A stretch of DNA of 44,978 bases from a virus: positions 1 through 44,978 of the IMG/VR virus record IMGVR_UViG_3300021378_000045; one strand, given 5' to 3'. Shown here piece by piece: positions 1 to 44,978 of this stretch (its first letter is position 1; every line of letters begins with the position of its first letter). The notes under the pieces are model-generated. The model worked only from the letters and a program-made list of their open reading frames with translations, was not told where the DNA came from and did no database searches. A program made the translations under genes and the position numbers.

Positions 1-385
1 TTGGTGCTCCATGTGTAATGTAAGTTCTAACTTTCTTATCACTAAGAAATGGTTTTGGATAAGCATACTTACCAAACAATGGTATAAAGTTATATGCAAA
101 TCCTGGTGTAAGAACTTCATCGAAGAAAGTTTCTGTTTTAGGAGTAAGTCTAAACCACCATACAGGTGAGATAAAGTAAATGTGAGTTGACCATTTCACT
201 AATTTTTTATATTCCTTGATTAACTCAGTTCTATCTCGATGTAGTTTATCATCATATAAATCTATAACCTCAAATGTTTCCTTATACTTTTTTAATTGTC
301 TTACAATGGTTTTGAAAATACCATTATAACAAAATGATTTTTGGTTAGGATGCCCAATTACTACTAAATGTTTTTTTTTACTCAC
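1..385 (-). CDS. Flavodoxin-fold NAD(P)H oxidoreductase, C-terminus cut by window edge
   Basis: Reads VSKKKHLVVIGHPNQKSF at the N-terminus from a GTG start whose first bases overlap the TGA stop of the gene upstream (GTGA). The G-H-P-N-x-K-S-F loop near residue 11 and the later FISPVWWF and FFDEVLTPGFAY segments match the Flavodoxin_2 family (MdaB/KefF-type quinone reductases), where they form the FMN phosphate loop and flavin and dimer surfaces. About 128 residues are visible of a usual 180-200. Members reduce quinones or other acceptors with NAD(P)H in the cytoplasm. The substrate here is unknown. It joins other redox genes in the window (ferredoxin, FMN-binding protein). Confidence 0.75.
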   Translation of the reverse strand, partial: MSKKKHLVVIGHPNQKSFCYNGIFKTIVRQLKKYKETFEVIDLYDDKLHRDRTELIKEYKKLVKWSTHIYFISPVWWFRLTPKTETFFDEVLTPGFAYNFIPLFGKYAYPKPFLSDKKVRTYITHGAP

Positions 386-600
386 TTTAATTTATATTTC
401 TTTTGATATTTTTCTACAAAACTGTTACCCCATCCAATTTCTAATATTTCATTTTCTTTTGGAACATATGGCTTTCTTTTATTACCATTTATAATATCAT
501 CGGGTCTAATGTTATTAAATACCTCTAAAATAACTTTAGAGTTTTTACGAGGACCTTTGTGTACCACTACTACTGGTGGTTGTGCATTTAAGTTTCCCAT
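382..600 (-). CDS. Hypothetical protein, 72 aa
   Basis: A longer frame opens at 657, but the ATG at 600 (MGNLNAQPPVVVVHKGPRKN) overlaps the TAA of the preceding small gene as TAATG, so that start is preferred. The product is basic, with a repeated-valine stretch and a K-G-P-R-K-N-S loop. No family was recognised. It lies in a run of tightly coupled tiny genes between uvsE and the flavodoxin-fold reductase. Confidence 0.6.
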   Translation of the reverse strand: MGNLNAQPPVVVVHKGPRKNSKVILEVFNNIRPDDIINGNKRKPYVPKENEILEIGWGNSFVEKYQKKYKLK

Positions 601-749
601 TACGTTAATAAGCCATATATTACAATTCCAATTATTGTAATAGCTAAACCAAAACAAGCAAGCATCATAACTTTTTCATTACTTTCTTGTTGTTTTGGAC
701 TTCTACCTTGATTACTTCGGTACTGTCTTATTTTTTTTTCTTTTTTCAT
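600..749 (-). CDS. Small single-pass membrane protein, 49 aa
   Basis: ATG at 749 follows directly after the TAA of the upstream gene, and its own TAA overlaps the next ATG (TAATG). The basic, Lys/Arg/Gln-rich N-terminal half (MKKEKKIRQYRSNQGRSPKQ) is followed by one hydrophobic span (VMMLACFGLAITIIGIVIYG). This predicts an inner-membrane peptide with a cytoplasmic basic head. The function is unknown. Confidence 0.6.
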   Translation of the reverse strand: MKKEKKIRQYRSNQGRSPKQQESNEKVMMLACFGLAITIIGIVIYGLLT

Positions 750-914
750 TTATAATTTACCATCGTGATGTTTATCCCTAATCTTTTTATATTTCTTTTT
801 AAGATTCTTAACATCAGCGTGTTTTCTTTTTTCTATTGTTTCTAAAGTTTCTTTAACTTTTTTTCTTTTTTCTCTTGCTGATTCAGATTTTTGTAATCGT
901 TTTCCTCTATCCAT
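750..914 (-). CDS. Small highly basic protein, 54 aa
   Basis: It starts MDRGKRLQKSESAREKRKKV and is almost entirely Lys, Arg, Glu and Asp, probably a single charged helix. It could bind nucleic acid, but no family was recognised. The start is preceded by AAATT, the A/T-rich context common in this window. The stop abuts the next ATG, which supports a real translation unit. Confidence 0.55.
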   Translation of the reverse strand: MDRGKRLQKSESAREKRKKVKETLETIEKRKHADVKNLKKKYKKIRDKHHDGKL

Positions 915-924
915 AATTTACTTT

Positions 925-1239
925 TTAACATAATTCACATTCAGGTGCATATAACACCCATAATAAAATTAATATAAGAACAAACACTCCATATAACCAT
1001 CTTTGCCATTTAGGTCTTTTAGCTATATTAGCCTTTAGCTTTTCTCCTCTCTCTTGAACTTTCATTTTCTTAGCTAACCATTCTTCATATCTACCTACCC
1101 AATCAAATGGTGGCATTTTTAATAAACAGATAATGAGGACTAACCACATTTCTGATTCTCCCATAAGGATTAAATATATAGTTGGAACGATAACTACCCA
1201 TCCCAACCATCTTTTTATAAAATTTCTAAATTTATTCAT
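925..1239 (-). CDS. Membrane protein, 104 aa, two hydrophobic spans
   Basis: There is one hydrophobic span near residues 12-36 (VVIVPTIYLILMGESEMWLVL) and one near 83-98 (WLYGVFVLILILLWVLY), separated by a basic amphipathic segment, with a C-terminal CELC. The start overlaps the end of uvsE by 8 nt. No family was recognised. It is probably an inner-membrane protein with a cytoplasmic loop. Confidence 0.6.
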   Translation of the reverse strand: MNKFRNFIKRWLGWVVIVPTIYLILMGESEMWLVLIICLLKMPPFDWVGRYEEWLAKKMKVQERGEKLKANIAKRPKWQRWLYGVFVLILILLWVLYAPECELC

Positions 1240-2179
1240 AACTTGATGTACTTAATAATCCACTATACTCACATTTATTTGAATTAATATATGGAAGTAT
1301 AGTGAGTTCTTTTGCTTTAGCTTCAACCATAACATCTACATCATTACCATATAAGTTAGGTAACTCATTGATATAATCAGAGTGAGCTTGTTCTTTAATC
1401 TTTTCATCACCTTCGTGTAATCTTTTAGATTCTGAATAATGAACCATTGGTTTGATACCTTTTGGCCATGTAGAGATTGCTAACTCTAATGCTTCTTGTT
1501 CTGATAAACCACCTGTATTGAACTTGTGGTGGTGATAATCAAATACAATCGGAATACCAATTCTTTCGTGTATGTACATCAAATCTTTTACTGAGTACAT
1601 ACTAGCTTTATCATCGTTCTCTACTGTTAATCTTCCTTGTACTGATTCTGATAATCTTTGGAAGTTTAAACAGAATCTATCCATAGCAGAAATCTTATCA
1701 CCATACACACCATTACAATGTATATTAAGTTTGTTATATGGAGTACGAGATAATCCCAACATATCGAATACTTTACCATGTACTTCTAAATCTGTAATAG
1801 TATTCTTTACAACATTTTCACGAGGAGATACTAATACATTGAAAGGACCGGGATGTGATGTAATACGAATACCATTATCGATAGCATATTTACCACACGC
1901 TTGTAATACAGTTTCTATTCTTTTATAATATGGAGAATTTTCAATACCATATTCAGAAGCCCAAGGAAACATATCTGAGGATACTCTGAAACATTTAATG
2001 TTATTTTTATTGTTCCATTTTAAGATAGTGAATAAATCTCGTGAGTTTTGTAATCCCAATTCACCAGCATACTCTACACCCTTTTCTAAGAATGTACGTT
2101 TAATCATTGAACGATTTGTAGTAACTTTTGGTTTCTGAGAACCAAGAGTCATGTTGATACATGCGTAACCTAAATTCAT
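1232..2179 (-). CDS. uvsE: UV damage endonuclease UvsE/UVDE
   Basis: A 315-aa TIM-barrel endonuclease that nicks DNA 5' of UV photoproducts in a light-independent alternative to nucleotide excision repair. Family signatures are all present: FRVSSDMFP (65-72), SHPG (108-111), IHCNG..YGDK (153-162), the metal-ligand block ENDD (187-190), VFDYHHH (212-218), HYSESK (247-252) and VEAKAKE (285-291). Length matches the family. It stands directly downstream of a consensus promoter at 2199-2240 and is the first gene of its operon. It would protect a virus exposed to sunlight. The call is near certain. Confidence 0.95.
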   Translation of the reverse strand: MNLGYACINMTLGSQKPKVTTNRSMIKRTFLEKGVEYAGELGLQNSRDLFTILKWNNKNNIKCFRVSSDMFPWASEYGIENSPYYKRIETVLQACGKYAIDNGIRITSHPGPFNVLVSPRENVVKNTITDLEVHGKVFDMLGLSRTPYNKLNIHCNGVYGDKISAMDRFCLNFQRLSESVQGRLTVENDDKASMYSVKDLMYIHERIGIPIVFDYHHHKFNTGGLSEQEALELAISTWPKGIKPMVHYSESKRLHEGDEKIKEQAHSDYINELPNLYGNDVDVMVEAKAKELTILPYINSNKCEYSGLLSTSSYE

Positions 2180-2198
2180 ATTATTTATTTTATAGTTT

Positions 2199-2240
2199 AT
2201 TTACAATGTAAATATACAAAAAATATTTTAAATATCCAAA
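2199..2240 (-). promoter_or_regulatory. Bacteroidetes-type promoter with ATTTAC-N3-GTAAAT dyad (P1, uvsE)
   Basis: In sense, TTTG at 2240-2237, exactly 20 nt, then TATATTTAC at 2216-2208. The dyad ATTTAC-N3-GTAAAT spans 2199-2213 and overlaps the -10 box. The uvsE ATG is 28 nt beyond the -10 box. Confidence 0.75.
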
Positions 2241-2244
2241 TAAT

Positions 2245-3495
2245 TTAGTAAGTTTTTGTGGTAAAATCATCTGGATAATTTTCTTTGTATTCATCCAATT
2301 GACCTTGTGAGCCCCCTCTATGTTTTAACCAATAGTTTATTGCTCCCCTATCATTAATCCATCTTTCTTTTTTTCCCCAATCAAACCATGGGTGAAACCA
2401 ATATGATTTTCCTTGATAGGATTGCCTCCAACCACTTTTTTCGTAAGCCAATCTTTTTTCTTTTTCCGTTACAACTCCATCTTTGTTTAAATCTCGTTTA
2501 TCAAACTCTTCTTTTGGTAGAACTTCTTCTGATTCAACTTCTATATCTTCAATAGGTTCTTCTACTCGTTCTTTCCAACTATCTTCTATCAACTCTTTTT
2601 CTAAAGTGTTATTCCATAAATGAACACCACTATCATCATCATCATCATCAGGAGTTTCATCATATAACTCTCTCTTACGAATTACTTTTTCTTTTTTAAC
2701 AATTCCCCTATCAACTAATACTGCGTTGTTAAAAGCAATTACAAGAGCAACTGCTAGTGGGTCAAATACAAATATAATGATTAGAATAAACCAATTGATA
2801 ATTTGGTCCATAGGTCTATCTAACAACCCACTAAGGTATTCTAAAGGACCTAATTCAGATGATACACCTTCCATAGATTCTAAATCTAATATTTTTAATT
2901 GTATTGATTGTAGTGAATCTGCTGCTACTTCTCTTTTTGATTGAACACCTTTACGATTCTCTTCTTCAACTTCGATACGTTTTTGTGAAATCCTAAGTTC
3001 GGAAGTAGAGATGGTTCGTCTAACGCCCCCAACCACCGAGGTGTCTCGTACTTCGATTGATTGAGATTTCGCATTAGATAGAGTACTAATGTTATTACTG
3101 ATTCTTTTAAGTTCTTCATCATATCGTATTACATCATCACCCCAAAACTTTTCTTTTTGTTCTAAGAATGCTAATTGTTTTTCTTTTATACTGTATTGAT
3201 TAAATGTATCTTGAAATGCAGATGTTAAAAATCCATAAATACCTAATGAGGTTATAAGGATTAAGATAATAACTGCACCACTTAGATACAATCTAAATGA
3301 TTTATTTATCTTATCCCAATAGTTGTAAAGATAACCAGCAGTAATAAGTTTAGCTAGTTCTAATGAACTTGCCATTATTATTACAGATAACGCTGCCCCT
3401 GCAAATAGTTTTGATAAACCACTTACTGAAAAGAACGCAGCATTAAATGCTACGAATAATGCTGATACTCCTAATAGTAAAGTTCTAAATTTCAT
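2245..3495 (-). CDS. Membrane protein with coiled coil and EF-hand-like loop, 416 aa
   Basis: It has about four membrane spans: two N-terminal (residues 5-55), one near 70-90 (SGAVIILILITSLGIYGFLT) and one near 232-260 (IINWFILIIIFVFDPLAVAL). Between the third and fourth lies a charged, coiled-coil-like segment (about 95-210). A poly-Asp run (DDDDDD, about 281-286) comes from a GAT/ATC trinucleotide repeat. The C-terminal part holds D-L-N-K-D-G-V-V-T-E-K-E, which fits the 12-residue EF-hand loop (D1, N3, D5, G6, E12), and ends Trp/Tyr-rich. It may be an infection-time membrane or virion-associated protein. The molecular function is unknown. Confidence 0.7.
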   Translation of the reverse strand: MKFRTLLLGVSALFVAFNAAFFSVSGLSKLFAGAALSVIIMASSLELAKLITAGYLYNYWDKINKSFRLYLSGAVIILILITSLGIYGFLTSAFQDTFNQYSIKEKQLAFLEQKEKFWGDDVIRYDEELKRISNNISTLSNAKSQSIEVRDTSVVGGVRRTISTSELRISQKRIEVEEENRKGVQSKREVAADSLQSIQLKILDLESMEGVSSELGPLEYLSGLLDRPMDQIINWFILIIIFVFDPLAVALVIAFNNAVLVDRGIVKKEKVIRKRELYDETPDDDDDDSGVHLWNNTLEKELIEDSWKERVEEPIEDIEVESEEVLPKEEFDKRDLNKDGVVTEKEKRLAYEKSGWRQSYQGKSYWFHPWFDWGKKERWINDRGAINYWLKHRGGSQGQLDEYKENYPDDFTTKTY

Positions 3496-3499
3496 AAGG

Positions 3500-3679
3500 T
3501 TACCCCCTAACTACAATCTCTCTCACTTTGTGAAGTGAGTTAAGTACTTCTCGTAGATAAGTATCTGCCATTTTAGAATCGGCAGGTCTTTCGCCTGTAA
3601 CCATCTCTTTTACGATTTTAACTTTTGTTTCCATTGATTCAATCGTATCATCAACTTGTGTTATATAAATATCTTTCAT
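3500..3679 (-). CDS. Small hypothetical protein, 59 aa
   Basis: It starts MKDIYITQVDDTIESMETKV, is predicted helical and ends REIVVRG. Its stop lies 4 nt before the ATG of the 416-aa membrane protein, so the two are probably co-translated. A TATAAATATT element (plus-strand reading) sits 22 nt upstream, just after the terminator of the Hsp20 transcript, suggesting that transcription restarts here. No family was recognised. Confidence 0.55.
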   Translation of the reverse strand: MKDIYITQVDDTIESMETKVKIVKEMVTGERPADSKMADTYLREVLNSLHKVREIVVRG

Positions 3680-3718
3680 TTGATATGTTTTAGTGTACTA
3701 TTATAAATATTAAGATAT

Positions 3719-3747
3719 AAAAAAAGGGGGATTTACTCCCCCTTCTT
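3719..3747 (-). terminator. Rho-independent terminator after hsp20
   Basis: In sense, a GGGGG-AGTAAAT-CCCCC hairpin is followed by seven T residues. It starts about 20 nt past the Hsp20 stop codon and isolates that gene from the operon below. Confidence 0.8.
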
Positions 3748-3767
3748 CTATTGTTCGATAATAGAGT

Positions 3768-4139
3768 TTAATAAGAAATCTTTAAAGACTTTGCCTTTTT
3801 ATTGACTTTTTTGTCAATAAGGAGAGTGAGTAGTCCGTTATCGAACTTAGCAGTTGTTTTTGTACCATCATAATCAGTACCAACTGTTAGTGTTAAATCA
3901 ATATCTTTAACGAAACGAGAAGTACTTTCTCCTTTTGTAGATTTGATTGTGATTTCTTCATCAGTAACATCTACTGTAATATCTTTTGGATTATGTCCAA
4001 TAGTGTTAATTGTAACTTGTTGTTTACCATCTTCTAATGTTGTTGCTTCAAATTGTGAATTCAATCTATTAGTTGGTTTTGTTGTGTAGATATCTCTAAA
4101 GAAGTTATCTACGAAATTTTCATTAATTGTGTAAAACAT
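3768..4139 (-). CDS. Hsp20/alpha-crystallin small heat-shock protein
   Basis: A 123-aa ATP-independent holdase. It has a short N-terminal arm (MFYTINENFVDNFFRDIY), then a beta-sandwich domain (about residues 30-123) with the family hallmark KFDNGLLTLLI, equivalent to the conserved ENGVLTI strand, and an I-G-H-N-P-K-D-I-T-V strand. The C-terminal extension is very short (LKISY) and lacks a clear I-x-I motif. Marine T4-like phages often carry Hsp20. The start is preceded by AGGA, one of the better Shine-Dalgarno sites here. It appears monocistronic: paired inverted repeats lie upstream and a terminator downstream. Confidence 0.85.
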   Translation of the reverse strand: MFYTINENFVDNFFRDIYTTKPTNRLNSQFEATTLEDGKQQVTINTIGHNPKDITVDVTDEEITIKSTKGESTSRFVKDIDLTLTVGTDYDGTKTTAKFDNGLLTLLIDKKVNKKAKSLKISY

Positions 4140-4200
4140 AATTTTCCTTTTTTTTAATTATACATTTACTATCTATTGTACCAAATTCATACCAATCGTA

Positions 4201-4262
4201 TTTGTCAACATATAAGATGACATTTTGTCAGTTTTGTAAACATATAACATGACAATTTGTCA
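4201..4262 (-). promoter_or_regulatory. Paired TGACA-N3-TGTCA inverted repeats upstream of hsp20
   Basis: Two dyads, at 4218-4230 and 4250-4262, have centres 32 bp apart (about three helical turns). A third half-site TTTGTCA lies at 4201-4207, and the flanking ACATATAA-type segment is also repeated (4208-4222, 4240-4254). The block sits between the HD-gene stop (4268) and the hsp20 start, as expected for a dimeric regulator site. No regulator is identified. Confidence 0.55.
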
Positions 4263-4267
4263 GGTTA

Positions 4268-4966
4268 TTAAAATGGAAAGGATAAAAATGCTTCTGAAAC
4301 ATTATCATCTTTACCATACTTTTTTCTGTATTCTGAATTTTCCTGTCTTGTAGACATGTGGTCAGCCCAATGTAAAATATAAGGTAAATCAGTTTTAAGT
4401 TGGAAATCTTCATTGTAAGATATCCAATACTTCTTAGTAGCTTCATTATATAATCCATCAGCCATGTGAATACCTAATTGTTCTTTCTGTGAATATTGAA
4501 TACCATATTGGTTTAATAACCAAAAAGCTCTATCAGTTACATCAAAGTATTGCAACTTCGGATTGTGAGTAAAGAATTCTAACTTATTCTTTTGATGCCA
4601 CTCTGATGTTTGTGGTAAGTAATATGGTTCCTTACCATCACCTAGCTTACCTAAATCATGGTGGAATGCTGCGAATAGTAATTCTTCATCTGTAAAGTTT
4701 ACAGTCCCACCACCTTCTTCAAACATCTTTTTTATTTTGTAAGCATTTCTTGCTACATTCATAACATGGTCAATATAACCACCAACATATGCTGAGTGGA
4801 AATTCAGTTTACCACTAGCTGGTGCTAATGCTAATTCTTGTCCTAACTCTTCTTGTGAGTACATATGGAGTAACTTCTCCAATCTATCTCCATCAAATAC
4901 TTTTGTGATGGCTTCTATAAACTTGTTATAGTTTTCTTGTAATTGCTCTGCGGTATAATTTCTCAT
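4268..4966 (-). CDS. HD-domain phosphohydrolase, 232 aa
   Basis: HD-superfamily metal ligands are visible in order: H67 (GGYIDHVMNV), the H102-H103-D104 doublet (FHHDLGK) and D202 in HWADHMSTR. The segment between carries a Trp/Tyr-rich insertion. HD proteins of this size hydrolyse phosphate esters such as nucleotides or 2'3'-cyclic phosphates. Given the neighbouring deoxyribonucleotidase, a nucleotide or RNA-end role is plausible but unproven. The start follows the AATTATG context. Confidence 0.8.
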   Translation of the reverse strand: MRNYTAEQLQENYNKFIEAITKVFDGDRLEKLLHMYSQEELGQELALAPASGKLNFHSAYVGGYIDHVMNVARNAYKIKKMFEEGGGTVNFTDEELLFAAFHHDLGKLGDGKEPYYLPQTSEWHQKNKLEFFTHNPKLQYFDVTDRAFWLLNQYGIQYSQKEQLGIHMADGLYNEATKKYWISYNEDFQLKTDLPYILHWADHMSTRQENSEYRKKYGKDDNVSEAFLSFPF

Positions 4967-4976
4967 AATTTATATT

Positions 4977-5306
4977 TTATTCTTCTATTTCTGTTTTTGT
5001 TAATGCTCTATATAGTATTTCTATTTCTTCTTCAGAAGTACACAATCCCAAACCAAACAAACCCTCTATCTCTATATAGTATTGTCCTTTTTCAATATTT
5101 AAGTCTTTGTAATCATCATTGCATGATGAAATAAAAGTAGGTGCTTTTTCATCAGGATTATCTTTTGGTAATGGTAGAATCCAATAATAATATTCCTCGG
5201 ATTCATTATAATCACCTTCTTCTTCTTTTTCTACAACCATTTCCCAACCTTGTCTTTCGAATGTTTCATCGGTAATTGGAGTAAGAGGCCATGGTTCTGT
5301 TTTCAT
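4977..5306 (-). CDS. Acidic hypothetical protein, 109 aa
   Basis: It contains WEMVVEKEEEGDYNESEEYY followed by YWILPLP, and ends LCTSEEEIEILYRALTKTEI. The YYW-strand plus C-terminal helix resembles the protein encoded at 34216-34473, suggesting a paralogous pair. The start ATG overlaps the stop of the lipoprotein gene (TAATG). The function is unknown. Confidence 0.6.
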   Translation of the reverse strand: MKTEPWPLTPITDETFERQGWEMVVEKEEEGDYNESEEYYYWILPLPKDNPDEKAPTFISSCNDDYKDLNIEKGQYYIEIEGLFGLGLCTSEEEIEILYRALTKTEIEE

Positions 5307-5758
5307 TATTCCAATACTATTTTTATCGTATCAGTAATAAGATGTTCTCTAATAGTACCTGTTAGTATTAAGGTATCTCCTATCATCGTATTGATTGGTG
5401 CTATTACATTATGAACTTTACCATCAACTACATAAGATGATTGATTAGATGTACTTACATCTTCTCCTTGATATACCCAAGTAAGATTACTATTCCAACT
5501 TACTTTTAATGGCTCATCCCAATACTCCGTATAACCAACTGTACCACTTACTGTGTGTATTGTTTGGTTTGTATCTTGATTTAATTGTAAATAATAATAT
5601 CCATTAGTATCCATTGGTAGGTTACCATCAATCTCTAATGTTGGGCTTACTCGGATAAGTATTTCATCATCAGGTGTACATGATGCCATAAAGAACATCA
5701 ATCCAATTAATAAAAATAATACAATATAATCTAAGAAGCCTGGTTTTTCGTTTTTCAT
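5306..5758 (-). CDS. Lipoprotein, 150 aa, beta-rich
   Basis: The ATG at 5758 overlaps the upstream TGA as ATGA. An in-frame ATG at 5785 would overlap by 31 nt and is less likely. The N-terminus has a hydrophobic segment (YIVLFLLIGLMFFMASC) ending in a lipobox Cys followed by TPDDE. Acidic residues just after the lipid Cys resemble the Bacteroidetes lipoprotein export signal, so surface exposure is possible. The remainder is Thr/Tyr-rich beta strand. The role is unknown. Confidence 0.65.
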   Translation of the reverse strand: MKNEKPGFLDYIVLFLLIGLMFFMASCTPDDEILIRVSPTLEIDGNLPMDTNGYYYLQLNQDTNQTIHTVSGTVGYTEYWDEPLKVSWNSNLTWVYQGEDVSTSNQSSYVVDGKVHNVIAPINTMIGDTLILTGTIREHLITDTIKIVLE

Positions 5759-6270
5759 AAAAGGTAATCTAATATACTTTTCCAATTAGGGAATTGACCT
5801 TCCTTGCCGTTTTCCCAATTCACACCGAATTGTAATAATTCTCCACTAAACTCACCAGCTCCATTCTTAGTTCTATCATCAATAAGGTAATCACCTAACA
5901 ATAAATCTTTTCTGTGAGTAACAAACATCTTTTTGTGAAACAACTCACCAAAGTGGTCCTCAATCCATAATCTCTTATCCATTGCTGAACCAGCATTACC
6001 CCATGGGGCCGAAGTTGCTATGAATAATTCATACTTACCACTTTCATGTAGTTTCTTTACTGCCTCAATTGCACCTTCAATTGGTGGGGGGTTTCTAAAT
6101 AAACCTTGTATGTGGTCAGGAAACTCTTTGTATCTTTCTACTAAATGTGGATGTTTATCAAACCAATCTTGGATTGACCAGCCGAAGTTAACAATCACAC
6201 CATCCATATCAATATAAACTATTTTCTTTTTCAAACTTTTTGTTTTAGTAAGGTTAATATTATCACTCAT
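5755..6270 (-). CDS. 5'(3')-deoxyribonucleotidase (HAD superfamily)
   Basis: 171 aa. HAD motif I is D21-M-D23-G-V (YIDMDGVIVNF), motif II T86/S87 in IATSAPWGN, motif III K121 and motif IV D131-D132-R (LIDDRTKNGAGEF), all typical of the NT5C family. These enzymes dephosphorylate deoxynucleoside monophosphates and tune dNTP pools. Translation starts at MSDNINLTK with the ATG only 7 nt past the promoter -10 box, so the mRNA is predicted to be leaderless. The lipoprotein gene follows with an ATGA overlap. Confidence 0.85.
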   Translation of the reverse strand: MSDNINLTKTKSLKKKIVYIDMDGVIVNFGWSIQDWFDKHPHLVERYKEFPDHIQGLFRNPPPIEGAIEAVKKLHESGKYELFIATSAPWGNAGSAMDKRLWIEDHFGELFHKKMFVTHRKDLLLGDYLIDDRTKNGAGEFSGELLQFGVNWENGKEGQFPNWKSILDYLL

Positions 6271-6310
6271 TTACAATGTAAATATACGAAAAATATTTGA
6301 ATTAAACAAG
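6269..6310 (-). promoter_or_regulatory. Bacteroidetes-type promoter cassette with built-in ATG (P2)
   Basis: The -10 TATATTTAC is at 6286-6278, with the dyad at 6269-6283. The -33 position (6310-6307) reads CTTG instead of TTTG. The ATGAGTGATAAT start of the deoxyribonucleotidase begins at 6270, inside the dyad. Confidence 0.7.
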
Positions 6311-6331
6311 CTTTTTTATACTTATTTTATA

Positions 6332-6508
6332 TTAATCTTCTTGTGGTAGATGAGACCTGAAACCTAATACTGGTATATGACCTGTGATTTCTATTTCTCT
6401 TTTTTTAATAAATTGTTTAGATACTTTAAGAGTTTCTAAATCAGTTTCATTCATTACCCAATCTTTGAATAGATAAGTTAACATTTTACTTTTAATTGCT
6501 TTAATCAT
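6332..6508 (-). CDS. Small hypothetical protein, 58 aa
   Basis: It starts MIKAIKSKMLTYLFKDWVMN, is basic and contains the REIEITGHIPVLGFRSHLPQ segment. The ATG has the leader AAAACTTAAATTATG that recurs before several genes here (17293, 26265, 40683). No family was recognised. It appears to be the last gene of the operon begun at 7209. Confidence 0.55.
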   Translation of the reverse strand: MIKAIKSKMLTYLFKDWVMNETDLETLKVSKQFIKKREIEITGHIPVLGFRSHLPQED

Positions 6509-6526
6509 AATTTAAGTTTTAATTGT

Positions 6527-6724
6527 TTAATAAAAATTACTCATTGCTTGTTTCAATCCCTTTTCAGTTGCTAAGTGAACTGAAGATACTTTAACATTTA
6601 GAGTATCCGAATCTGCATATTGTTGTACTGCTAACTTCTTAGCTCCTCGTAGAGTTCTTGCCCAACAAGTATTCCAACCCCCACCTTCAAAGGTGAACAT
6701 ATATTCTTTTAATTCTAAGCCCAT
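6527..6724 (-). CDS. Small hypothetical protein, 65 aa
   Basis: MGLELKEYMFTFEGGGWNTC then WARTLRGAKKLAVQQYADSD suggests a beta hairpin followed by a helix, a compact fold seen in many phage accessory proteins. It overlaps the preceding gene by 10 nt. No function can be assigned. Confidence 0.55.
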   Translation of the reverse strand: MGLELKEYMFTFEGGGWNTCWARTLRGAKKLAVQQYADSDTLNVKVSSVHLATEKGLKQAMSNFY

Positions 6725-6906
6725 ATTATTTGTGATTTATCTATTAATGTATTTATTGTTCCTATTGATTTACTACCATAATCTACTGATACTCTAACAC
6801 ACCCATTAAGGTCTGGATCGAAATCACATTGGTAGTTATCATCTGTAACAATTCCTTCTTGGATTTGTCCGTACTTGTTTGAAAATTTAATTTTAGTGTT
6901 TATCAT
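6715..6906 (-). CDS. Small beta-rich hypothetical protein, 63 aa
   Basis: MINTKIKFSNKYGQIQEGIV followed by short strands and SIGTINTLIDKSQIIWA looks like a small SH3-like barrel, inferred only from the strand pattern. It lies in a chain of small co-directional genes under the promoter at 7241-7282. Confidence 0.5.
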   Translation of the reverse strand: MINTKIKFSNKYGQIQEGIVTDDNYQCDFDPDLNGCVRVSVDYGSKSIGTINTLIDKSQIIWA

Positions 6907-6909
6907 ATT

Positions 6910-7209
6910 TTAAAGGTTTAATTCTTTCATTATATTATTAGTAATTTGATTCATTACCATTTTCTCTTTTTTTCTCTGCTGATAATTCTTCTTATTGATT
7001 ATAGAATTATGTTTTTTAACAATGTTATTAAGAGCAGAAATTACATCATTCTTAGTATCTCCTATAATACCAACCAACCAATTAGTTCCATCAATATTTA
7101 AAGTATCACCTAAGTTTCTTTCCCACTTAGATAACATATACTGCGAATCGTATAACTCAGTTTTACTCTCATTCATTCTTACTAATCCAACATGCGTTTC
7201 GTTTATCAT
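6910..7209 (-). CDS. Hypothetical protein, 99 aa
   Basis: MINETHVGLVRMNESKTELY opens the protein. The C-terminal half is Lys/Asn-rich and helical. It is the first full-size gene after promoter P3, preceded by a 7-codon leader ORF at 7219-7242. No recognised family. Confidence 0.55.
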   Translation of the reverse strand: MINETHVGLVRMNESKTELYDSQYMLSKWERNLGDTLNIDGTNWLVGIIGDTKNDVISALNNIVKKHNSIINKKNYQQRKKEKMVMNQITNNIMKELNL

Positions 7210-7218
7210 TTTTTGATT

Positions 7219-7242
7219 TTAAAGGTTATTGTTATCACTCAT
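7219..7242 (-). CDS. Putative leaderless leader peptide, 7 aa (MSDNNNL)
   Basis: The ATGAGTGATAA start of the promoter cassette is retained here but ends after seven codons, 9 nt before the next gene's ATG. It may be a relict of the duplicated promoter-start cassette or a translation-attracting leader. It is too short to support by coding signal. Confidence 0.3.
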   Translation of the reverse strand: MSDNNNL

Positions 7243-7282
7243 TTACATAGTAAATATACGAAAAATAATTGGATTTTCCAAA
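7241..7282 (-). promoter_or_regulatory. Bacteroidetes-type promoter cassette (P3)
   Basis: TTTG at 7282-7279, 20 nt, TATATTTAC at 7258-7250. The dyad ATTTAC-ATA-GTAAAT (plus reading) is at 7241-7255. Confidence 0.8.
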
Positions 7283-7299
7283 TATTTTAACACTTTTTT

Positions 7300-7518
7300 T
7301 TATCTATATAAAGTTACTAAATGACCGAAGTTGTTATCAAAAACTTGAACTAAGTTTTCGTAATCACCACTTCTCATTTCATCACAAATAGAACTCCAAT
7401 CCATTCCAAGAGTTTTTCCTAGCTTAGTTGCAAATCCTAATAAGTAAAATGCATTACCTTCAGGACCAGTTAAATCGATTTCAATTGCGGTGTTTAGGGA
7501 TTGTTTTTGTTTAATCAT
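7300..7518 (-). CDS. Small hypothetical protein, 72 aa
   Basis: MIKQKQSLNTAIEIDLTGPE then GNAFYLLGFATKLGKTLGMD resembles small conserved phage proteins with a Gly-rich turn followed by two helices (cf. DWSSICDEMRSGDYENLVQV). No function is known to me. It has a dedicated promoter (7528-7569) and sits alone between two promoter cassettes. Confidence 0.6.
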   Translation of the reverse strand: MIKQKQSLNTAIEIDLTGPEGNAFYLLGFATKLGKTLGMDWSSICDEMRSGDYENLVQVFDNNFGHLVTLYR

Positions 7519-7527
7519 ATCTTTCTT

Positions 7528-7569
7528 ATTTACATAGTAAATATACGAAAAATAAATGAGAAAACCTAA
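7528..7569 (-). promoter_or_regulatory. Bacteroidetes-type promoter cassette, variant -33 (P4)
   Basis: TATATTTAC at 7545-7537, dyad at 7528-7542. The -33 position at 7569-7566 reads TTAG instead of TTTG. The transcript would have a short ordinary leader, because the cassette reads AAATAAG where others read AAATGAG. Confidence 0.7.
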
Positions 7570-7586
7570 TTTTTTAACAATTATTT

Positions 7587-8249
7587 TTAAGAATAATTTT
7601 GTAGTAACTTAAGTAGTTCATCTAATGCCTGATGTCTGTGGTTATCTTGTAAAGATACAGAGTACACATATTGTGATTCTTTAACTTTTGGTACATCATG
7701 AACTGCTGAATCGTTTGTGAATTTTAAATCAATCTGTTGTGGGTCTCCAGTTAATATCATGGTAGAACCTTTACCCAATCTACCCAATACCATACTAAGT
7801 TGTTGTTTAGTTAGATTTTGAAATTCATCTACAATTACACAAGAGTTCTCAAATGTTCTTCCTCTAAAGTGAGATAAAGATACTAATTCAATATTTTCAT
7901 CATTCTCCATCTTTTGTAAAATAGCAGGTTTGTTGTAAACCTTTCTCATATTAGAACGAATTGGAACTAACCATGGTTCCATCTTTTCATTTAAAGAACC
8001 AGGTAGATAACCATTATCTTCATTAGATACAGTTGGTCTTGTTATAACAATCTTATTTATTTGTCTTGTAAAGAACATATCTAATCCTACTTGAACTGCA
8101 AGAAGAGTTTTACCACTACCTGCTTTACCCAATAAAAAATTATATGGATGATACAAGATGTTTGCCTTTGCATCTTTTTGTTCTTCTGAAAGTGTTATAT
8201 TAAATTTAATCTTTCCCTTTGGTGGGTTTTTACTAATATTATCTGCCAT
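7587..8249 (-). CDS. phoH: PhoH-like P-loop ATPase
   Basis: 220 aa. Walker A GKAGSGKT (41-48), Walker B CVIVDEFQN (137-145) and the sensor-like TGDPQQID (167-174) are all intact and spaced as in PhoH, an SF1-helicase-like ATPase common in marine phages. Length equals the core domain with no extra RNA-binding or PIN domain. Its role during infection is unsettled; RNA unwinding or decay is proposed for the family. Confidence 0.9.
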   Translation of the reverse strand: MADNISKNPPKGKIKFNITLSEEQKDAKANILYHPYNFLLGKAGSGKTLLAVQVGLDMFFTRQINKIVITRPTVSNEDNGYLPGSLNEKMEPWLVPIRSNMRKVYNKPAILQKMENDENIELVSLSHFRGRTFENSCVIVDEFQNLTKQQLSMVLGRLGKGSTMILTGDPQQIDLKFTNDSAVHDVPKVKESQYVYSVSLQDNHRHQALDELLKLLQNYS

Positions 8250-8260
8250 CTTTGTTTTCT

Positions 8261-8905
8261 TTAAATTAATTCAGTTTTCCTCCAATTTGTTGGTATAATA
8301 TTTATATTATACTTTTCACATAAAATTGTTAAAGACCATCCTTCTCCATATCCAATTTTACCATCAGCTACATACTTGTCTGTTCTAGTTCTATCGGATG
8401 TACTAAACATTTTTTCAAGTGGGTCTTGTAGGATAGAAATATCTTGTGAAATATCTTGTATATTGTTTAGGTATGGAAATGATATGAATGCTTCTGGAAT
8501 ATATCCATCGCCAATAGTATTTAATCCTACTTTTGATAAAAGGGGTTTTATTTTTTCTTTAAAGCCACCTCCAAATACTTTTATAAAATCAGTATCAATC
8601 AGATTATAATGATAATAACAATACAAACTCATATCATCATATTCTAAATTGGTATTAACTTTACTTAACCAATCAGCATCTACATATGTGATTCGTTTTT
8701 TAAGCTTCGATGATACCGTCATTATATGATTTAATTTCTCATAATAGCTAAATACATCTCTATTATAAGTGTAGTTAATACAATTTGGAAAGTATGTTGG
8801 ATTATCTGTTAGGATGTGGACTGTTTCTGTTTCTGCGAAAGTATTTATAGAATTATAATATTTTTCACACCATTCACTACCAATACACATTGTTGCGTAA
8901 ATCAT
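8261..8905 (-). CDS. Probable glycosyltransferase (GT-A-like), 214 aa
   Basis: The N-terminus MIYATMCIGSEW resembles the first strand of a GT-A nucleotide-sugar domain, and ITYVDADWL (73-80) supplies a D-x-D metal-binding motif at D76 and D78. Late GYGEGWSLTILCEKY fits an acceptor-side helix. The overall style matches glycosyltransferase-like proteins of marine phages that sit near virion genes. The sugar and acceptor are unknown. It could decorate virion or host-surface glycans with the adjacent sulfotransferase. Confidence 0.6.
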   Translation of the reverse strand: MIYATMCIGSEWCEKYYNSINTFAETETVHILTDNPTYFPNCINYTYNRDVFSYYEKLNHIMTVSSKLKKRITYVDADWLSKVNTNLEYDDMSLYCYYHYNLIDTDFIKVFGGGFKEKIKPLLSKVGLNTIGDGYIPEAFISFPYLNNIQDISQDISILQDPLEKMFSTSDRTRTDKYVADGKIGYGEGWSLTILCEKYNINIIPTNWRKTELI

Positions 8906-8919
8906 TCAGTAACATTTTA

Positions 8920-8951
8920 CAAATATAAATATAGGTACTTTCTTCGTAACT
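8920..8951 (-). promoter_or_regulatory. Candidate late-type promoter (TATATTTATA motif)
   Basis: In sense the site reads TATATTTATATTTG. It contains TATATTTATA (8933-8924) and an overlapping TATATTTG (8927-8920), but no TTTG 20 nt upstream. It lies 18 nt before the glycosyltransferase start. The same AT motif recurs at 12556, 13907, 14092 and 15609. Confidence 0.35.
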
Positions 8952-8969
8952 CCAACTATTAAACAAGTA

Positions 8970-9707
8970 TTATATAAGCGACCAACTTCCTTTACCTTGA
9001 TATTTTTTACGGTCTAGCTTCATTTTTGTAATTTTCCTCTCTTTTTTAGACATTTCACCTATAAAATCTAATGAGTCTTTGAAAAGAGTTACTTTATCTT
9101 TCTTTCTGTATTGAGTTTTTACTTTAGAATTATAAAATATGTCTGCTAAATTTTCTGGGAGGTTAAGTCTTTCTGATATTCGAGTACAATCTTCATACAT
9201 TTTAGAACCTGGACCTGAATCCTTGCTATAAGTAATATAGTCATCGGTAATAAGTTTATCGTTTAAAGAATATATACGCCAGTTTTGTTCACTAACATTA
9301 TTTTTACCTCTAACTCTTTGTTGTTTTAATATTCTAACCCAATCGTTAATATTATCTGGAAGTGAATTTGGCCAAAGTGCTCTTTGAAAGAAGTATCTAC
9401 TAACAAAGAGGTCAACTGGCTCTCTAATAATTGTAAATTTAAAATAAGAGTCAAATATATCTTTATCTTTATATTGAGGTGCTTCTAGAAACTTTAATAA
9501 ATCTGCAGCAGAACTATGATTTACTAGTCCATCAGCATTTTTATTTCTCAACCCTAAGTTATCTCTAAGTGCTTCTTCTTTGTCAGACATTATTCTGGTG
9601 ACAATATCATCATCAGTTGAAAATTTTGAAAGAGCAATTTCCATGCTAGTTCCTCCAACTTTATAGCTTTTGAAGAAAATAAACTCGTACTTGTGGTTTA
9701 TTATCAT
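8970..9707 (-). CDS. Sulfotransferase-family protein, 245 aa
   Basis: It has both PAPS-binding signatures: the 5'-phosphosulfate loop FKSYKVGGTSME (12-23, with K16 and T20-S21) and the 3'-phosphate motif IIREPVDLFVSRY (93-105, with R95 and S103). The spacing matches cytosolic and carbohydrate sulfotransferases of the Sulfotransfer_2 type. It would transfer sulfate to a glycan or other hydroxyl. Neighbouring glycosyltransferase and putative virion genes suggest a surface glycan as acceptor (inference). Confidence 0.75.
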   Translation of the reverse strand: MIINHKYEFIFFKSYKVGGTSMEIALSKFSTDDDIVTRIMSDKEEALRDNLGLRNKNADGLVNHSSAADLLKFLEAPQYKDKDIFDSYFKFTIIREPVDLFVSRYFFQRALWPNSLPDNINDWVRILKQQRVRGKNNVSEQNWRIYSLNDKLITDDYITYSKDSGPGSKMYEDCTRISERLNLPENLADIFYNSKVKTQYRKKDKVTLFKDSLDFIGEMSKKERKITKMKLDRKKYQGKGSWSLI

Positions 9708-9739
9708 TTTTAATTAATATAGGTAGTAATGAAACTATA

Positions 9740-9883
9740 CTATGATAAATGCTTATTCTTAAAGAATTGAATAAACTTTTCGTTTATAATAGTAATTGCA
9801 GATTTTTCTTCTGCTGTTAAAGATACTGAACGTAGTTGTCTTTTATCGCTTTGGGATATTTTTTTGTATATGCTAGTTGCCAT
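9740..9883 (-). CDS. Small hypothetical protein, 47 aa
   Basis: MATSIYKKISQSDKRQLRSV, then SLTAEEKSAITIINEKFIQF, a basic helical peptide with a clear AAGGA ribosome-binding site 8 nt before the ATG. It sits between the sulfotransferase and Hint-protein genes. No recognised family. Confidence 0.55.
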   Translation of the reverse strand: MATSIYKKISQSDKRQLRSVSLTAEEKSAITIINEKFIQFFKNKHLS

Positions 9884-9898
9884 TTTATTTTTCCTTTA

Positions 9899-10555
9899 TT
9901 ATTTAGTTTTATGAACGATTAAATGTCCTACAATATAATTATCTCCACTTGTTGGAGTCAGTTTGTACATAGGAGTACTTTTTGCTATATAGTTCTGTTC
10001 TAAATGAGCATTTGTTTTTGATGGGTCATTGTTAATATCATTTACATCTAAATTAATTGAAGTAAACTCAATTCCCTCAATACGTCTATAACAACTTTCA
10101 GCTCCTTCAGATATACTACCCGATGCTTCTAATGAATTTAGATAAAATCTATCAGCAACTACTCCAACTGTACCTTCTGATAGTGTGGAATCACCATGAG
10201 GAATACATTGATAACCATCTTGAGTGTAAATTAACGTATCTACTGAGTGTTTTGATTCTGTAAATAGTTGACCATGTTCATCACCAACATAATATACACC
10301 ATAAGCTCTACTTCCTTCTCCCATATTATAATTGATGTAATCTTCTACTATTGAAGAAGAATCTATACTTGCAATTGTAGATGTACCAAACGTTCCTACG
10401 TTCATACCAGTCCCATCAGCTCCATTTCCTTCACTAAATGTAAATGTACCAGTACCTTCGGTATAAGTCATTATACTTTCACCAACTACTAATTCATTAA
10501 ATGATTTATATGAACCATCTGCTAATCTAACTTTACTATACGGTAAAAAACTCAT
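9899..10555 (-). CDS. Stand-alone Hint-fold protein with Ser in place of Cys1, 218 aa
   Basis: Almost the whole protein matches a Hedgehog/intein (Hint) layout. Block A is SFLPYSKVRLADGSYKSFNE (2-21), followed by LVVGE. Block B is FTESKHSVDTLIYTQDGYQ (about 115-133). Blocks F/G are MYKLTPTSGDNYIVGHLIVH (about 196-215). The first-residue nucleophile aligns with Ser2 directly after Met1, and the end is HKTK rather than HN. It is therefore probably inactive in self-cleavage, or starts with a Ser nucleophile after Met removal. It lies immediately downstream of the 653-aa protein with an intact-looking Hint domain and has an AGGAG ribosome-binding site. Confidence 0.6.
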   Translation of the reverse strand: MSFLPYSKVRLADGSYKSFNELVVGESIMTYTEGTGTFTFSEGNGADGTGMNVGTFGTSTIASIDSSSIVEDYINYNMGEGSRAYGVYYVGDEHGQLFTESKHSVDTLIYTQDGYQCIPHGDSTLSEGTVGVVADRFYLNSLEASGSISEGAESCYRRIEGIEFTSINLDVNDINNDPSKTNAHLEQNYIAKSTPMYKLTPTSGDNYIVGHLIVHKTK

Positions 10556-10569
10556 ATTTTATTCTCCTA

Positions 10570-12531
10570 TTATTTATTATGTACTACAACAGAACCTGCT
10601 ATATAATTGTGAAGTCCTTCAACTGTAAAATTGTAAACCGGTGTATCTTCATCTGCAAATTCTATTTCTATACTTTTTATTTTAACATATCTATGAACAT
10701 CTTCAGTATCTTCTCTTGAATCCATCATTACTAATTCATCACCAGTAGTTAATATTTTAACTTCTTCTCCACCAGCCCAAGGTTCTTGATTAACCAATGG
10801 TGCTAATGCTTTCCAACCATCTTTTGTTAAGAACGGGTGTTCTGGTGTAAATCTAATTCCTAAATCATTTCCACCCTCATCGGTTCCATCCTCTTCGAGA
10901 AATATTTTAAAGAATCCGGCAGTTCCATATCCACATTCTCTACAACCTTCTATGTGGTCTCCAACAGTATGTCTATGGTCTATATCAGTTACAACACCTT
11001 CTGTAAATGTTTGTAGTTCTTCATCCCAACTTCCTACTACATCACCCACTACAATATCTTCTATGTTTTTGGTAGGTTGTTCCTCTCCCATCACAATTTG
11101 AGTTCCTGCTGCAAAACAAGTAGCTCCATAGTTGTTGTGTGCTACTAAAAATACACCCGTATTATCTATTAAGTATGTATCTTCAGTTTCCATGTTTAAC
11201 TCAAATGTTTTTTCTTCTGAACCGAATACTATAATACTATTTTCTACAATATCTAATCTCGAACCACTTGCTGTAAATAATTGATGTCTACCTACTACTA
11301 TATCACCAGTCAATTCAAATTTTACTTTATCTTCTAATGAATCATAAACCAATAGTGGTAATCCACTTCCAACCATTACAGTATTATCATCTGATGAACT
11401 TATTTGTGATAAAACTCCATATTCTAATGAATGTGATTCTTTACTTACAAGAGTAGATGAGGTGATATTAGTTTCACCTGGTAAGGTATTACCATCAAAA
11501 GACCAACTTAATATGGTTCCCATATCATCAACATCGGGAAGACCTGCAATATCTAAAGATTTATATGTGTTACCTATTGAAGTTGCATATGCTGGTATAA
11601 GTGTACCATCAGTAGCATCTTGTAAGCTTGATGAAGAAAATACACCTGTTGTATTTTTCCAATTCTCTTTTGGCCAATTGGTTGCAAATTCATATCTGTG
11701 TTTGTTTTCTATTTTATTTAAAAGAACATCATTATCCATTACAAGGGGAACGGTTGGTACTTCTAACCATGATTTTATTTTATACATACCAACATTAACA
11801 ATATTTAACTCACTTCCAAATAATATATTACAACTTCTATATGAATGCATAGTATTAGTATCTTCAGAAGTATCAAAATATGTTGACCAAATTTCACCAT
11901 CATTGTAATTAGATGCAATTATGGAAGTATATCTATCCTCTATTGAGTCACCATCAACACCATCGCCTATTTTATAGAAGTTTAGTTGAGCTCCATTATT
12001 AGAAAATCTACCTTCTTTAACTGCAAAATCAGGAGTCATAGAATTATTTGTAGTTCTAACTAAGGTATCACCAACATAGCTATCAGCTGATGAGGATATG
12101 TAATGAGGAATTATATCAGCTGATGAGGTTTCATCTGAATATAGTTTATATAAGTTTACACCATTACTACAATACTCACTATCAAATATAGCTGCTTCAT
12201 TGTAAGCCATTCTCAAAACAAATTTAGTAGCACTATCTTGTACATCTGTTGGATATATAGTTTCCATAGTTTCTTCAGTTTCTTCAACTGAGAAAGTAGT
12301 TGTTGCGGCTGTTAAAGCTTCTTTTAAGTTTTTTACTAAATATTCTTGAAATGGTTTGTGTACAATGTGTACACTATCTATTGAAGCTGAATCTAATTGT
12401 TCAATAAATGGGTCCCAATCAAAATGCATTAGTGATGCTGATGGGAAATCAGTATCGGTATTTAATTCCAATAACTTGAAGCCATCAAATTCTGTTTTAA
12501 TATAATCGGCTGAGTAGAGTGTACCTTTCAT
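10570..12531 (-). CDS. Putative virion protein with C-terminal Hint domain, 653 aa
   Basis: Residues 1-471 are Ser/Thr/Asp-rich, beta-strand-rich and look like a phage structural or fibre protein, without a recognised family. Residues 472-653 form a Hint domain: block A CFAAGTQIVMG with Cys472 preceded by ATC, NIEDIVVGD, block B FTPEHPFLTKDGW (about 561-573), block F VYNFTVEGLHNYI and block G VVVHN, with only one residue (Lys) after the Asn. No Cys, Ser or Thr follows HN, so complete splicing is unlikely. N-S acyl shift and cleavage at Cys472, as in bacterial intein-like domains, is the expected chemistry. A CRECGYG pair lies inside the Hint insertion. Confidence 0.7.
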   Translation of the reverse strand: MKGTLYSADYIKTEFDGFKLLELNTDTDFPSASLMHFDWDPFIEQLDSASIDSVHIVHKPFQEYLVKNLKEALTAATTTFSVEETEETMETIYPTDVQDSATKFVLRMAYNEAAIFDSEYCSNGVNLYKLYSDETSSADIIPHYISSSADSYVGDTLVRTTNNSMTPDFAVKEGRFSNNGAQLNFYKIGDGVDGDSIEDRYTSIIASNYNDGEIWSTYFDTSEDTNTMHSYRSCNILFGSELNIVNVGMYKIKSWLEVPTVPLVMDNDVLLNKIENKHRYEFATNWPKENWKNTTGVFSSSSLQDATDGTLIPAYATSIGNTYKSLDIAGLPDVDDMGTILSWSFDGNTLPGETNITSSTLVSKESHSLEYGVLSQISSSDDNTVMVGSGLPLLVYDSLEDKVKFELTGDIVVGRHQLFTASGSRLDIVENSIIVFGSEEKTFELNMETEDTYLIDNTGVFLVAHNNYGATCFAAGTQIVMGEEQPTKNIEDIVVGDVVGSWDEELQTFTEGVVTDIDHRHTVGDHIEGCRECGYGTAGFFKIFLEEDGTDEGGNDLGIRFTPEHPFLTKDGWKALAPLVNQEPWAGGEEVKILTTGDELVMMDSREDTEDVHRYVKIKSIEIEFADEDTPVYNFTVEGLHNYIAGSVVVHNK

Positions 12532-12555
12532 TGTCTATGTTCCTTGTTTTTCTAA

Positions 12556-12565
12556 TATAAATATA
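12556..12565 (-). promoter_or_regulatory. Candidate late-type promoter element TATATTTATA
   Basis: This 10-bp element (sense) sits 24 nt upstream of the 653-aa protein start, between it and the previous stop. It is identical to the copies at 8924, 13907 and 15609. No -33 TTTG is present. Confidence 0.35.
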
Positions 12566-12931
12566 CTAAAGTATTGTTTCCTTAATGTTTTTAAGTGTTC
12601 TATGTTCTTTTTGTTTTAAATTTCTTTTTATGAACTTACTAATTTTACCACAAATTTCATATTTTTCGTTATTTTTAAACCAATTTAATGATATATTGAG
12701 TAATTCACCAAAATCTTTTCTTTCTATTTTAATAACGGCACCTGCGTGGGGATGTACTAACATAACTAACTCATTCTGGTCACCCCTAACGTTTGCTCTA
12801 TTTATTTCTGAAGAAATTTGCCATAAAACATCATTTCCTCTTGATTCAAGAAACGTTTTTGCTCTTGGATTTACATTTACATCTAAATATTTTCTCCAAT
12901 CAACTGTACTAAATGCGCTACTTTTTCTCAT
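12566..12931 (-). CDS. Hypothetical protein, 121 aa
   Basis: MRKSSAFSTVDWRKYLDVNV at the N-terminus, a central beta strand pair (ELVMLVHPHAGAVIKI) and a very basic C-terminal helix (ISKFIKRNLKQKEHRTLKNI). The basic tail could contact nucleic acid. It lies among putative virion genes. No family is recognised. Confidence 0.55.
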   Translation of the reverse strand: MRKSSAFSTVDWRKYLDVNVNPRAKTFLESRGNDVLWQISSEINRANVRGDQNELVMLVHPHAGAVIKIERKDFGELLNISLNWFKNNEKYEICGKISKFIKRNLKQKEHRTLKNIKETIL

Positions 12932-12939
12932 TAATTTCT

Positions 12940-13902
12940 CTAATTAAATATATCAGGTTCATTAAATTCATTATCATCATTATAAGTTCCACTATAAGCT
13001 TTACTGGCTCGTGTCATAAAATCATCTCCAGCGGAATTAACTGAAGTAAATTGATTTGTATTTCCTATTGATACATCACCGCCTAATCCAAATCCAAAAT
13101 CAGTATTTATATCACCAAAAATTGGGTCAAGATAATCAGATAAATCAGTAAATGAAATTGGTTCCATTTCAAGTGGTTCCTGTTTAATAATTTCAATAGG
13201 AGGTACTACAACTTCTTCTTCTACATCTGTTGGTACAGGTGGTATTGATACTGAAAGTGCCTCTTCGCCACCAATCGAACCATCATATCCTGTTGGTTTA
13301 AATGTCATACCAGGATAGCTACCTTCTAAATCATTTTCTGGTTGATATACTCCTAGCCAAGATTGACCACCTCGGGTACCAACCACTTTACCCACATCAT
13401 ATGTTTTACCAGTTGGTGATGTAATAACTCGATTACTTGGTGGGTTGGGATTAGATGATAAAGTTGGGGTAAAGGTTCCAAAGGTTGGTATGGCTTTTGA
13501 AGCTTCATCCGAACCATCTAATAAATAATTTATATATTTTAAAATGTTATCATCATTTTTACCCAACGTAGTAGTGGCTCTTACTTCTGCATATAGTTCA
13601 TCTGTACGATTTGCAAAAGGAGTAGAATCAATAGTCATTGATGATACATTTCTCGTGTTTACTCTTGCTACGGAACGTTGGTGTATGTATGGATTACCAT
13701 TTTTCTGCTCTGCTAACCATGCGGAAGATGCGTAATCAGTTCCATTTACTTTAACTATAAAAGTTATGTTTGAATATGGAACTCCTCGTACACCACCCCA
13801 ACCACTACTTGGTACAGTAGCACGTGCACCCAATTGACCTATAAGGGTTCCACCACTATAAGTGCCATAATCATTAACTAATTGAGATATACTTAGTGCC
13901 AT
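12940..13902 (-). CDS. Putative virion/tail protein, 320 aa
   Basis: The N-terminal third is beta-rich with many Gly/Ser (YGTYSGGTLIGQLGARATVP), typical of phage structural proteins. The middle is Pro-rich (SSNPNPPSNRV, VVVPPIEI) and acidic, and the C-terminus is disordered and Asp/Asn-rich. There are no catalytic motifs. TATATTTATA lies only 4 nt before the ATG, so if it is the promoter the message would be leaderless. The structural assignment is from composition and neighbours only. Confidence 0.5.
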   Translation of the reverse strand: MALSISQLVNDYGTYSGGTLIGQLGARATVPSSGWGGVRGVPYSNITFIVKVNGTDYASSAWLAEQKNGNPYIHQRSVARVNTRNVSSMTIDSTPFANRTDELYAEVRATTTLGKNDDNILKYINYLLDGSDEASKAIPTFGTFTPTLSSNPNPPSNRVITSPTGKTYDVGKVVGTRGGQSWLGVYQPENDLEGSYPGMTFKPTGYDGSIGGEEALSVSIPPVPTDVEEEVVVPPIEIIKQEPLEMEPISFTDLSDYLDPIFGDINTDFGFGLGGDVSIGNTNQFTSVNSAGDDFMTRASKAYSGTYNDDNEFNEPDIFN

Positions 13903-13906
13903 ATAG

Positions 13907-13916
13907 TATAAATATA
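13907..13916 (-). promoter_or_regulatory. Candidate late-type element TATATTTATA
   Basis: This copy of the AT motif lies 4 nt before the start of the 320-aa gene. It could be a -10 box for a leaderless mRNA or simply an A/T-rich start context. Confidence 0.3.
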
Positions 13917-13926
13917 TGGAAAAAAA

Positions 13927-14085
13927 TTACTTGGTAAGTTGTTCGAATGCCTGTTGAATAGAACCATGCATATCTAAAGTTCTATCTTGCTCTTTGAGTT
14001 CTTTAGCAAGTTCCCATACTTCATCCTTGATTCCAAGTGAGTGGGATTTAATTAAAACTTCTTCAGTATATTTTTCGTTTGTCAT
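13927..14085 (-). CDS. Small helical protein, 52 aa, next to radical SAM gene
   Basis: MTNEKYTEEVLIKSHSLGIK continues DEVWELAKELKEQDRTLDMH and ends QQAFEQLTK. It is amphipathic and acidic, with no Cys. It is directly downstream of a radical SAM/twitch-type enzyme, so it might be a substrate or partner, but it lacks the usual residues of known RiPP precursors. A TATAAATATT element (plus reading) sits 6 nt upstream of the ATG. Confidence 0.55.
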   Translation of the reverse strand: MTNEKYTEEVLIKSHSLGIKDEVWELAKELKEQDRTLDMHGSIQQAFEQLTK

Positions 14086-14099
14086 GGTAGGTATAAATA

Positions 14100-15146
14100 T
14101 TATATTATTTTAAAATCTATAAAATTAATAATATTTTTTATTGAATCTTTTAATCTATCTGTTCGTAACGTATTTATACCATTTTCTAAATATACGATTA
14201 CCTCTTTCTTTTCAGCTACTGATAGGGTTTTTATTGAATATTTTTTAGGGTGTGTTACAAAGTTATTAATATGAAGTTCATTTTCATTATGTATTAAGTT
14301 TAATTCAAATAACTGCTCTATAAATTCATATATATCTTTTACATTATACGTTCCAACTGTGTAAGAGATGTGTGTTTTTATATTATTATCATGTAGAGTT
14401 TTAATATTCTTTATAAGTTTATCTGTATTTAATCCGATTCGTATAGCTTCACCCTTTTCATATAACCCATCTAAGCTTACTTGTACTAAAACTTCTTTAA
14501 AATCTTTCCACAATAAAAATAAATCATTAACATCATATTTTATAACAGATAAGTTTGTGTTATATATTATTGATATATTCCTATTGTACTTATGTAAAAA
14601 ACTTAAAAGTTCGAAATGTTCTTTAGTAATTAAAGGCTCTCCACCTGCGAAATATATGTGTTTTATATTTTTTATATATGGAATCAACTCATCTACAAAT
14701 CCATCTTTTATATTTATCACTTTACCTATTCCAAGTTCTTTATGTTTATCCGTATAGTGCATAGATGAATATTCATGACTACACATTATACACTTAAAGT
14801 TACATAGGTTTGAGAACCTAACATCTATATACTCAAAGTTAGGAGTTATATATCCATCAGTATCCATATCATGTTTTGATGATAATTCTTTTCTCCAATT
14901 CTGCCTTAGTGATTCTATACCAACTCGTTCGGTATCCCAACATATTTTACATAGTTCATTCTGTACACCGTTTGTTAAATCTAATCTAAGTTTTCTGAAT
15001 TCTTTACTATTGTAAGCTTCTTCTATTGTTTGGGTTTTTAAACTGATTGGGTTTTTAAAATATCCTGAAATACAACATGCTTTTAGTGTACCATTCGTAT
15101 GTGTGTATAGATGTTTAAATGGTAGAGGGCAGAATACATCTTTCAT
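14100..15146 (-). CDS. Radical SAM protein with extra N-terminal Cys cluster, 348 aa
   Basis: The radical SAM cluster motif is C115-x3-C119-x2-C122 (CNFKCIMC), followed by the SAM-binding GGEP at 168-171. Before the core, Cys residues 6, 24, 25, 66 and 69 (CPLPF, CC, CKICW) look like an auxiliary Fe-S-binding module normally found at the C-terminus of SPASM/twitch enzymes. Such twitch-type proteins are common in marine phages. Their substrates are unknown, with peptide or glycan modification suspected. The ATG overlaps the stop of dCMP deaminase (TAATG). Confidence 0.8.
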   Translation of the reverse strand: MKDVFCPLPFKHLYTHTNGTLKACCISGYFKNPISLKTQTIEEAYNSKEFRKLRLDLTNGVQNELCKICWDTERVGIESLRQNWRKELSSKHDMDTDGYITPNFEYIDVRFSNLCNFKCIMCSHEYSSMHYTDKHKELGIGKVINIKDGFVDELIPYIKNIKHIYFAGGEPLITKEHFELLSFLHKYNRNISIIYNTNLSVIKYDVNDLFLLWKDFKEVLVQVSLDGLYEKGEAIRIGLNTDKLIKNIKTLHDNNIKTHISYTVGTYNVKDIYEFIEQLFELNLIHNENELHINNFVTHPKKYSIKTLSVAEKKEVIVYLENGINTLRTDRLKDSIKNIINFIDFKII

Positions 15147-15604
15147 TACATTCCAGCAAATTCATCATCATAGAAGCAAACGTTAACACCAGCTTCATCA
15201 AACATCTCCCAACTACGTTCTGCGGATTCAACCCATTTTATTCTTTCAGTTCCACCACCCTTTTCACAAAAGATTCGAACGATACCTGCGTTGATAATTC
15301 CTCTTGCACAATCTGAACATGGAACCCCACATGAAAGATACATAGTAGTTCCTTTAGTAGATACTCCGATTCTTGCTGCATTGTAGATAGCATTTCTTTC
15401 AGCGTGTTCAAACCAATAATATTTTTCTGGTCTTTCCTGTCTTTCTTTTTTATCATCCCGTATTCCTCTTGGAAAGGAATTGTATCCTGTCGATACTATC
15501 TCTTTATCTTTACCAACAATAACAGCACCGATTTGTGTGTTAACATCTTTGGATTTAAGTTTAACGTTGTGTGCTAAGTTTCTAAAGTATTCTACCCATC
15601 TCAT
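15146..15604 (-). CDS. dCMP deaminase
   Basis: 152-aa zinc deaminase with H67-A-E69 (FEHAERNAIYNAA) and P95-C96-x2-C99 (GVPCSDCARGI), the catalytic and zinc ligands of the cytidine/deoxycytidylate deaminase family. It converts dCMP to dUMP for dTMP synthesis. Length and the N-terminal SKDVNTQIGAVIV block match phage dCMP deaminases. An AT motif (15609-15618) stands 4 nt before the ATG. Confidence 0.9.
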   Translation of the reverse strand: MRWVEYFRNLAHNVKLKSKDVNTQIGAVIVGKDKEIVSTGYNSFPRGIRDDKKERQERPEKYYWFEHAERNAIYNAARIGVSTKGTTMYLSCGVPCSDCARGIINAGIVRIFCEKGGGTERIKWVESAERSWEMFDEAGVNVCFYDDEFAGM

Positions 15605-15608
15605 ATTA

Positions 15609-15618
15609 TATAAATATA
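15609..15618 (-). promoter_or_regulatory. Candidate late-type element TATATTTATA
   Basis: AT motif in the 18-nt gap between the SGNH-like gene and dCMP deaminase, same as the copies at 8924, 12556 and 13907. Confidence 0.3.
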
Positions 15619-15622
15619 TAAA

Positions 15623-16657
15623 CTATAATAAGTTCTTGCTTGATTTTGAAAAAATTTGATTATATGATGGAATTATTTCATAATCCATATCATAAAGTTT
15701 GTTTAGTTTACAAAGTATTCTGTGAAACATATATAAATAACCCGTTGTACTTGGGTGTCCTTGTAAATCTCTAGTAAGCTGAATATCTTTTTTTGATTTC
15801 ATTTTATCAATCCAACCTTCTGATATATCATCACTATCATCAAATGTTATAAAATGTTCTTTATTTATTTTACTAAATATAAACTGATTTTTTATAATAT
15901 CTGTAAATGGGAAATAATTTAAAAATAAATATTTTATACTATTTGATTTAAAATATTCTTGTAAAGCATATATGTTAAATGCGGTTGTCATTTCTCCAAT
16001 TGGGGGAGGTGCTAATTCTTTAAAATCAGTTACATCCCATGGTGTAGCAAAAAAAAGATGAGAACCATCAACACTATACAAATCACTAATATTTTCATCA
16101 GAGGGCTTTATTCCCATCCTTCGATTCATTCCCGATAGTTGTATTATCGCTAATTCGGGTTTTTTATTTTCATCCTTTAATTGTTCAATCGTACTAATAG
16201 TTTCCATAAACATATAATCATTACCTTTGCCTGATTTACCAAAGTTAAGGATATATGAAGTATCTTTTATCTTATCTAAAACTTCATAGTCTTTTTGATA
16301 TATTGATGGACGTGGATTTTTTTGAAATTCGTGATTAGAGTATGATACTGTATCTTGTTCTAATACAAGCTTATTATAAAAATAAAAATGCTGAGCCCAA
16401 TCTATTAATAAACGATGGTTTAGCTTAAAGATAGCTTCGTATTTATCTAAAACATCACCAGTTGAGTTAAAATAACTATCTTTAAACTTATATTGTTTTC
16501 CTATGGAATTTGAATATTCTATCCAATCATTTTTAGATGTAAATCCTCTATCATCCACATTTGAATATTTACCATACTCAATACCCAAGTTACCACTTGA
16601 TACTTTTTCAGTATGAGAACATCCATTTATGAATATTTTTTTTATATAACTTCCCAT
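15623..16657 (-). CDS. SGNH-hydrolase-like protein, 344 aa
   Basis: Blocks of the SGNH/GDSL fold can be traced: block I FINGCSHTE (S14), block II NFGKSGKGNDYM, block III IIQLSGMNRR and block V LQGHPSTTGYLYM with the catalytic His. The block V Asp is less obvious than in classical GDSL enzymes. SGNH proteins de-acylate or transfer acyl groups on glycans, lipids or proteins. This is one of four such proteins in the window, all strongly divergent. It overlaps the preceding 68-aa gene by 16 nt. Confidence 0.6.
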   Translation of the reverse strand: MGSYIKKIFINGCSHTEKVSSGNLGIEYGKYSNVDDRGFTSKNDWIEYSNSIGKQYKFKDSYFNSTGDVLDKYEAIFKLNHRLLIDWAQHFYFYNKLVLEQDTVSYSNHEFQKNPRPSIYQKDYEVLDKIKDTSYILNFGKSGKGNDYMFMETISTIEQLKDENKKPELAIIQLSGMNRRMGIKPSDENISDLYSVDGSHLFFATPWDVTDFKELAPPPIGEMTTAFNIYALQEYFKSNSIKYLFLNYFPFTDIIKNQFIFSKINKEHFITFDDSDDISEGWIDKMKSKKDIQLTRDLQGHPSTTGYLYMFHRILCKLNKLYDMDYEIIPSYNQIFSKSSKNLL

Positions 16658-16848
16658 TCCACATCTTTTATTTCATTACAAAATATAAAAATATTTTGTC
16701 TATTTGATTTGAATATAGTATCACAATCTAACCAATCTTTAATTAACTGTGCATCTTTAACTCGTGTTATGGGATATCTAGCCACTATCTGATATGGAGT
16801 TTTATTTATATATTCTACTGGTCCACAAAAGTTTGGATATCTAAACAT
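16642..16848 (-). CDS. Small hypothetical protein, 68 aa
   Basis: [20 protein letters not shown] then [20 protein letters not shown] and ends [10 protein letters not shown], a mixed alpha/beta protein of unknown function. It is the first gene after tRNA-Ser and overlaps the SGNH-like gene, so they are probably co-expressed. Confidence 0.5.
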
Positions 16849-16861
16849 TTATTTTAAAGTT

Positions 16862-16947
<86 letters not shown>

Positions 16948-16954
16948 TATCATA

Positions 16955-17293
16955 TTAGAAGTTTTGTCTTAGAGCTAAGAAATCTTCTCTCATCTTTTGA
17001 ACTTCCTTTATTACCTCATCGTTAGTAGGAGGAATCAATTTTTTAACATCATCAATTTCATCATCTAATTTTTGATTAAGTAAACTAACCATATTAGTTT
17101 TTACTTCTTTAATCTTAGACTCTAACGTCTTTGATTCATCATTGATTCTAAGATGTAACTGTTGGTCTGTTACTGAAATTCTATTATTAGTTTCCTTATG
17201 TAAAATTTCTATTCTTTGTGTTAGTTTTGATATTCCTACTGTTAGGAAAATACACCAACCTGATAAAAGTACTATTGCTATTGTTGTAATCAT
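16955..17293 (-). CDS. Membrane-anchored coiled-coil protein, 112 aa
   Basis: One N-terminal membrane span ([20 protein letters not shown]) is followed by a long heptad-patterned helix ([14 protein letters not shown], then [20 protein letters not shown]). The layout resembles phage proteins that form an envelope-anchored rod, for example spanin-like or adhesion-exclusion factors, but nothing specific identifies it. It lies between two tRNA genes. Confidence 0.55.
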
Positions 17294-17307
17294 AATTTAA
17301 ATTTTAG

Positions 17308-17379
17308 TTGCGGGAGAAGGATTCGAACCTTCGGCCTTTGGGTTATGAGCCCAACGAGATACCACTTCTCCACCCCGCT
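17308..17379 (-). tRNA. Initiator-like tRNA-Met(CAT)
   Basis: Anticodon arm TTGGG-CTCATAA-CCCAA shows the three consecutive G:C pairs diagnostic of initiator tRNA. Position 1-72 is an A-A mismatch, another initiator hallmark. The 5' part GCGGGGTGGAGAAG is nearly that of bacterial tRNA-fMet. It is 72 nt with a short D loop and no encoded CCA. Confidence 0.85.
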
Positions 17380-17384
17380 ATTTG

Positions 17385-17456
17385 TAGCCCGTAGGAGAAT
17401 CGAACTCCTATTTCCAGGATGAAAACCTGGCGTCCTAACCGTTAGACGAACGGGCC
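17385..17456 (-). tRNA. tRNA-Glu(TTC)
   Basis: 72 nt. The acceptor GGCCCGT pairs with ACGGGCT (G1-U72 wobble), the anticodon arm is CCAGG-TTTTCAT-CCTGG with anticodon TTC, and the T arm is AGGAG-TTCGATT-CTCCT. No encoded CCA. It lies only 5 nt from the Met tRNA, so they are processed from one transcript. Confidence 0.95.
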
Positions 17457-17508
17457 ATTCGGTTGTTGTGAGGTACAACCATAAACCTTCTGCTTGACTG
17501 GCAGTCTA

Positions 17509-18426
17509 TTATAGATTTTCGTATTCGTTAATGAATTCGATAAACCATAAAAGTAATTGCGGTTCTTTAGCTGCATTCCATGCAGTTGTTAGTTCACCAA
17601 CTAACGTTCTAAAGTTAACAACATTTGTATCAGTCGATGTATCATAAAAACTACTAACTGCAGTTGTCATTGATACAGTACCACTTTTAATTGCGTTATC
17701 AAAAACCCAATCAGCTTCAGCAGCAATTAATCCTCTCAATACAGTAGAAGATGTACTTGCTGATGTTAAACCAACATCGATATTATCAACGGCAGTATTA
17801 AGATTAGCATCACCAATCGTTGCTGCAACTAATACATCTATTTTATCTCTAATAGACTTAAAGTTCTTAAACGTTAAAATCTCATCAGCCAATACATCAG
17901 CTTGAGTTTCTAAAGTTGTTATCTCAGATTGTAAAGAAGTTACACTTGCTGTAAGTGTAGCAATCTCAGCTGCAGTAGTTGTACTACTTGCAGTCAACGC
18001 CGTATTCGATGTTGTTAGAGTTACAATCTGTGCGTCAAGTGTTTCGATTTGTGTTGTTAACGAAGCCACTTGAGTCGTCAAATCAGTTACACTCGTATTC
18101 AAACCTTCAATCGTTTCTAACTGTGCCGTATTGGTTGCAGTTAATGATGTGTTTGAACTTGTTAGTGTAGTGTTTGATTCAGTCAGAGTACTTACTGAAC
18201 TCGTTAAAGTTGCTACCTCTTCTGTAAGAGTTGCAACTTGAGTTGTAAGTTCTGATGCTTGTGTTGTCAACGTATTGTTATCAAATTGTAACTCCGTAAT
18301 TTGGGTGTTCAATTGATTTTTAATGTTGTCAACATCCTCAGGTGAAAGCCAATCTGACTTTTCACAACTTACGCTCATTCCGATGAACGTAAGCAAAAAT
18401 AATAAAATTACTTTTTTCATAATCAT
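17509..18426 (-). CDS. Thr/Ser-rich coiled-coil lipoprotein, 305 aa
   Basis: Signal peptide MKKVILLFLLTFIGMSVSC ends in a lipobox Cys at about residue 21. Residues 40-185 form an unusually regular, Thr-rich coiled coil with repeating units of the type L-T-x-x-V-x-T-L-T, predicting a long trimeric or dimeric rod. The C-terminal 110 residues (from KNFKSIRDKIDVL) are globular, with a Trp-containing end. It should be anchored in an envelope membrane by its lipid. Possible roles are receptor masking or superinfection exclusion (inference). Confidence 0.65.
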   Translation of the reverse strand: MIMKKVILLFLLTFIGMSVSCEKSDWLSPEDVDNIKNQLNTQITELQFDNNTLTTQASELTTQVATLTEEVATLTSSVSTLTESNTTLTSSNTSLTATNTAQLETIEGLNTSVTDLTTQVASLTTQIETLDAQIVTLTTSNTALTASSTTTAAEIATLTASVTSLQSEITTLETQADVLADEILTFKNFKSIRDKIDVLVAATIGDANLNTAVDNIDVGLTSASTSSTVLRGLIAAEADWVFDNAIKSGTVSMTTAVSSFYDTSTDTNVVNFRTLVGELTTAWNAAKEPQLLLWFIEFINEYENL

Positions 18427-18451
18427 AATTACATTAATTTAGTTAATGTAG

Positions 18452-18525
18452 TGGAGAATATCGGAGTCGAACCGATGACCTCCTGCGTGCAAGGCAGGCG
18501 CTCTAGCCAGCTGAGCTAATCCCCC
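18452..18525 (-). tRNA. tRNA-Ala(TGC)
   Basis: 74 nt, acceptor GGGGGAT/ATTCTCC, anticodon arm CCTGC-CTTGCAC-GCAGG with anticodon TGC, T loop TTCGACT. Very close to bacterial tRNA-Ala(UGC). There is no CCA after the discriminator (CTA follows). Confidence 0.95.
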
Positions 18526-18550
18526 AATCGAATATATAAGTATATACAAC

Positions 18551-19300
18551 TCATATAATTCTATTTTTTTTAATATCTAAAACATTAAGAATGTTTTCTG
18601 CTACTTTAGTATGCCCTTCAGTATTTAAATGAGATGATATACCATCAAGTAAATTGTTCTTAGTTGACCACTCTAACATAGAATAATTCTTATTAAAGTT
18701 AATAAAGTTTCTTTTTTTTAATTCATCTTTATTTGGAAGAATATGAGGCCAATATAAAAATAGTATTTTATTATTAGTTGTATCAACCAATCTTTGGATA
18801 TCATCTACATCATCCATTAGGGAATTGAATGATTCGTTATCATCATAAAAGTATTTTAAGTATTGTTCATAGAAATCAAAAAGTTCAGGAAATATATCCT
18901 CAGGAAGATTAGCATCTACTTGTTTTGCAGCCCCATAAGTACCAATTCCACGAACCCTTCCTGCAATTTTACTTTTAGTATCTATTTCAAATTCTATATT
19001 TCCATCTTTTATTTGTGGTATTGTTTTTACAAATAAAGGTTGAAAATCTATGTACCTATCGTTTAAAGTACAATATAAATTTAATCTATGTAAATGCGTA
19101 AGCTGACATATAAATAAAGTATCAGTAGCTCCATCTTTTATAGAAGTTCTTATTGAAGATAATATAGATTTATTTGATTGACCAGGCCAAGCTTTATTAT
19201 CAACCGGAACCGATGGAATCTGTTTTCCAATAATAGCCCCATATGGTAAAGTACCTGTATTTGTGGAATATGAACATCCACTTATGATTATATTTTTCAT
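18551..19300 (-). CDS. SGNH-hydrolase-like protein, 249 aa
   Basis: Block I IIISGCSYST (S10), block II KAWPGQSNKSI (Gly in oxyanion position), block III CQLTHLHR (no clear Asn) and block V DGISSHLNTEGHTKVAENI, where Asp and His of the catalytic D-x-x-H region are placed as in GDSL esterases with the typical EGHTKVAE helix. It is related in layout to the proteins at 15623, 27611 and 37059 but diverged in sequence. The acyl substrate is unknown. Confidence 0.65.
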   Translation of the reverse strand: MKNIIISGCSYSTNTGTLPYGAIIGKQIPSVPVDNKAWPGQSNKSILSSIRTSIKDGATDTLFICQLTHLHRLNLYCTLNDRYIDFQPLFVKTIPQIKDGNIEFEIDTKSKIAGRVRGIGTYGAAKQVDANLPEDIFPELFDFYEQYLKYFYDDNESFNSLMDDVDDIQRLVDTTNNKILFLYWPHILPNKDELKKRNFINFNKNYSMLEWSTKNNLLDGISSHLNTEGHTKVAENILNVLDIKKNRII

Positions 19301-19450
19301 TTAAAATGTTTGGTCTGGATACCAATTATCTTCATCATGGTCTCTCCAATTTCTTTTGGATTTACCTTTTCGAGAATAATCTTTTTTGGATTTGTGAATC
19401 CTTTCAGTAGTTTTTTTACCAATATGATGAGATGCCTCACCATAGGTCAT
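19301..19450 (-). CDS. Small basic protein, 49 aa
   Basis: Start chosen at MTYGEASHHIGKKTTERIHK, 1 nt after the upstream TGA. An in-frame start at 19507 (MMKKQKKQ) is possible but overlaps the upstream gene by 56 nt. It is rich in Lys, Arg, His and Asp and probably disordered or nucleic-acid-binding. No family is recognised. Confidence 0.5.
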   Translation of the reverse strand: MTYGEASHHIGKKTTERIHKSKKDYSRKGKSKRNWRDHDEDNWYPDQTF

Positions 19451-19451
19451 A

Positions 19452-19640
19452 TCATCCCAATTCAATTTCTCTTGATACTGGTTCTGTTTCTTCTGTTTCT
19501 TCATCACTTACTAATTCCATTACAATATGGGTTCTGTGTCTTTGATATTGTTTTTCTGTCCAATTTGGAGTTCTATCTGTTATGAATTCTAATCCATAAG
19601 GTCTACCATCCTCTAATATAAAATATGTTAACTTTCTCAT
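19452..19640 (-). CDS. Small hypothetical protein, 62 aa
   Basis: MRKLTYFILEDGRPYGLEFI then TDRTPNWTEKQYQRHRTHIV and an acidic tail (SDEETEETEP). The ATG overlaps the stop of the gene upstream (ATGA), which supports it. No recognised family. Confidence 0.55.
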   Translation of the reverse strand: MRKLTYFILEDGRPYGLEFITDRTPNWTEKQYQRHRTHIVMELVSDEETEETEPVSREIELG

Positions 19641-20239
19641 TCGTAATCTTGTGGGTTATTTTTTCTATCTTCTAAATATTCAAAATATGCTTTTTCAATA
19701 TCTCTTTCTAATTCACTATTTTCCTCCCACAGCTGGTCACGAAGTGTATCATCTTCCCATAAATCTTGTGGGTCATATGCGTGGTCTAAATCTTCGATAT
19801 CATCGTAATCGTTTGCGTAGATGAATGCACCGACTGGGTCATATCCTTCATCTTCATAGTTACCAACTAAGTAACAATCTTCTTTGATAGTATAAAGTTC
19901 TTTTGCTATATTGAATAATAGGTTTTGTGGTACTGACCATGCTGAACGGATGATAAACGAACCCTCGGTCTCACCTTCATCCATATAGAACTCCTCACCA
20001 TAAGACCACTTTGGTCCCATCTTAGATTCCCATTCTTCATTTGAAGGCCAGTCTTTTTCTCTATCCCAATCTTCTTTATCTGCTTCATAGGAATAATTAG
20101 TACCATAAACACGATTTAATAATTCAATAGAACTAACATCATACTTACCTTCACTTGGTGTAAAGATTTCTTTTAATCTCTTAACTACATTATCGTTAGC
20201 TTTCTTAACTCTAACGAAACTTGTCATTTCATTTGCCAT
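19637..20239 (-). CDS. Acidic protein resembling YubB/DUF1281 ferredoxin-like family, 200 aa
   Basis: The opening MANEMTSFVRVKKANDNVVK, the central W-x-x-K-M-G-P-K-W-S-Y segment and SAWSVPQNLLFNIAKELYTI followed by a G-Y-D-P-V-G-A strand resemble the order of elements in YubB/DUF1281 proteins of plasmids and phages (ferredoxin-like fold, function unknown). The C-terminal 60 residues are a strongly acidic extension (YANDYDDIEDLDHAYDPQD). Family membership is tentative. Confidence 0.5.
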   Translation of the reverse strand: MANEMTSFVRVKKANDNVVKRLKEIFTPSEGKYDVSSIELLNRVYGTNYSYEADKEDWDREKDWPSNEEWESKMGPKWSYGEEFYMDEGETEGSFIIRSAWSVPQNLLFNIAKELYTIKEDCYLVGNYEDEGYDPVGAFIYANDYDDIEDLDHAYDPQDLWEDDTLRDQLWEENSELERDIEKAYFEYLEDRKNNPQDYE

Positions 20240-20241
20240 AA

Positions 20242-20508
20242 CTATTGTTTATTGAATTCATCTTCGAAATTAGGGTACTTCTCTTTGAATGCATTTAGTA
20301 AATCATAAGTATAACCTTTTTGTTTCTTAGTTATATCTCTATAATTTACTTCCTTGAAAAGTTCAGATGCTAACTGAATACATTTATTTCCCCAAAAGAA
20401 TAATAAAGAATCTTCTATACTATCATCTTTAAGATATATTTTTAACGAATCGTGAATGTATCTCGCATCGTTAACCAACTCTTTTGCTTTGTCTTTATCT
20501 ATTGCCAT
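20242..20508 (-). CDS. Helical hypothetical protein, 88 aa
   Basis: MAIDKDKAKELVNDARYIHD and later FFWGNKCIQLASELFKEVNY, predicted all-helical with alternating charge. It is sandwiched with 2-3 nt gaps in an operon of small acidic proteins below promoter P5. Unknown function. Confidence 0.55.
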   Translation of the reverse strand: MAIDKDKAKELVNDARYIHDSLKIYLKDDSIEDSLLFFWGNKCIQLASELFKEVNYRDITKKQKGYTYDLLNAFKEKYPNFEDEFNKQ

Positions 20509-20511
20509 AAC

Positions 20512-20880
20512 TTATGAATTATCTACTGAAGTTTCTCTTACTTCGAATCTACCCATCTTTCTCCACTCTTCGTTTGGTTCACCTACATCCAACCACTCTT
20601 GTGCGTACTTATCACGAGTATCTGAATATACTTCCATATCACAAGATTCAAATGTTAAATCATAAGCAGCATCCTCACCATAAACTTCTTTATTGGTTTC
20701 ATCTTCGGCCCAGTCGTAGTTATACAAAACATTTTCTTGTAAATAGTCTAACAGGTCTTTTTCTGTTTCACCCTCATAAGGAGGTACACAATTACGAAGT
20801 TTTTCTACATCAACCTCGATTGGTTCAGAAGCTTCCCATTGGGTAAACCTCTCACATTTTCTTACATATACTTTATTCAT
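20512..20880 (-). CDS. Acidic hypothetical protein, 122 aa
   Basis: First gene after promoter P5. MNKVYVRKCERFTQWEASEP leads into an acidic alpha/beta body (YNYDWAEDETNKEVYGEDAA). The pI must be very low, a trait seen in phage host-takeover proteins and DNA mimics, but nothing more specific is visible. Confidence 0.55.
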   Translation of the reverse strand: MNKVYVRKCERFTQWEASEPIEVDVEKLRNCVPPYEGETEKDLLDYLQENVLYNYDWAEDETNKEVYGEDAAYDLTFESCDMEVYSDTRDKYAQEWLDVGEPNEEWRKMGRFEVRETSVDNS

Positions 20881-20902
20881 AATTTTAAATTTAATTGTTT
20901 TA

Positions 20903-20939
20903 GATTGTAAAGATACGAATAATATTTTAATTATCCAAA
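20903..20939 (-). promoter_or_regulatory. Bacteroidetes-type promoter (P5)
   Basis: TTTG at 20939-20936, 20 nt, TATCTTTAC at 20915-20907 (one change from the usual TATATTTAC). Only one half of the dyad (GTAAA) is kept. It drives the operon beginning at 20880. Confidence 0.7.
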
Positions 20940-20944
20940 TTATT

Positions 20945-21991
20945 TTACAATAAAGATGATGTTTCTTTTTTAAAAAAACGTAAATTATCCAATAATGAAT
21001 TTTCAGAATATAATCTACTTAGCATATATGCTTTTAATTGATTTACCCATGTTACTAATTTGTAGTAATTATTTGGTTCATCTTCTAAATAAGTTTTAAT
21101 AAACTCAGATGTTTTTTTAATAGAATTATCAAATTCTCTAATTTCAGTATCAAATGGATGTAATGTATTAAATCCTATTGATTGTATCATATCAAGTATG
21201 AATGTGTGAATTGGTATAAAAGGAATACCCCCTAGTATCAGTCCATATGTTTTTTCAGTTAAAAAGTTATAATTACTTTTGGTTTCTAATGTTTCTATGT
21301 TTAATACTGCTTTTGTGTTGGGTAAAACTTTAAAGAAAAAATCTAATGGAAAGCTGGAATCTGTTAGTAATTTAATATTATCAAAATCATTAATTGCTTT
21401 TCTTATATTGTGCTGAGTTACCCCGTTTATCTTTTTTGAATCATTAAATAAGCTAAACTGATTTATAAAAATATCAGTATTATCTTTTAGCTTATTAACT
21501 AATGAACTCCTATAATCAGTTATTCTACTAAAGAAAAGTCCTAACTTGTAATTATGATTTATTTTGTGATGTACATTTTCATATTCTTTCCATATCCGTA
21601 TATCAGCATATTCGTTCCATACAAATAGGGTTTGGCTTAATAAAAATTTATTTCTAATATCATCAGATATATATCCACTACCCAACTTGTTAGATATTTT
21701 ACGAGTTTTATCATTCCTAAATAATCCAATAGTATTATATTTTTCACCATGAAATGTTAATATATTCGTGTGTGTATGTTCTTTATAATTTGGATTACCA
21801 TAAAATACATCGTGATAATAAAAACAATAATCATACTTTAGTTCATCACCACCCACATCCCAAGTAACTTTATATTGAGTATCTTTATATGTTATTATAT
21901 CTGTATTTTTATTACTATCTATTTTAGTATTGTGAAATAAGATATTAGTTAAGCCAATGGATTTAGTATTTTTTATTAATATGGTGACCAT
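20945..21991 (-). CDS. Probable glycosyltransferase (GT-B/fucosyltransferase-like C-terminus), 348 aa
   Basis: The segment YNFLTEKTYGLILGGIPFIP (about 244-263) matches the F-x-T-E-K-x-x-x-x-L-x-G-x-P nucleotide-sugar site of GT10-like and exostosin-like glycosyltransferases. Upstream, a nucleotide-free half (residues 1-130) carries Tyr/His-rich strands. It is followed by GNAT, 2OG-oxygenase and radical SAM genes transcribed in the same direction, suggesting a modification cassette. The sugar and acceptor are unknown. Confidence 0.55.
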   Translation of the reverse strand: MVTILIKNTKSIGLTNILFHNTKIDSNKNTDIITYKDTQYKVTWDVGGDELKYDYCFYYHDVFYGNPNYKEHTHTNILTFHGEKYNTIGLFRNDKTRKISNKLGSGYISDDIRNKFLLSQTLFVWNEYADIRIWKEYENVHHKINHNYKLGLFFSRITDYRSSLVNKLKDNTDIFINQFSLFNDSKKINGVTQHNIRKAINDFDNIKLLTDSSFPLDFFFKVLPNTKAVLNIETLETKSNYNFLTEKTYGLILGGIPFIPIHTFILDMIQSIGFNTLHPFDTEIREFDNSIKKTSEFIKTYLEDEPNNYYKLVTWVNQLKAYMLSRLYSENSLLDNLRFFKKETSSLL

Positions 21992-21993
21992 GT

Positions 21994-22524
21994 TTATTTT
22001 ATAAAAGTATGATTAGTGAAACCATTTCTATAACATAATTGTGCAGATGCTCTATTCCAGTCATCTGAGTAAAGATACATTGTGTCTGTATTTGTTAAAT
22101 CAAAACTATATTCAAATCCTTGTCTATAAAAAATCATTGCAGAATTACCTCTATCTGGTTTGTATTTTCTACTTACCAAAGCTCCTCCAATATAAATTTC
22201 ATTTTCTTCTATATCTTGATAATGAGATTTCCAATCAACAGTTATACAGTTAGTATTAGTCCAATGCCATCCCAAACACTTTTCTTCATACATCCATAAA
22301 TGACATTGTGAACCAAACTCCAATCTTTCATAAACTACTTCAGTAGTTGGTGTACCTTCCCATTGTAAATCTTCATGATGATACTCAATTGATTTCTTTA
22401 TATTATTTAAGTTTTGGGAAAAGTTATCTATTGATAGGGTATTGAACCAATATCTATTATCAAACTTATGAGGACGTAGATTATTTTTGTATAATCTAAA
22501 TTGAACTATTTTGTTTATATTCAA
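21994..22524 (-). CDS. GNAT-like acyltransferase, 176 aa, TTG start
   Basis: The C-terminal DDWNRASAQLCYRNGFTNHT matches the alpha4/beta7 region of GNAT enzymes (N-x-x-A-x-x-L-Y-x-K-x-G-F). The acetyl-CoA loop is not obvious, so the fold is inferred mainly from that end and the Trp/His-rich central sheet. The reading frame opens with TTG at 22524 because no ATG lies nearby. It might acylate a sugar amine made by the adjacent glycosyltransferase (inference). Confidence 0.55.
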   Translation of the reverse strand: MNINKIVQFRLYKNNLRPHKFDNRYWFNTLSIDNFSQNLNNIKKSIEYHHEDLQWEGTPTTEVVYERLEFGSQCHLWMYEEKCLGWHWTNTNCITVDWKSHYQDIEENEIYIGGALVSRKYKPDRGNSAMIFYRQGFEYSFDLTNTDTMYLYSDDWNRASAQLCYRNGFTNHTFIK

Positions 22525-22549
22525 AGTTTTTTTCTTTTATACATAATAA

Positions 22550-23068
22550 TTAAATCAAACTTCTATCATTATCAAAAAACCAAACCACTAAAGATTTTCT
22601 TTTTCCTTTTGTTACGGATGTAACTGAGTGTGATTCTTTGCTTCCATTATAAATAAGATAATCTCCTTTTTTTCGTAACCCATTTATTTTAACACCATTG
22701 ATATGAATATAACCACCTTCAAAATTATCTTCAAGTAAAATGTTTAAAGTTAGTTGAGAATTCTTGTCTATATGTGGAATTGTAGATGCTGGTGGTTCTG
22801 CTTCTACTATATGTAAACTTATTGCATCCCTTATATCTCTTTTAGTTATTTCAGATATGATTTTATTTAAATTTTTATTTCTAAAAGAATAATGTGTTAA
22901 ATTTGTATTTGTAATCTTACTATTATTTTCCTCTATTTTTTTAAAATCACTTACCAATGAAATTCTTTTTTCCCATTCTGATTTATTTACAGTTGGTGTT
23001 TTTGATAATTCATCTACAAGATTATTAAATATTTCTTTTGATAGTTTCATAAAAGTGGGTTTTTCCAA
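22550..23068 (-). CDS. 2OG-Fe(II) dioxygenase (prolyl-4-hydroxylase-like), 172 aa
   Basis: Double-stranded beta-helix with Fe ligands H99-x-D101 (TIPHIDKNSQ) and H147 (SKESHSVTSV), and R157 in KGKRKSLVVWF for 2-oxoglutarate. N-terminal 80 residues are helical. It hydroxylates an unknown substrate, probably protein or peptide. It is followed directly by a 2OG-independent tailoring neighbour, GNAT, and preceded by a radical SAM gene with no gap. One of three 2OG enzymes in the window. Confidence 0.8.
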   Translation of the reverse strand: MEKPTFMKLSKEIFNNLVDELSKTPTVNKSEWEKRISLVSDFKKIEENNSKITNTNLTHYSFRNKNLNKIISEITKRDIRDAISLHIVEAEPPASTIPHIDKNSQLTLNILLEDNFEGGYIHINGVKINGLRKKGDYLIYNGSKESHSVTSVTKGKRKSLVVWFFDNDRSLI

Positions 23069-23860
23069 TTAAATTAATTTAGTCTTATCTAAAATACTTA
23101 TAGCTCTTTCGTAATTCTTTATATCTTTTTTAATGTTTAAGCTAGACCATGTTTCTTCTCTTGGAAACCAATAACAAGTTTCGCATCTATTTAATGGTTC
23201 ATCCTTATTAACATCTTCTGCTGAGTTCCATTCTACAACTTCAATACGTTCATTCATTGTGATTACACAACGATATATACCTTCTTTGGTTAGTGCTAAA
23301 CACTCTTCATGTTGCCAACATCTTTCATAGTTTAGCTCTTTAGTATATAACGAATCTTCTTCAGTATTACCAAATCTTTCAGTTCCTCCCTTTTCTCCAT
23401 ATATCTGAAAGGTGCTCGTTGGATAAAATAAAACGTTTGAATGTTTAATTAACTTTTTGTAAACTGGACTACTTTTTATATGATATTTTATATCTCCTAA
23501 TTCGTTGTATTCAGATACTCGTATTATATCAAAGTTTTTACATACATTAACTACATCATCAGTAAATCGTAAACCATTAGTTACTAAAGTTAAAGTGTTA
23601 TAGCAATTTCTTTTAGTAGATACATAATCCACTATAACCTTGAAATCTTTATGTATCGTTGGTTCACCTCCTACAATTTTTAATTCATCTACTATTAAAT
23701 TATTTGATTCGAGGTTTGAAATGATTTCTTTTACATCATCTAATTTTAGATTTGGGATTGTTACATTACCACCATAGTCTAATACACTACAATTCTTACA
23801 ACTTAAATTACAAGAATTATTAATATATAAATCATAACTACCAGATAATAAAGTTTTCAT
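23069..23860 (-). CDS. Radical SAM protein with SPASM-like C-terminal cysteines, 263 aa
   Basis: Radical SAM motif C17-x3-C21-x2-C24 (CNLSCKNC), GGEP at 64-67, LVTNGL strand at about 93-98. The C-terminus has CWQHEECLALTKEGIYRC and CETCYW, a Cys set suited to auxiliary clusters as in SPASM/twitch enzymes. This short form is typical of phage and marine enzymes of unknown substrate. It follows groEL directly: the ATG is next to the GroEL stop region. Confidence 0.8.
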   Translation of the reverse strand: MKTLLSGSYDLYINNSCNLSCKNCSVLDYGGNVTIPNLKLDDVKEIISNLESNNLIVDELKIVGGEPTIHKDFKVIVDYVSTKRNCYNTLTLVTNGLRFTDDVVNVCKNFDIIRVSEYNELGDIKYHIKSSPVYKKLIKHSNVLFYPTSTFQIYGEKGGTERFGNTEEDSLYTKELNYERCWQHEECLALTKEGIYRCVITMNERIEVVEWNSAEDVNKDEPLNRCETCYWFPREETWSSLNIKKDIKNYERAISILDKTKLI

Positions 23861-25480
<1,620 letters not shown>

Positions 25481-25483
25481 TTA

Positions 25484-25672
25484 CTATATACTTAAGTGTG
25501 TTAATTTTTCTTTTAATCTTTTCATATGTTTACAAGGTTGATAAGAACGAAATGACCTTGCTGGACATTCACAATCATCAATCTTGTAATCAGTAACTCT
25601 TACTTGGTAGTACTTAAGATTACCTTTCTTATCTCTACTACCCATTTCTCTATAATACCAACTATTTGTCAT
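25484..25672 (-). CDS. SWIM-type zinc-finger protein, 62 aa
   Basis: DDCECPARSFRSYQPCKHMK contains C-x-C-x(n)-C-x-H, the SWIM zinc-binding signature, in a protein that is otherwise just this domain with a basic lead-in. SWIM fingers bind DNA, RNA or protein in DNA-repair (Sws1/Srs2-type) and transposase-related proteins. It ends 6 nt before groEL and overlaps the upstream gene by 11 nt. The family call is from motif only. Confidence 0.65.
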   Translation of the reverse strand: MTNSWYYREMGSRDKKGNLKYYQVRVTDYKIDDCECPARSFRSYQPCKHMKRLKEKLTHLSI

Positions 25673-26003
25673 AACCTACAAAATCATATAGAACTGGTTC
25701 AACCAATCCTTGTTTAACTGCATATGGGTATTCTTCGTGTAACCAATAGTTTTGAACAGTTTCAACTTCATGGTGAACATCGTGGTAAAGGTCATCAATA
25801 GTATATCCATCACCATATTTGATACCACCACACAACTCCATTAGTTCGTTGAGTTTATCAAAATTATTTTGGTATTTAACAATTGATTTGATTATGTTTT
25901 CTTTCATCAAATCAGCTACCTTGTCATTGTAATCATACATTTCTTTTGACCAAGGTTTTTTTACTTGAGGTTTGATTAGTACTTTCATATTATTGAACTT
26001 CAA
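25662..26003 (-). CDS. Hypothetical protein, 113 aa
   Basis: MKFNNMKVLIKPQVKKPWSK then helices through MKENIIKSIVKYQNNFDKLN, with a His/Tyr-rich part (DLYHDVHHEVETVQNYWLHE). The cluster D-x-x-x-D-x-H-H-E could bind a metal. No family is recognised. Confidence 0.55.
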   Translation of the reverse strand: MKFNNMKVLIKPQVKKPWSKEMYDYNDKVADLMKENIIKSIVKYQNNFDKLNELMELCGGIKYGDGYTIDDLYHDVHHEVETVQNYWLHEEYPYAVKQGLVEPVLYDFVGYDK

Positions 26004-26265
26004 TCATTGATAAAGGAACATTCCATTGAACTGTGGAGTTCTCATTTAATATACTAAGTACAGCTTTTTTGATGTTGATTTTCTCAACTCTTAACTGTTT
26101 ACCTTTTAACTTACCATGTGGTACAGATACTATACCACCAACTCTAAGTTGTGATTTAGTATTCCAAGCAACCTCAGATTTTCTTATCTCAATTAATTCA
26201 TTTAATTTTTTTGAGATTTCTCTTAATTCTTCTAAACTTTTTGATTTTAACGATTCGATATTCAT
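25990..26265 (-). CDS. Coiled-coil plus small beta-barrel (KOW-like) protein, 91 aa
   Basis: Residues 1-40 are a leucine-rich helix (MNIESLKSKSLEELREISKK). Residues 45-91 read as a KOW/SH3-type barrel: GGIVSVPHGKLKGKQLRVEK. KOW-like barrels bind RNA or ribosomal proteins. The ATG has the AAAAGTTAAATTATG leader and lies directly under promoter P6, so this is an early-type gene. Confidence 0.5.
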   Translation of the reverse strand: MNIESLKSKSLEELREISKKLNELIEIRKSEVAWNTKSQLRVGGIVSVPHGKLKGKQLRVEKINIKKAVLSILNENSTVQWNVPLSMIEVQ

Positions 26266-26290
26266 AATTTAACTTTTAGTGTTTTAACTT

Positions 26291-26332
26291 ATTTACATAG
26301 TAAATATACGAAAAAAAATCGAGATATCCAAA
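26291..26332 (-). promoter_or_regulatory. Bacteroidetes-type promoter cassette (P6)
   Basis: TTTG at 26332-26329, 20 nt, TATATTTAC at 26308-26300. Dyad at 26291-26305. The leader then runs about 25 nt to the ATG of the 91-aa gene. Confidence 0.8.
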
Positions 26333-26339
26333 TAAAATC

Positions 26340-26705
26340 TTATTTATTTTCTGCCCAAAAAGATTGAACTAATATTATGGTAAAACAAAGAAATAACTGA
26401 ACTGCTATTTTCATTGTAAACTTTTCACCAAAAAACCATTGAATCATAATAGCATAAACTATCATTCCTATGGCAAACCCTACGAATCTAGCTCCCCATA
26501 TACTTCCACCATATCCAATAACATTGTATTTTGTTGCTGCTATAAATAGATAAGTTAAAGGAATTGATAATGCATACCAACCCCACCACGATTCATCAAA
26601 TCTTGGGTATTTAAATTGTACATTGTGTTGAGCCCATGCCCCAAGTTGAGCTATGGTTGTTATGATTGCACCAAGTAGTACATAATTCCATTTTATATTA
26701 TCCAT
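26340..26705 (-). CDS. Four-span membrane protein, 121 aa
   Basis: Hydrophobic spans near residues 7-25, 43-60, 68-90 and 97-117 with short polar loops. Charged residues (Lys, Glu) at the ends only. The length and layout resemble small multidrug/EmrE-like or DMT-type membrane proteins, without a diagnostic motif such as a conserved membrane Glu. Could insert in the host membrane during infection. Confidence 0.6.
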   Translation of the reverse strand: MDNIKWNYVLLGAIITTIAQLGAWAQHNVQFKYPRFDESWWGWYALSIPLTYLFIAATKYNVIGYGGSIWGARFVGFAIGMIVYAIMIQWFFGEKFTMKIAVQLFLCFTIILVQSFWAENK

Positions 26706-26706
26706 A

Positions 26707-26970
26707 CTATTCTAATTTACTCATCGGAATTCTAACATTAGGAACTTCAATCTTTTCCATATTGGTAAATTCTTGATATAGTTCATAGGATTTTTGATGC
26801 ATATTACATGCCTTCTTTTGTGATTCATCAATGTGTACTGAATAAACAGATACTTCTTGTGCATTTAATGAATCATCATTAATGTTAGTATATTCTCGAT
26901 GTGTTATTTCAAAATCATCAAACTCTTCTGGTAGAGAGTTTAAAAATGTTTTGTAATCTTTTATTGTCAT
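26707..26970 (-). CDS. Hypothetical protein, 87 aa
   Basis: Start chosen at MTIKDYKTFLNSLPEEFDDF, 1 nt after the upstream stop. An in-frame ATG six codons earlier would overlap the upstream gene. Alpha/beta, acidic, with DDFEITHREYTNINDDSL. Proteins with this pattern occur widely in T4-like phages but have no known function. Confidence 0.55.
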   Translation of the reverse strand: MTIKDYKTFLNSLPEEFDDFEITHREYTNINDDSLNAQEVSVYSVHIDESQKKACNMHQKSYELYQEFTNMEKIEVPNVRIPMSKLE

Positions 26971-26971
26971 A

Positions 26972-27217
26972 TTAAAACCATTTTGCAAAAGGAGAGTTTT
27001 CCAATTCCCTTTGTTGTTGTTCTTCTCGTTTTATTTCTTTTTCTTCTTCAGTTTCAGGTGGCGGGGGAGTATCCCATTGAATTGAATTTAAATAAGATTT
27101 ATAGTCTCCTTTATGAACTACCCAAAGTTCATGTTCCATAATTTGTTGTGGAGTTTTGAAGTTTTTAGCATAGATATCGGATTCCAATTCATATGCATCT
27201 TCGTAATCATAATCCAT
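26972..27217 (-). CDS. Hypothetical acidic protein, 81 aa
   Basis: Starts MDYDYEDAYELESDIYAKNF, and has a PPPPETEEEKEIKREEQQQR-like polar C-terminal stretch that is probably a disordered helix. It follows the 110-aa gene by 3 nt. Function unknown. Confidence 0.5.
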   Translation of the reverse strand: MDYDYEDAYELESDIYAKNFKTPQQIMEHELWVVHKGDYKSYLNSIQWDTPPPPETEEEKEIKREEQQQRELENSPFAKWF

Positions 27218-27220
27218 TAT

Positions 27221-27553
27221 TTATAAGTAAGCAGGTCCAAAGAAGTTCCATTTATCACTTCCATCAAAGATATTACCTCTGTTATGTTTAGCTGGTGAGT
27301 TCCACGAAGCTGGTTTTAGTAAATCTCCTTTACATATCAAACTACCTTTTAGAACCCCTTCCCACATAGAAACGAAAGCCCATACTGAACCTTCATCTAT
27401 CACCTTCATATACTTCTGTCCTTTTTTAACAGTAAGGGGAGTATATTCTTTGTAAGAATAGTTTTTATCCCAATGTTGTTTTCTCTTTTCATTTACCTCA
27501 TCTAACCAAATTTCAAATTTACTCATAGTTTTATGTTTTATATTATCACTCAT
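27221..27553 (-). CDS. Hypothetical protein, 110 aa, leaderless start
   Basis: MSDNIKHKTMSKFEIWLDEV shares the MSDN opening with the deoxyribonucleotidase at 6270 because both starts belong to the same promoter cassette. An internal ATG at residue 10 is a possible alternative start. The rest is a beta-rich domain (KGQKYMKVIDEGSVWAFVSM). No family. Confidence 0.6.
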   Translation of the reverse strand: MSDNIKHKTMSKFEIWLDEVNEKRKQHWDKNYSYKEYTPLTVKKGQKYMKVIDEGSVWAFVSMWEGVLKGSLICKGDLLKPASWNSPAKHNRGNIFDGSDKWNFFGPAYL

Positions 27554-27593
27554 TTACTATGTAAATATACGAAAAAAAACTGAGATATCCTAA
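27552..27593 (-). promoter_or_regulatory. Bacteroidetes-type promoter cassette with built-in ATG (P7)
   Basis: TATATTTAC at 27569-27561, dyad at 27552-27566, and -33 position 27593-27590 reading TTAG (TTTG expected). The ATGAGTGATAAT start lies 7 nt beyond the -10 box. Confidence 0.7.
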
Positions 27594-27610
27594 TATTTTA
27601 ACAATTATTT

Positions 27611-28348
27611 TTAAAATATTTTTCGAATATTTTGTATATAATCTACCCATAGCTGGGCTATAACTGATTGCTTTCCAAATTTATAATGAACATCCTCCCC
27701 ATCTTTAAGTAATTTGCGTAGATTTAATAATCTAATATAATCGGTTGTAAATACATTCATCAAAGGAGTATCACTATTAAATCTTGTTATATCATTAGAT
27801 TCTAAAAGATTCCCATGTAAGAATCGTTCAATTGGTCTTTGCTCACTTTCATCGTTTAGTATAGGGTTATTGAAAGATACAACTATATTAATACCTCGTT
27901 CTCTCAATGATTTAAATACAGGTTTAATAAATGAATGAAATAATAAATTCCACTCTTCTTCTTGAAAATTTGTTCTATGGATTAGGTTATATTGTAGGTA
28001 TGGTTCAGGTAACTTTTCTATATCATTACCACCTCGTGATGCTATACTATGACTTAATGATGTAATATATCCATCTTTAAGAGGTCTTAACATTATTGGA
28101 AATCTATGAAAAAAGCTAAAGTTGATAAGAATCATATCACCATTCTTAAACTTAAAGATATCTTCTACAATTCGAGATACTATTATGTAATTTGATAAAC
28201 CACCCTCTGCTCTGTGTCTGTGTTTAAATTTGAAATGTTCTGCTATAATCTCACTAAAACCAACTGTTGCACATTCTTTAGGTCTATCAGGATTAAACCA
28301 AGTACCAAATGAATCACCATAGTGATGTAGTGTATTTACTTTTTCCAT
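27611..28348 (-). CDS. SGNH-hydrolase-like protein, 245 aa
   Basis: Block [10 protein letters not shown] (S13) is the closest of the four to classical GDSL. Block [12 protein letters not shown], block [13 protein letters not shown] and a block V-like [13 protein letters not shown] with D-x-H. It is likely an esterase or acyl-transfer enzyme. Lies just after the ferredoxin gene (13-nt overlap with its end). Confidence 0.65.
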
Positions 28349-28650
28349 TCTTGTCCAAAAAAGTTATAGTTCTTTTTTACATACTCATCCGTACCATCTT
28401 TCTCAATCGCATCTTCTTCATCAGCATATATTGCCTCAACAGGACATTCGGGTATACAGGCACCACAGTCAATACATTCGGCAGGGTTTATATACAACAT
28501 CTTACCTTTCTTATCTTCTTCACTCATTCCCTCAACCTCTGCACCTCTACCATTAATATCTATTGGACCATGAATACAATCAACAGGACAAACTGCTACA
28601 CAAGCAGTATCACAAACACCATCACATGGTTTTCCAATTATATAACTCAT
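28336..28650 (-). CDS. Ferredoxin with two Fe-S clusters, 104 aa
   Basis: Two cluster motifs: C9-x3-C13-x3-C17-x3-C21-P-V-D-C25 and C59-x2-C62-x2-C65-x3-C69-P. The second binds a [4Fe-4S] cluster. The first has an unusual extra Cys (C13) and may bind [3Fe-4S] or [4Fe-4S], as in 7Fe/8Fe bacterial ferredoxins. It is a small soluble electron carrier. Cyanophages carry plant-type [2Fe-2S] ferredoxin, so a bacterial two-cluster type is notable. Could supply electrons to the radical SAM enzymes (inference). Confidence 0.9.
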
Positions 28651-28835
28651 AGTTCTCCCATATCGGTTAATTGTCTTTTTAATAAATCTCTACGCTCTAT
28701 AATTTTTTCCATTAATTTCATATAAGATTTACCAACTCTATTATCAGATTCTAACTTTAGATAAATATCAATCTGATTGTTCAATTCAATCAAATCTTCT
28801 TTCATTCGTGGTATGTTTATTTTTTCTTCTTTCAT
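28647..28835 (-). CDS. Small helical protein, 62 aa
   Basis: [20 protein letters not shown] then [20 protein letters not shown], a charged helical hairpin without recognised family. ATGA overlaps with both neighbours (ferredoxin downstream, the 122-aa gene upstream) support it as a real gene. Confidence 0.6.
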
Positions 28836-29200
28836 ACATCAAATATTTCTTTATAAGAATCTATATGAGATTTAAATATAGAACATAGTTCATATTCTTC
28901 AACTTCTTCATTATACTTTAATAAGTATTTAACCCAAGATATACTGTATGCATCTATGAGTATAGGAACGTATTCATCCCCATGGTCATGATATTGTTTT
29001 ATGTATGCTTGTGTGATATCAAACAAATCTTCCTTGGTAGGTTCACCAAACATATCTTTCCAATCTTTAATACTTAGTGGCATTACACTACCACGAGTTA
29101 AATCGATTTTTAACATTTCCTTTTCCATCTCTCTAAAATGTTGGTATCGTTCGTTGGTTTTTTCGAACTCATTTAAATCATCCTCGTTAAAGTCATCCAT
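28832..29200 (-). CDS. Acidic hypothetical protein, 122 aa
   Basis: MDDFNEDDLNEFEKTNERYQ opens a Glu/Asp-rich helical protein with a middle segment MPLSIKDWKDMFGEPTKEDL. It follows the duplicated glycosyltransferase gene with a 1-nt gap. No function is recognised. Confidence 0.55.
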   Translation of the reverse strand: MDDFNEDDLNEFEKTNERYQHFREMEKEMLKIDLTRGSVMPLSIKDWKDMFGEPTKEDLFDITQAYIKQYHDHGDEYVPILIDAYSISWVKYLLKYNEEVEEYELCSIFKSHIDSYKEIFDV

Positions 29201-29201
29201 A

Positions 29202-30083
29202 TTATATTATTGATTTTGGTGTTGGTGTAATCATTTTGTGTTTTATATCAAATTTATCCCATAACTTTTTATATAATGGATATATCTCTGAAGTAGAAAA
29301 TTGGTTATATATTGGCCAATGAAAGAATCTGGCTTTAGTATTAATAAACGTATCTAAGTAATCAGGGTTAATAATCAATTCTTCTTTATCTTTTAGTTGG
29401 ATTGCATTAGGGTCATCTAATCCAGATTCAAATCCTATCTTAACTTTTGAATCGTTTAAGAACTTATAAAAAAGATATTGTTCCATGTATTGATTTAGGG
29501 TATCTTCGTTTTTTCCTATTATTGGTTTAACAAATTTATGTAACACTTCTATAACTTCTTTAATTATATCGAAATCAGAAACCATCATATAGCAATTATT
29601 TGGTATTGTGTTCCAATCCCATTTTTCATCTGTATATTTTGATTTATGGTGTTTGATATAATTTCTTAAGTAATTATGATATAGATATTCTATCTCTCTA
29701 AATGGAGTATGCCTTAATCCAAACTTTAATTCATAAAATCCATATGTAATTGAATCATCTCTCCATATAGGTTTTTTGGTAAGAATGGTATCCAAATCAA
29801 TATGTAAATATTTTCCTTTTTCGTATTTCATAGATAAGAGTTTAGCAAATCCCCAATTTGGTGAATCAAATTTCTCAAGTTCATCTAAAACGATTATTTC
29901 ACTAAACGGTATTTTATGTTTAATAAAAAAATTCTTACTTACCTCATCACAATATAATTTAGTATGGTTGTATTGGTTTGCAGAACTTACTGATATCATA
30001 GCCATATCAATAAAGTTATTTCCCCATCCCTTCGAGGAATGAGAATCTTCATCCATTTTTACCCATGTATAAATTATATTCAT
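29202..30083 (-). CDS. DxD glycosyltransferase, paralog 1, 293 aa
   Basis: KYLHIDLDTILTKKP places the metal-binding D96-x-D98 after a GT-A-like N-terminal domain (MNIIYTWVKM). Its position is identical to that in the neighbouring paralog, and both share NWG-x-x-K-L (about 76-82) before it and the MMVSDFD or LIVNNPK strand after. Product size and style match phage DUF6734-like glycosyltransferases. The donor and acceptor are unknown. Confidence 0.65.
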   Translation of the reverse strand: MNIIYTWVKMDEDSHSSKGWGNNFIDMAMISVSSANQYNHTKLYCDEVSKNFFIKHKIPFSEIIVLDELEKFDSPNWGFAKLLSMKYEKGKYLHIDLDTILTKKPIWRDDSITYGFYELKFGLRHTPFREIEYLYHNYLRNYIKHHKSKYTDEKWDWNTIPNNCYMMVSDFDIIKEVIEVLHKFVKPIIGKNEDTLNQYMEQYLFYKFLNDSKVKIGFESGLDDPNAIQLKDKEELIINPDYLDTFINTKARFFHWPIYNQFSTSEIYPLYKKLWDKFDIKHKMITPTPKSII

Positions 30084-30934
30084 TTTATATTATCAAGTAT
30101 TTGTTTAATTTCAGATTCAGAATAATCACAAAGTCCTTCAAAATGCAACCAACCATTTTCTTCGAAATCACTAAAGGGTAGTTCTCCACTCATAATTAAA
30201 TCTTTGTTATAATCAGAAATATGAAATTCTCCCTTACGTTCCATATAATCTAATTTACTATCGTGATTGGTATGAGAATATGCCCCATTAGCACCATTCC
30301 ATTTGCAAAGATTCATAAACAGAAATTGTTCCATAAACATATTTAACTCACCTAACTTAGTTTTATAGTATGGCTTTATTCTTTCTTGTAATTCAATAAT
30401 AGTTTCTTTTATAAGTTTTGGATTGTTTACTATAAGTAATGAGTTGTTCGGTGCGTGAGAAAAATCAAAAACACCTTCTTGTAATAAGTTAGGTTCATAT
30501 TTCTCTGCTATTTTTACATAACGTTCGTATATGTGCTTAAATGAGGAATAGTGTCCTTTACCGTAAATTAAACTTGTTTCTGCATTTCCCCATATAATAT
30601 CTTTTGATGTATCGAACTTTAATTCTTTGAGAAGTATCGTATCCATATCAATGTGGATGTGAGGATGTAATTGGTTTTTAATCGTGATTAGTTTTGTTAT
30701 ACCCCAATTTGATGACTGATATTGATTAAGTTCTTTTGTGGTTCGGATTCGAGTGAATGGGATATCGAGGTTTTTAATTATATTGAATCCTATTTCCTTA
30801 TCACACCACATTTCGGTTTCATACCAACGGTTAGCTTGTTCAACGGATTTTCTTAATATAGTAACGGCTTTTGGATTATCCAAACCCTTAAGCCAACCAT
30901 CAGTCCATTTATATGTATATACAACTTTGTTCAA
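30080..30934 (-). CDS. DxD glycosyltransferase, paralog 2, 284 aa, TTG start
   Basis: The start codon is TTG (30934), supported because the encoded MNKVVYTYKWTD aligns with the N-terminus of paralog 1. D96-M-D98 is at the same coordinate (HIHIDMDTILLKEL). Both genes share MWCD/LYCD and SSNWG/SPNWG motifs. The ATGA overlap to paralog 1 shows they are co-translated. A tandem duplication followed by divergence is the simplest history. Confidence 0.65.
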   Translation of the reverse strand: MNKVVYTYKWTDGWLKGLDNPKAVTILRKSVEQANRWYETEMWCDKEIGFNIIKNLDIPFTRIRTTKELNQYQSSNWGITKLITIKNQLHPHIHIDMDTILLKELKFDTSKDIIWGNAETSLIYGKGHYSSFKHIYERYVKIAEKYEPNLLQEGVFDFSHAPNNSLLIVNNPKLIKETIIELQERIKPYYKTKLGELNMFMEQFLFMNLCKWNGANGAYSHTNHDSKLDYMERKGEFHISDYNKDLIMSGELPFSDFEENGWLHFEGLCDYSESEIKQILDNIK

Positions 30935-31048
30935 TTGTTAATATCTTTTTTTATATTTTTTTTAAAAACGCAATAGTTATAGACACTCCAGACAACTTAA
31001 AGAAGAAAAGTTAAAAGAAAGTATAATAACCTTTAACTTAAATACTAA

Positions 31049-31076
31049 GACACTAAGATAGTGTCGGTTTTTTAAA
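31049..31076 (+). terminator. Plus-strand intrinsic-terminator-like hairpin
   Basis: GACACT-AAGAT-AGTGTC followed by GGTTTTTT reads as a terminator only on the plus strand. The reverse side lacks a T run. Nothing else is recognised as plus-strand coding here, so the transcript it would end is unidentified. See finding. Confidence 0.4.
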
Positions 31077-31132
31077 AATTTTTTCATTTTGTCGTTCAGA
31101 TTTAATTTTCCCTTTTCTTTTTATTGATAGTA

Positions 31133-31297
31133 TTACCATCTTCTCAGTATATTCCAAACTATAAACCCATTAGTAATAACTGCTTGTAATACAATCAGAG
31201 TTCTCCATATAGCAACTACATCAGCTTCTCTTGTAGAGCCTTCCTTAGAACCTAAAGCACGAGCCCATAATCTCCACCACCTTCTTACATATACCAT
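31133..31297 (-). CDS. Small membrane protein, 54 aa
   Basis: The ORF opens at 31411 in the same frame, but that part lies inside the 167-aa gene, so the internal ATG at 31297 is preferred (MVYVRRWWRLWARALGSKEG). C-terminal span TLIVLQAVITNGFIVWNIL with Arg-rich flanks. Function unknown. It overlaps the upstream stop by 13 nt. Confidence 0.5.
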   Translation of the reverse strand: MVYVRRWWRLWARALGSKEGSTREADVVAIWRTLIVLQAVITNGFIVWNILRRW

Positions 31298-31788
31298 AAT
31301 CCTCCGATTACAAGGATGAAGGCAAGTATCTCTACCCACCACAGAAAGTTGTTTATCTTTAGAAGTTTCATTATACCTCCTCCTACTAACATAATGAGTA
31401 AGGGAACCCACACACCTATGAGGGATAATCCGATAAGAGAACCTCCTATACCTAATACTGCTCCTAAGTAATGGATAGTTTCTTTAATGGATTCACCTCT
31501 GAATTGTGTTTGAGTACCTACCCAAAAGAAACCCATACCCCCTATAAAGAAGATAGGATTAAGATAGTACTGAAGTATTGTACCTATACCTAAGAAGTAA
31601 GTAAAGATAGTAAATAGTATCTCTTCGTTACGTTCTTTTTGTTTAAGTACATACCATGAGTCTGATACACTATGAAGTACTTTCCAATTGTTTCTCCATA
31701 GTATGTATAAGATATATAGAGGGAATGATGTACTCATCCATATTAATCCTCCATAACCTGCTAATACTTGTATAAGTGTTGATTCCAT
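31285..31788 (-). CDS. Multi-span membrane protein, 167 aa
   Basis: About five hydrophobic segments, for instance ILFTIFTYFLGIGTILQYYL and GGSLIGLSLIGVWVPLLIML, with polar loops of 10-20 residues. A membrane protein of unknown function. In the envelope-directed region of the window, it follows an S1/P1 nuclease gene (28-nt gap). Confidence 0.6.
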   Translation of the reverse strand: MESTLIQVLAGYGGLIWMSTSFPLYILYILWRNNWKVLHSVSDSWYVLKQKERNEEILFTIFTYFLGIGTILQYYLNPIFFIGGMGFFWVGTQTQFRGESIKETIHYLGAVLGIGGSLIGLSLIGVWVPLLIMLVGGGIMKLLKINNFLWWVEILAFILVIGGLWYM

Positions 31789-31816
31789 GATTGTTTCCGT
31801 TCTTAATTGTTATAGG

Positions 31817-32644
31817 TTATTCATTATTATAGTTACCGAAAATGTCTTGGATTAGATTTCCTAATCTTACTCCTGCATAGTATAACCTCTTTTCTAATAC
31901 GGGTTGATACTTGTACACATAATCATATGATAGATAAGAACCATCCGGCGTGTTCTTGTAGATATCTCTAGCCCACCAATGCGATTCAAATGTCCATTCG
32001 AGGGTATTACTTTGTTTGACAACCTCTTTCCTATATTTGTTTTCTAAGTGATTACTCCATTCCGTATAACTCATTTTGAAATCATCTATTAAGTTACTAT
32101 CCCATAGTACATGAAGATTAGTTCTATTATCACTACCCTTTCTACCTTTGAATGTAAGATAAATTTTACTACCACCATAATCCTCATACCTACCAGTATG
32201 CATTGGTTGATGTAAATCTCCTACTAAGTGTACCAAGTACTTAAGGTAAAACTTCTTCATCTCTTTATCTGATGAGGGAGATTTTAATATAGCTACACAT
32301 CGTTCTATTATTGTTACCACATTTTCTTCGGGTACATCCACATCTGGATATTCTAAATCTAATGGTAGATTCACATAGTGCCATTTATCATAAGGTCTCC
32401 AATTAGGATTACTTCTCATTTCATCTGCCCATGTACTTACAACTGCAAGTGATTCTCCATCTAATATATCATATACGATATCCTTAACATCATCACTCAA
32501 TTGTCTTTCTGCAATTTCACCAACGATTCTATGTCCTGTCTTTCCCCAATCGTTAGCAAATAATGATGTACCTACTCCTAATAGAAGTAAAAGTAATAAA
32601 ATTGGAAATAGATAAACCTTTAGTATATTGTAAATTGTTTTCAT
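31817..32644 (-). CDS. S1/P1 nuclease, secreted, 275 aa
   Basis: Signal peptide about 1-30, then W33-G-K-T-G-H38 and the zinc ligands of P1 nuclease in order: D74 (STWADE), H89 (WHYVN), H139-D143-H149 (HLVGDLHQPMH) and H178-D182 (NLHVLWD). The spacings of +4, +10 and +4 within the ligand pairs match P1. It cleaves single-stranded DNA/RNA and 3'-nucleotides in the periplasm or outside the cell. In a phage it may scavenge nucleotides or clear extracellular DNA during adsorption (inference). Confidence 0.9.
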   Translation of the reverse strand: MKTIYNILKVYLFPILLLLLLLGVGTSLFANDWGKTGHRIVGEIAERQLSDDVKDIVYDILDGESLAVVSTWADEMRSNPNWRPYDKWHYVNLPLDLEYPDVDVPEENVVTIIERCVAILKSPSSDKEMKKFYLKYLVHLVGDLHQPMHTGRYEDYGGSKIYLTFKGRKGSDNRTNLHVLWDSNLIDDFKMSYTEWSNHLENKYRKEVVKQSNTLEWTFESHWWARDIYKNTPDGSYLSYDYVYKYQPVLEKRLYYAGVRLGNLIQDIFGNYNNE

Positions 32645-32648
32645 ATCT

Positions 32649-33128
32649 TTAATTGTTTAATTGTGAAGGGGAACATCCCACTTCATTAACTTGTTTTATT
32701 TCTGTTATTGGAGTATCGGGACATTCATCAATTGCATTGATAACTCCATCAATATCATAATCTGCTCTTGCTACCAACGTATCAATACCTTCTTGTATTC
32801 TTTGTAACTTTATTAAGATTTCTTGAAGAGTTCCATTAGGTGCAAGTGTACTAAGTTGTTGTTGTAAATTGTCCAGTCCTTCTTGTAATGTAGTAATCAT
32901 TTGATGTAACTCATTCATTGTTGTATCCAAAGTATCAAATTCTATAACTAAGGTATCTACTGTGGATTCTAATTCTGTTACGCTTTCTACTAACCCACTT
33001 ACATCCACTACTTGTACTTGTGATTGTAATTTTTCTATCTCATCTCTTAATGTATCTAAACCTGTTTCTAAACTTGGGTTTATACATGATACTAATACGA
33101 AACCCCAAGCTGCTACTTTATTCTTCAT
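32649..33128 (-). CDS. Coiled-coil lipoprotein with TSP3-like C-terminus, 159 aa
   Basis: Signal MKNKVAAWGFVLVSC with lipobox Cys at about 15. Residues 25-120 are a heptad-rich coiled coil. Residues 122-156 read DYDIDGVINAIDECPDTPIT, a thrombospondin type 3-like calcium loop with the ECPDTP signature, as in Bacteroidetes OmpA-linked proteins. Probably anchored in the outer membrane. It overlaps the upstream gene by 11 nt. Confidence 0.65.
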   Translation of the reverse strand: MKNKVAAWGFVLVSCINPSLETGLDTLRDEIEKLQSQVQVVDVSGLVESVTELESTVDTLVIEFDTLDTTMNELHQMITTLQEGLDNLQQQLSTLAPNGTLQEILIKLQRIQEGIDTLVARADYDIDGVINAIDECPDTPITEIKQVNEVGCSPSQLNN

Positions 33129-33432
33129 TCTCTTTTTCTTCTAACCATTGTTCTATCTCATACTCAGGTAAGTATTCTTCGATATCTTCGATATAAACGA
33201 TATCTCCTTCTTCTAAATCTTCAAGTTTAGATATAACCTCATCAAATGGTGGTTGGTAATAATATACATCGTAATCCCAATCAATGTTTTGTGCATCATT
33301 ACACATTACATAAAGTTCATAACCATCTGCGGTATTCCATGCACTACATTCTAATGCTACTGATTTTCCAATTGGATAATCATCTGTGATTTGAATTCCT
33401 AATTTCTCTTGTAATTTTTCTATTAGTTCCAT
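33118..33432 (-). CDS. Acidic cytosolic hypothetical protein, 104 aa
   Basis: MELIEKLQEKLGIQITDDYP with a Tyr/Trp-rich central sheet (YELYVMCNDAQNIDWDYDVY) and an extremely acidic C-terminus (DIEEYLPEYEIEQWLEEKEN). No signal peptide. It overlaps the upstream gene stop as TAATG. Function unknown. Confidence 0.55.
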   Translation of the reverse strand: MELIEKLQEKLGIQITDDYPIGKSVALECSAWNTADGYELYVMCNDAQNIDWDYDVYYYQPPFDEVISKLEDLEEGDIVYIEDIEEYLPEYEIEQWLEEKENEE

Positions 33433-33809
33433 TAGTAATCGATTCTTTTAACCCATAACCATGCCCTTGTACCATTTGGTTGTGTTACAACGAATGTATC
33501 ATTTCCAATAAAGTATCCCAAATCATATTCCAATGAAGTATCTACTCTTTGAACTCTTAGTTGTCCACTTGGGTTTTCATTGTTTATCACAGAAACAATA
33601 TATCCTGCTGCTAATATCTTTACCGATGTTTTTCTTACAAACGTTGCTTTACCATCTGCAGATGGAGCAATTTCTAAAAATTCATTTACATCTTCTCCAT
33701 TAGATTGCCATACTCCAAATAATTCATGTGGAACAGATGTTACATCAGTTCGTTGAGAATATCCCAACGTGCTTAATAATACAAATAATAATACTAATTT
33801 GTTTTTCAT
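33432..33809 (-). CDS. Secreted beta-rich protein, 125 aa
   Basis: Sec signal MKNKLVLLFVLLSTLGYSQ with probable cleavage after SQ or S. The mature part is a small beta sandwich (VRKTSVKILAAGYIVSVINN). Lacks Cys. Typical Bacteroidetes export style (ends LLSTLGYSQ). Co-translated with the FMN-binding gene (ATGA overlap). Confidence 0.6.
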   Translation of the reverse strand: MKNKLVLLFVLLSTLGYSQRTDVTSVPHELFGVWQSNGEDVNEFLEIAPSADGKATFVRKTSVKILAAGYIVSVINNENPSGQLRVQRVDTSLEYDLGYFIGNDTFVVTQPNGTRAWLWVKRIDY

Positions 33810-34219
33810 ACCTTTGTTAATAATGTGTTAATACTTTGTTTTAGTGAATTTACTGATATGGTAGCTCCACTAATTGCATCTACCATATGTTTCGGTTTAC
33901 TGATTCCAATCCATTGTTTCAACCACCTACGACTTCCAACTTCACCACCATAGTTTTCTCGATAAATTAATACTCTTACTAGTTTAATGGATTTGTTCTC
34001 ATCAAAGAGAACCATGTAGTCGAAGTGGTCAAACTTACTTCTTGATTTACCAATGTAAACAAAATCTGTATTGTTTAACATTTGGTACATCGTACCATCA
34101 TAAAAGGATTGTCCTTCAGAAAGGCTTATTTCATGTTGGTAATATTTTGTTAAATGTTTTTCTGCTCTACTTTCTAAATTAGTAGTAAATAAAGAAAGTA
34201 AAAGTATTAAGTGTATCAT
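33806..34219 (-). CDS. FMN-binding domain protein with flavinylation motif, 137 aa
   Basis: D114-A-I-S117-G-A-T120-I-S matches the D-x-x-(S/T)-G-A-T-x-(S/T) motif at which Thr is covalently bound to FMN by the transferase ApbE in RnfG/NqrC-type domains. N-terminal MIHLILLLSLFTTNLES is a signal or anchor. A single-domain 137-aa protein is enough for the FMN_bind fold. It would act as a periplasmic electron carrier, with host ApbE presumably supplying the FMN. Confidence 0.7.
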   Translation of the reverse strand: MIHLILLLSLFTTNLESRAEKHLTKYYQHEISLSEGQSFYDGTMYQMLNNTDFVYIGKSRSKFDHFDYMVLFDENKSIKLVRVLIYRENYGGEVGSRRWLKQWIGISKPKHMVDAISGATISVNSLKQSINTLLTKV

Positions 34220-34473
34220 GTGATATTTTTCTCTATTACAGCAATGAAAGTAATTACATCGGCTATCGAGGTAAATTTAAGGTCAGTATGAATATCATAA
34301 CAGAAAACTTCCCACCCATCTTTTTTATCAATTTCATCAGATGTTTGAGTTATTAAAGTGGCCACACCAGGTTCATCCTTTATATCATATGCCCAATAGT
34401 AAAATGGATTTTCTTCATCTGAAGTATCGTGATATTTTTTAAATCCAATATCTTCTAAGTTTTGTTCGTTCAT
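34216..34473 (-). CDS. Hypothetical protein, 85 aa, paralog of 4977-5306
   Basis: ENPFYYWAYDIKDEPGVATL matches the YYW strand layout of the 109-aa protein, and the C-terminal FTSIADVITFIAVIEK helix matches TSEEEIEILYRALTK. ATGA overlaps with the genes on both sides. Function unknown. Confidence 0.5.
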   Translation of the reverse strand: MNEQNLEDIGFKKYHDTSDEENPFYYWAYDIKDEPGVATLITQTSDEIDKKDGWEVFCYDIHTDLKFTSIADVITFIAVIEKNIT

Positions 34474-34793
34474 GAGTTTAAATCTTTATACCACACTTCC
34501 CAGCTTTTACATTCTAAGCCTTTGATGTGATTGTTGTTGAAATGTATTATATCTCCAAGGTGGAGTTCCCATCTATCTGTTAATTGTTTTTTATTTACTT
34601 TAACCACCATATGAGATGGGTTCTTATGGTAGGCATATTGAAAATATATGTAATTTATTTTTTTATCTTTTAATCGTTTTTCCCAATATGGAGTATCTTC
34701 TCTATATTCAATTACTTTTTCACCCCTTGCTATTCTTTCAAATGGGTCTTTCATTAGTACCAGATGTAAACAATCTTTATCTTCCCACTTCAT
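34470..34793 (-). CDS. ASCH-fold protein, 107 aa
   Basis: LHLVLMKDPFERIARGEKVI followed by EYREDTPYW matches the K-x-x-x-x-x-I-x-x-G-x-K-x-x-E-x-R motif of ASCH domains (PUA-like fold, RNA or nucleotide binding). The C-terminal RWELHLGDIIHFNN fits the final strands. Length is near the minimal ASCH fold. Could bind RNA or process nucleotides in infected cells. Confidence 0.65.
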   Translation of the reverse strand: MKWEDKDCLHLVLMKDPFERIARGEKVIEYREDTPYWEKRLKDKKINYIYFQYAYHKNPSHMVVKVNKKQLTDRWELHLGDIIHFNNNHIKGLECKSWEVWYKDLNS

Positions 34794-34794
34794 A

Positions 34795-35088
34795 TTAAGG
34801 ACAAAAAGGACATGGTTTCATTTCACCAGTATATCCTGGTTCATAATCGATACACATAGATGGTGTTATATCTTTATTATCGGCTCCATCCTTTTCTGCA
34901 TAACACGAGTTATCATATAACTTACCTTTATAACAAACCGGTTCATATATTTCTATACAAACATTGTTGTTATCTTCATTTAATATAGGTGAACATGCTT
35001 CGGTAATTAATATAACTAATAACATAATAAATGTTATTGTAAATGCTACATAATCAATTTTGGTTAATGTATTATACCATTGTTTCAT
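34795..35088 (-). CDS. Kazal-like lipoprotein, 97 aa
   Basis: Hydrophobic segment VAFTITFIMLLVILITEAC ends in a lipobox Cys at about residue 32, then VCIEIYEPVCYKGKLYDNSC with the Kazal spacing C-x(n)-P-V-C-x-x-G-x-x-Y-x-N-x-C. Extra Cys pairs follow (MCIDYEPGYT, CPFCP). A protease-inhibitor fold exposed outside the cell is the expected reading. A phage would gain protection of envelope or virion proteins. Domain call by motif only. Confidence 0.6.
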   Translation of the reverse strand: MKQWYNTLTKIDYVAFTITFIMLLVILITEACSPILNEDNNNVCIEIYEPVCYKGKLYDNSCYAEKDGADNKDITPSMCIDYEPGYTGEMKPCPFCP

Positions 35089-35092
35089 AAGT

Positions 35093-35125
35093 ACAAATAT
35101 ACGAATAATATTTTAATTATCCAAA
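35093..35125 (-). promoter_or_regulatory. Bacteroidetes-type promoter, perfect -10 (P8)
   Basis: TTTG at 35125-35122, 20 nt, TATATTTG at 35101-35094, an exact match to the TAnnTTTG consensus. It drives the Kazal-like gene 5 nt further downstream, so the transcript is probably nearly leaderless. Confidence 0.75.
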
Positions 35126-35601
35126 TGTTTTTCTATAATTTTTTCTGTAAGTTCTTCTAATGCGATATCGTACTTACCTTCTAAGTAAGGATACATGATA
35201 TATAGTTTATCTTCATGCACAAAATCAAAATGATGTGCAAACTCATGTAATATAACCCATTTACGAAAATCTTTCGATTGGTCTAATATACCATCATTAA
35301 GTTCTATTCTAATTTCATTGGGAATAAGTGCTCCCAAAGCCATCCCCCAATAAAATGGAGGCATACATGGATTGATGGAAATGTGAAAACTTTCCTTTGC
35401 TAACTGATGTAATGGAACATTACTATTATATAACTCTCGTATTACCTCATCCACATCTTCTTCAACCCTACTATCCACATAATACTCTTGTAGGTTGGGT
35501 TTAAAAAATAAGTGATATTGCCATTCAGTAAAATATACTAATACTGATGTTAATACCACAACCATAAAATACGCTACTTTGAACGCCTTTGATATAACCA
35601 T
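35113..35601 (-). CDS. Membrane-anchored metzincin-like zinc protease, 162 aa
   Basis: N-terminal span (FMVVVLTSVLVYF), then a 100-aa domain holding H119-E-F-A-H123-H-F-D-F-V-H129, which matches the H-E-x-x-H-x5-H spacing of metzincin active sites with Asp replacing the usual Gly. Probably a membrane-bound protease facing the periplasm. Substrate unknown. Alternative: a non-catalytic HExxH protein. Confidence 0.6.
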   Translation of the reverse strand: MVISKAFKVAYFMVVVLTSVLVYFTEWQYHLFFKPNLQEYYVDSRVEEDVDEVIRELYNSNVPLHQLAKESFHISINPCMPPFYWGMALGALIPNEIRIELNDGILDQSKDFRKWVILHEFAHHFDFVHEDKLYIMYPYLEGKYDIALEELTEKIIEKHLDN

Positions 35602-35729
35602 TGTTTTAATTGATAATACTTCATCTTAATGAAGTAATAAGTGATGAGTCTTAAATTTTCAAGAACTTTCCCAAAAATTACGAACGTTAGATATAATTTC
35701 TGTTCCCATGTATATGGGTTATATCTCAT
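35574..35729 (-). CDS. Possible small protein, 51 aa
   Basis: Frame MRYNPYTWEQKLYLTFVIFG continues LRLITYYFIKMKYYQLKQWL, moderately hydrophobic and basic. It fills the otherwise empty 154-nt gap and overlaps the protease gene start by 28 nt. An AT motif (35733-35742) stands 3 nt before its ATG. Only composition and position support it. Confidence 0.4.
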   Translation of the reverse strand: MRYNPYTWEQKLYLTFVIFGKVLENLRLITYYFIKMKYYQLKQWLYQRRSK

Positions 35730-35755
35730 GTATATAAATATTACATAAGAATATT

Positions 35756-36052
35756 CTACATCATACCCAGAGAGAACCGTGCTTCTTCACTCATCATACT
35801 TGGTTCGAATGGTGGTTCAAATGTTAAATCTAAATAACAATCTTTCACTTCTTCTACACTTAGTACTGCTCTTTCCACTTCAAGTGGTAACTCTTCAGCT
35901 ACTGGACAGTTAGGTGAGGTTAGTGTCATTACTACCTTAACGCTATTATCAGGGTTAATTGTAATATTATAAATCAATCCAAGTTCCCATATATCGACTG
36001 GTATCTCTGGATCGTAAACTGTTTTTAATGCTTTTATTATTTTTTCTCTCAT
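35756..36052 (-). CDS. MIP18/SufT-like Fe-S assembly protein (DUF59), 98 aa
   Basis: Contains YDPEIPVDIWELGLIY (13-28) and MTLTSPNCPVAEELP (42-56, C49), the two hallmarks of DUF59/PaaD/SufT proteins, which help insert Fe-S clusters into client proteins. The full domain is present with a short tail ending MM. In this window two radical SAM enzymes and a ferredoxin need such clusters. Next gene overlaps its start by 4 nt (ATGA). Confidence 0.85.
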   Translation of the reverse strand: MREKIIKALKTVYDPEIPVDIWELGLIYNITINPDNSVKVVMTLTSPNCPVAEELPLEVERAVLSVEEVKDCYLDLTFEPPFEPSMMSEEARFSLGMM

Positions 36053-36396
36053 GTAAATAGATATAACCCATAGCCAATTAATAGGTTAAAATTAATTATT
36101 ACTAAATTCCATTGTTTGGCTAACCATACTTGTGGTAGAGATAATATAGCTCCAATCAGATAAGTGTATGCTCCTATATTATCGTAGGGGAGTAGGTAGG
36201 GAGAGCTCATGATAAAAGCTGAACCCATATATCCCAATCTATTACCCATTCTTTCAGCTGGTGTTAACCTACGCTCTTTCACCAACCATCTAAGAAATCC
36301 ATTGTACCAAGTTCTTTCACAACTCTTACAAGTTTTCTTATTTCTCTTAAATCTAAAATCAGGTTTATTCTGATTACAAATGTTACATTTTTTCAT
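36049..36396 (-). CDS. Zinc-ribbon membrane protein, 115 aa
   Basis: N-terminal C-N-I-C-N (4-8) and C-K-S-C (25-28) form a four-Cys zinc ribbon. Residues 55-115 hold three hydrophobic spans (PYLLPYDNIGAYTYLIGAIL, WNLVIINFNLLIGYGLYLF). The zinc knuckle is probably cytosolic and the rest membrane-embedded. Function unknown. Confidence 0.6.
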   Translation of the reverse strand: MKKCNICNQNKPDFRFKRNKKTCKSCERTWYNGFLRWLVKERRLTPAERMGNRLGYMGSAFIMSSPYLLPYDNIGAYTYLIGAILSLPQVWLAKQWNLVIINFNLLIGYGLYLFT

Positions 36397-36398
36397 AA

Positions 36399-36527
36399 TT
36401 AATAATTAGAAAAGAATAAATCTATATTTTCTGTGTTTTTATAATAAGCAGGTATAGTTCTGTATTTATAAGAACAATAGCTATCTCCAATTGATGGTAC
36501 GGATAATACTTCTTCGATGTTTTCCAT
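36399..36527 (-). CDS. Small hypothetical protein, 42 aa
   Basis: MENIEEVLSVPSIGDSYCSY then KYRTIPAYYKNTENIDLFFS, acidic and Tyr-rich, between the 2OG gene and zinc-ribbon gene with 2-nt gaps either side. Support is position and start context (AATTATG). Confidence 0.5.
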   Translation of the reverse strand: MENIEEVLSVPSIGDSYCSYKYRTIPAYYKNTENIDLFFSNY

Positions 36528-36529
36528 AA

Positions 36530-37069
36530 TTAATTTAATTTTAAGTTAAATGCTAAACAGATTCTTTTTGAATCAAACTTTTTTGGGGTTACACTATGAT
36601 ATGTTGATGAACGAAATAATATAATATCCCCTTCATTTGGGTCGAACTCTTCTGTATCTCCTACATTTTGATGTGAATGTATTACAAGTTTAGAATCATT
36701 GGGTTCGGTTTGTATGTAAAATATACCCGATACTAATTCTGAATTTAAGTACTGAGGGGTTGGGTGATTGTGTATCTTGTTATAATCTCCCTTATTATAA
36801 ATACTAATCCACTTGGATATTATGTTGTAACCCTTTCTATATAATTTAGGTATAGTTGTATTTAGTACTTTATGAAACTCATCAAACGCTACGTTTTCTA
36901 TTATCTCACCGCCACCTTGTAGACCTCCAGTTCCTTCTCCATAATGAAACCCATCCACATCTAAAATACTAGTCCATGATTCAATAAGTTCTTTTATAGG
37001 TGTAGTATCTATATCGCTTTGGATTGTATGTACTTGTATTGGAAATATGTTATGGTTCTTAATCTGCAT
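36530..37069 (-). CDS. 2OG-Fe(II) dioxygenase, 179 aa
   Basis: Fe ligands in HNHPTPQYL (H-x-H, around residue 100) and SSTYHSVTP (about 158), with the 2OG-binding R in DSKRICLAFNL. The SGIFYIQ and GDIILFRSST blocks match the TIGR02466/JmjC-like 2OG family of marine phages. Overlaps the SGNH gene by 11 nt. Could hydroxylate a virion or host-protein residue. Confidence 0.75.
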   Translation of the reverse strand: MQIKNHNIFPIQVHTIQSDIDTTPIKELIESWTSILDVDGFHYGEGTGGLQGGGEIIENVAFDEFHKVLNTTIPKLYRKGYNIISKWISIYNKGDYNKIHNHPTPQYLNSELVSGIFYIQTEPNDSKLVIHSHQNVGDTEEFDPNEGDIILFRSSTYHSVTPKKFDSKRICLAFNLKLN

Positions 37070-37772
37070 AGTGTTTTTCTATTACTTTATGTAACTCAAT
37101 TGCCCAAGCTTCATGTGAATCAGATAACCAATGATTTCCTTTAGCTCGTTTTCTATTAGCTTTTTCGTTGAACTCATCAAATGTTATGGGAATACACTTA
37201 TCTGTATAGTTCTCTATTTGGAATTCTGTTGGTACTGTTTGAGTAATAATGTAAGGAATCTTCTTATTTTCTAAGAAATTCACAATATAAGTGTATAAAT
37301 TATGTTGCTTTTCATTAGTTGTATAGGAACCGAATAAATTATTCCTATAAAAATCAACGAAATCTCTCCAACCTTCTACTCCAATATCAGCATATTCCAT
37401 TAAATGGTCGGTTTCATAAGATAAATCTATATCAAATAACTTTTCTTGATGTTCAAAAGTCATTCTAGCTTGACCAGATAGATTTACAAGAACTAAATCG
37501 ATTGGAGGAATAGATGGTTTTTGTAGCTGTTCAACGGCAGAAAAGATAATTCTTTCATTTGAAGCACCACTTACACCTAAGTTATTAACCTCCGCTGCAT
37601 ACATATTGGCTAATCTTGTAGAAAAATTATTCTCATATCGATATAATTTAACTTGTTTACCTAATAAACCATCATAATGTGGTCTATGGTAATCAAAAAC
37701 ATCGATTTCTTCTTCAAGATTTACACCAACTGTATTGGAACATCCTACTGATAGTATATTTTTAATCTTCAT
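37059..37772 (-). CDS. SGNH-hydrolase-like protein, 237 aa
   Basis: Block I ILSVGCSNTVG (S12), block II NLGVSGASNERI, block III LVLVNLSGQARM and block V GNHWLSDSHEAWA with Asp-x-His. Fourth SGNH protein of the window and the closest in length and motif order to the one at 27611. Likely esterase or acyl transferase, substrate unknown. Confidence 0.65.
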   Translation of the reverse strand: MKIKNILSVGCSNTVGVNLEEEIDVFDYHRPHYDGLLGKQVKLYRYENNFSTRLANMYAAEVNNLGVSGASNERIIFSAVEQLQKPSIPPIDLVLVNLSGQARMTFEHQEKLFDIDLSYETDHLMEYADIGVEGWRDFVDFYRNNLFGSYTTNEKQHNLYTYIVNFLENKKIPYIITQTVPTEFQIENYTDKCIPITFDEFNEKANRKRAKGNHWLSDSHEAWAIELHKVIEKHYAD

Positions 37773-38091
37773 TTATCTCTATAATTTTTTCCCATTGTTT
37801 ACCAATAGTATGTTCAGTAGTACCACGATAAATTTCACCTGTTTCCGTATCTTGTAAAATCCATTTATGTGGAACTGTTGTGTTTACAATCAAAGCCATT
37901 GGTTTATCTAACTCAACTAATGTCCTGCCATCTAATGTTTTTCTTATTTTGGTAGGTTGATTATCTACCGATAAATAGGATACACTATCAGTATGAATTA
38001 CTTCATTTTCATCAATTAGTTTTTGAGTCTTTTTTTGGTTTTTTTTACCCAAAAGTTGTATGGTTGCATCCATATATAAAATTTTACTCAT
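37762..38091 (-). CDS. Hypothetical protein, 109 aa
   Basis: MSKILYMDATIQLLGKKNQK then a beta-rich body (VNTTVPHKWILQDTETGEIY). Overlaps the SGNH gene by 11 nt. Looks like a small OB- or SH3-type domain from the strand pattern, without a recognised family. Confidence 0.55.
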   Translation of the reverse strand: MSKILYMDATIQLLGKKNQKKTQKLIDENEVIHTDSVSYLSVDNQPTKIRKTLDGRTLVELDKPMALIVNTTVPHKWILQDTETGEIYRGTTEHTIGKQWEKIIEINED

Positions 38092-38170
38092 AGTGTTTGT
38101 CTAATAATAAGTTTGCTACTTCCATTGAAATCTCATTTCTATTATATAGTTCCCAAATTAACTTAGTCAT
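38084..38170 (-). CDS. Possible micro-protein, 28 aa
   Basis: MTKLIWELYNRNEISMEVAN ends LLLDKHYE. Its ATG overlaps the stop of the 91-aa membrane protein (ATGA) and its stop overlaps the next gene, the same coupling used by genuine genes here, which is the only evidence. Confidence 0.4.
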   Translation of the reverse strand: MTKLIWELYNRNEISMEVANLLLDKHYE

Positions 38171-38442
38171 AATCTTTTTCTTTTTCTTCTGTCTTTCATT
38201 TGATAACCGAATGTTATTAGGTTTACTAATCCAATAGCGGTTGTAAGTATCTCATTAATATATCCAAAAATTCCTTTCGGGGCTTGAACGTACTCTATTT
38301 TAGGTTCAGCCGTTCTTTCATTTTCTGAGATTTGTTCCATTAACTGAGGTTCTTTATTAATATCTGGACTTATGTTCCATATAAGAACCAGTGCTAATAA
38401 AGAAACTATATATGTTGATATGTACTTATACTTCTTCATCAT
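38167..38442 (-). CDS. Two-span membrane protein, 91 aa
   Basis: MMKKYKYISTYIVSLLALVL is an N-terminal span or signal anchor, and ILTTAIGLVNLITFGYQM a second, ending in a basic KDRRKRKRL tail. This layout (small TM protein with basic tail) is seen in holins and pinholins, but nothing diagnostic is present. Confidence 0.5.
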   Translation of the reverse strand: MMKKYKYISTYIVSLLALVLIWNISPDINKEPQLMEQISENERTAEPKIEYVQAPKGIFGYINEILTTAIGLVNLITFGYQMKDRRKRKRL

Positions 38443-38681
38443 AACCTTTTCTTTTTAGTTTTTTTTGTATGTTCGATATACTCACTTCTCATTAAGTTGA
38501 GTAATTCAGCCTCACCTTCATAGTAGTAACCCTTTTCTTCTATTTTGGTAATCATCTCTCTAACTTCCATAGCAGTTTTAAGTTCTACCTCAGATTGCCA
38601 AGGTTCATTAGCTAACCAATTATCCATTTGTTTTAAAAACTTCAATTGTTCTTTGGTTACGAATGTTGCGTTATTTCTCAT
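38439..38681 (-). CDS. Small hypothetical protein, 80 aa (paralog family A)
   Basis: GYYYEGEAELLNLMRSEYIE near the C-terminus parallels YTFEDADRLNSMKSLYQHIL in 38671-38898 and FYTPSQKSWLRSMRKDYI in 43532-43741. All three have an aromatic strand, a helix with L-x-x-M and a final Y-I. Function unknown. Ends in a Lys-rich tail. Confidence 0.55.
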   Translation of the reverse strand: MRNNATFVTKEQLKFLKQMDNWLANEPWQSEVELKTAMEVREMITKIEEKGYYYEGEAELLNLMRSEYIEHTKKTKKKRL

Positions 38682-38898
38682 TTAATATATGTTGGTATAA
38701 ACTTTTCATTGAGTTTAATCTATCTGCATCTTCAAAGGTATATTCTCCTGCAGTTTTCATGTAGTTTAGAAATTTCAATTCTGATTGAAGTTTCCATAAA
38801 TAAACCGAGTCGTTACCTTTACAATAGTAATCATATATAGTATCATAAAAAGTATTTATCCACTTTAATTTATTAGAATCTAGTTTAGTGTATCTCAT
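38671..38898 (-). CDS. Small hypothetical protein, 75 aa (paralog family A)
   Basis: MRYTKLDSNKLKWINTFYDT then a C-terminal EYTFEDADRLNSMKSLYQHI that matches the neighbour at 38439. Overlaps it by 11 nt. The ATG is coupled to the lipoprotein gene stop (ATGA). Confidence 0.55.
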   Translation of the reverse strand: MRYTKLDSNKLKWINTFYDTIYDYYCKGNDSVYLWKLQSELKFLNYMKTAGEYTFEDADRLNSMKSLYQHILNEK

Positions 38899-40220
38899 TT
38901 AATTCTTTTAATTAACGAACCATTAAATTCCCATTCGAATTCTTTACTAAGTTCTATGTTGGGTATTAATCGTATCATACTTAAATATCCATCTCCATCT
39001 AAATCTAAAAATCTAACAGGCTTCATTCCCCAAGTGTATTGGCCTGTATAATTTTCAATCATCTCATCTGTAATATCAATCAGCGATTTACCTTCTAATT
39101 TTAGAATCTGTATATAAAACCTATTATTAGGTGGGGTGAATGCATCATCCCAACTTGTTGCATTATCTCTAATTACAACTATTTCATCTATACCATCATT
39201 GTTATAATCCCATGGCAATATTTCATCAATTAGTTGATATCCTTCTACTGTTGGTAATTCTGTAAAATCGTTTATTGAATATGGGTTAGTGCCTCCCCAT
39301 ATAATTTTGTTTCTACCTCGTATTACATCTCTTAATTCTTGAGAATCATCATCATTCCACCAATTTGATGGTTGGTTCCAAAGTATATCGAGGTGACCAT
39401 CTTTATTTACATCCTGAAATATCTGACCCATACCATCACTCCAACTATAAAAGGCGTGATTAATCTTAACATCTTCAATCATTTCAAAATAAGATTCATC
39501 AATATGAAAGTTGAAGTTACCATCGTTTATTAACATAACAGGTTTTATACTATAATACTCATCAAACTGTGGAGCCATTATATCTAAATCACCATCGTTA
39601 TCTATATCAATAGTAGATACCTCGTTTTTAGTGATAAACATTGACATATCGTGTGGTTTGAATGTACCATCAATAGAATAGTTATTTTCTAATAACCATA
39701 CTTTATCAAAAACGCCAGTATTGTGGTCTGAATATCCTCCATATAATAAATCAGGATCGCCATCGTTATCAAAATCTCCTATATACTTTTGACCACTTCT
39801 ATTTACAACTTCACCTTGATTCGATGAGAATTCCATTTTTTCGTATTTGAAATCACCAATAATAGAATCGTATAAATATAGTTGAGGTTCTACTGCGTTT
39901 TCAGTCCAACCTTGTTGAGACATTGGGGATGCAATAAAATCTTCATAACCATCTCCATCCCAATCTGCGAATGAAACTCCAGTCATATCAGGGTTAACCC
40001 AATTAACTCCATTTCGTATCATAACCTTATGTGGATTAATTATACTTAATTGAGATTGTCTTGTTAAATGATGTGGTTGATTATAATTTTTAGATACTTT
40101 ACCAAAATCATATATCTTGGTAATAGTAGTACCACCTCCTATTGGAGTTGATATTTCATCGAGTGGTACCTTTTGGCACCCTATGATTAATAGTGTTAAT
40201 AATAGTATTTTATATTTCAT
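38895..40220 (-). CDS. FG-GAP/VCBS repeat lipoprotein, 441 aa
   Basis: Lipobox Cys at about residue 15 (MKYKILLLTLLIIGC). Then at least six calcium-binding FG-GAP-like repeats, for example FADWDGDGYEDFIASP, GDFDNDGDPDLLYGGY, DIDNDGDLDIMAPQF, DVNKDGHLDILW, DYNNDGIDEIVVIRD and LDLDGDGYLSMIRL. This is a seven-bladed beta-propeller of the integrin alpha type. Bacteroidetes genomes encode many as surface adhesins; as a phage gene it is unusual. Likely displayed on the outer membrane of infected cells. Confidence 0.85.
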   Translation of the reverse strand: MKYKILLLTLLIIGCQKVPLDEISTPIGGGTTITKIYDFGKVSKNYNQPHHLTRQSQLSIINPHKVMIRNGVNWVNPDMTGVSFADWDGDGYEDFIASPMSQQGWTENAVEPQLYLYDSIIGDFKYEKMEFSSNQGEVVNRSGQKYIGDFDNDGDPDLLYGGYSDHNTGVFDKVWLLENNYSIDGTFKPHDMSMFITKNEVSTIDIDNDGDLDIMAPQFDEYYSIKPVMLINDGNFNFHIDESYFEMIEDVKINHAFYSWSDGMGQIFQDVNKDGHLDILWNQPSNWWNDDDSQELRDVIRGRNKIIWGGTNPYSINDFTELPTVEGYQLIDEILPWDYNNDGIDEIVVIRDNATSWDDAFTPPNNRFYIQILKLEGKSLIDITDEMIENYTGQYTWGMKPVRFLDLDGDGYLSMIRLIPNIELSKEFEWEFNGSLIKRIK

Positions 40221-40235
40221 TTTTTTATAATTTAG

Positions 40236-40309
40236 AGCCTCCGGAGGGACTCGAACCCACGACCTGCTGATTACAAATCAGCTGCTCTAGCCAGCTGAGC
40301 TACGGAGGC
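40236..40309 (-). tRNA. tRNA-Thr(TGT)
   Basis: 74 nt, acceptor GCCTCCG/CGGAGGC, anticodon loop TTTGTAA giving TGT, T loop TTCGAGT. No encoded CCA. It lies 15 nt upstream of the FG-GAP gene on the same strand. Confidence 0.95.
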
Positions 40310-40320
40310 AAAACTACAAA

Positions 40321-40683
40321 CTAAGAGTTTTTGTTTTCTTCTCTTAAGTGAGCAGGAATTACATTACCGTAAACATCATACTGAATCATATCAGTTTCGA
40401 AATCTTCTTGAATTGGTTCACATCCACTCGATTCAATTACATTATATAAATCCTCCATCCACTTGGTAAGTGATTTACCTTGGGTTTTGAACTTTCTTTT
40501 ATAATCGAAAGCTTTCTTAACATCCCATCCTTGGGTGTACTCATTTAACATACGATGAACTTGAGAACATTCTTGTATTCCATCAAGAGCTAAATCATAT
40601 GATTTTCTAAGGTTTCCTGCTTTTAACAGTTTTTCAGCTCTATCTAAAATAGGTCCGAAACTTTTAACATTTGTTTTTTCCAT
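40321..40683 (-). CDS. Helical hypothetical protein, 120 aa
   Basis: MEKTNVKSFGPILDRAEKLL and KSYDLALDGIQECSQVHRML suggest a helical-bundle protein like phage recombination or repair accessory factors, without a firm family. Two Cys residues. The leader AAAACTTAAATTATG precedes the ATG. Confidence 0.5.
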   Translation of the reverse strand: MEKTNVKSFGPILDRAEKLLKAGNLRKSYDLALDGIQECSQVHRMLNEYTQGWDVKKAFDYKRKFKTQGKSLTKWMEDLYNVIESSGCEPIQEDFETDMIQYDVYGNVIPAHLREENKNS

Positions 40684-40700
40684 AATTTAAGTTTTAAAAT

Positions 40701-40943
40701 TTATTGTTTATAATATTGATTAATTCCATCTACCGTATCCAAACCTAATAACTTATCAAGTTTGTTATTCATAGGGTTACTTAGTAATGAAGAAGGAGAT
40801 ACATCCCAACTCTCAGAATACCAATTCCATGTTTCATGGCAGTAACCTGATTTTGAAGGTTTGGTATCTCTACCATCGTTAACATTCTTCATGTCTTTAA
40901 CAGCTTTAACTGCCGCTTCTCTTTTTTTGGTTGCTTTTCTCAT
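40701..40943 (-). CDS. Hypothetical protein, 80 aa
   Basis: Start chosen at MRKATKKREAAVKAVKDMKN, whose ATG lies in the AATTATG context. The in-frame ATG at 40952 is possible. The 16-codon leader ORF starting at 40956 overlaps in another frame. Lys-rich N-terminus, Trp/Ser-rich middle (GYCHETWNWYSESWDVSPSS). Confidence 0.5.
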   Translation of the reverse strand: MRKATKKREAAVKAVKDMKNVNDGRDTKPSKSGYCHETWNWYSESWDVSPSSLLSNPMNNKLDKLLGLDTVDGINQYYKQ

Positions 40944-40956
40944 AATTATCACTCAT
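40906..40956 (-). CDS. Putative leader peptide, 16 aa (MSDNYEKSNQKKRSGS)
   Basis: ATGAGTGATAAT opens this short frame 7 nt past the -10 box, as in the full-length genes at 6270 and 27553. It stops inside the 80-aa gene after 16 codons. Whether it is translated is unknown. Confidence 0.3.
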   Translation of the reverse strand: MSDNYEKSNQKKRSGS

Positions 40957-40996
40957 TTACAATGTAAATATACGAAAAAAAATCGAGACCACCAAA
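40955..40996 (-). promoter_or_regulatory. Bacteroidetes-type promoter cassette (P9)
   Basis: TTTG at 40996-40993, 20 nt, TATATTTAC at 40972-40964, dyad at 40955-40969. Carries the ATGAGTGATAAT start at 40956. Confidence 0.8.
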
Positions 40997-41015
40997 CATT
41001 TTATCACTTTTTTTG

Positions 41016-41156
41016 CTATTCTTTGTTAACTTCTTCAATAATCATATCCCAACCAAATAGTGGTGAGATTCTTGATTCGATTCCCATATTGTATAACATT
41101 ACATCTGTTTCAGAACAGAATGATATAAACTCTCCTTCGTTAATTTCTATCATCAT
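41016..41156 (-). CDS. Small hypothetical protein, 46 aa
   Basis: MMIEINEGEFISFCSETDVM then NMGIESRISPLFGWDMIIEE, acidic alpha/beta. Overlaps the upstream membrane protein by 17 nt (or 14 if the second Met is used). Function unknown. Confidence 0.5.
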   Translation of the reverse strand: MMIEINEGEFISFCSETDVMLYNMGIESRISPLFGWDMIIEEVNKE

Positions 41157-41337
41157 TTCCAAAAGTATTATTGAATGCTTCGATAAAACCGATAATCCAT
41201 GCGGTTAGAGTAATAGGCCAAAATAATAATAATCTAACCTGATAACCTCGATTTACATTTTCACTTCCCAATCGTATTGTGTGTATGAATGACCATACCG
41301 TTCCTATTAATAAATAAGACATTAAATAATCTACCAT
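41140..41337 (-). CDS. Small membrane protein, 65 aa
   Basis: Two hydrophobic segments: MVDYLMSYLLIGTVWSFIHT and FWPITLTAWIIGFIEA, with a basic loop between (GSENVNRGYQVR). Type unknown. Could form part of a membrane pore or antiporter-like small protein. Confidence 0.5.
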   Translation of the reverse strand: MVDYLMSYLLIGTVWSFIHTIRLGSENVNRGYQVRLLLFWPITLTAWIIGFIEAFNNTFGNDDRN

Positions 41338-41373
41338 GTTTACTTTGTTTTAATTTAACTAATTTTTTTCTTA

Positions 41374-41610
41374 CTAACCTACCCACTCATATTGTATACC
41401 AGGATCTTCTTCTGGCTTATCATCCGCACGAGTAAAGTAATAATCGTGTCGAGGTTGGTTAATTATCTTTTCATTAGGTCCTTCCACATATAGTGGCTCT
41501 GTACTACTACTTAGATTAATTTCAACCCACTCCAACTTACCTGATTCTTGGTTAAGTTCTTTTAGGTAATATCTATTACCTTCACTTTTTCTATATTCAT
41601 CTATTTTCAT
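41374..41610 (-). CDS. Hypothetical protein, 78 aa
   Basis: MKIDEYRKSEGNRYYLKELN with a beta-strand core (QESGKLEWVEINLSSSTEPL) and a basic-aromatic C-terminus. ATGA overlap to the 2OG gene upstream. Function unknown. Confidence 0.5.
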   Translation of the reverse strand: MKIDEYRKSEGNRYYLKELNQESGKLEWVEINLSSSTEPLYVEGPNEKIINQPRHDYYFTRADDKPEEDPGIQYEWVG

Positions 41611-42194
41611 AATTCTATAAATTTTCTATCTGATGTAAACCACATACTTAGGGTTAATCGGTTTCCTTTTAATATTTTCTTTACTCCATGTATGCAGGAT
41701 TCATCACTTCTGAAAACTAACATACTATTCTTTTTTGGTTTGTAAGATATTACCTCTTTATCTGAACCTTCTTCTAATACAAATGTTTCTCCACCTTCGT
41801 AATCATCATTAACATAAAGAACGGCAGTATATTCTCTCATTTCAAAAGTTTCTTTATCATCCGCATAACCATTATCTTTATGAGCCACCATTTCCTTACC
41901 TTCTTTCCACCTTACAATTGTGGTAGTATTTGGAACAAGTAATTCGTTATCATATGAATTCCTTACAGCCTCGGTGAGTCGTTCCCTACAAATTTTTACA
42001 TCATCATGAATTTGAGTATCTTTACACGCATGCCAATAAATTACATTATCTTCAAACCAAGGTAATATTCCATCTTCATTAATTTCGTTATCTTGGAACA
42101 TTTGGTAATAATCATTAATTCTATCCAAATGAATATCATCAACAATGTTATCCCATTTGTAGATATAACCTTTTTTTATAATTTCTTTTTTCAT
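41607..42194 (-). CDS. 2OG-Fe(II) dioxygenase (P4H-like), 195 aa
   Basis: Fe ligands MVAHKDNGY (H-x-D) and ESCIHGV, 2OG-binding R in KGNRLTLSMWF. Strands YTAVLYVNDDYEGGETFVLE are characteristic of P4Hc proteins of marine phages. Start at 42194 gives an ATGA overlap with the GNAT gene. An in-frame ATG at 42203 is the alternative. Confidence 0.8.
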   Translation of the reverse strand: MKKEIIKKGYIYKWDNIVDDIHLDRINDYYQMFQDNEINEDGILPWFEDNVIYWHACKDTQIHDDVKICRERLTEAVRNSYDNELLVPNTTTIVRWKEGKEMVAHKDNGYADDKETFEMREYTAVLYVNDDYEGGETFVLEEGSDKEVISYKPKKNSMLVFRSDESCIHGVKKILKGNRLTLSMWFTSDRKFIEL

Positions 42195-42595
42195 TCCATC
42201 CATTGTTTCATGACTACGTTGTTTACTTGAAATCCATTCTTGGTATAAAATCCAATTAACTCTTCTTTACAAAAAAGGGATATTCTATAACATCTCATTT
42301 CCCAAGCTTTCTCTACCATCTTTCGGATAAGAAGTTCCCCAACTCCAATACCTCTATATTCCTCATCAATAACTACATCTTCTATTTGAGCAGAATTGTA
42401 ACCTCGTATTTTTCGTTCTACTATAAGAGAACCAAACCCAATAATCTTATTCTCGGATTCTACTACAAATCCCTCACCATTAAAGTTCTTCCAAGCTTCT
42501 CCTTTATCTACAAGAGTAGTTTCTACAAACTTGAGTTGGTTTAGTAATTCCCAAACCTTATCTAAATCTTTAAACTTTATATCTCGTACTCTCAT
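42191..42595 (-). CDS. GNAT acetyltransferase, 134 aa
   Basis: Motif A: VVIDEEYRGIGVGELLIRKM (R-G-x-G-x-G, acetyl-CoA binding), and the C-terminal FYTKNGFQ. It is a single-domain GNAT. Substrate unknown; protein or small-molecule acetylation both possible. ATGA coupled to the gene on either side. Confidence 0.85.
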   Translation of the reverse strand: MRVRDIKFKDLDKVWELLNQLKFVETTLVDKGEAWKNFNGEGFVVESENKIIGFGSLIVERKIRGYNSAQIEDVVIDEEYRGIGVGELLIRKMVEKAWEMRCYRISLFCKEELIGFYTKNGFQVNNVVMKQWME

Positions 42596-42786
42596 AGGTT
42601 ATTTGATATTTCTTTGATTAATCTATCTATATCGTTATTTTTTCTCGAATCCCATATCGATTGATTAAAATCAAAAGAATTTGTTTTAAGATAAGGATAA
42701 AAATGTCTCTTCTCCCAATGTAACCTATAATCATAGCCCGTAGAGAATGTTTGTTCACATTGAGAACATTTTATAAACTTATTCAC
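42592..42786 (-). CDS. C2H2 zinc-finger protein, 64 aa, GTG start
   Basis: C7-x2-C10-x12-H23-x4-H28 in CSQCEQTFSTGYDYRLHWEK is a classical C2H2 finger, usually DNA- or RNA-binding. Start is GTG at 42786. The rest is Lys/Asn-rich. Bacterial-type C2H2 fingers (Ros-like) are rare in phages. Confidence 0.7.
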   Translation of the reverse strand: MNKFIKCSQCEQTFSTGYDYRLHWEKRHFYPYLKTNSFDFNQSIWDSRKNNDIDRLIKEISNNL

Positions 42787-42895
42787 AACACATTCTCCAT
42801 GTAGTATCTATTATCCAAGACCAGATAAAGTATGTTATAGATAATATTAACAGATATGTTATTATTCTTTCAAAATCCCAGCCTCCTTTATTCAT
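42779..42895 (-). CDS. Small membrane protein, 38 aa
   Basis: MNKGGWDFERIITYLLILSI then TYFIWSWIIDTTWRMCCE, a single hydrophobic helix flanked by polar ends. The ATG overlaps the endonuclease VII stop. Support is position and composition. Confidence 0.5.
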   Translation of the reverse strand: MNKGGWDFERIITYLLILSITYFIWSWIIDTTWRMCCE

Positions 42896-43319
42896 CTTCA
42901 TATCTTTTATATTTTACTAACTTACTATTTGATGGGATTCGTTTTTTTAAATAATTAATTGCGTTTTTAACTCCGTCTAAGTTATCACCCAATAGTCCAA
43001 TTGCCATATTACATTCTTTACATATCCAACCTCTAAATGTTTTAGTAATTGGGTCATGGTCTAAGCATAATTTACTTTGCTTGTAATTAGGATTATCGTG
43101 TTTAGTATTTTTTCCACAACATTGACATGATTTTGTCATTGGTGGAGCATGTCTACGGATTTGTTTAACTTCATTTACTCTTTTTTTATAACATGATTTG
43201 CACCTACCATCCATACCATCAAATCTAGTAGGGTGTTTTGCAAACTCGGAATGTGGTTTTTCTTCTTTACAATAAATACATTCTTTAGATTTTACTTCTA
43301 TTCCTTCCCAAAATTTCAT
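42888..43319 (-). CDS. Recombination endonuclease VII-like protein, 143 aa
   Basis: Zinc site C65-x2-C68 and C100-x2-C103, active-site block LCLDHDPITKTFRGWIC with H88, and KECNMAIGLLGDN with N104, as in phage T4 endonuclease VII (gp49). An additional N-terminal C14-x2-C17 and C40-x2-C43 pair may form a second zinc ribbon. It resolves Holliday junctions and clears branched DNA before packaging. Confidence 0.85.
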   Translation of the reverse strand: MKFWEGIEVKSKECIYCKEEKPHSEFAKHPTRFDGMDGRCKSCYKKRVNEVKQIRRHAPPMTKSCQCCGKNTKHDNPNYKQSKLCLDHDPITKTFRGWICKECNMAIGLLGDNLDGVKNAINYLKKRIPSNSKLVKYKRYEDE

Positions 43320-43345
43320 AATATGATTTTAATTTACTTTCTTCT

Positions 43346-43465
43346 TCACTCATGGTTTTTAAATGTTTCTTCAAGGTATAAGTTATTTAGCCATCTTCTT
43401 ATCTCTTTAGGTACAACCCAAAAAAGAACTCTTATCCATATTTTAATTTTTCTCATAAATTTCAT
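43346..43465 (-). CDS. Possible small basic protein, 39 aa
   Basis: MKFMRKIKIWIRVLFWVVPK followed by EIRRWLNNLYLEETFK, amphipathic and basic, resembling small membrane-active peptides. No start overlap, moderate A/T leader. Composition resembles the 51-aa candidate at 35574-35729. Confidence 0.4.
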   Translation of the reverse strand: MKFMRKIKIWIRVLFWVVPKEIRRWLNNLYLEETFKNHE

Positions 43466-43531
43466 AACCTCGAACTAAACGCTGGTAACACTAATAATAC
43501 AAATAGCTCACATAGTATAGATAAGGATACA

Positions 43532-43741
43532 CTATATACAGAACGATATAATGTAATCCTTTCTCATACTTCTTAACCAACTCTTCTGAGAAGGAGTATA
43601 AAACCCTTTTTCAATAATATGGCGTAACCCACGAGAAGTATCTGTACTATATAAGTTCCATACTCCTCCTTCAATCTTAGTAATCATCTTTTGGATGAAT
43701 ATTGTTTGTGGTGTATCTAACCAATGTTTTTCTTCTTTCAT
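43532..43741 (-). CDS. Small hypothetical protein, 69 aa (paralog family A)
   Basis: MKEEKHWLDTPQTIFIQKMI, then GFYTPSQKSWLRSMRKDYII, matching the C-terminal motif of the proteins at 38439 and 38671. The three form a small family. Function unknown. Confidence 0.5.
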   Translation of the reverse strand: MKEEKHWLDTPQTIFIQKMITKIEGGVWNLYSTDTSRGLRHIIEKGFYTPSQKSWLRSMRKDYIISFCI

Positions 43742-43775
43742 TCTTTATCTAAAATTTTTAACCTCTTACTTTATG

Positions 43776-43846
43776 AGGGCAAGATAGGATTCGAACCTAT
43801 GTATATGGATTTGCAATCCACCGTATCACCACTCTACCACTTGCCC
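43776..43846 (-). tRNA. tRNA-Cys(GCA)
   Basis: 71 nt, acceptor GGGCAAG/CTTGCCC, anticodon arm GTGGA-TTGCAAA-TCCAT with anticodon GCA, T arm with loop TTCGAAT. No encoded CCA. Confidence 0.9.
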
Positions 43847-43849
43847 GTA

Positions 43850-44060
43850 AAAGAGAACCTTGAGGTGAGGTGATAACGCTCGAGGCTCATATCTTTATTT
43901 TATTCTTTTTAACATATCATGTTACCCACAGGTGGGTACTACCCTATTTTTTTCCATAGGTAAAAAAACCAGGCTCGATATAAAAACACACCCGACCCCT
44001 CCTAGCTCTTTTTCCTTTTTCCTCAGTTACAAGAAACCTACCCCCTATGGGGGAGGGGGG
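43850..44060. other. Non-coding segment with several hairpins
   Basis: Between tRNA-Cys and the 81-aa gene. It holds TACCCA-CCTG-TGGGTA (43932-43947 region), a TACCCTA/TAGGTA pair and CCCCCT-AT-GGGGGAG, plus a repeated AGGCTC(G/A)TAT segment. No open frame is supported. Confidence 0.45.
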
Positions 44061-44062
44061 GA

Positions 44063-44308
44063 TTACTCTTCTATTACAACCACATCTTGTAGTTGCGATT
44101 TCACATATTGAGTTTTGGAATTAATAAGCCTCTCGGATTCGAAAAGCTCTATCTGCTTGTGAGCGTGTTTGAGTGTTAAGTATCTCCTATTAAGGAAATC
44201 TCCTCTTAACTTAGGAGTTTGTACAATAGTTACTAGCTCTGGATACAGTTCAGTAGGAGTAAGTTCTATTATACAGTTTCTGTGTTTATACTTCATAGTG
44301 TTATTCAT
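44063..44308 (-). CDS. Hypothetical protein, 81 aa
   Basis: MNNTMKYKHRNCIIELTPTE followed by a helix-rich basic stretch (NRRYLTLKHAHKQIELFESE). Fits a small DNA- or protein-binding domain by composition only. Beneath promoter P10. Confidence 0.5.
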   Translation of the reverse strand: MNNTMKYKHRNCIIELTPTELYPELVTIVQTPKLRGDFLNRRYLTLKHAHKQIELFESERLINSKTQYVKSQLQDVVVIEE

Positions 44309-44334
44309 ATAGGTTATTCTTTTATATTCTTCTC

Positions 44335-44397
44335 TTATATAGGGTATATGTGAGCTACTTTACTTATTAGTTCATGTACCGCAAATTCTTTTCTCAT
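44335..44397 (-). CDS. Possible leader peptide, 20 aa
   Basis: MRKEFAVHELISKVAHIYPI starts 9 nt beyond the P10 -10 box, in the same leaderless position as the other cassette starts. Too short to defend alone. Confidence 0.3.
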   Translation of the reverse strand: MRKEFAVHELISKVAHIYPI

Positions 44398-44398
44398 A

Positions 44399-44438
44399 TT
44401 ACATAGTAAATATACGGAATATATTTGGATTTACCAAA
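44399..44438 (-). promoter_or_regulatory. Bacteroidetes-type promoter cassette (P10)
   Basis: TTTG at 44438-44435, 20 nt, TATATTTAC at 44414-44406. Dyad TTAC-ATA-GTAA at 44399-44409. Confidence 0.8.
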
Positions 44439-44455
44439 CTTTTTATCACTTATTT

Positions 44456-44773
44456 TTAAAGTTTGTATCTTGATTTAATAGCAAGTTCTCGTATATCTTC
44501 AGATAACTCCCATAATGAACTATTCTTTATAACTTCTTCAAAGAACTTATCATAGTACTCATCGTTGTTAAATTCTTCGTCGTTCTTATATATTTCTTCC
44601 AAAAGTTCGTAGAACAGAACAAACATATCTCTTCCATCGTTTAAATTCAATCGAAGATAGGAACCCTCGGCTGAATGGAGTAACATTTCCGATACACCCC
44701 ACTCCTTAATGTTAGAAGGTAGTTCCTTTACTATTTCCTCTATTTCGTTTTTGTAAAAATTAAAGTTTCTCAT
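44456..44773 (-). CDS. Acidic hypothetical protein, 105 aa
   Basis: MRNFNFYKNEIEEIVKELPS and a Glu/Asp-rich helical C-terminus (YYDKFFEEVIKNSSLWELSE). Beneath promoter P11. A low-pI small protein of the kind frequently made early by phages. Unknown function. Confidence 0.5.
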   Translation of the reverse strand: MRNFNFYKNEIEEIVKELPSNIKEWGVSEMLLHSAEGSYLRLNLNDGRDMFVLFYELLEEIYKNDEEFNNDEYYDKFFEEVIKNSSLWELSEDIRELAIKSRYKL

Positions 44774-44820
44774 GATTTTTGTTTTTTAAGGTTTATATTT
44801 TATTTATCTCTCAATCTTTA

Positions 44821-44860
44821 TTACATAGTAAATATACAACAAATATTTGATATATCCAAA
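44821..44860 (-). promoter_or_regulatory. Bacteroidetes-type promoter cassette (P11)
   Basis: TTTG at 44860-44857, 20 nt, TATATTTAC at 44836-44828. Dyad TTAC-ATA-GTAA at 44821-44831. About 48 nt to the ATG at 44773. Confidence 0.8.
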
Positions 44861-44888
44861 CTTTTCTTCAATTATTTTCACTAAAGAG

Positions 44889-44930
44889 CAAAAAAAACCC
44901 ACTAAGTGGAGACTAAGCTTCTTAGCGGGT
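44889..44930 (-). terminator. Rho-independent terminator for a gene beyond the window
   Basis: Sense ACCCGCTAAG pairs with CTTAGTGGGT across a 14-nt loop, then eight T residues. It ends a transcript that starts outside the window (past 44978). Confidence 0.85.
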
Positions 44931-44978
44931 GGTTCGGACGAACACTTTTTGGATAGGAGAGAGTGTATAGTCTCCATT

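Follow-up and report, generated by a model that had tools for sequence, protein, structure and literature searches.

What can a Hint domain do when almost nothing follows it that could be spliced? The question is raised by P0001, a 653-residue open reading frame on the minus strand (10570-12531) of an IMG/VR virus record of 44,978 bases without annotated completeness; the window, as the term is used here, is the whole of this stretch. Among the window ORFs, Pfam recognises a PhoH protein, an NT5C-like nucleotidase, a radical SAM protein, a sulfotransferase, an HD-domain protein and others. Six tRNAs are present, and GroEL-, Hsp20- and deaminase-like ORFs were recognised from sequence. Gene order around P0001 is partly shared with two related loci, L004 and L010, and runs through the deaminase, ORFs of ∼320 aa and ∼120 aa, the P0001-type gene, PhoH (in L010) and the nucleotidase. 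At another locus, L061, a SET-domain protein (Pfam SET; 8358-8792, plus strand) is encoded just 3' of the P0001-type gene, and ORFs resembling it lie directly downstream of that gene in part of the family.

The features of P0001 and of the gene that follows it are these:

10570-12531, minus strand: whole ORF P0001, 653 aa
11662-12531, minus strand: circularly permuted ATP-grasp-like domain (GspS/YgiC/glutathione-synthetase type), residues 1-290, predicted from AF2, VIA and hhalign
12454-12507, minus strand: D9...E22-x-N24-T-D26, residues 9-26, matching the YgiC/GspS Mg-binding motif (RxD...ExNAD)
11134-11646, minus strand: Hint0, a degenerate Hint, residues 296-466; Gly at position 1, TxxH lost, H465-N466 kept
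11119-11133, minus strand: linker NYGAT, residues 467-471, joining Hint0 to the catalytic Hint (from sequence)
10576-11118, minus strand: catalytic Hint, A-type-BIL-like, residues 472-652 (Pfam, NCBIfam, family and PDB profiles)
11116-11118, minus strand: Cys472, block A nucleophile; Cys1 in 91/91 family domains
10933-10980, minus strand: His/Cys-rich insert, residues 518-533, D-H-R-H-T-V-G-D-H-I-E-G-C-R-E-C, shared with nine other Hints
10837-10848, minus strand: T562-P-E-H565, block B TxxH; 86/91 family domains
10576-10581, minus strand: H651-N652, block G; HN in 88/91 family domains
10573-10575, minus strand: Lys653, the sole residue after the Hint; +1 Lys in 46/49 last Hints
9899-10555, minus strand: stand-alone degenerate Hint-like protein, 218 aa (hhalign E 6.7e-6; family HMM E 3.3e-5)

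Hint domains in and beside P0001

The initial annotation described residues 472-653 correctly, although it did not state that the gene lies on the minus strand. It reported a C-terminal Hint with Cys472, a T-x-x-H block and a terminal VVVHN followed by Lys, and all of these are present; the domain also carries Y-N-F-T-V, and the protein ends V648-V-V-H651-N652-K653-stop. Profile matches are above chance: Pfam Intein_splicing gives an E of 9.8e-8, just under its curated cut-off, NCBIfam TIGR01443 (intein C-terminal region) passes its own cut-off, the phage-family Hint profile scores 118 bits on residues 472-652, and a PDB profile search with the Hint matched BIL and intein structures with E down to 2e-23. 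The D-H-x-H-T-V-x-x-H...C insert, located between blocks A and B, is shared by 10 of the 91 Hints, that of P0001 among them, and is a possible metal or redox site or switch.

The terminal Hint is not the only one, and Hint0, the ATP-grasp-like region and the downstream Hint-like ORF had all been overlooked. In an AlphaFold2 model of the whole of P0001 (alignment of 36 sequences, pLDDT 84), residues 293-468 match BIL domains with a Z of 19 and an rmsd of 1.6-1.8 Å over 138-141 residues. By profile the catalytic domain belongs to the same family as Hint0, and has the Hint fold on that measure. Many relatives also give a weak match at ∼290-460 to the family Hint profile, which derives from catalytic Hints. 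Position 1 of Hint0 is Gly in 31 of 36 members and TxxH is absent, while the terminal Asn is retained in 57/57 tabulated members, preceded by His in 54 of them. Judged by these motifs, Hint0 is a dead, non-catalytic Hint. L092 and L093 consist of the N-domain and a Hint0-like end only.

The 218-aa ORF starts 14 nt downstream of P0001. By hhalign its product matches the Hint profile from one end to the other (153 columns). Where Cys1 would stand, immediately behind the start Met, there is a Ser, and the protein closes with VHKTK and lacks a terminal HN; with these features it is a putative degenerate stand-alone Hint. Separate small Hint-like ORFs also lie downstream at four relatives (L058, L094, L097 and L101), and split-off Hints therefore recur. 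The one at L058 (9724-10224, plus strand), downstream of a tandem-Hint gene, stands free: all motifs are in place, 14 residues lead into the Hint, and the end reads HNKNL.

A different C-terminal feature, a tag-like K-x(1-2)-[LI]-[LI]-stop, closes many unrelated ORFs of the window and of the L027-L106 flanks. Within the window the ORFs bearing it, all on the minus strand, are 8261-8905, 8970-9707, 12566-12931, 14100-15146, 15623-16657, 18551-19300, 20945-21991, 22550-23068, 23069-23860 and 29202-30083; types include radical SAM, sulfotransferase, 2OG-oxygenase-like, SGNH-like and glycosyltransferase-like proteins. Ends in [LI][LI] occur in 86/250 (34%) representatives at 40% identity, where 3% would be expected and internal offsets give 2-5%; positions -3 to -5 show an excess of Lys. 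The tag is possibly a docking or sorting signal.

Relatives of P0001 and the residues flanking their Hints

Queries with the whole of P0001 recovered no relatives in IMG/VR viral contigs, so that queries with sub-domains and alignments were needed. The Hint region yielded 21 loci in viral contigs, and residues 1-300 of the relatives found first, aligned and used as the query, yielded 80 loci in IMG/VR viral contigs; besides the window's own gene there are 57 distinct ORFs of the family. No family relative was found among GenBank phages by tblastn or in phage DNA by blastn, nor in GTDB genomes with the patterns used. GenBank phage matches to the Hint region alone were weak, mostly to inteins in helicases and other proteins, and were set aside. 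The longest contigs with a P0001-family gene measure 213, 276 and 326 kb, and at least some of the phages carrying it are therefore jumbo-sized. The family is large and apparently undescribed, and belongs to uncultured phages.

The relatives share a common plan, in which the N-terminal 290 residues precede a row of Hint domains, with Hint0 followed by one to three catalytic Hints, set in tandem with spacers of 1-12 residues. Recent duplication within a protein is not supported as the origin of the rows, as the nearest relative of a Hint sits in another protein in 64/64 comparisons.

There are 91 full catalytic Hints in the set, with Cys1 in all 91, TxxH in 86 and the C-terminal HN in 88, and these residues are preserved despite divergence to about 30-40% identity. 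The +1 residue is Cys, Ser or Thr in 0/91 and mostly Lys or Arg; from background frequencies the chance of this zero is about 1e-6, ignoring relatedness, and none of the family counts are phylogenetically independent. The absent +1 nucleophile and virtual lack of a C-extein, reported in the initial annotation for P0001, where Lys653 is followed by the stop, thus extend across the family, and its expectation that ordinary splicing would not occur agrees with the Hint-Lys-stop end of most members. What it did not see are the tandem Hints of the family and the conservation of the trailing Lys. Lys comes after the last Hint in 46/49, with the stop directly next in 38, and internal Hints have a basic +1 residue in 31/42 (Arg 24, Lys 7).

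An unbiased DNA scan of all viral contigs for G-I-x-V-H-N-X-stop(TAA), with X free, gave 76 matches. X is Lys in all 52 that have a Hint domain and in none of the 24 that lack one, and the 52 span several unrelated carriers, judged by their differing N-terminal and tail sequences. Two trivial sources of the Lys were rejected. A general bias towards Lys before the stop is not seen, with 35/547 (6.4%) control ORFs on these contigs ending in Lys. An overlapping T4-like late promoter (TATAAATA) behind AAT-AAA-TAA is likewise not indicated: ORF ends spanning the motif number 4/602, and it is not enriched in the window. The Asn and Lys codons at the Hint end vary synonymously (AAT/AAC, AAA/AAG), and selection therefore acts on the protein.

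A second regularity concerns the residue before Cys1. Within the multi-Hint proteins it is Pro before the first catalytic Hint in 21/29 and Asn, from the HN of Hint0, in 7/29; before the last Hint it is Pro in 0/29. Most multi-Hint proteins have A-P or S-P as the linker between Hint0 and the next Hint, but most single-Hint proteins have 1-12 residues without Pro at this junction. Proline at -1 hampers the N-side acyl shift in inteins, and we therefore infer that the last Hint alone is meant for an N-side cut. Two- and three-Hint relatives would probably undergo one release per chain, at the last Hint, since only there is the N-side junction unblocked.

Hints were also observed on other proteins. 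L011 (2554-6441, plus strand) encodes a 1295-aa protein with another N-part and a single terminal Hint with HNK-stop. L020 (103-6687) and L022 (169-6510), both plus strand, encode collagen-like, fibre-type proteins with a Hint just before the C-terminal domain and Lys at +1; that C-terminal domain resembles an intramolecular chaperone, S74-like, judged from sequence only.

The N-terminal domain

The AF2 model of residues 1-290 alone (51 sequences) has a pLDDT of 88 and a pTM of 0.85. Its first six Foldseek matches belong to the glutathione-synthetase/GspS/YgiC families (E 1.5e-5), and matches with E <0.001 comprise only YgiC, glutathionylspermidine synthetase, homoglutathione synthetase and one related glutathione-synthetase-like protein. 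In the VIA comparison of the predicted model, Z is 7-10.8 for the first 27 rows, all of them glutathione synthetase, GspS, YgiC/YjfC, trypanothione synthetase or close kin, and 9-10.8 to the GSS/GspS/YgiC family; after row 27, other ATP-grasp enzymes including RimK/ArgX score about 5-6. The hhalign comparison with YgiC/YjfC/GspS gives an E of 2.2e-4, and the profile-profile alignment places S-A-D9...L-L-E22-L-N24-T-D26-T over R-L-D...L-L-E-N-N-A-D-T of YgiC. D9, E22, N24 and D26 are invariant across the 51 sequences, a pattern that matches the Mg-binding motif of ATP-grasp enzymes such as GspS and DdlB.

Pfam reported no family on the N-domain of six members, and a PDB sequence profile search with it returned no ATP-grasp match, only two insignificant matches (E 0.049 and 0.16). 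The ATP-grasp assignment stands on predicted fold and motif for this reason, and as no curated profile recognises the domain we do not claim full membership of the GSS/GspS/YgiC group. On the model we nonetheless predict with good confidence that residues 1-290 form a circularly permuted ATP-grasp domain of this kind. K172 is invariant in the 51 sequences and position 122 is Lys in 46/51 and Ser in P0001, their correspondence with ATP-binding lysines being tentative and aligned by eye; if position 122 is an ATP-binding Lys, the P0001 copy may be weak or inactive. The label 'phage structural-type' given to the protein earlier is not supported, the N-part being the ATP-grasp-like domain plus the pseudo-Hint at 296-466, with no virion-protein fold.

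P0001 shares the predicted fold and the D...ExNxD motif with YgiC/YjfC and glutathionylspermidine synthetase, but at ∼290 aa its N-domain is shorter than YgiC (∼386 aa), has no Pfam match and only tentative ATP-site lysines, and is fused to Hints. The E. coli proteins compared here carry the annotation peptide-spermidine ligase, an activity reported for YgiC and YjfC (Pederick 2023, cited in PMC12568646). ATP-grasp peptide ligases of the R2K clade, predicted protein modifiers, occur in jumbo phages (PMC7824862). The P0001 family resembles them as a predicted ATP-grasp enzyme of large phages; however, no Hint fusion is described in that paper, and P0001 has no R2K Pfam match.

Proposed self-processing and its alternatives

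The closest matches in sequence and structure are A-type BIL domains (Clostridium thermocellum BIL, 2lwy; Tetrahymena BUBL1 BIL2, 6y75/6tmm), which share with the catalytic Hint the Hint fold, Cys1, TxxH, the C-terminal HN and the lack of an obligatory +1 nucleophile. A-type BIL domains without a +1 nucleophile mainly give cleavage products (PMC7664689, PMC7765530, PMC5874633). Because the conservation pattern in the P0001 family is of this mostly cleaving type, we propose, as a reasonably probable reading, that P0001 is a self-processing ligase-like proenzyme whose ATP-grasp part is released from the Hint. Residues 1-290 would take the fold of a GspS/YgiC/glutathione-synthetase-type ATP-grasp amide ligase, its ligase activity and substrate being presumed, and the pseudo-Hint at 296-466 would now be part of the enzyme body. 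Once the Hint folds, the acyl group of Thr471 would shift to the Cys472 thiol, cyclisation of Asn652 would remove Lys653, and the thioester would be resolved by water, an amine or the freed Lys, so that the ligase-like part leaves the Hint.

How the thioester is resolved separates this proposal from two others that we regard as improbable. In a hedgehog-like transfer, an external amine or alcohol (a polyamine, a lipid or a surface protein) would attack the Cys472 thioester and the ATP-grasp part would become attached elsewhere. Conservation of Cys1 and TxxH, the lack of a C-extein to accept the N-part and the resemblance of the N-domain to enzymes using polyamines and other amines are all compatible with this. 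Hedgehog domains, however, depend on a C-terminal acceptor-binding region, whereas P0001 ends one residue past HN with no such extension, and the HN required for C-side cleavage is retained. Surface attachment of the N-part, suggested in the initial annotation, would be one form of this question of thioester resolution and is not specifically supported. Alternatively, Lys653 freed by Asn cyclisation could itself attack the thioester, leaving an enzyme that ends in ...Thr471-Lys. Such splicing with a single-residue C-extein would explain the conserved Lys (46/49 last Hints, 52/52 in the unbiased scan), and BIL aminolysis or splicing without a nucleophilic side chain is on record (Aranko 2013, cited in PMC7664689). 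Against this, a free amino acid would diffuse off faster than it would be likely to react, and internal Hints, which have an entire domain as their C-extein, also carry a basic +1 residue (31/42). The HN-K conservation could instead have a structural reason.

It is also unlikely that the Hint array is a folded but non-catalytic set, a docking or assembly scaffold in which active-site residues are kept for stability. Hint0 shows that a dead Hint is tolerated as a fold, some last Hints are degenerate, and PF08517 (AXH), a non-processing Pfam family, matches too; yet Cys1, TxxH and HN are near-invariant in 91 domains despite low overall identity. The least probable reading, to which we give little weight, is that the tandem Hints are a ribosomal device making very short peptides from the 1-12 residue linkers (RA, KF and RLPPT, for example; NYGAT in the window), which the ATP-grasp ligase would join or close into rings. 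Asn cyclisation of one Hint together with the Cys thioester of the next would excise the linker, leaving its amine free and its carboxyl end activated for joining to an amine or ring closure. Known members of this ligase class join short peptides to amines.

Each part of P0001 is of a known kind. Inteins in phage enzymes and the hedgehog Hog domain have the Hint fold and block A/B chemistry seen in P0001, but unlike inteins P0001 lacks a +1 Cys/Ser/Thr, a C-extein to ligate and an interrupted host protein, and unlike Hog it has a terminal HN and nothing beyond one residue after the Hint. In contrast to A-type BILs, which lie in variable, non-conserved bacterial proteins, the P0001 Hints sit on one conserved carrier family in phages, at the extreme C-terminus, with up to three catalytic copies behind a dead one and a near-invariant Lys-stop after HN. 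As the carrier context, a non-chemical feature, differs, we file the Hint as BIL-like rather than as a canonical BIL. What appears to be new is an ATP-grasp-like enzyme with tandem BIL-like Hints and the Lys-stop and Pro rules, in phages; we found no description of an ATP-grasp-Hint fusion or of tandem phage Hints in the open-access literature.

Hint domains without exteins have mostly been recorded and then left as puzzles. In the P0001 family the extein-less Hint has a defined partner, resembling an ATP-grasp amide ligase, and can be compared among 57 relatives. Two sharp rules apply as well: a Lys closes the protein after HN, and only Hints other than the last have Pro in front of Cys1. Taken together, these allow direct tests of what splicing-like chemistry does when it has nothing to splice. 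Should self-processing be shown, these phages would possess a multi-copy release switch built into a ligase-like enzyme, and its Hints would be a possible protein-engineering tool for cleavage without a leftover C-extein.
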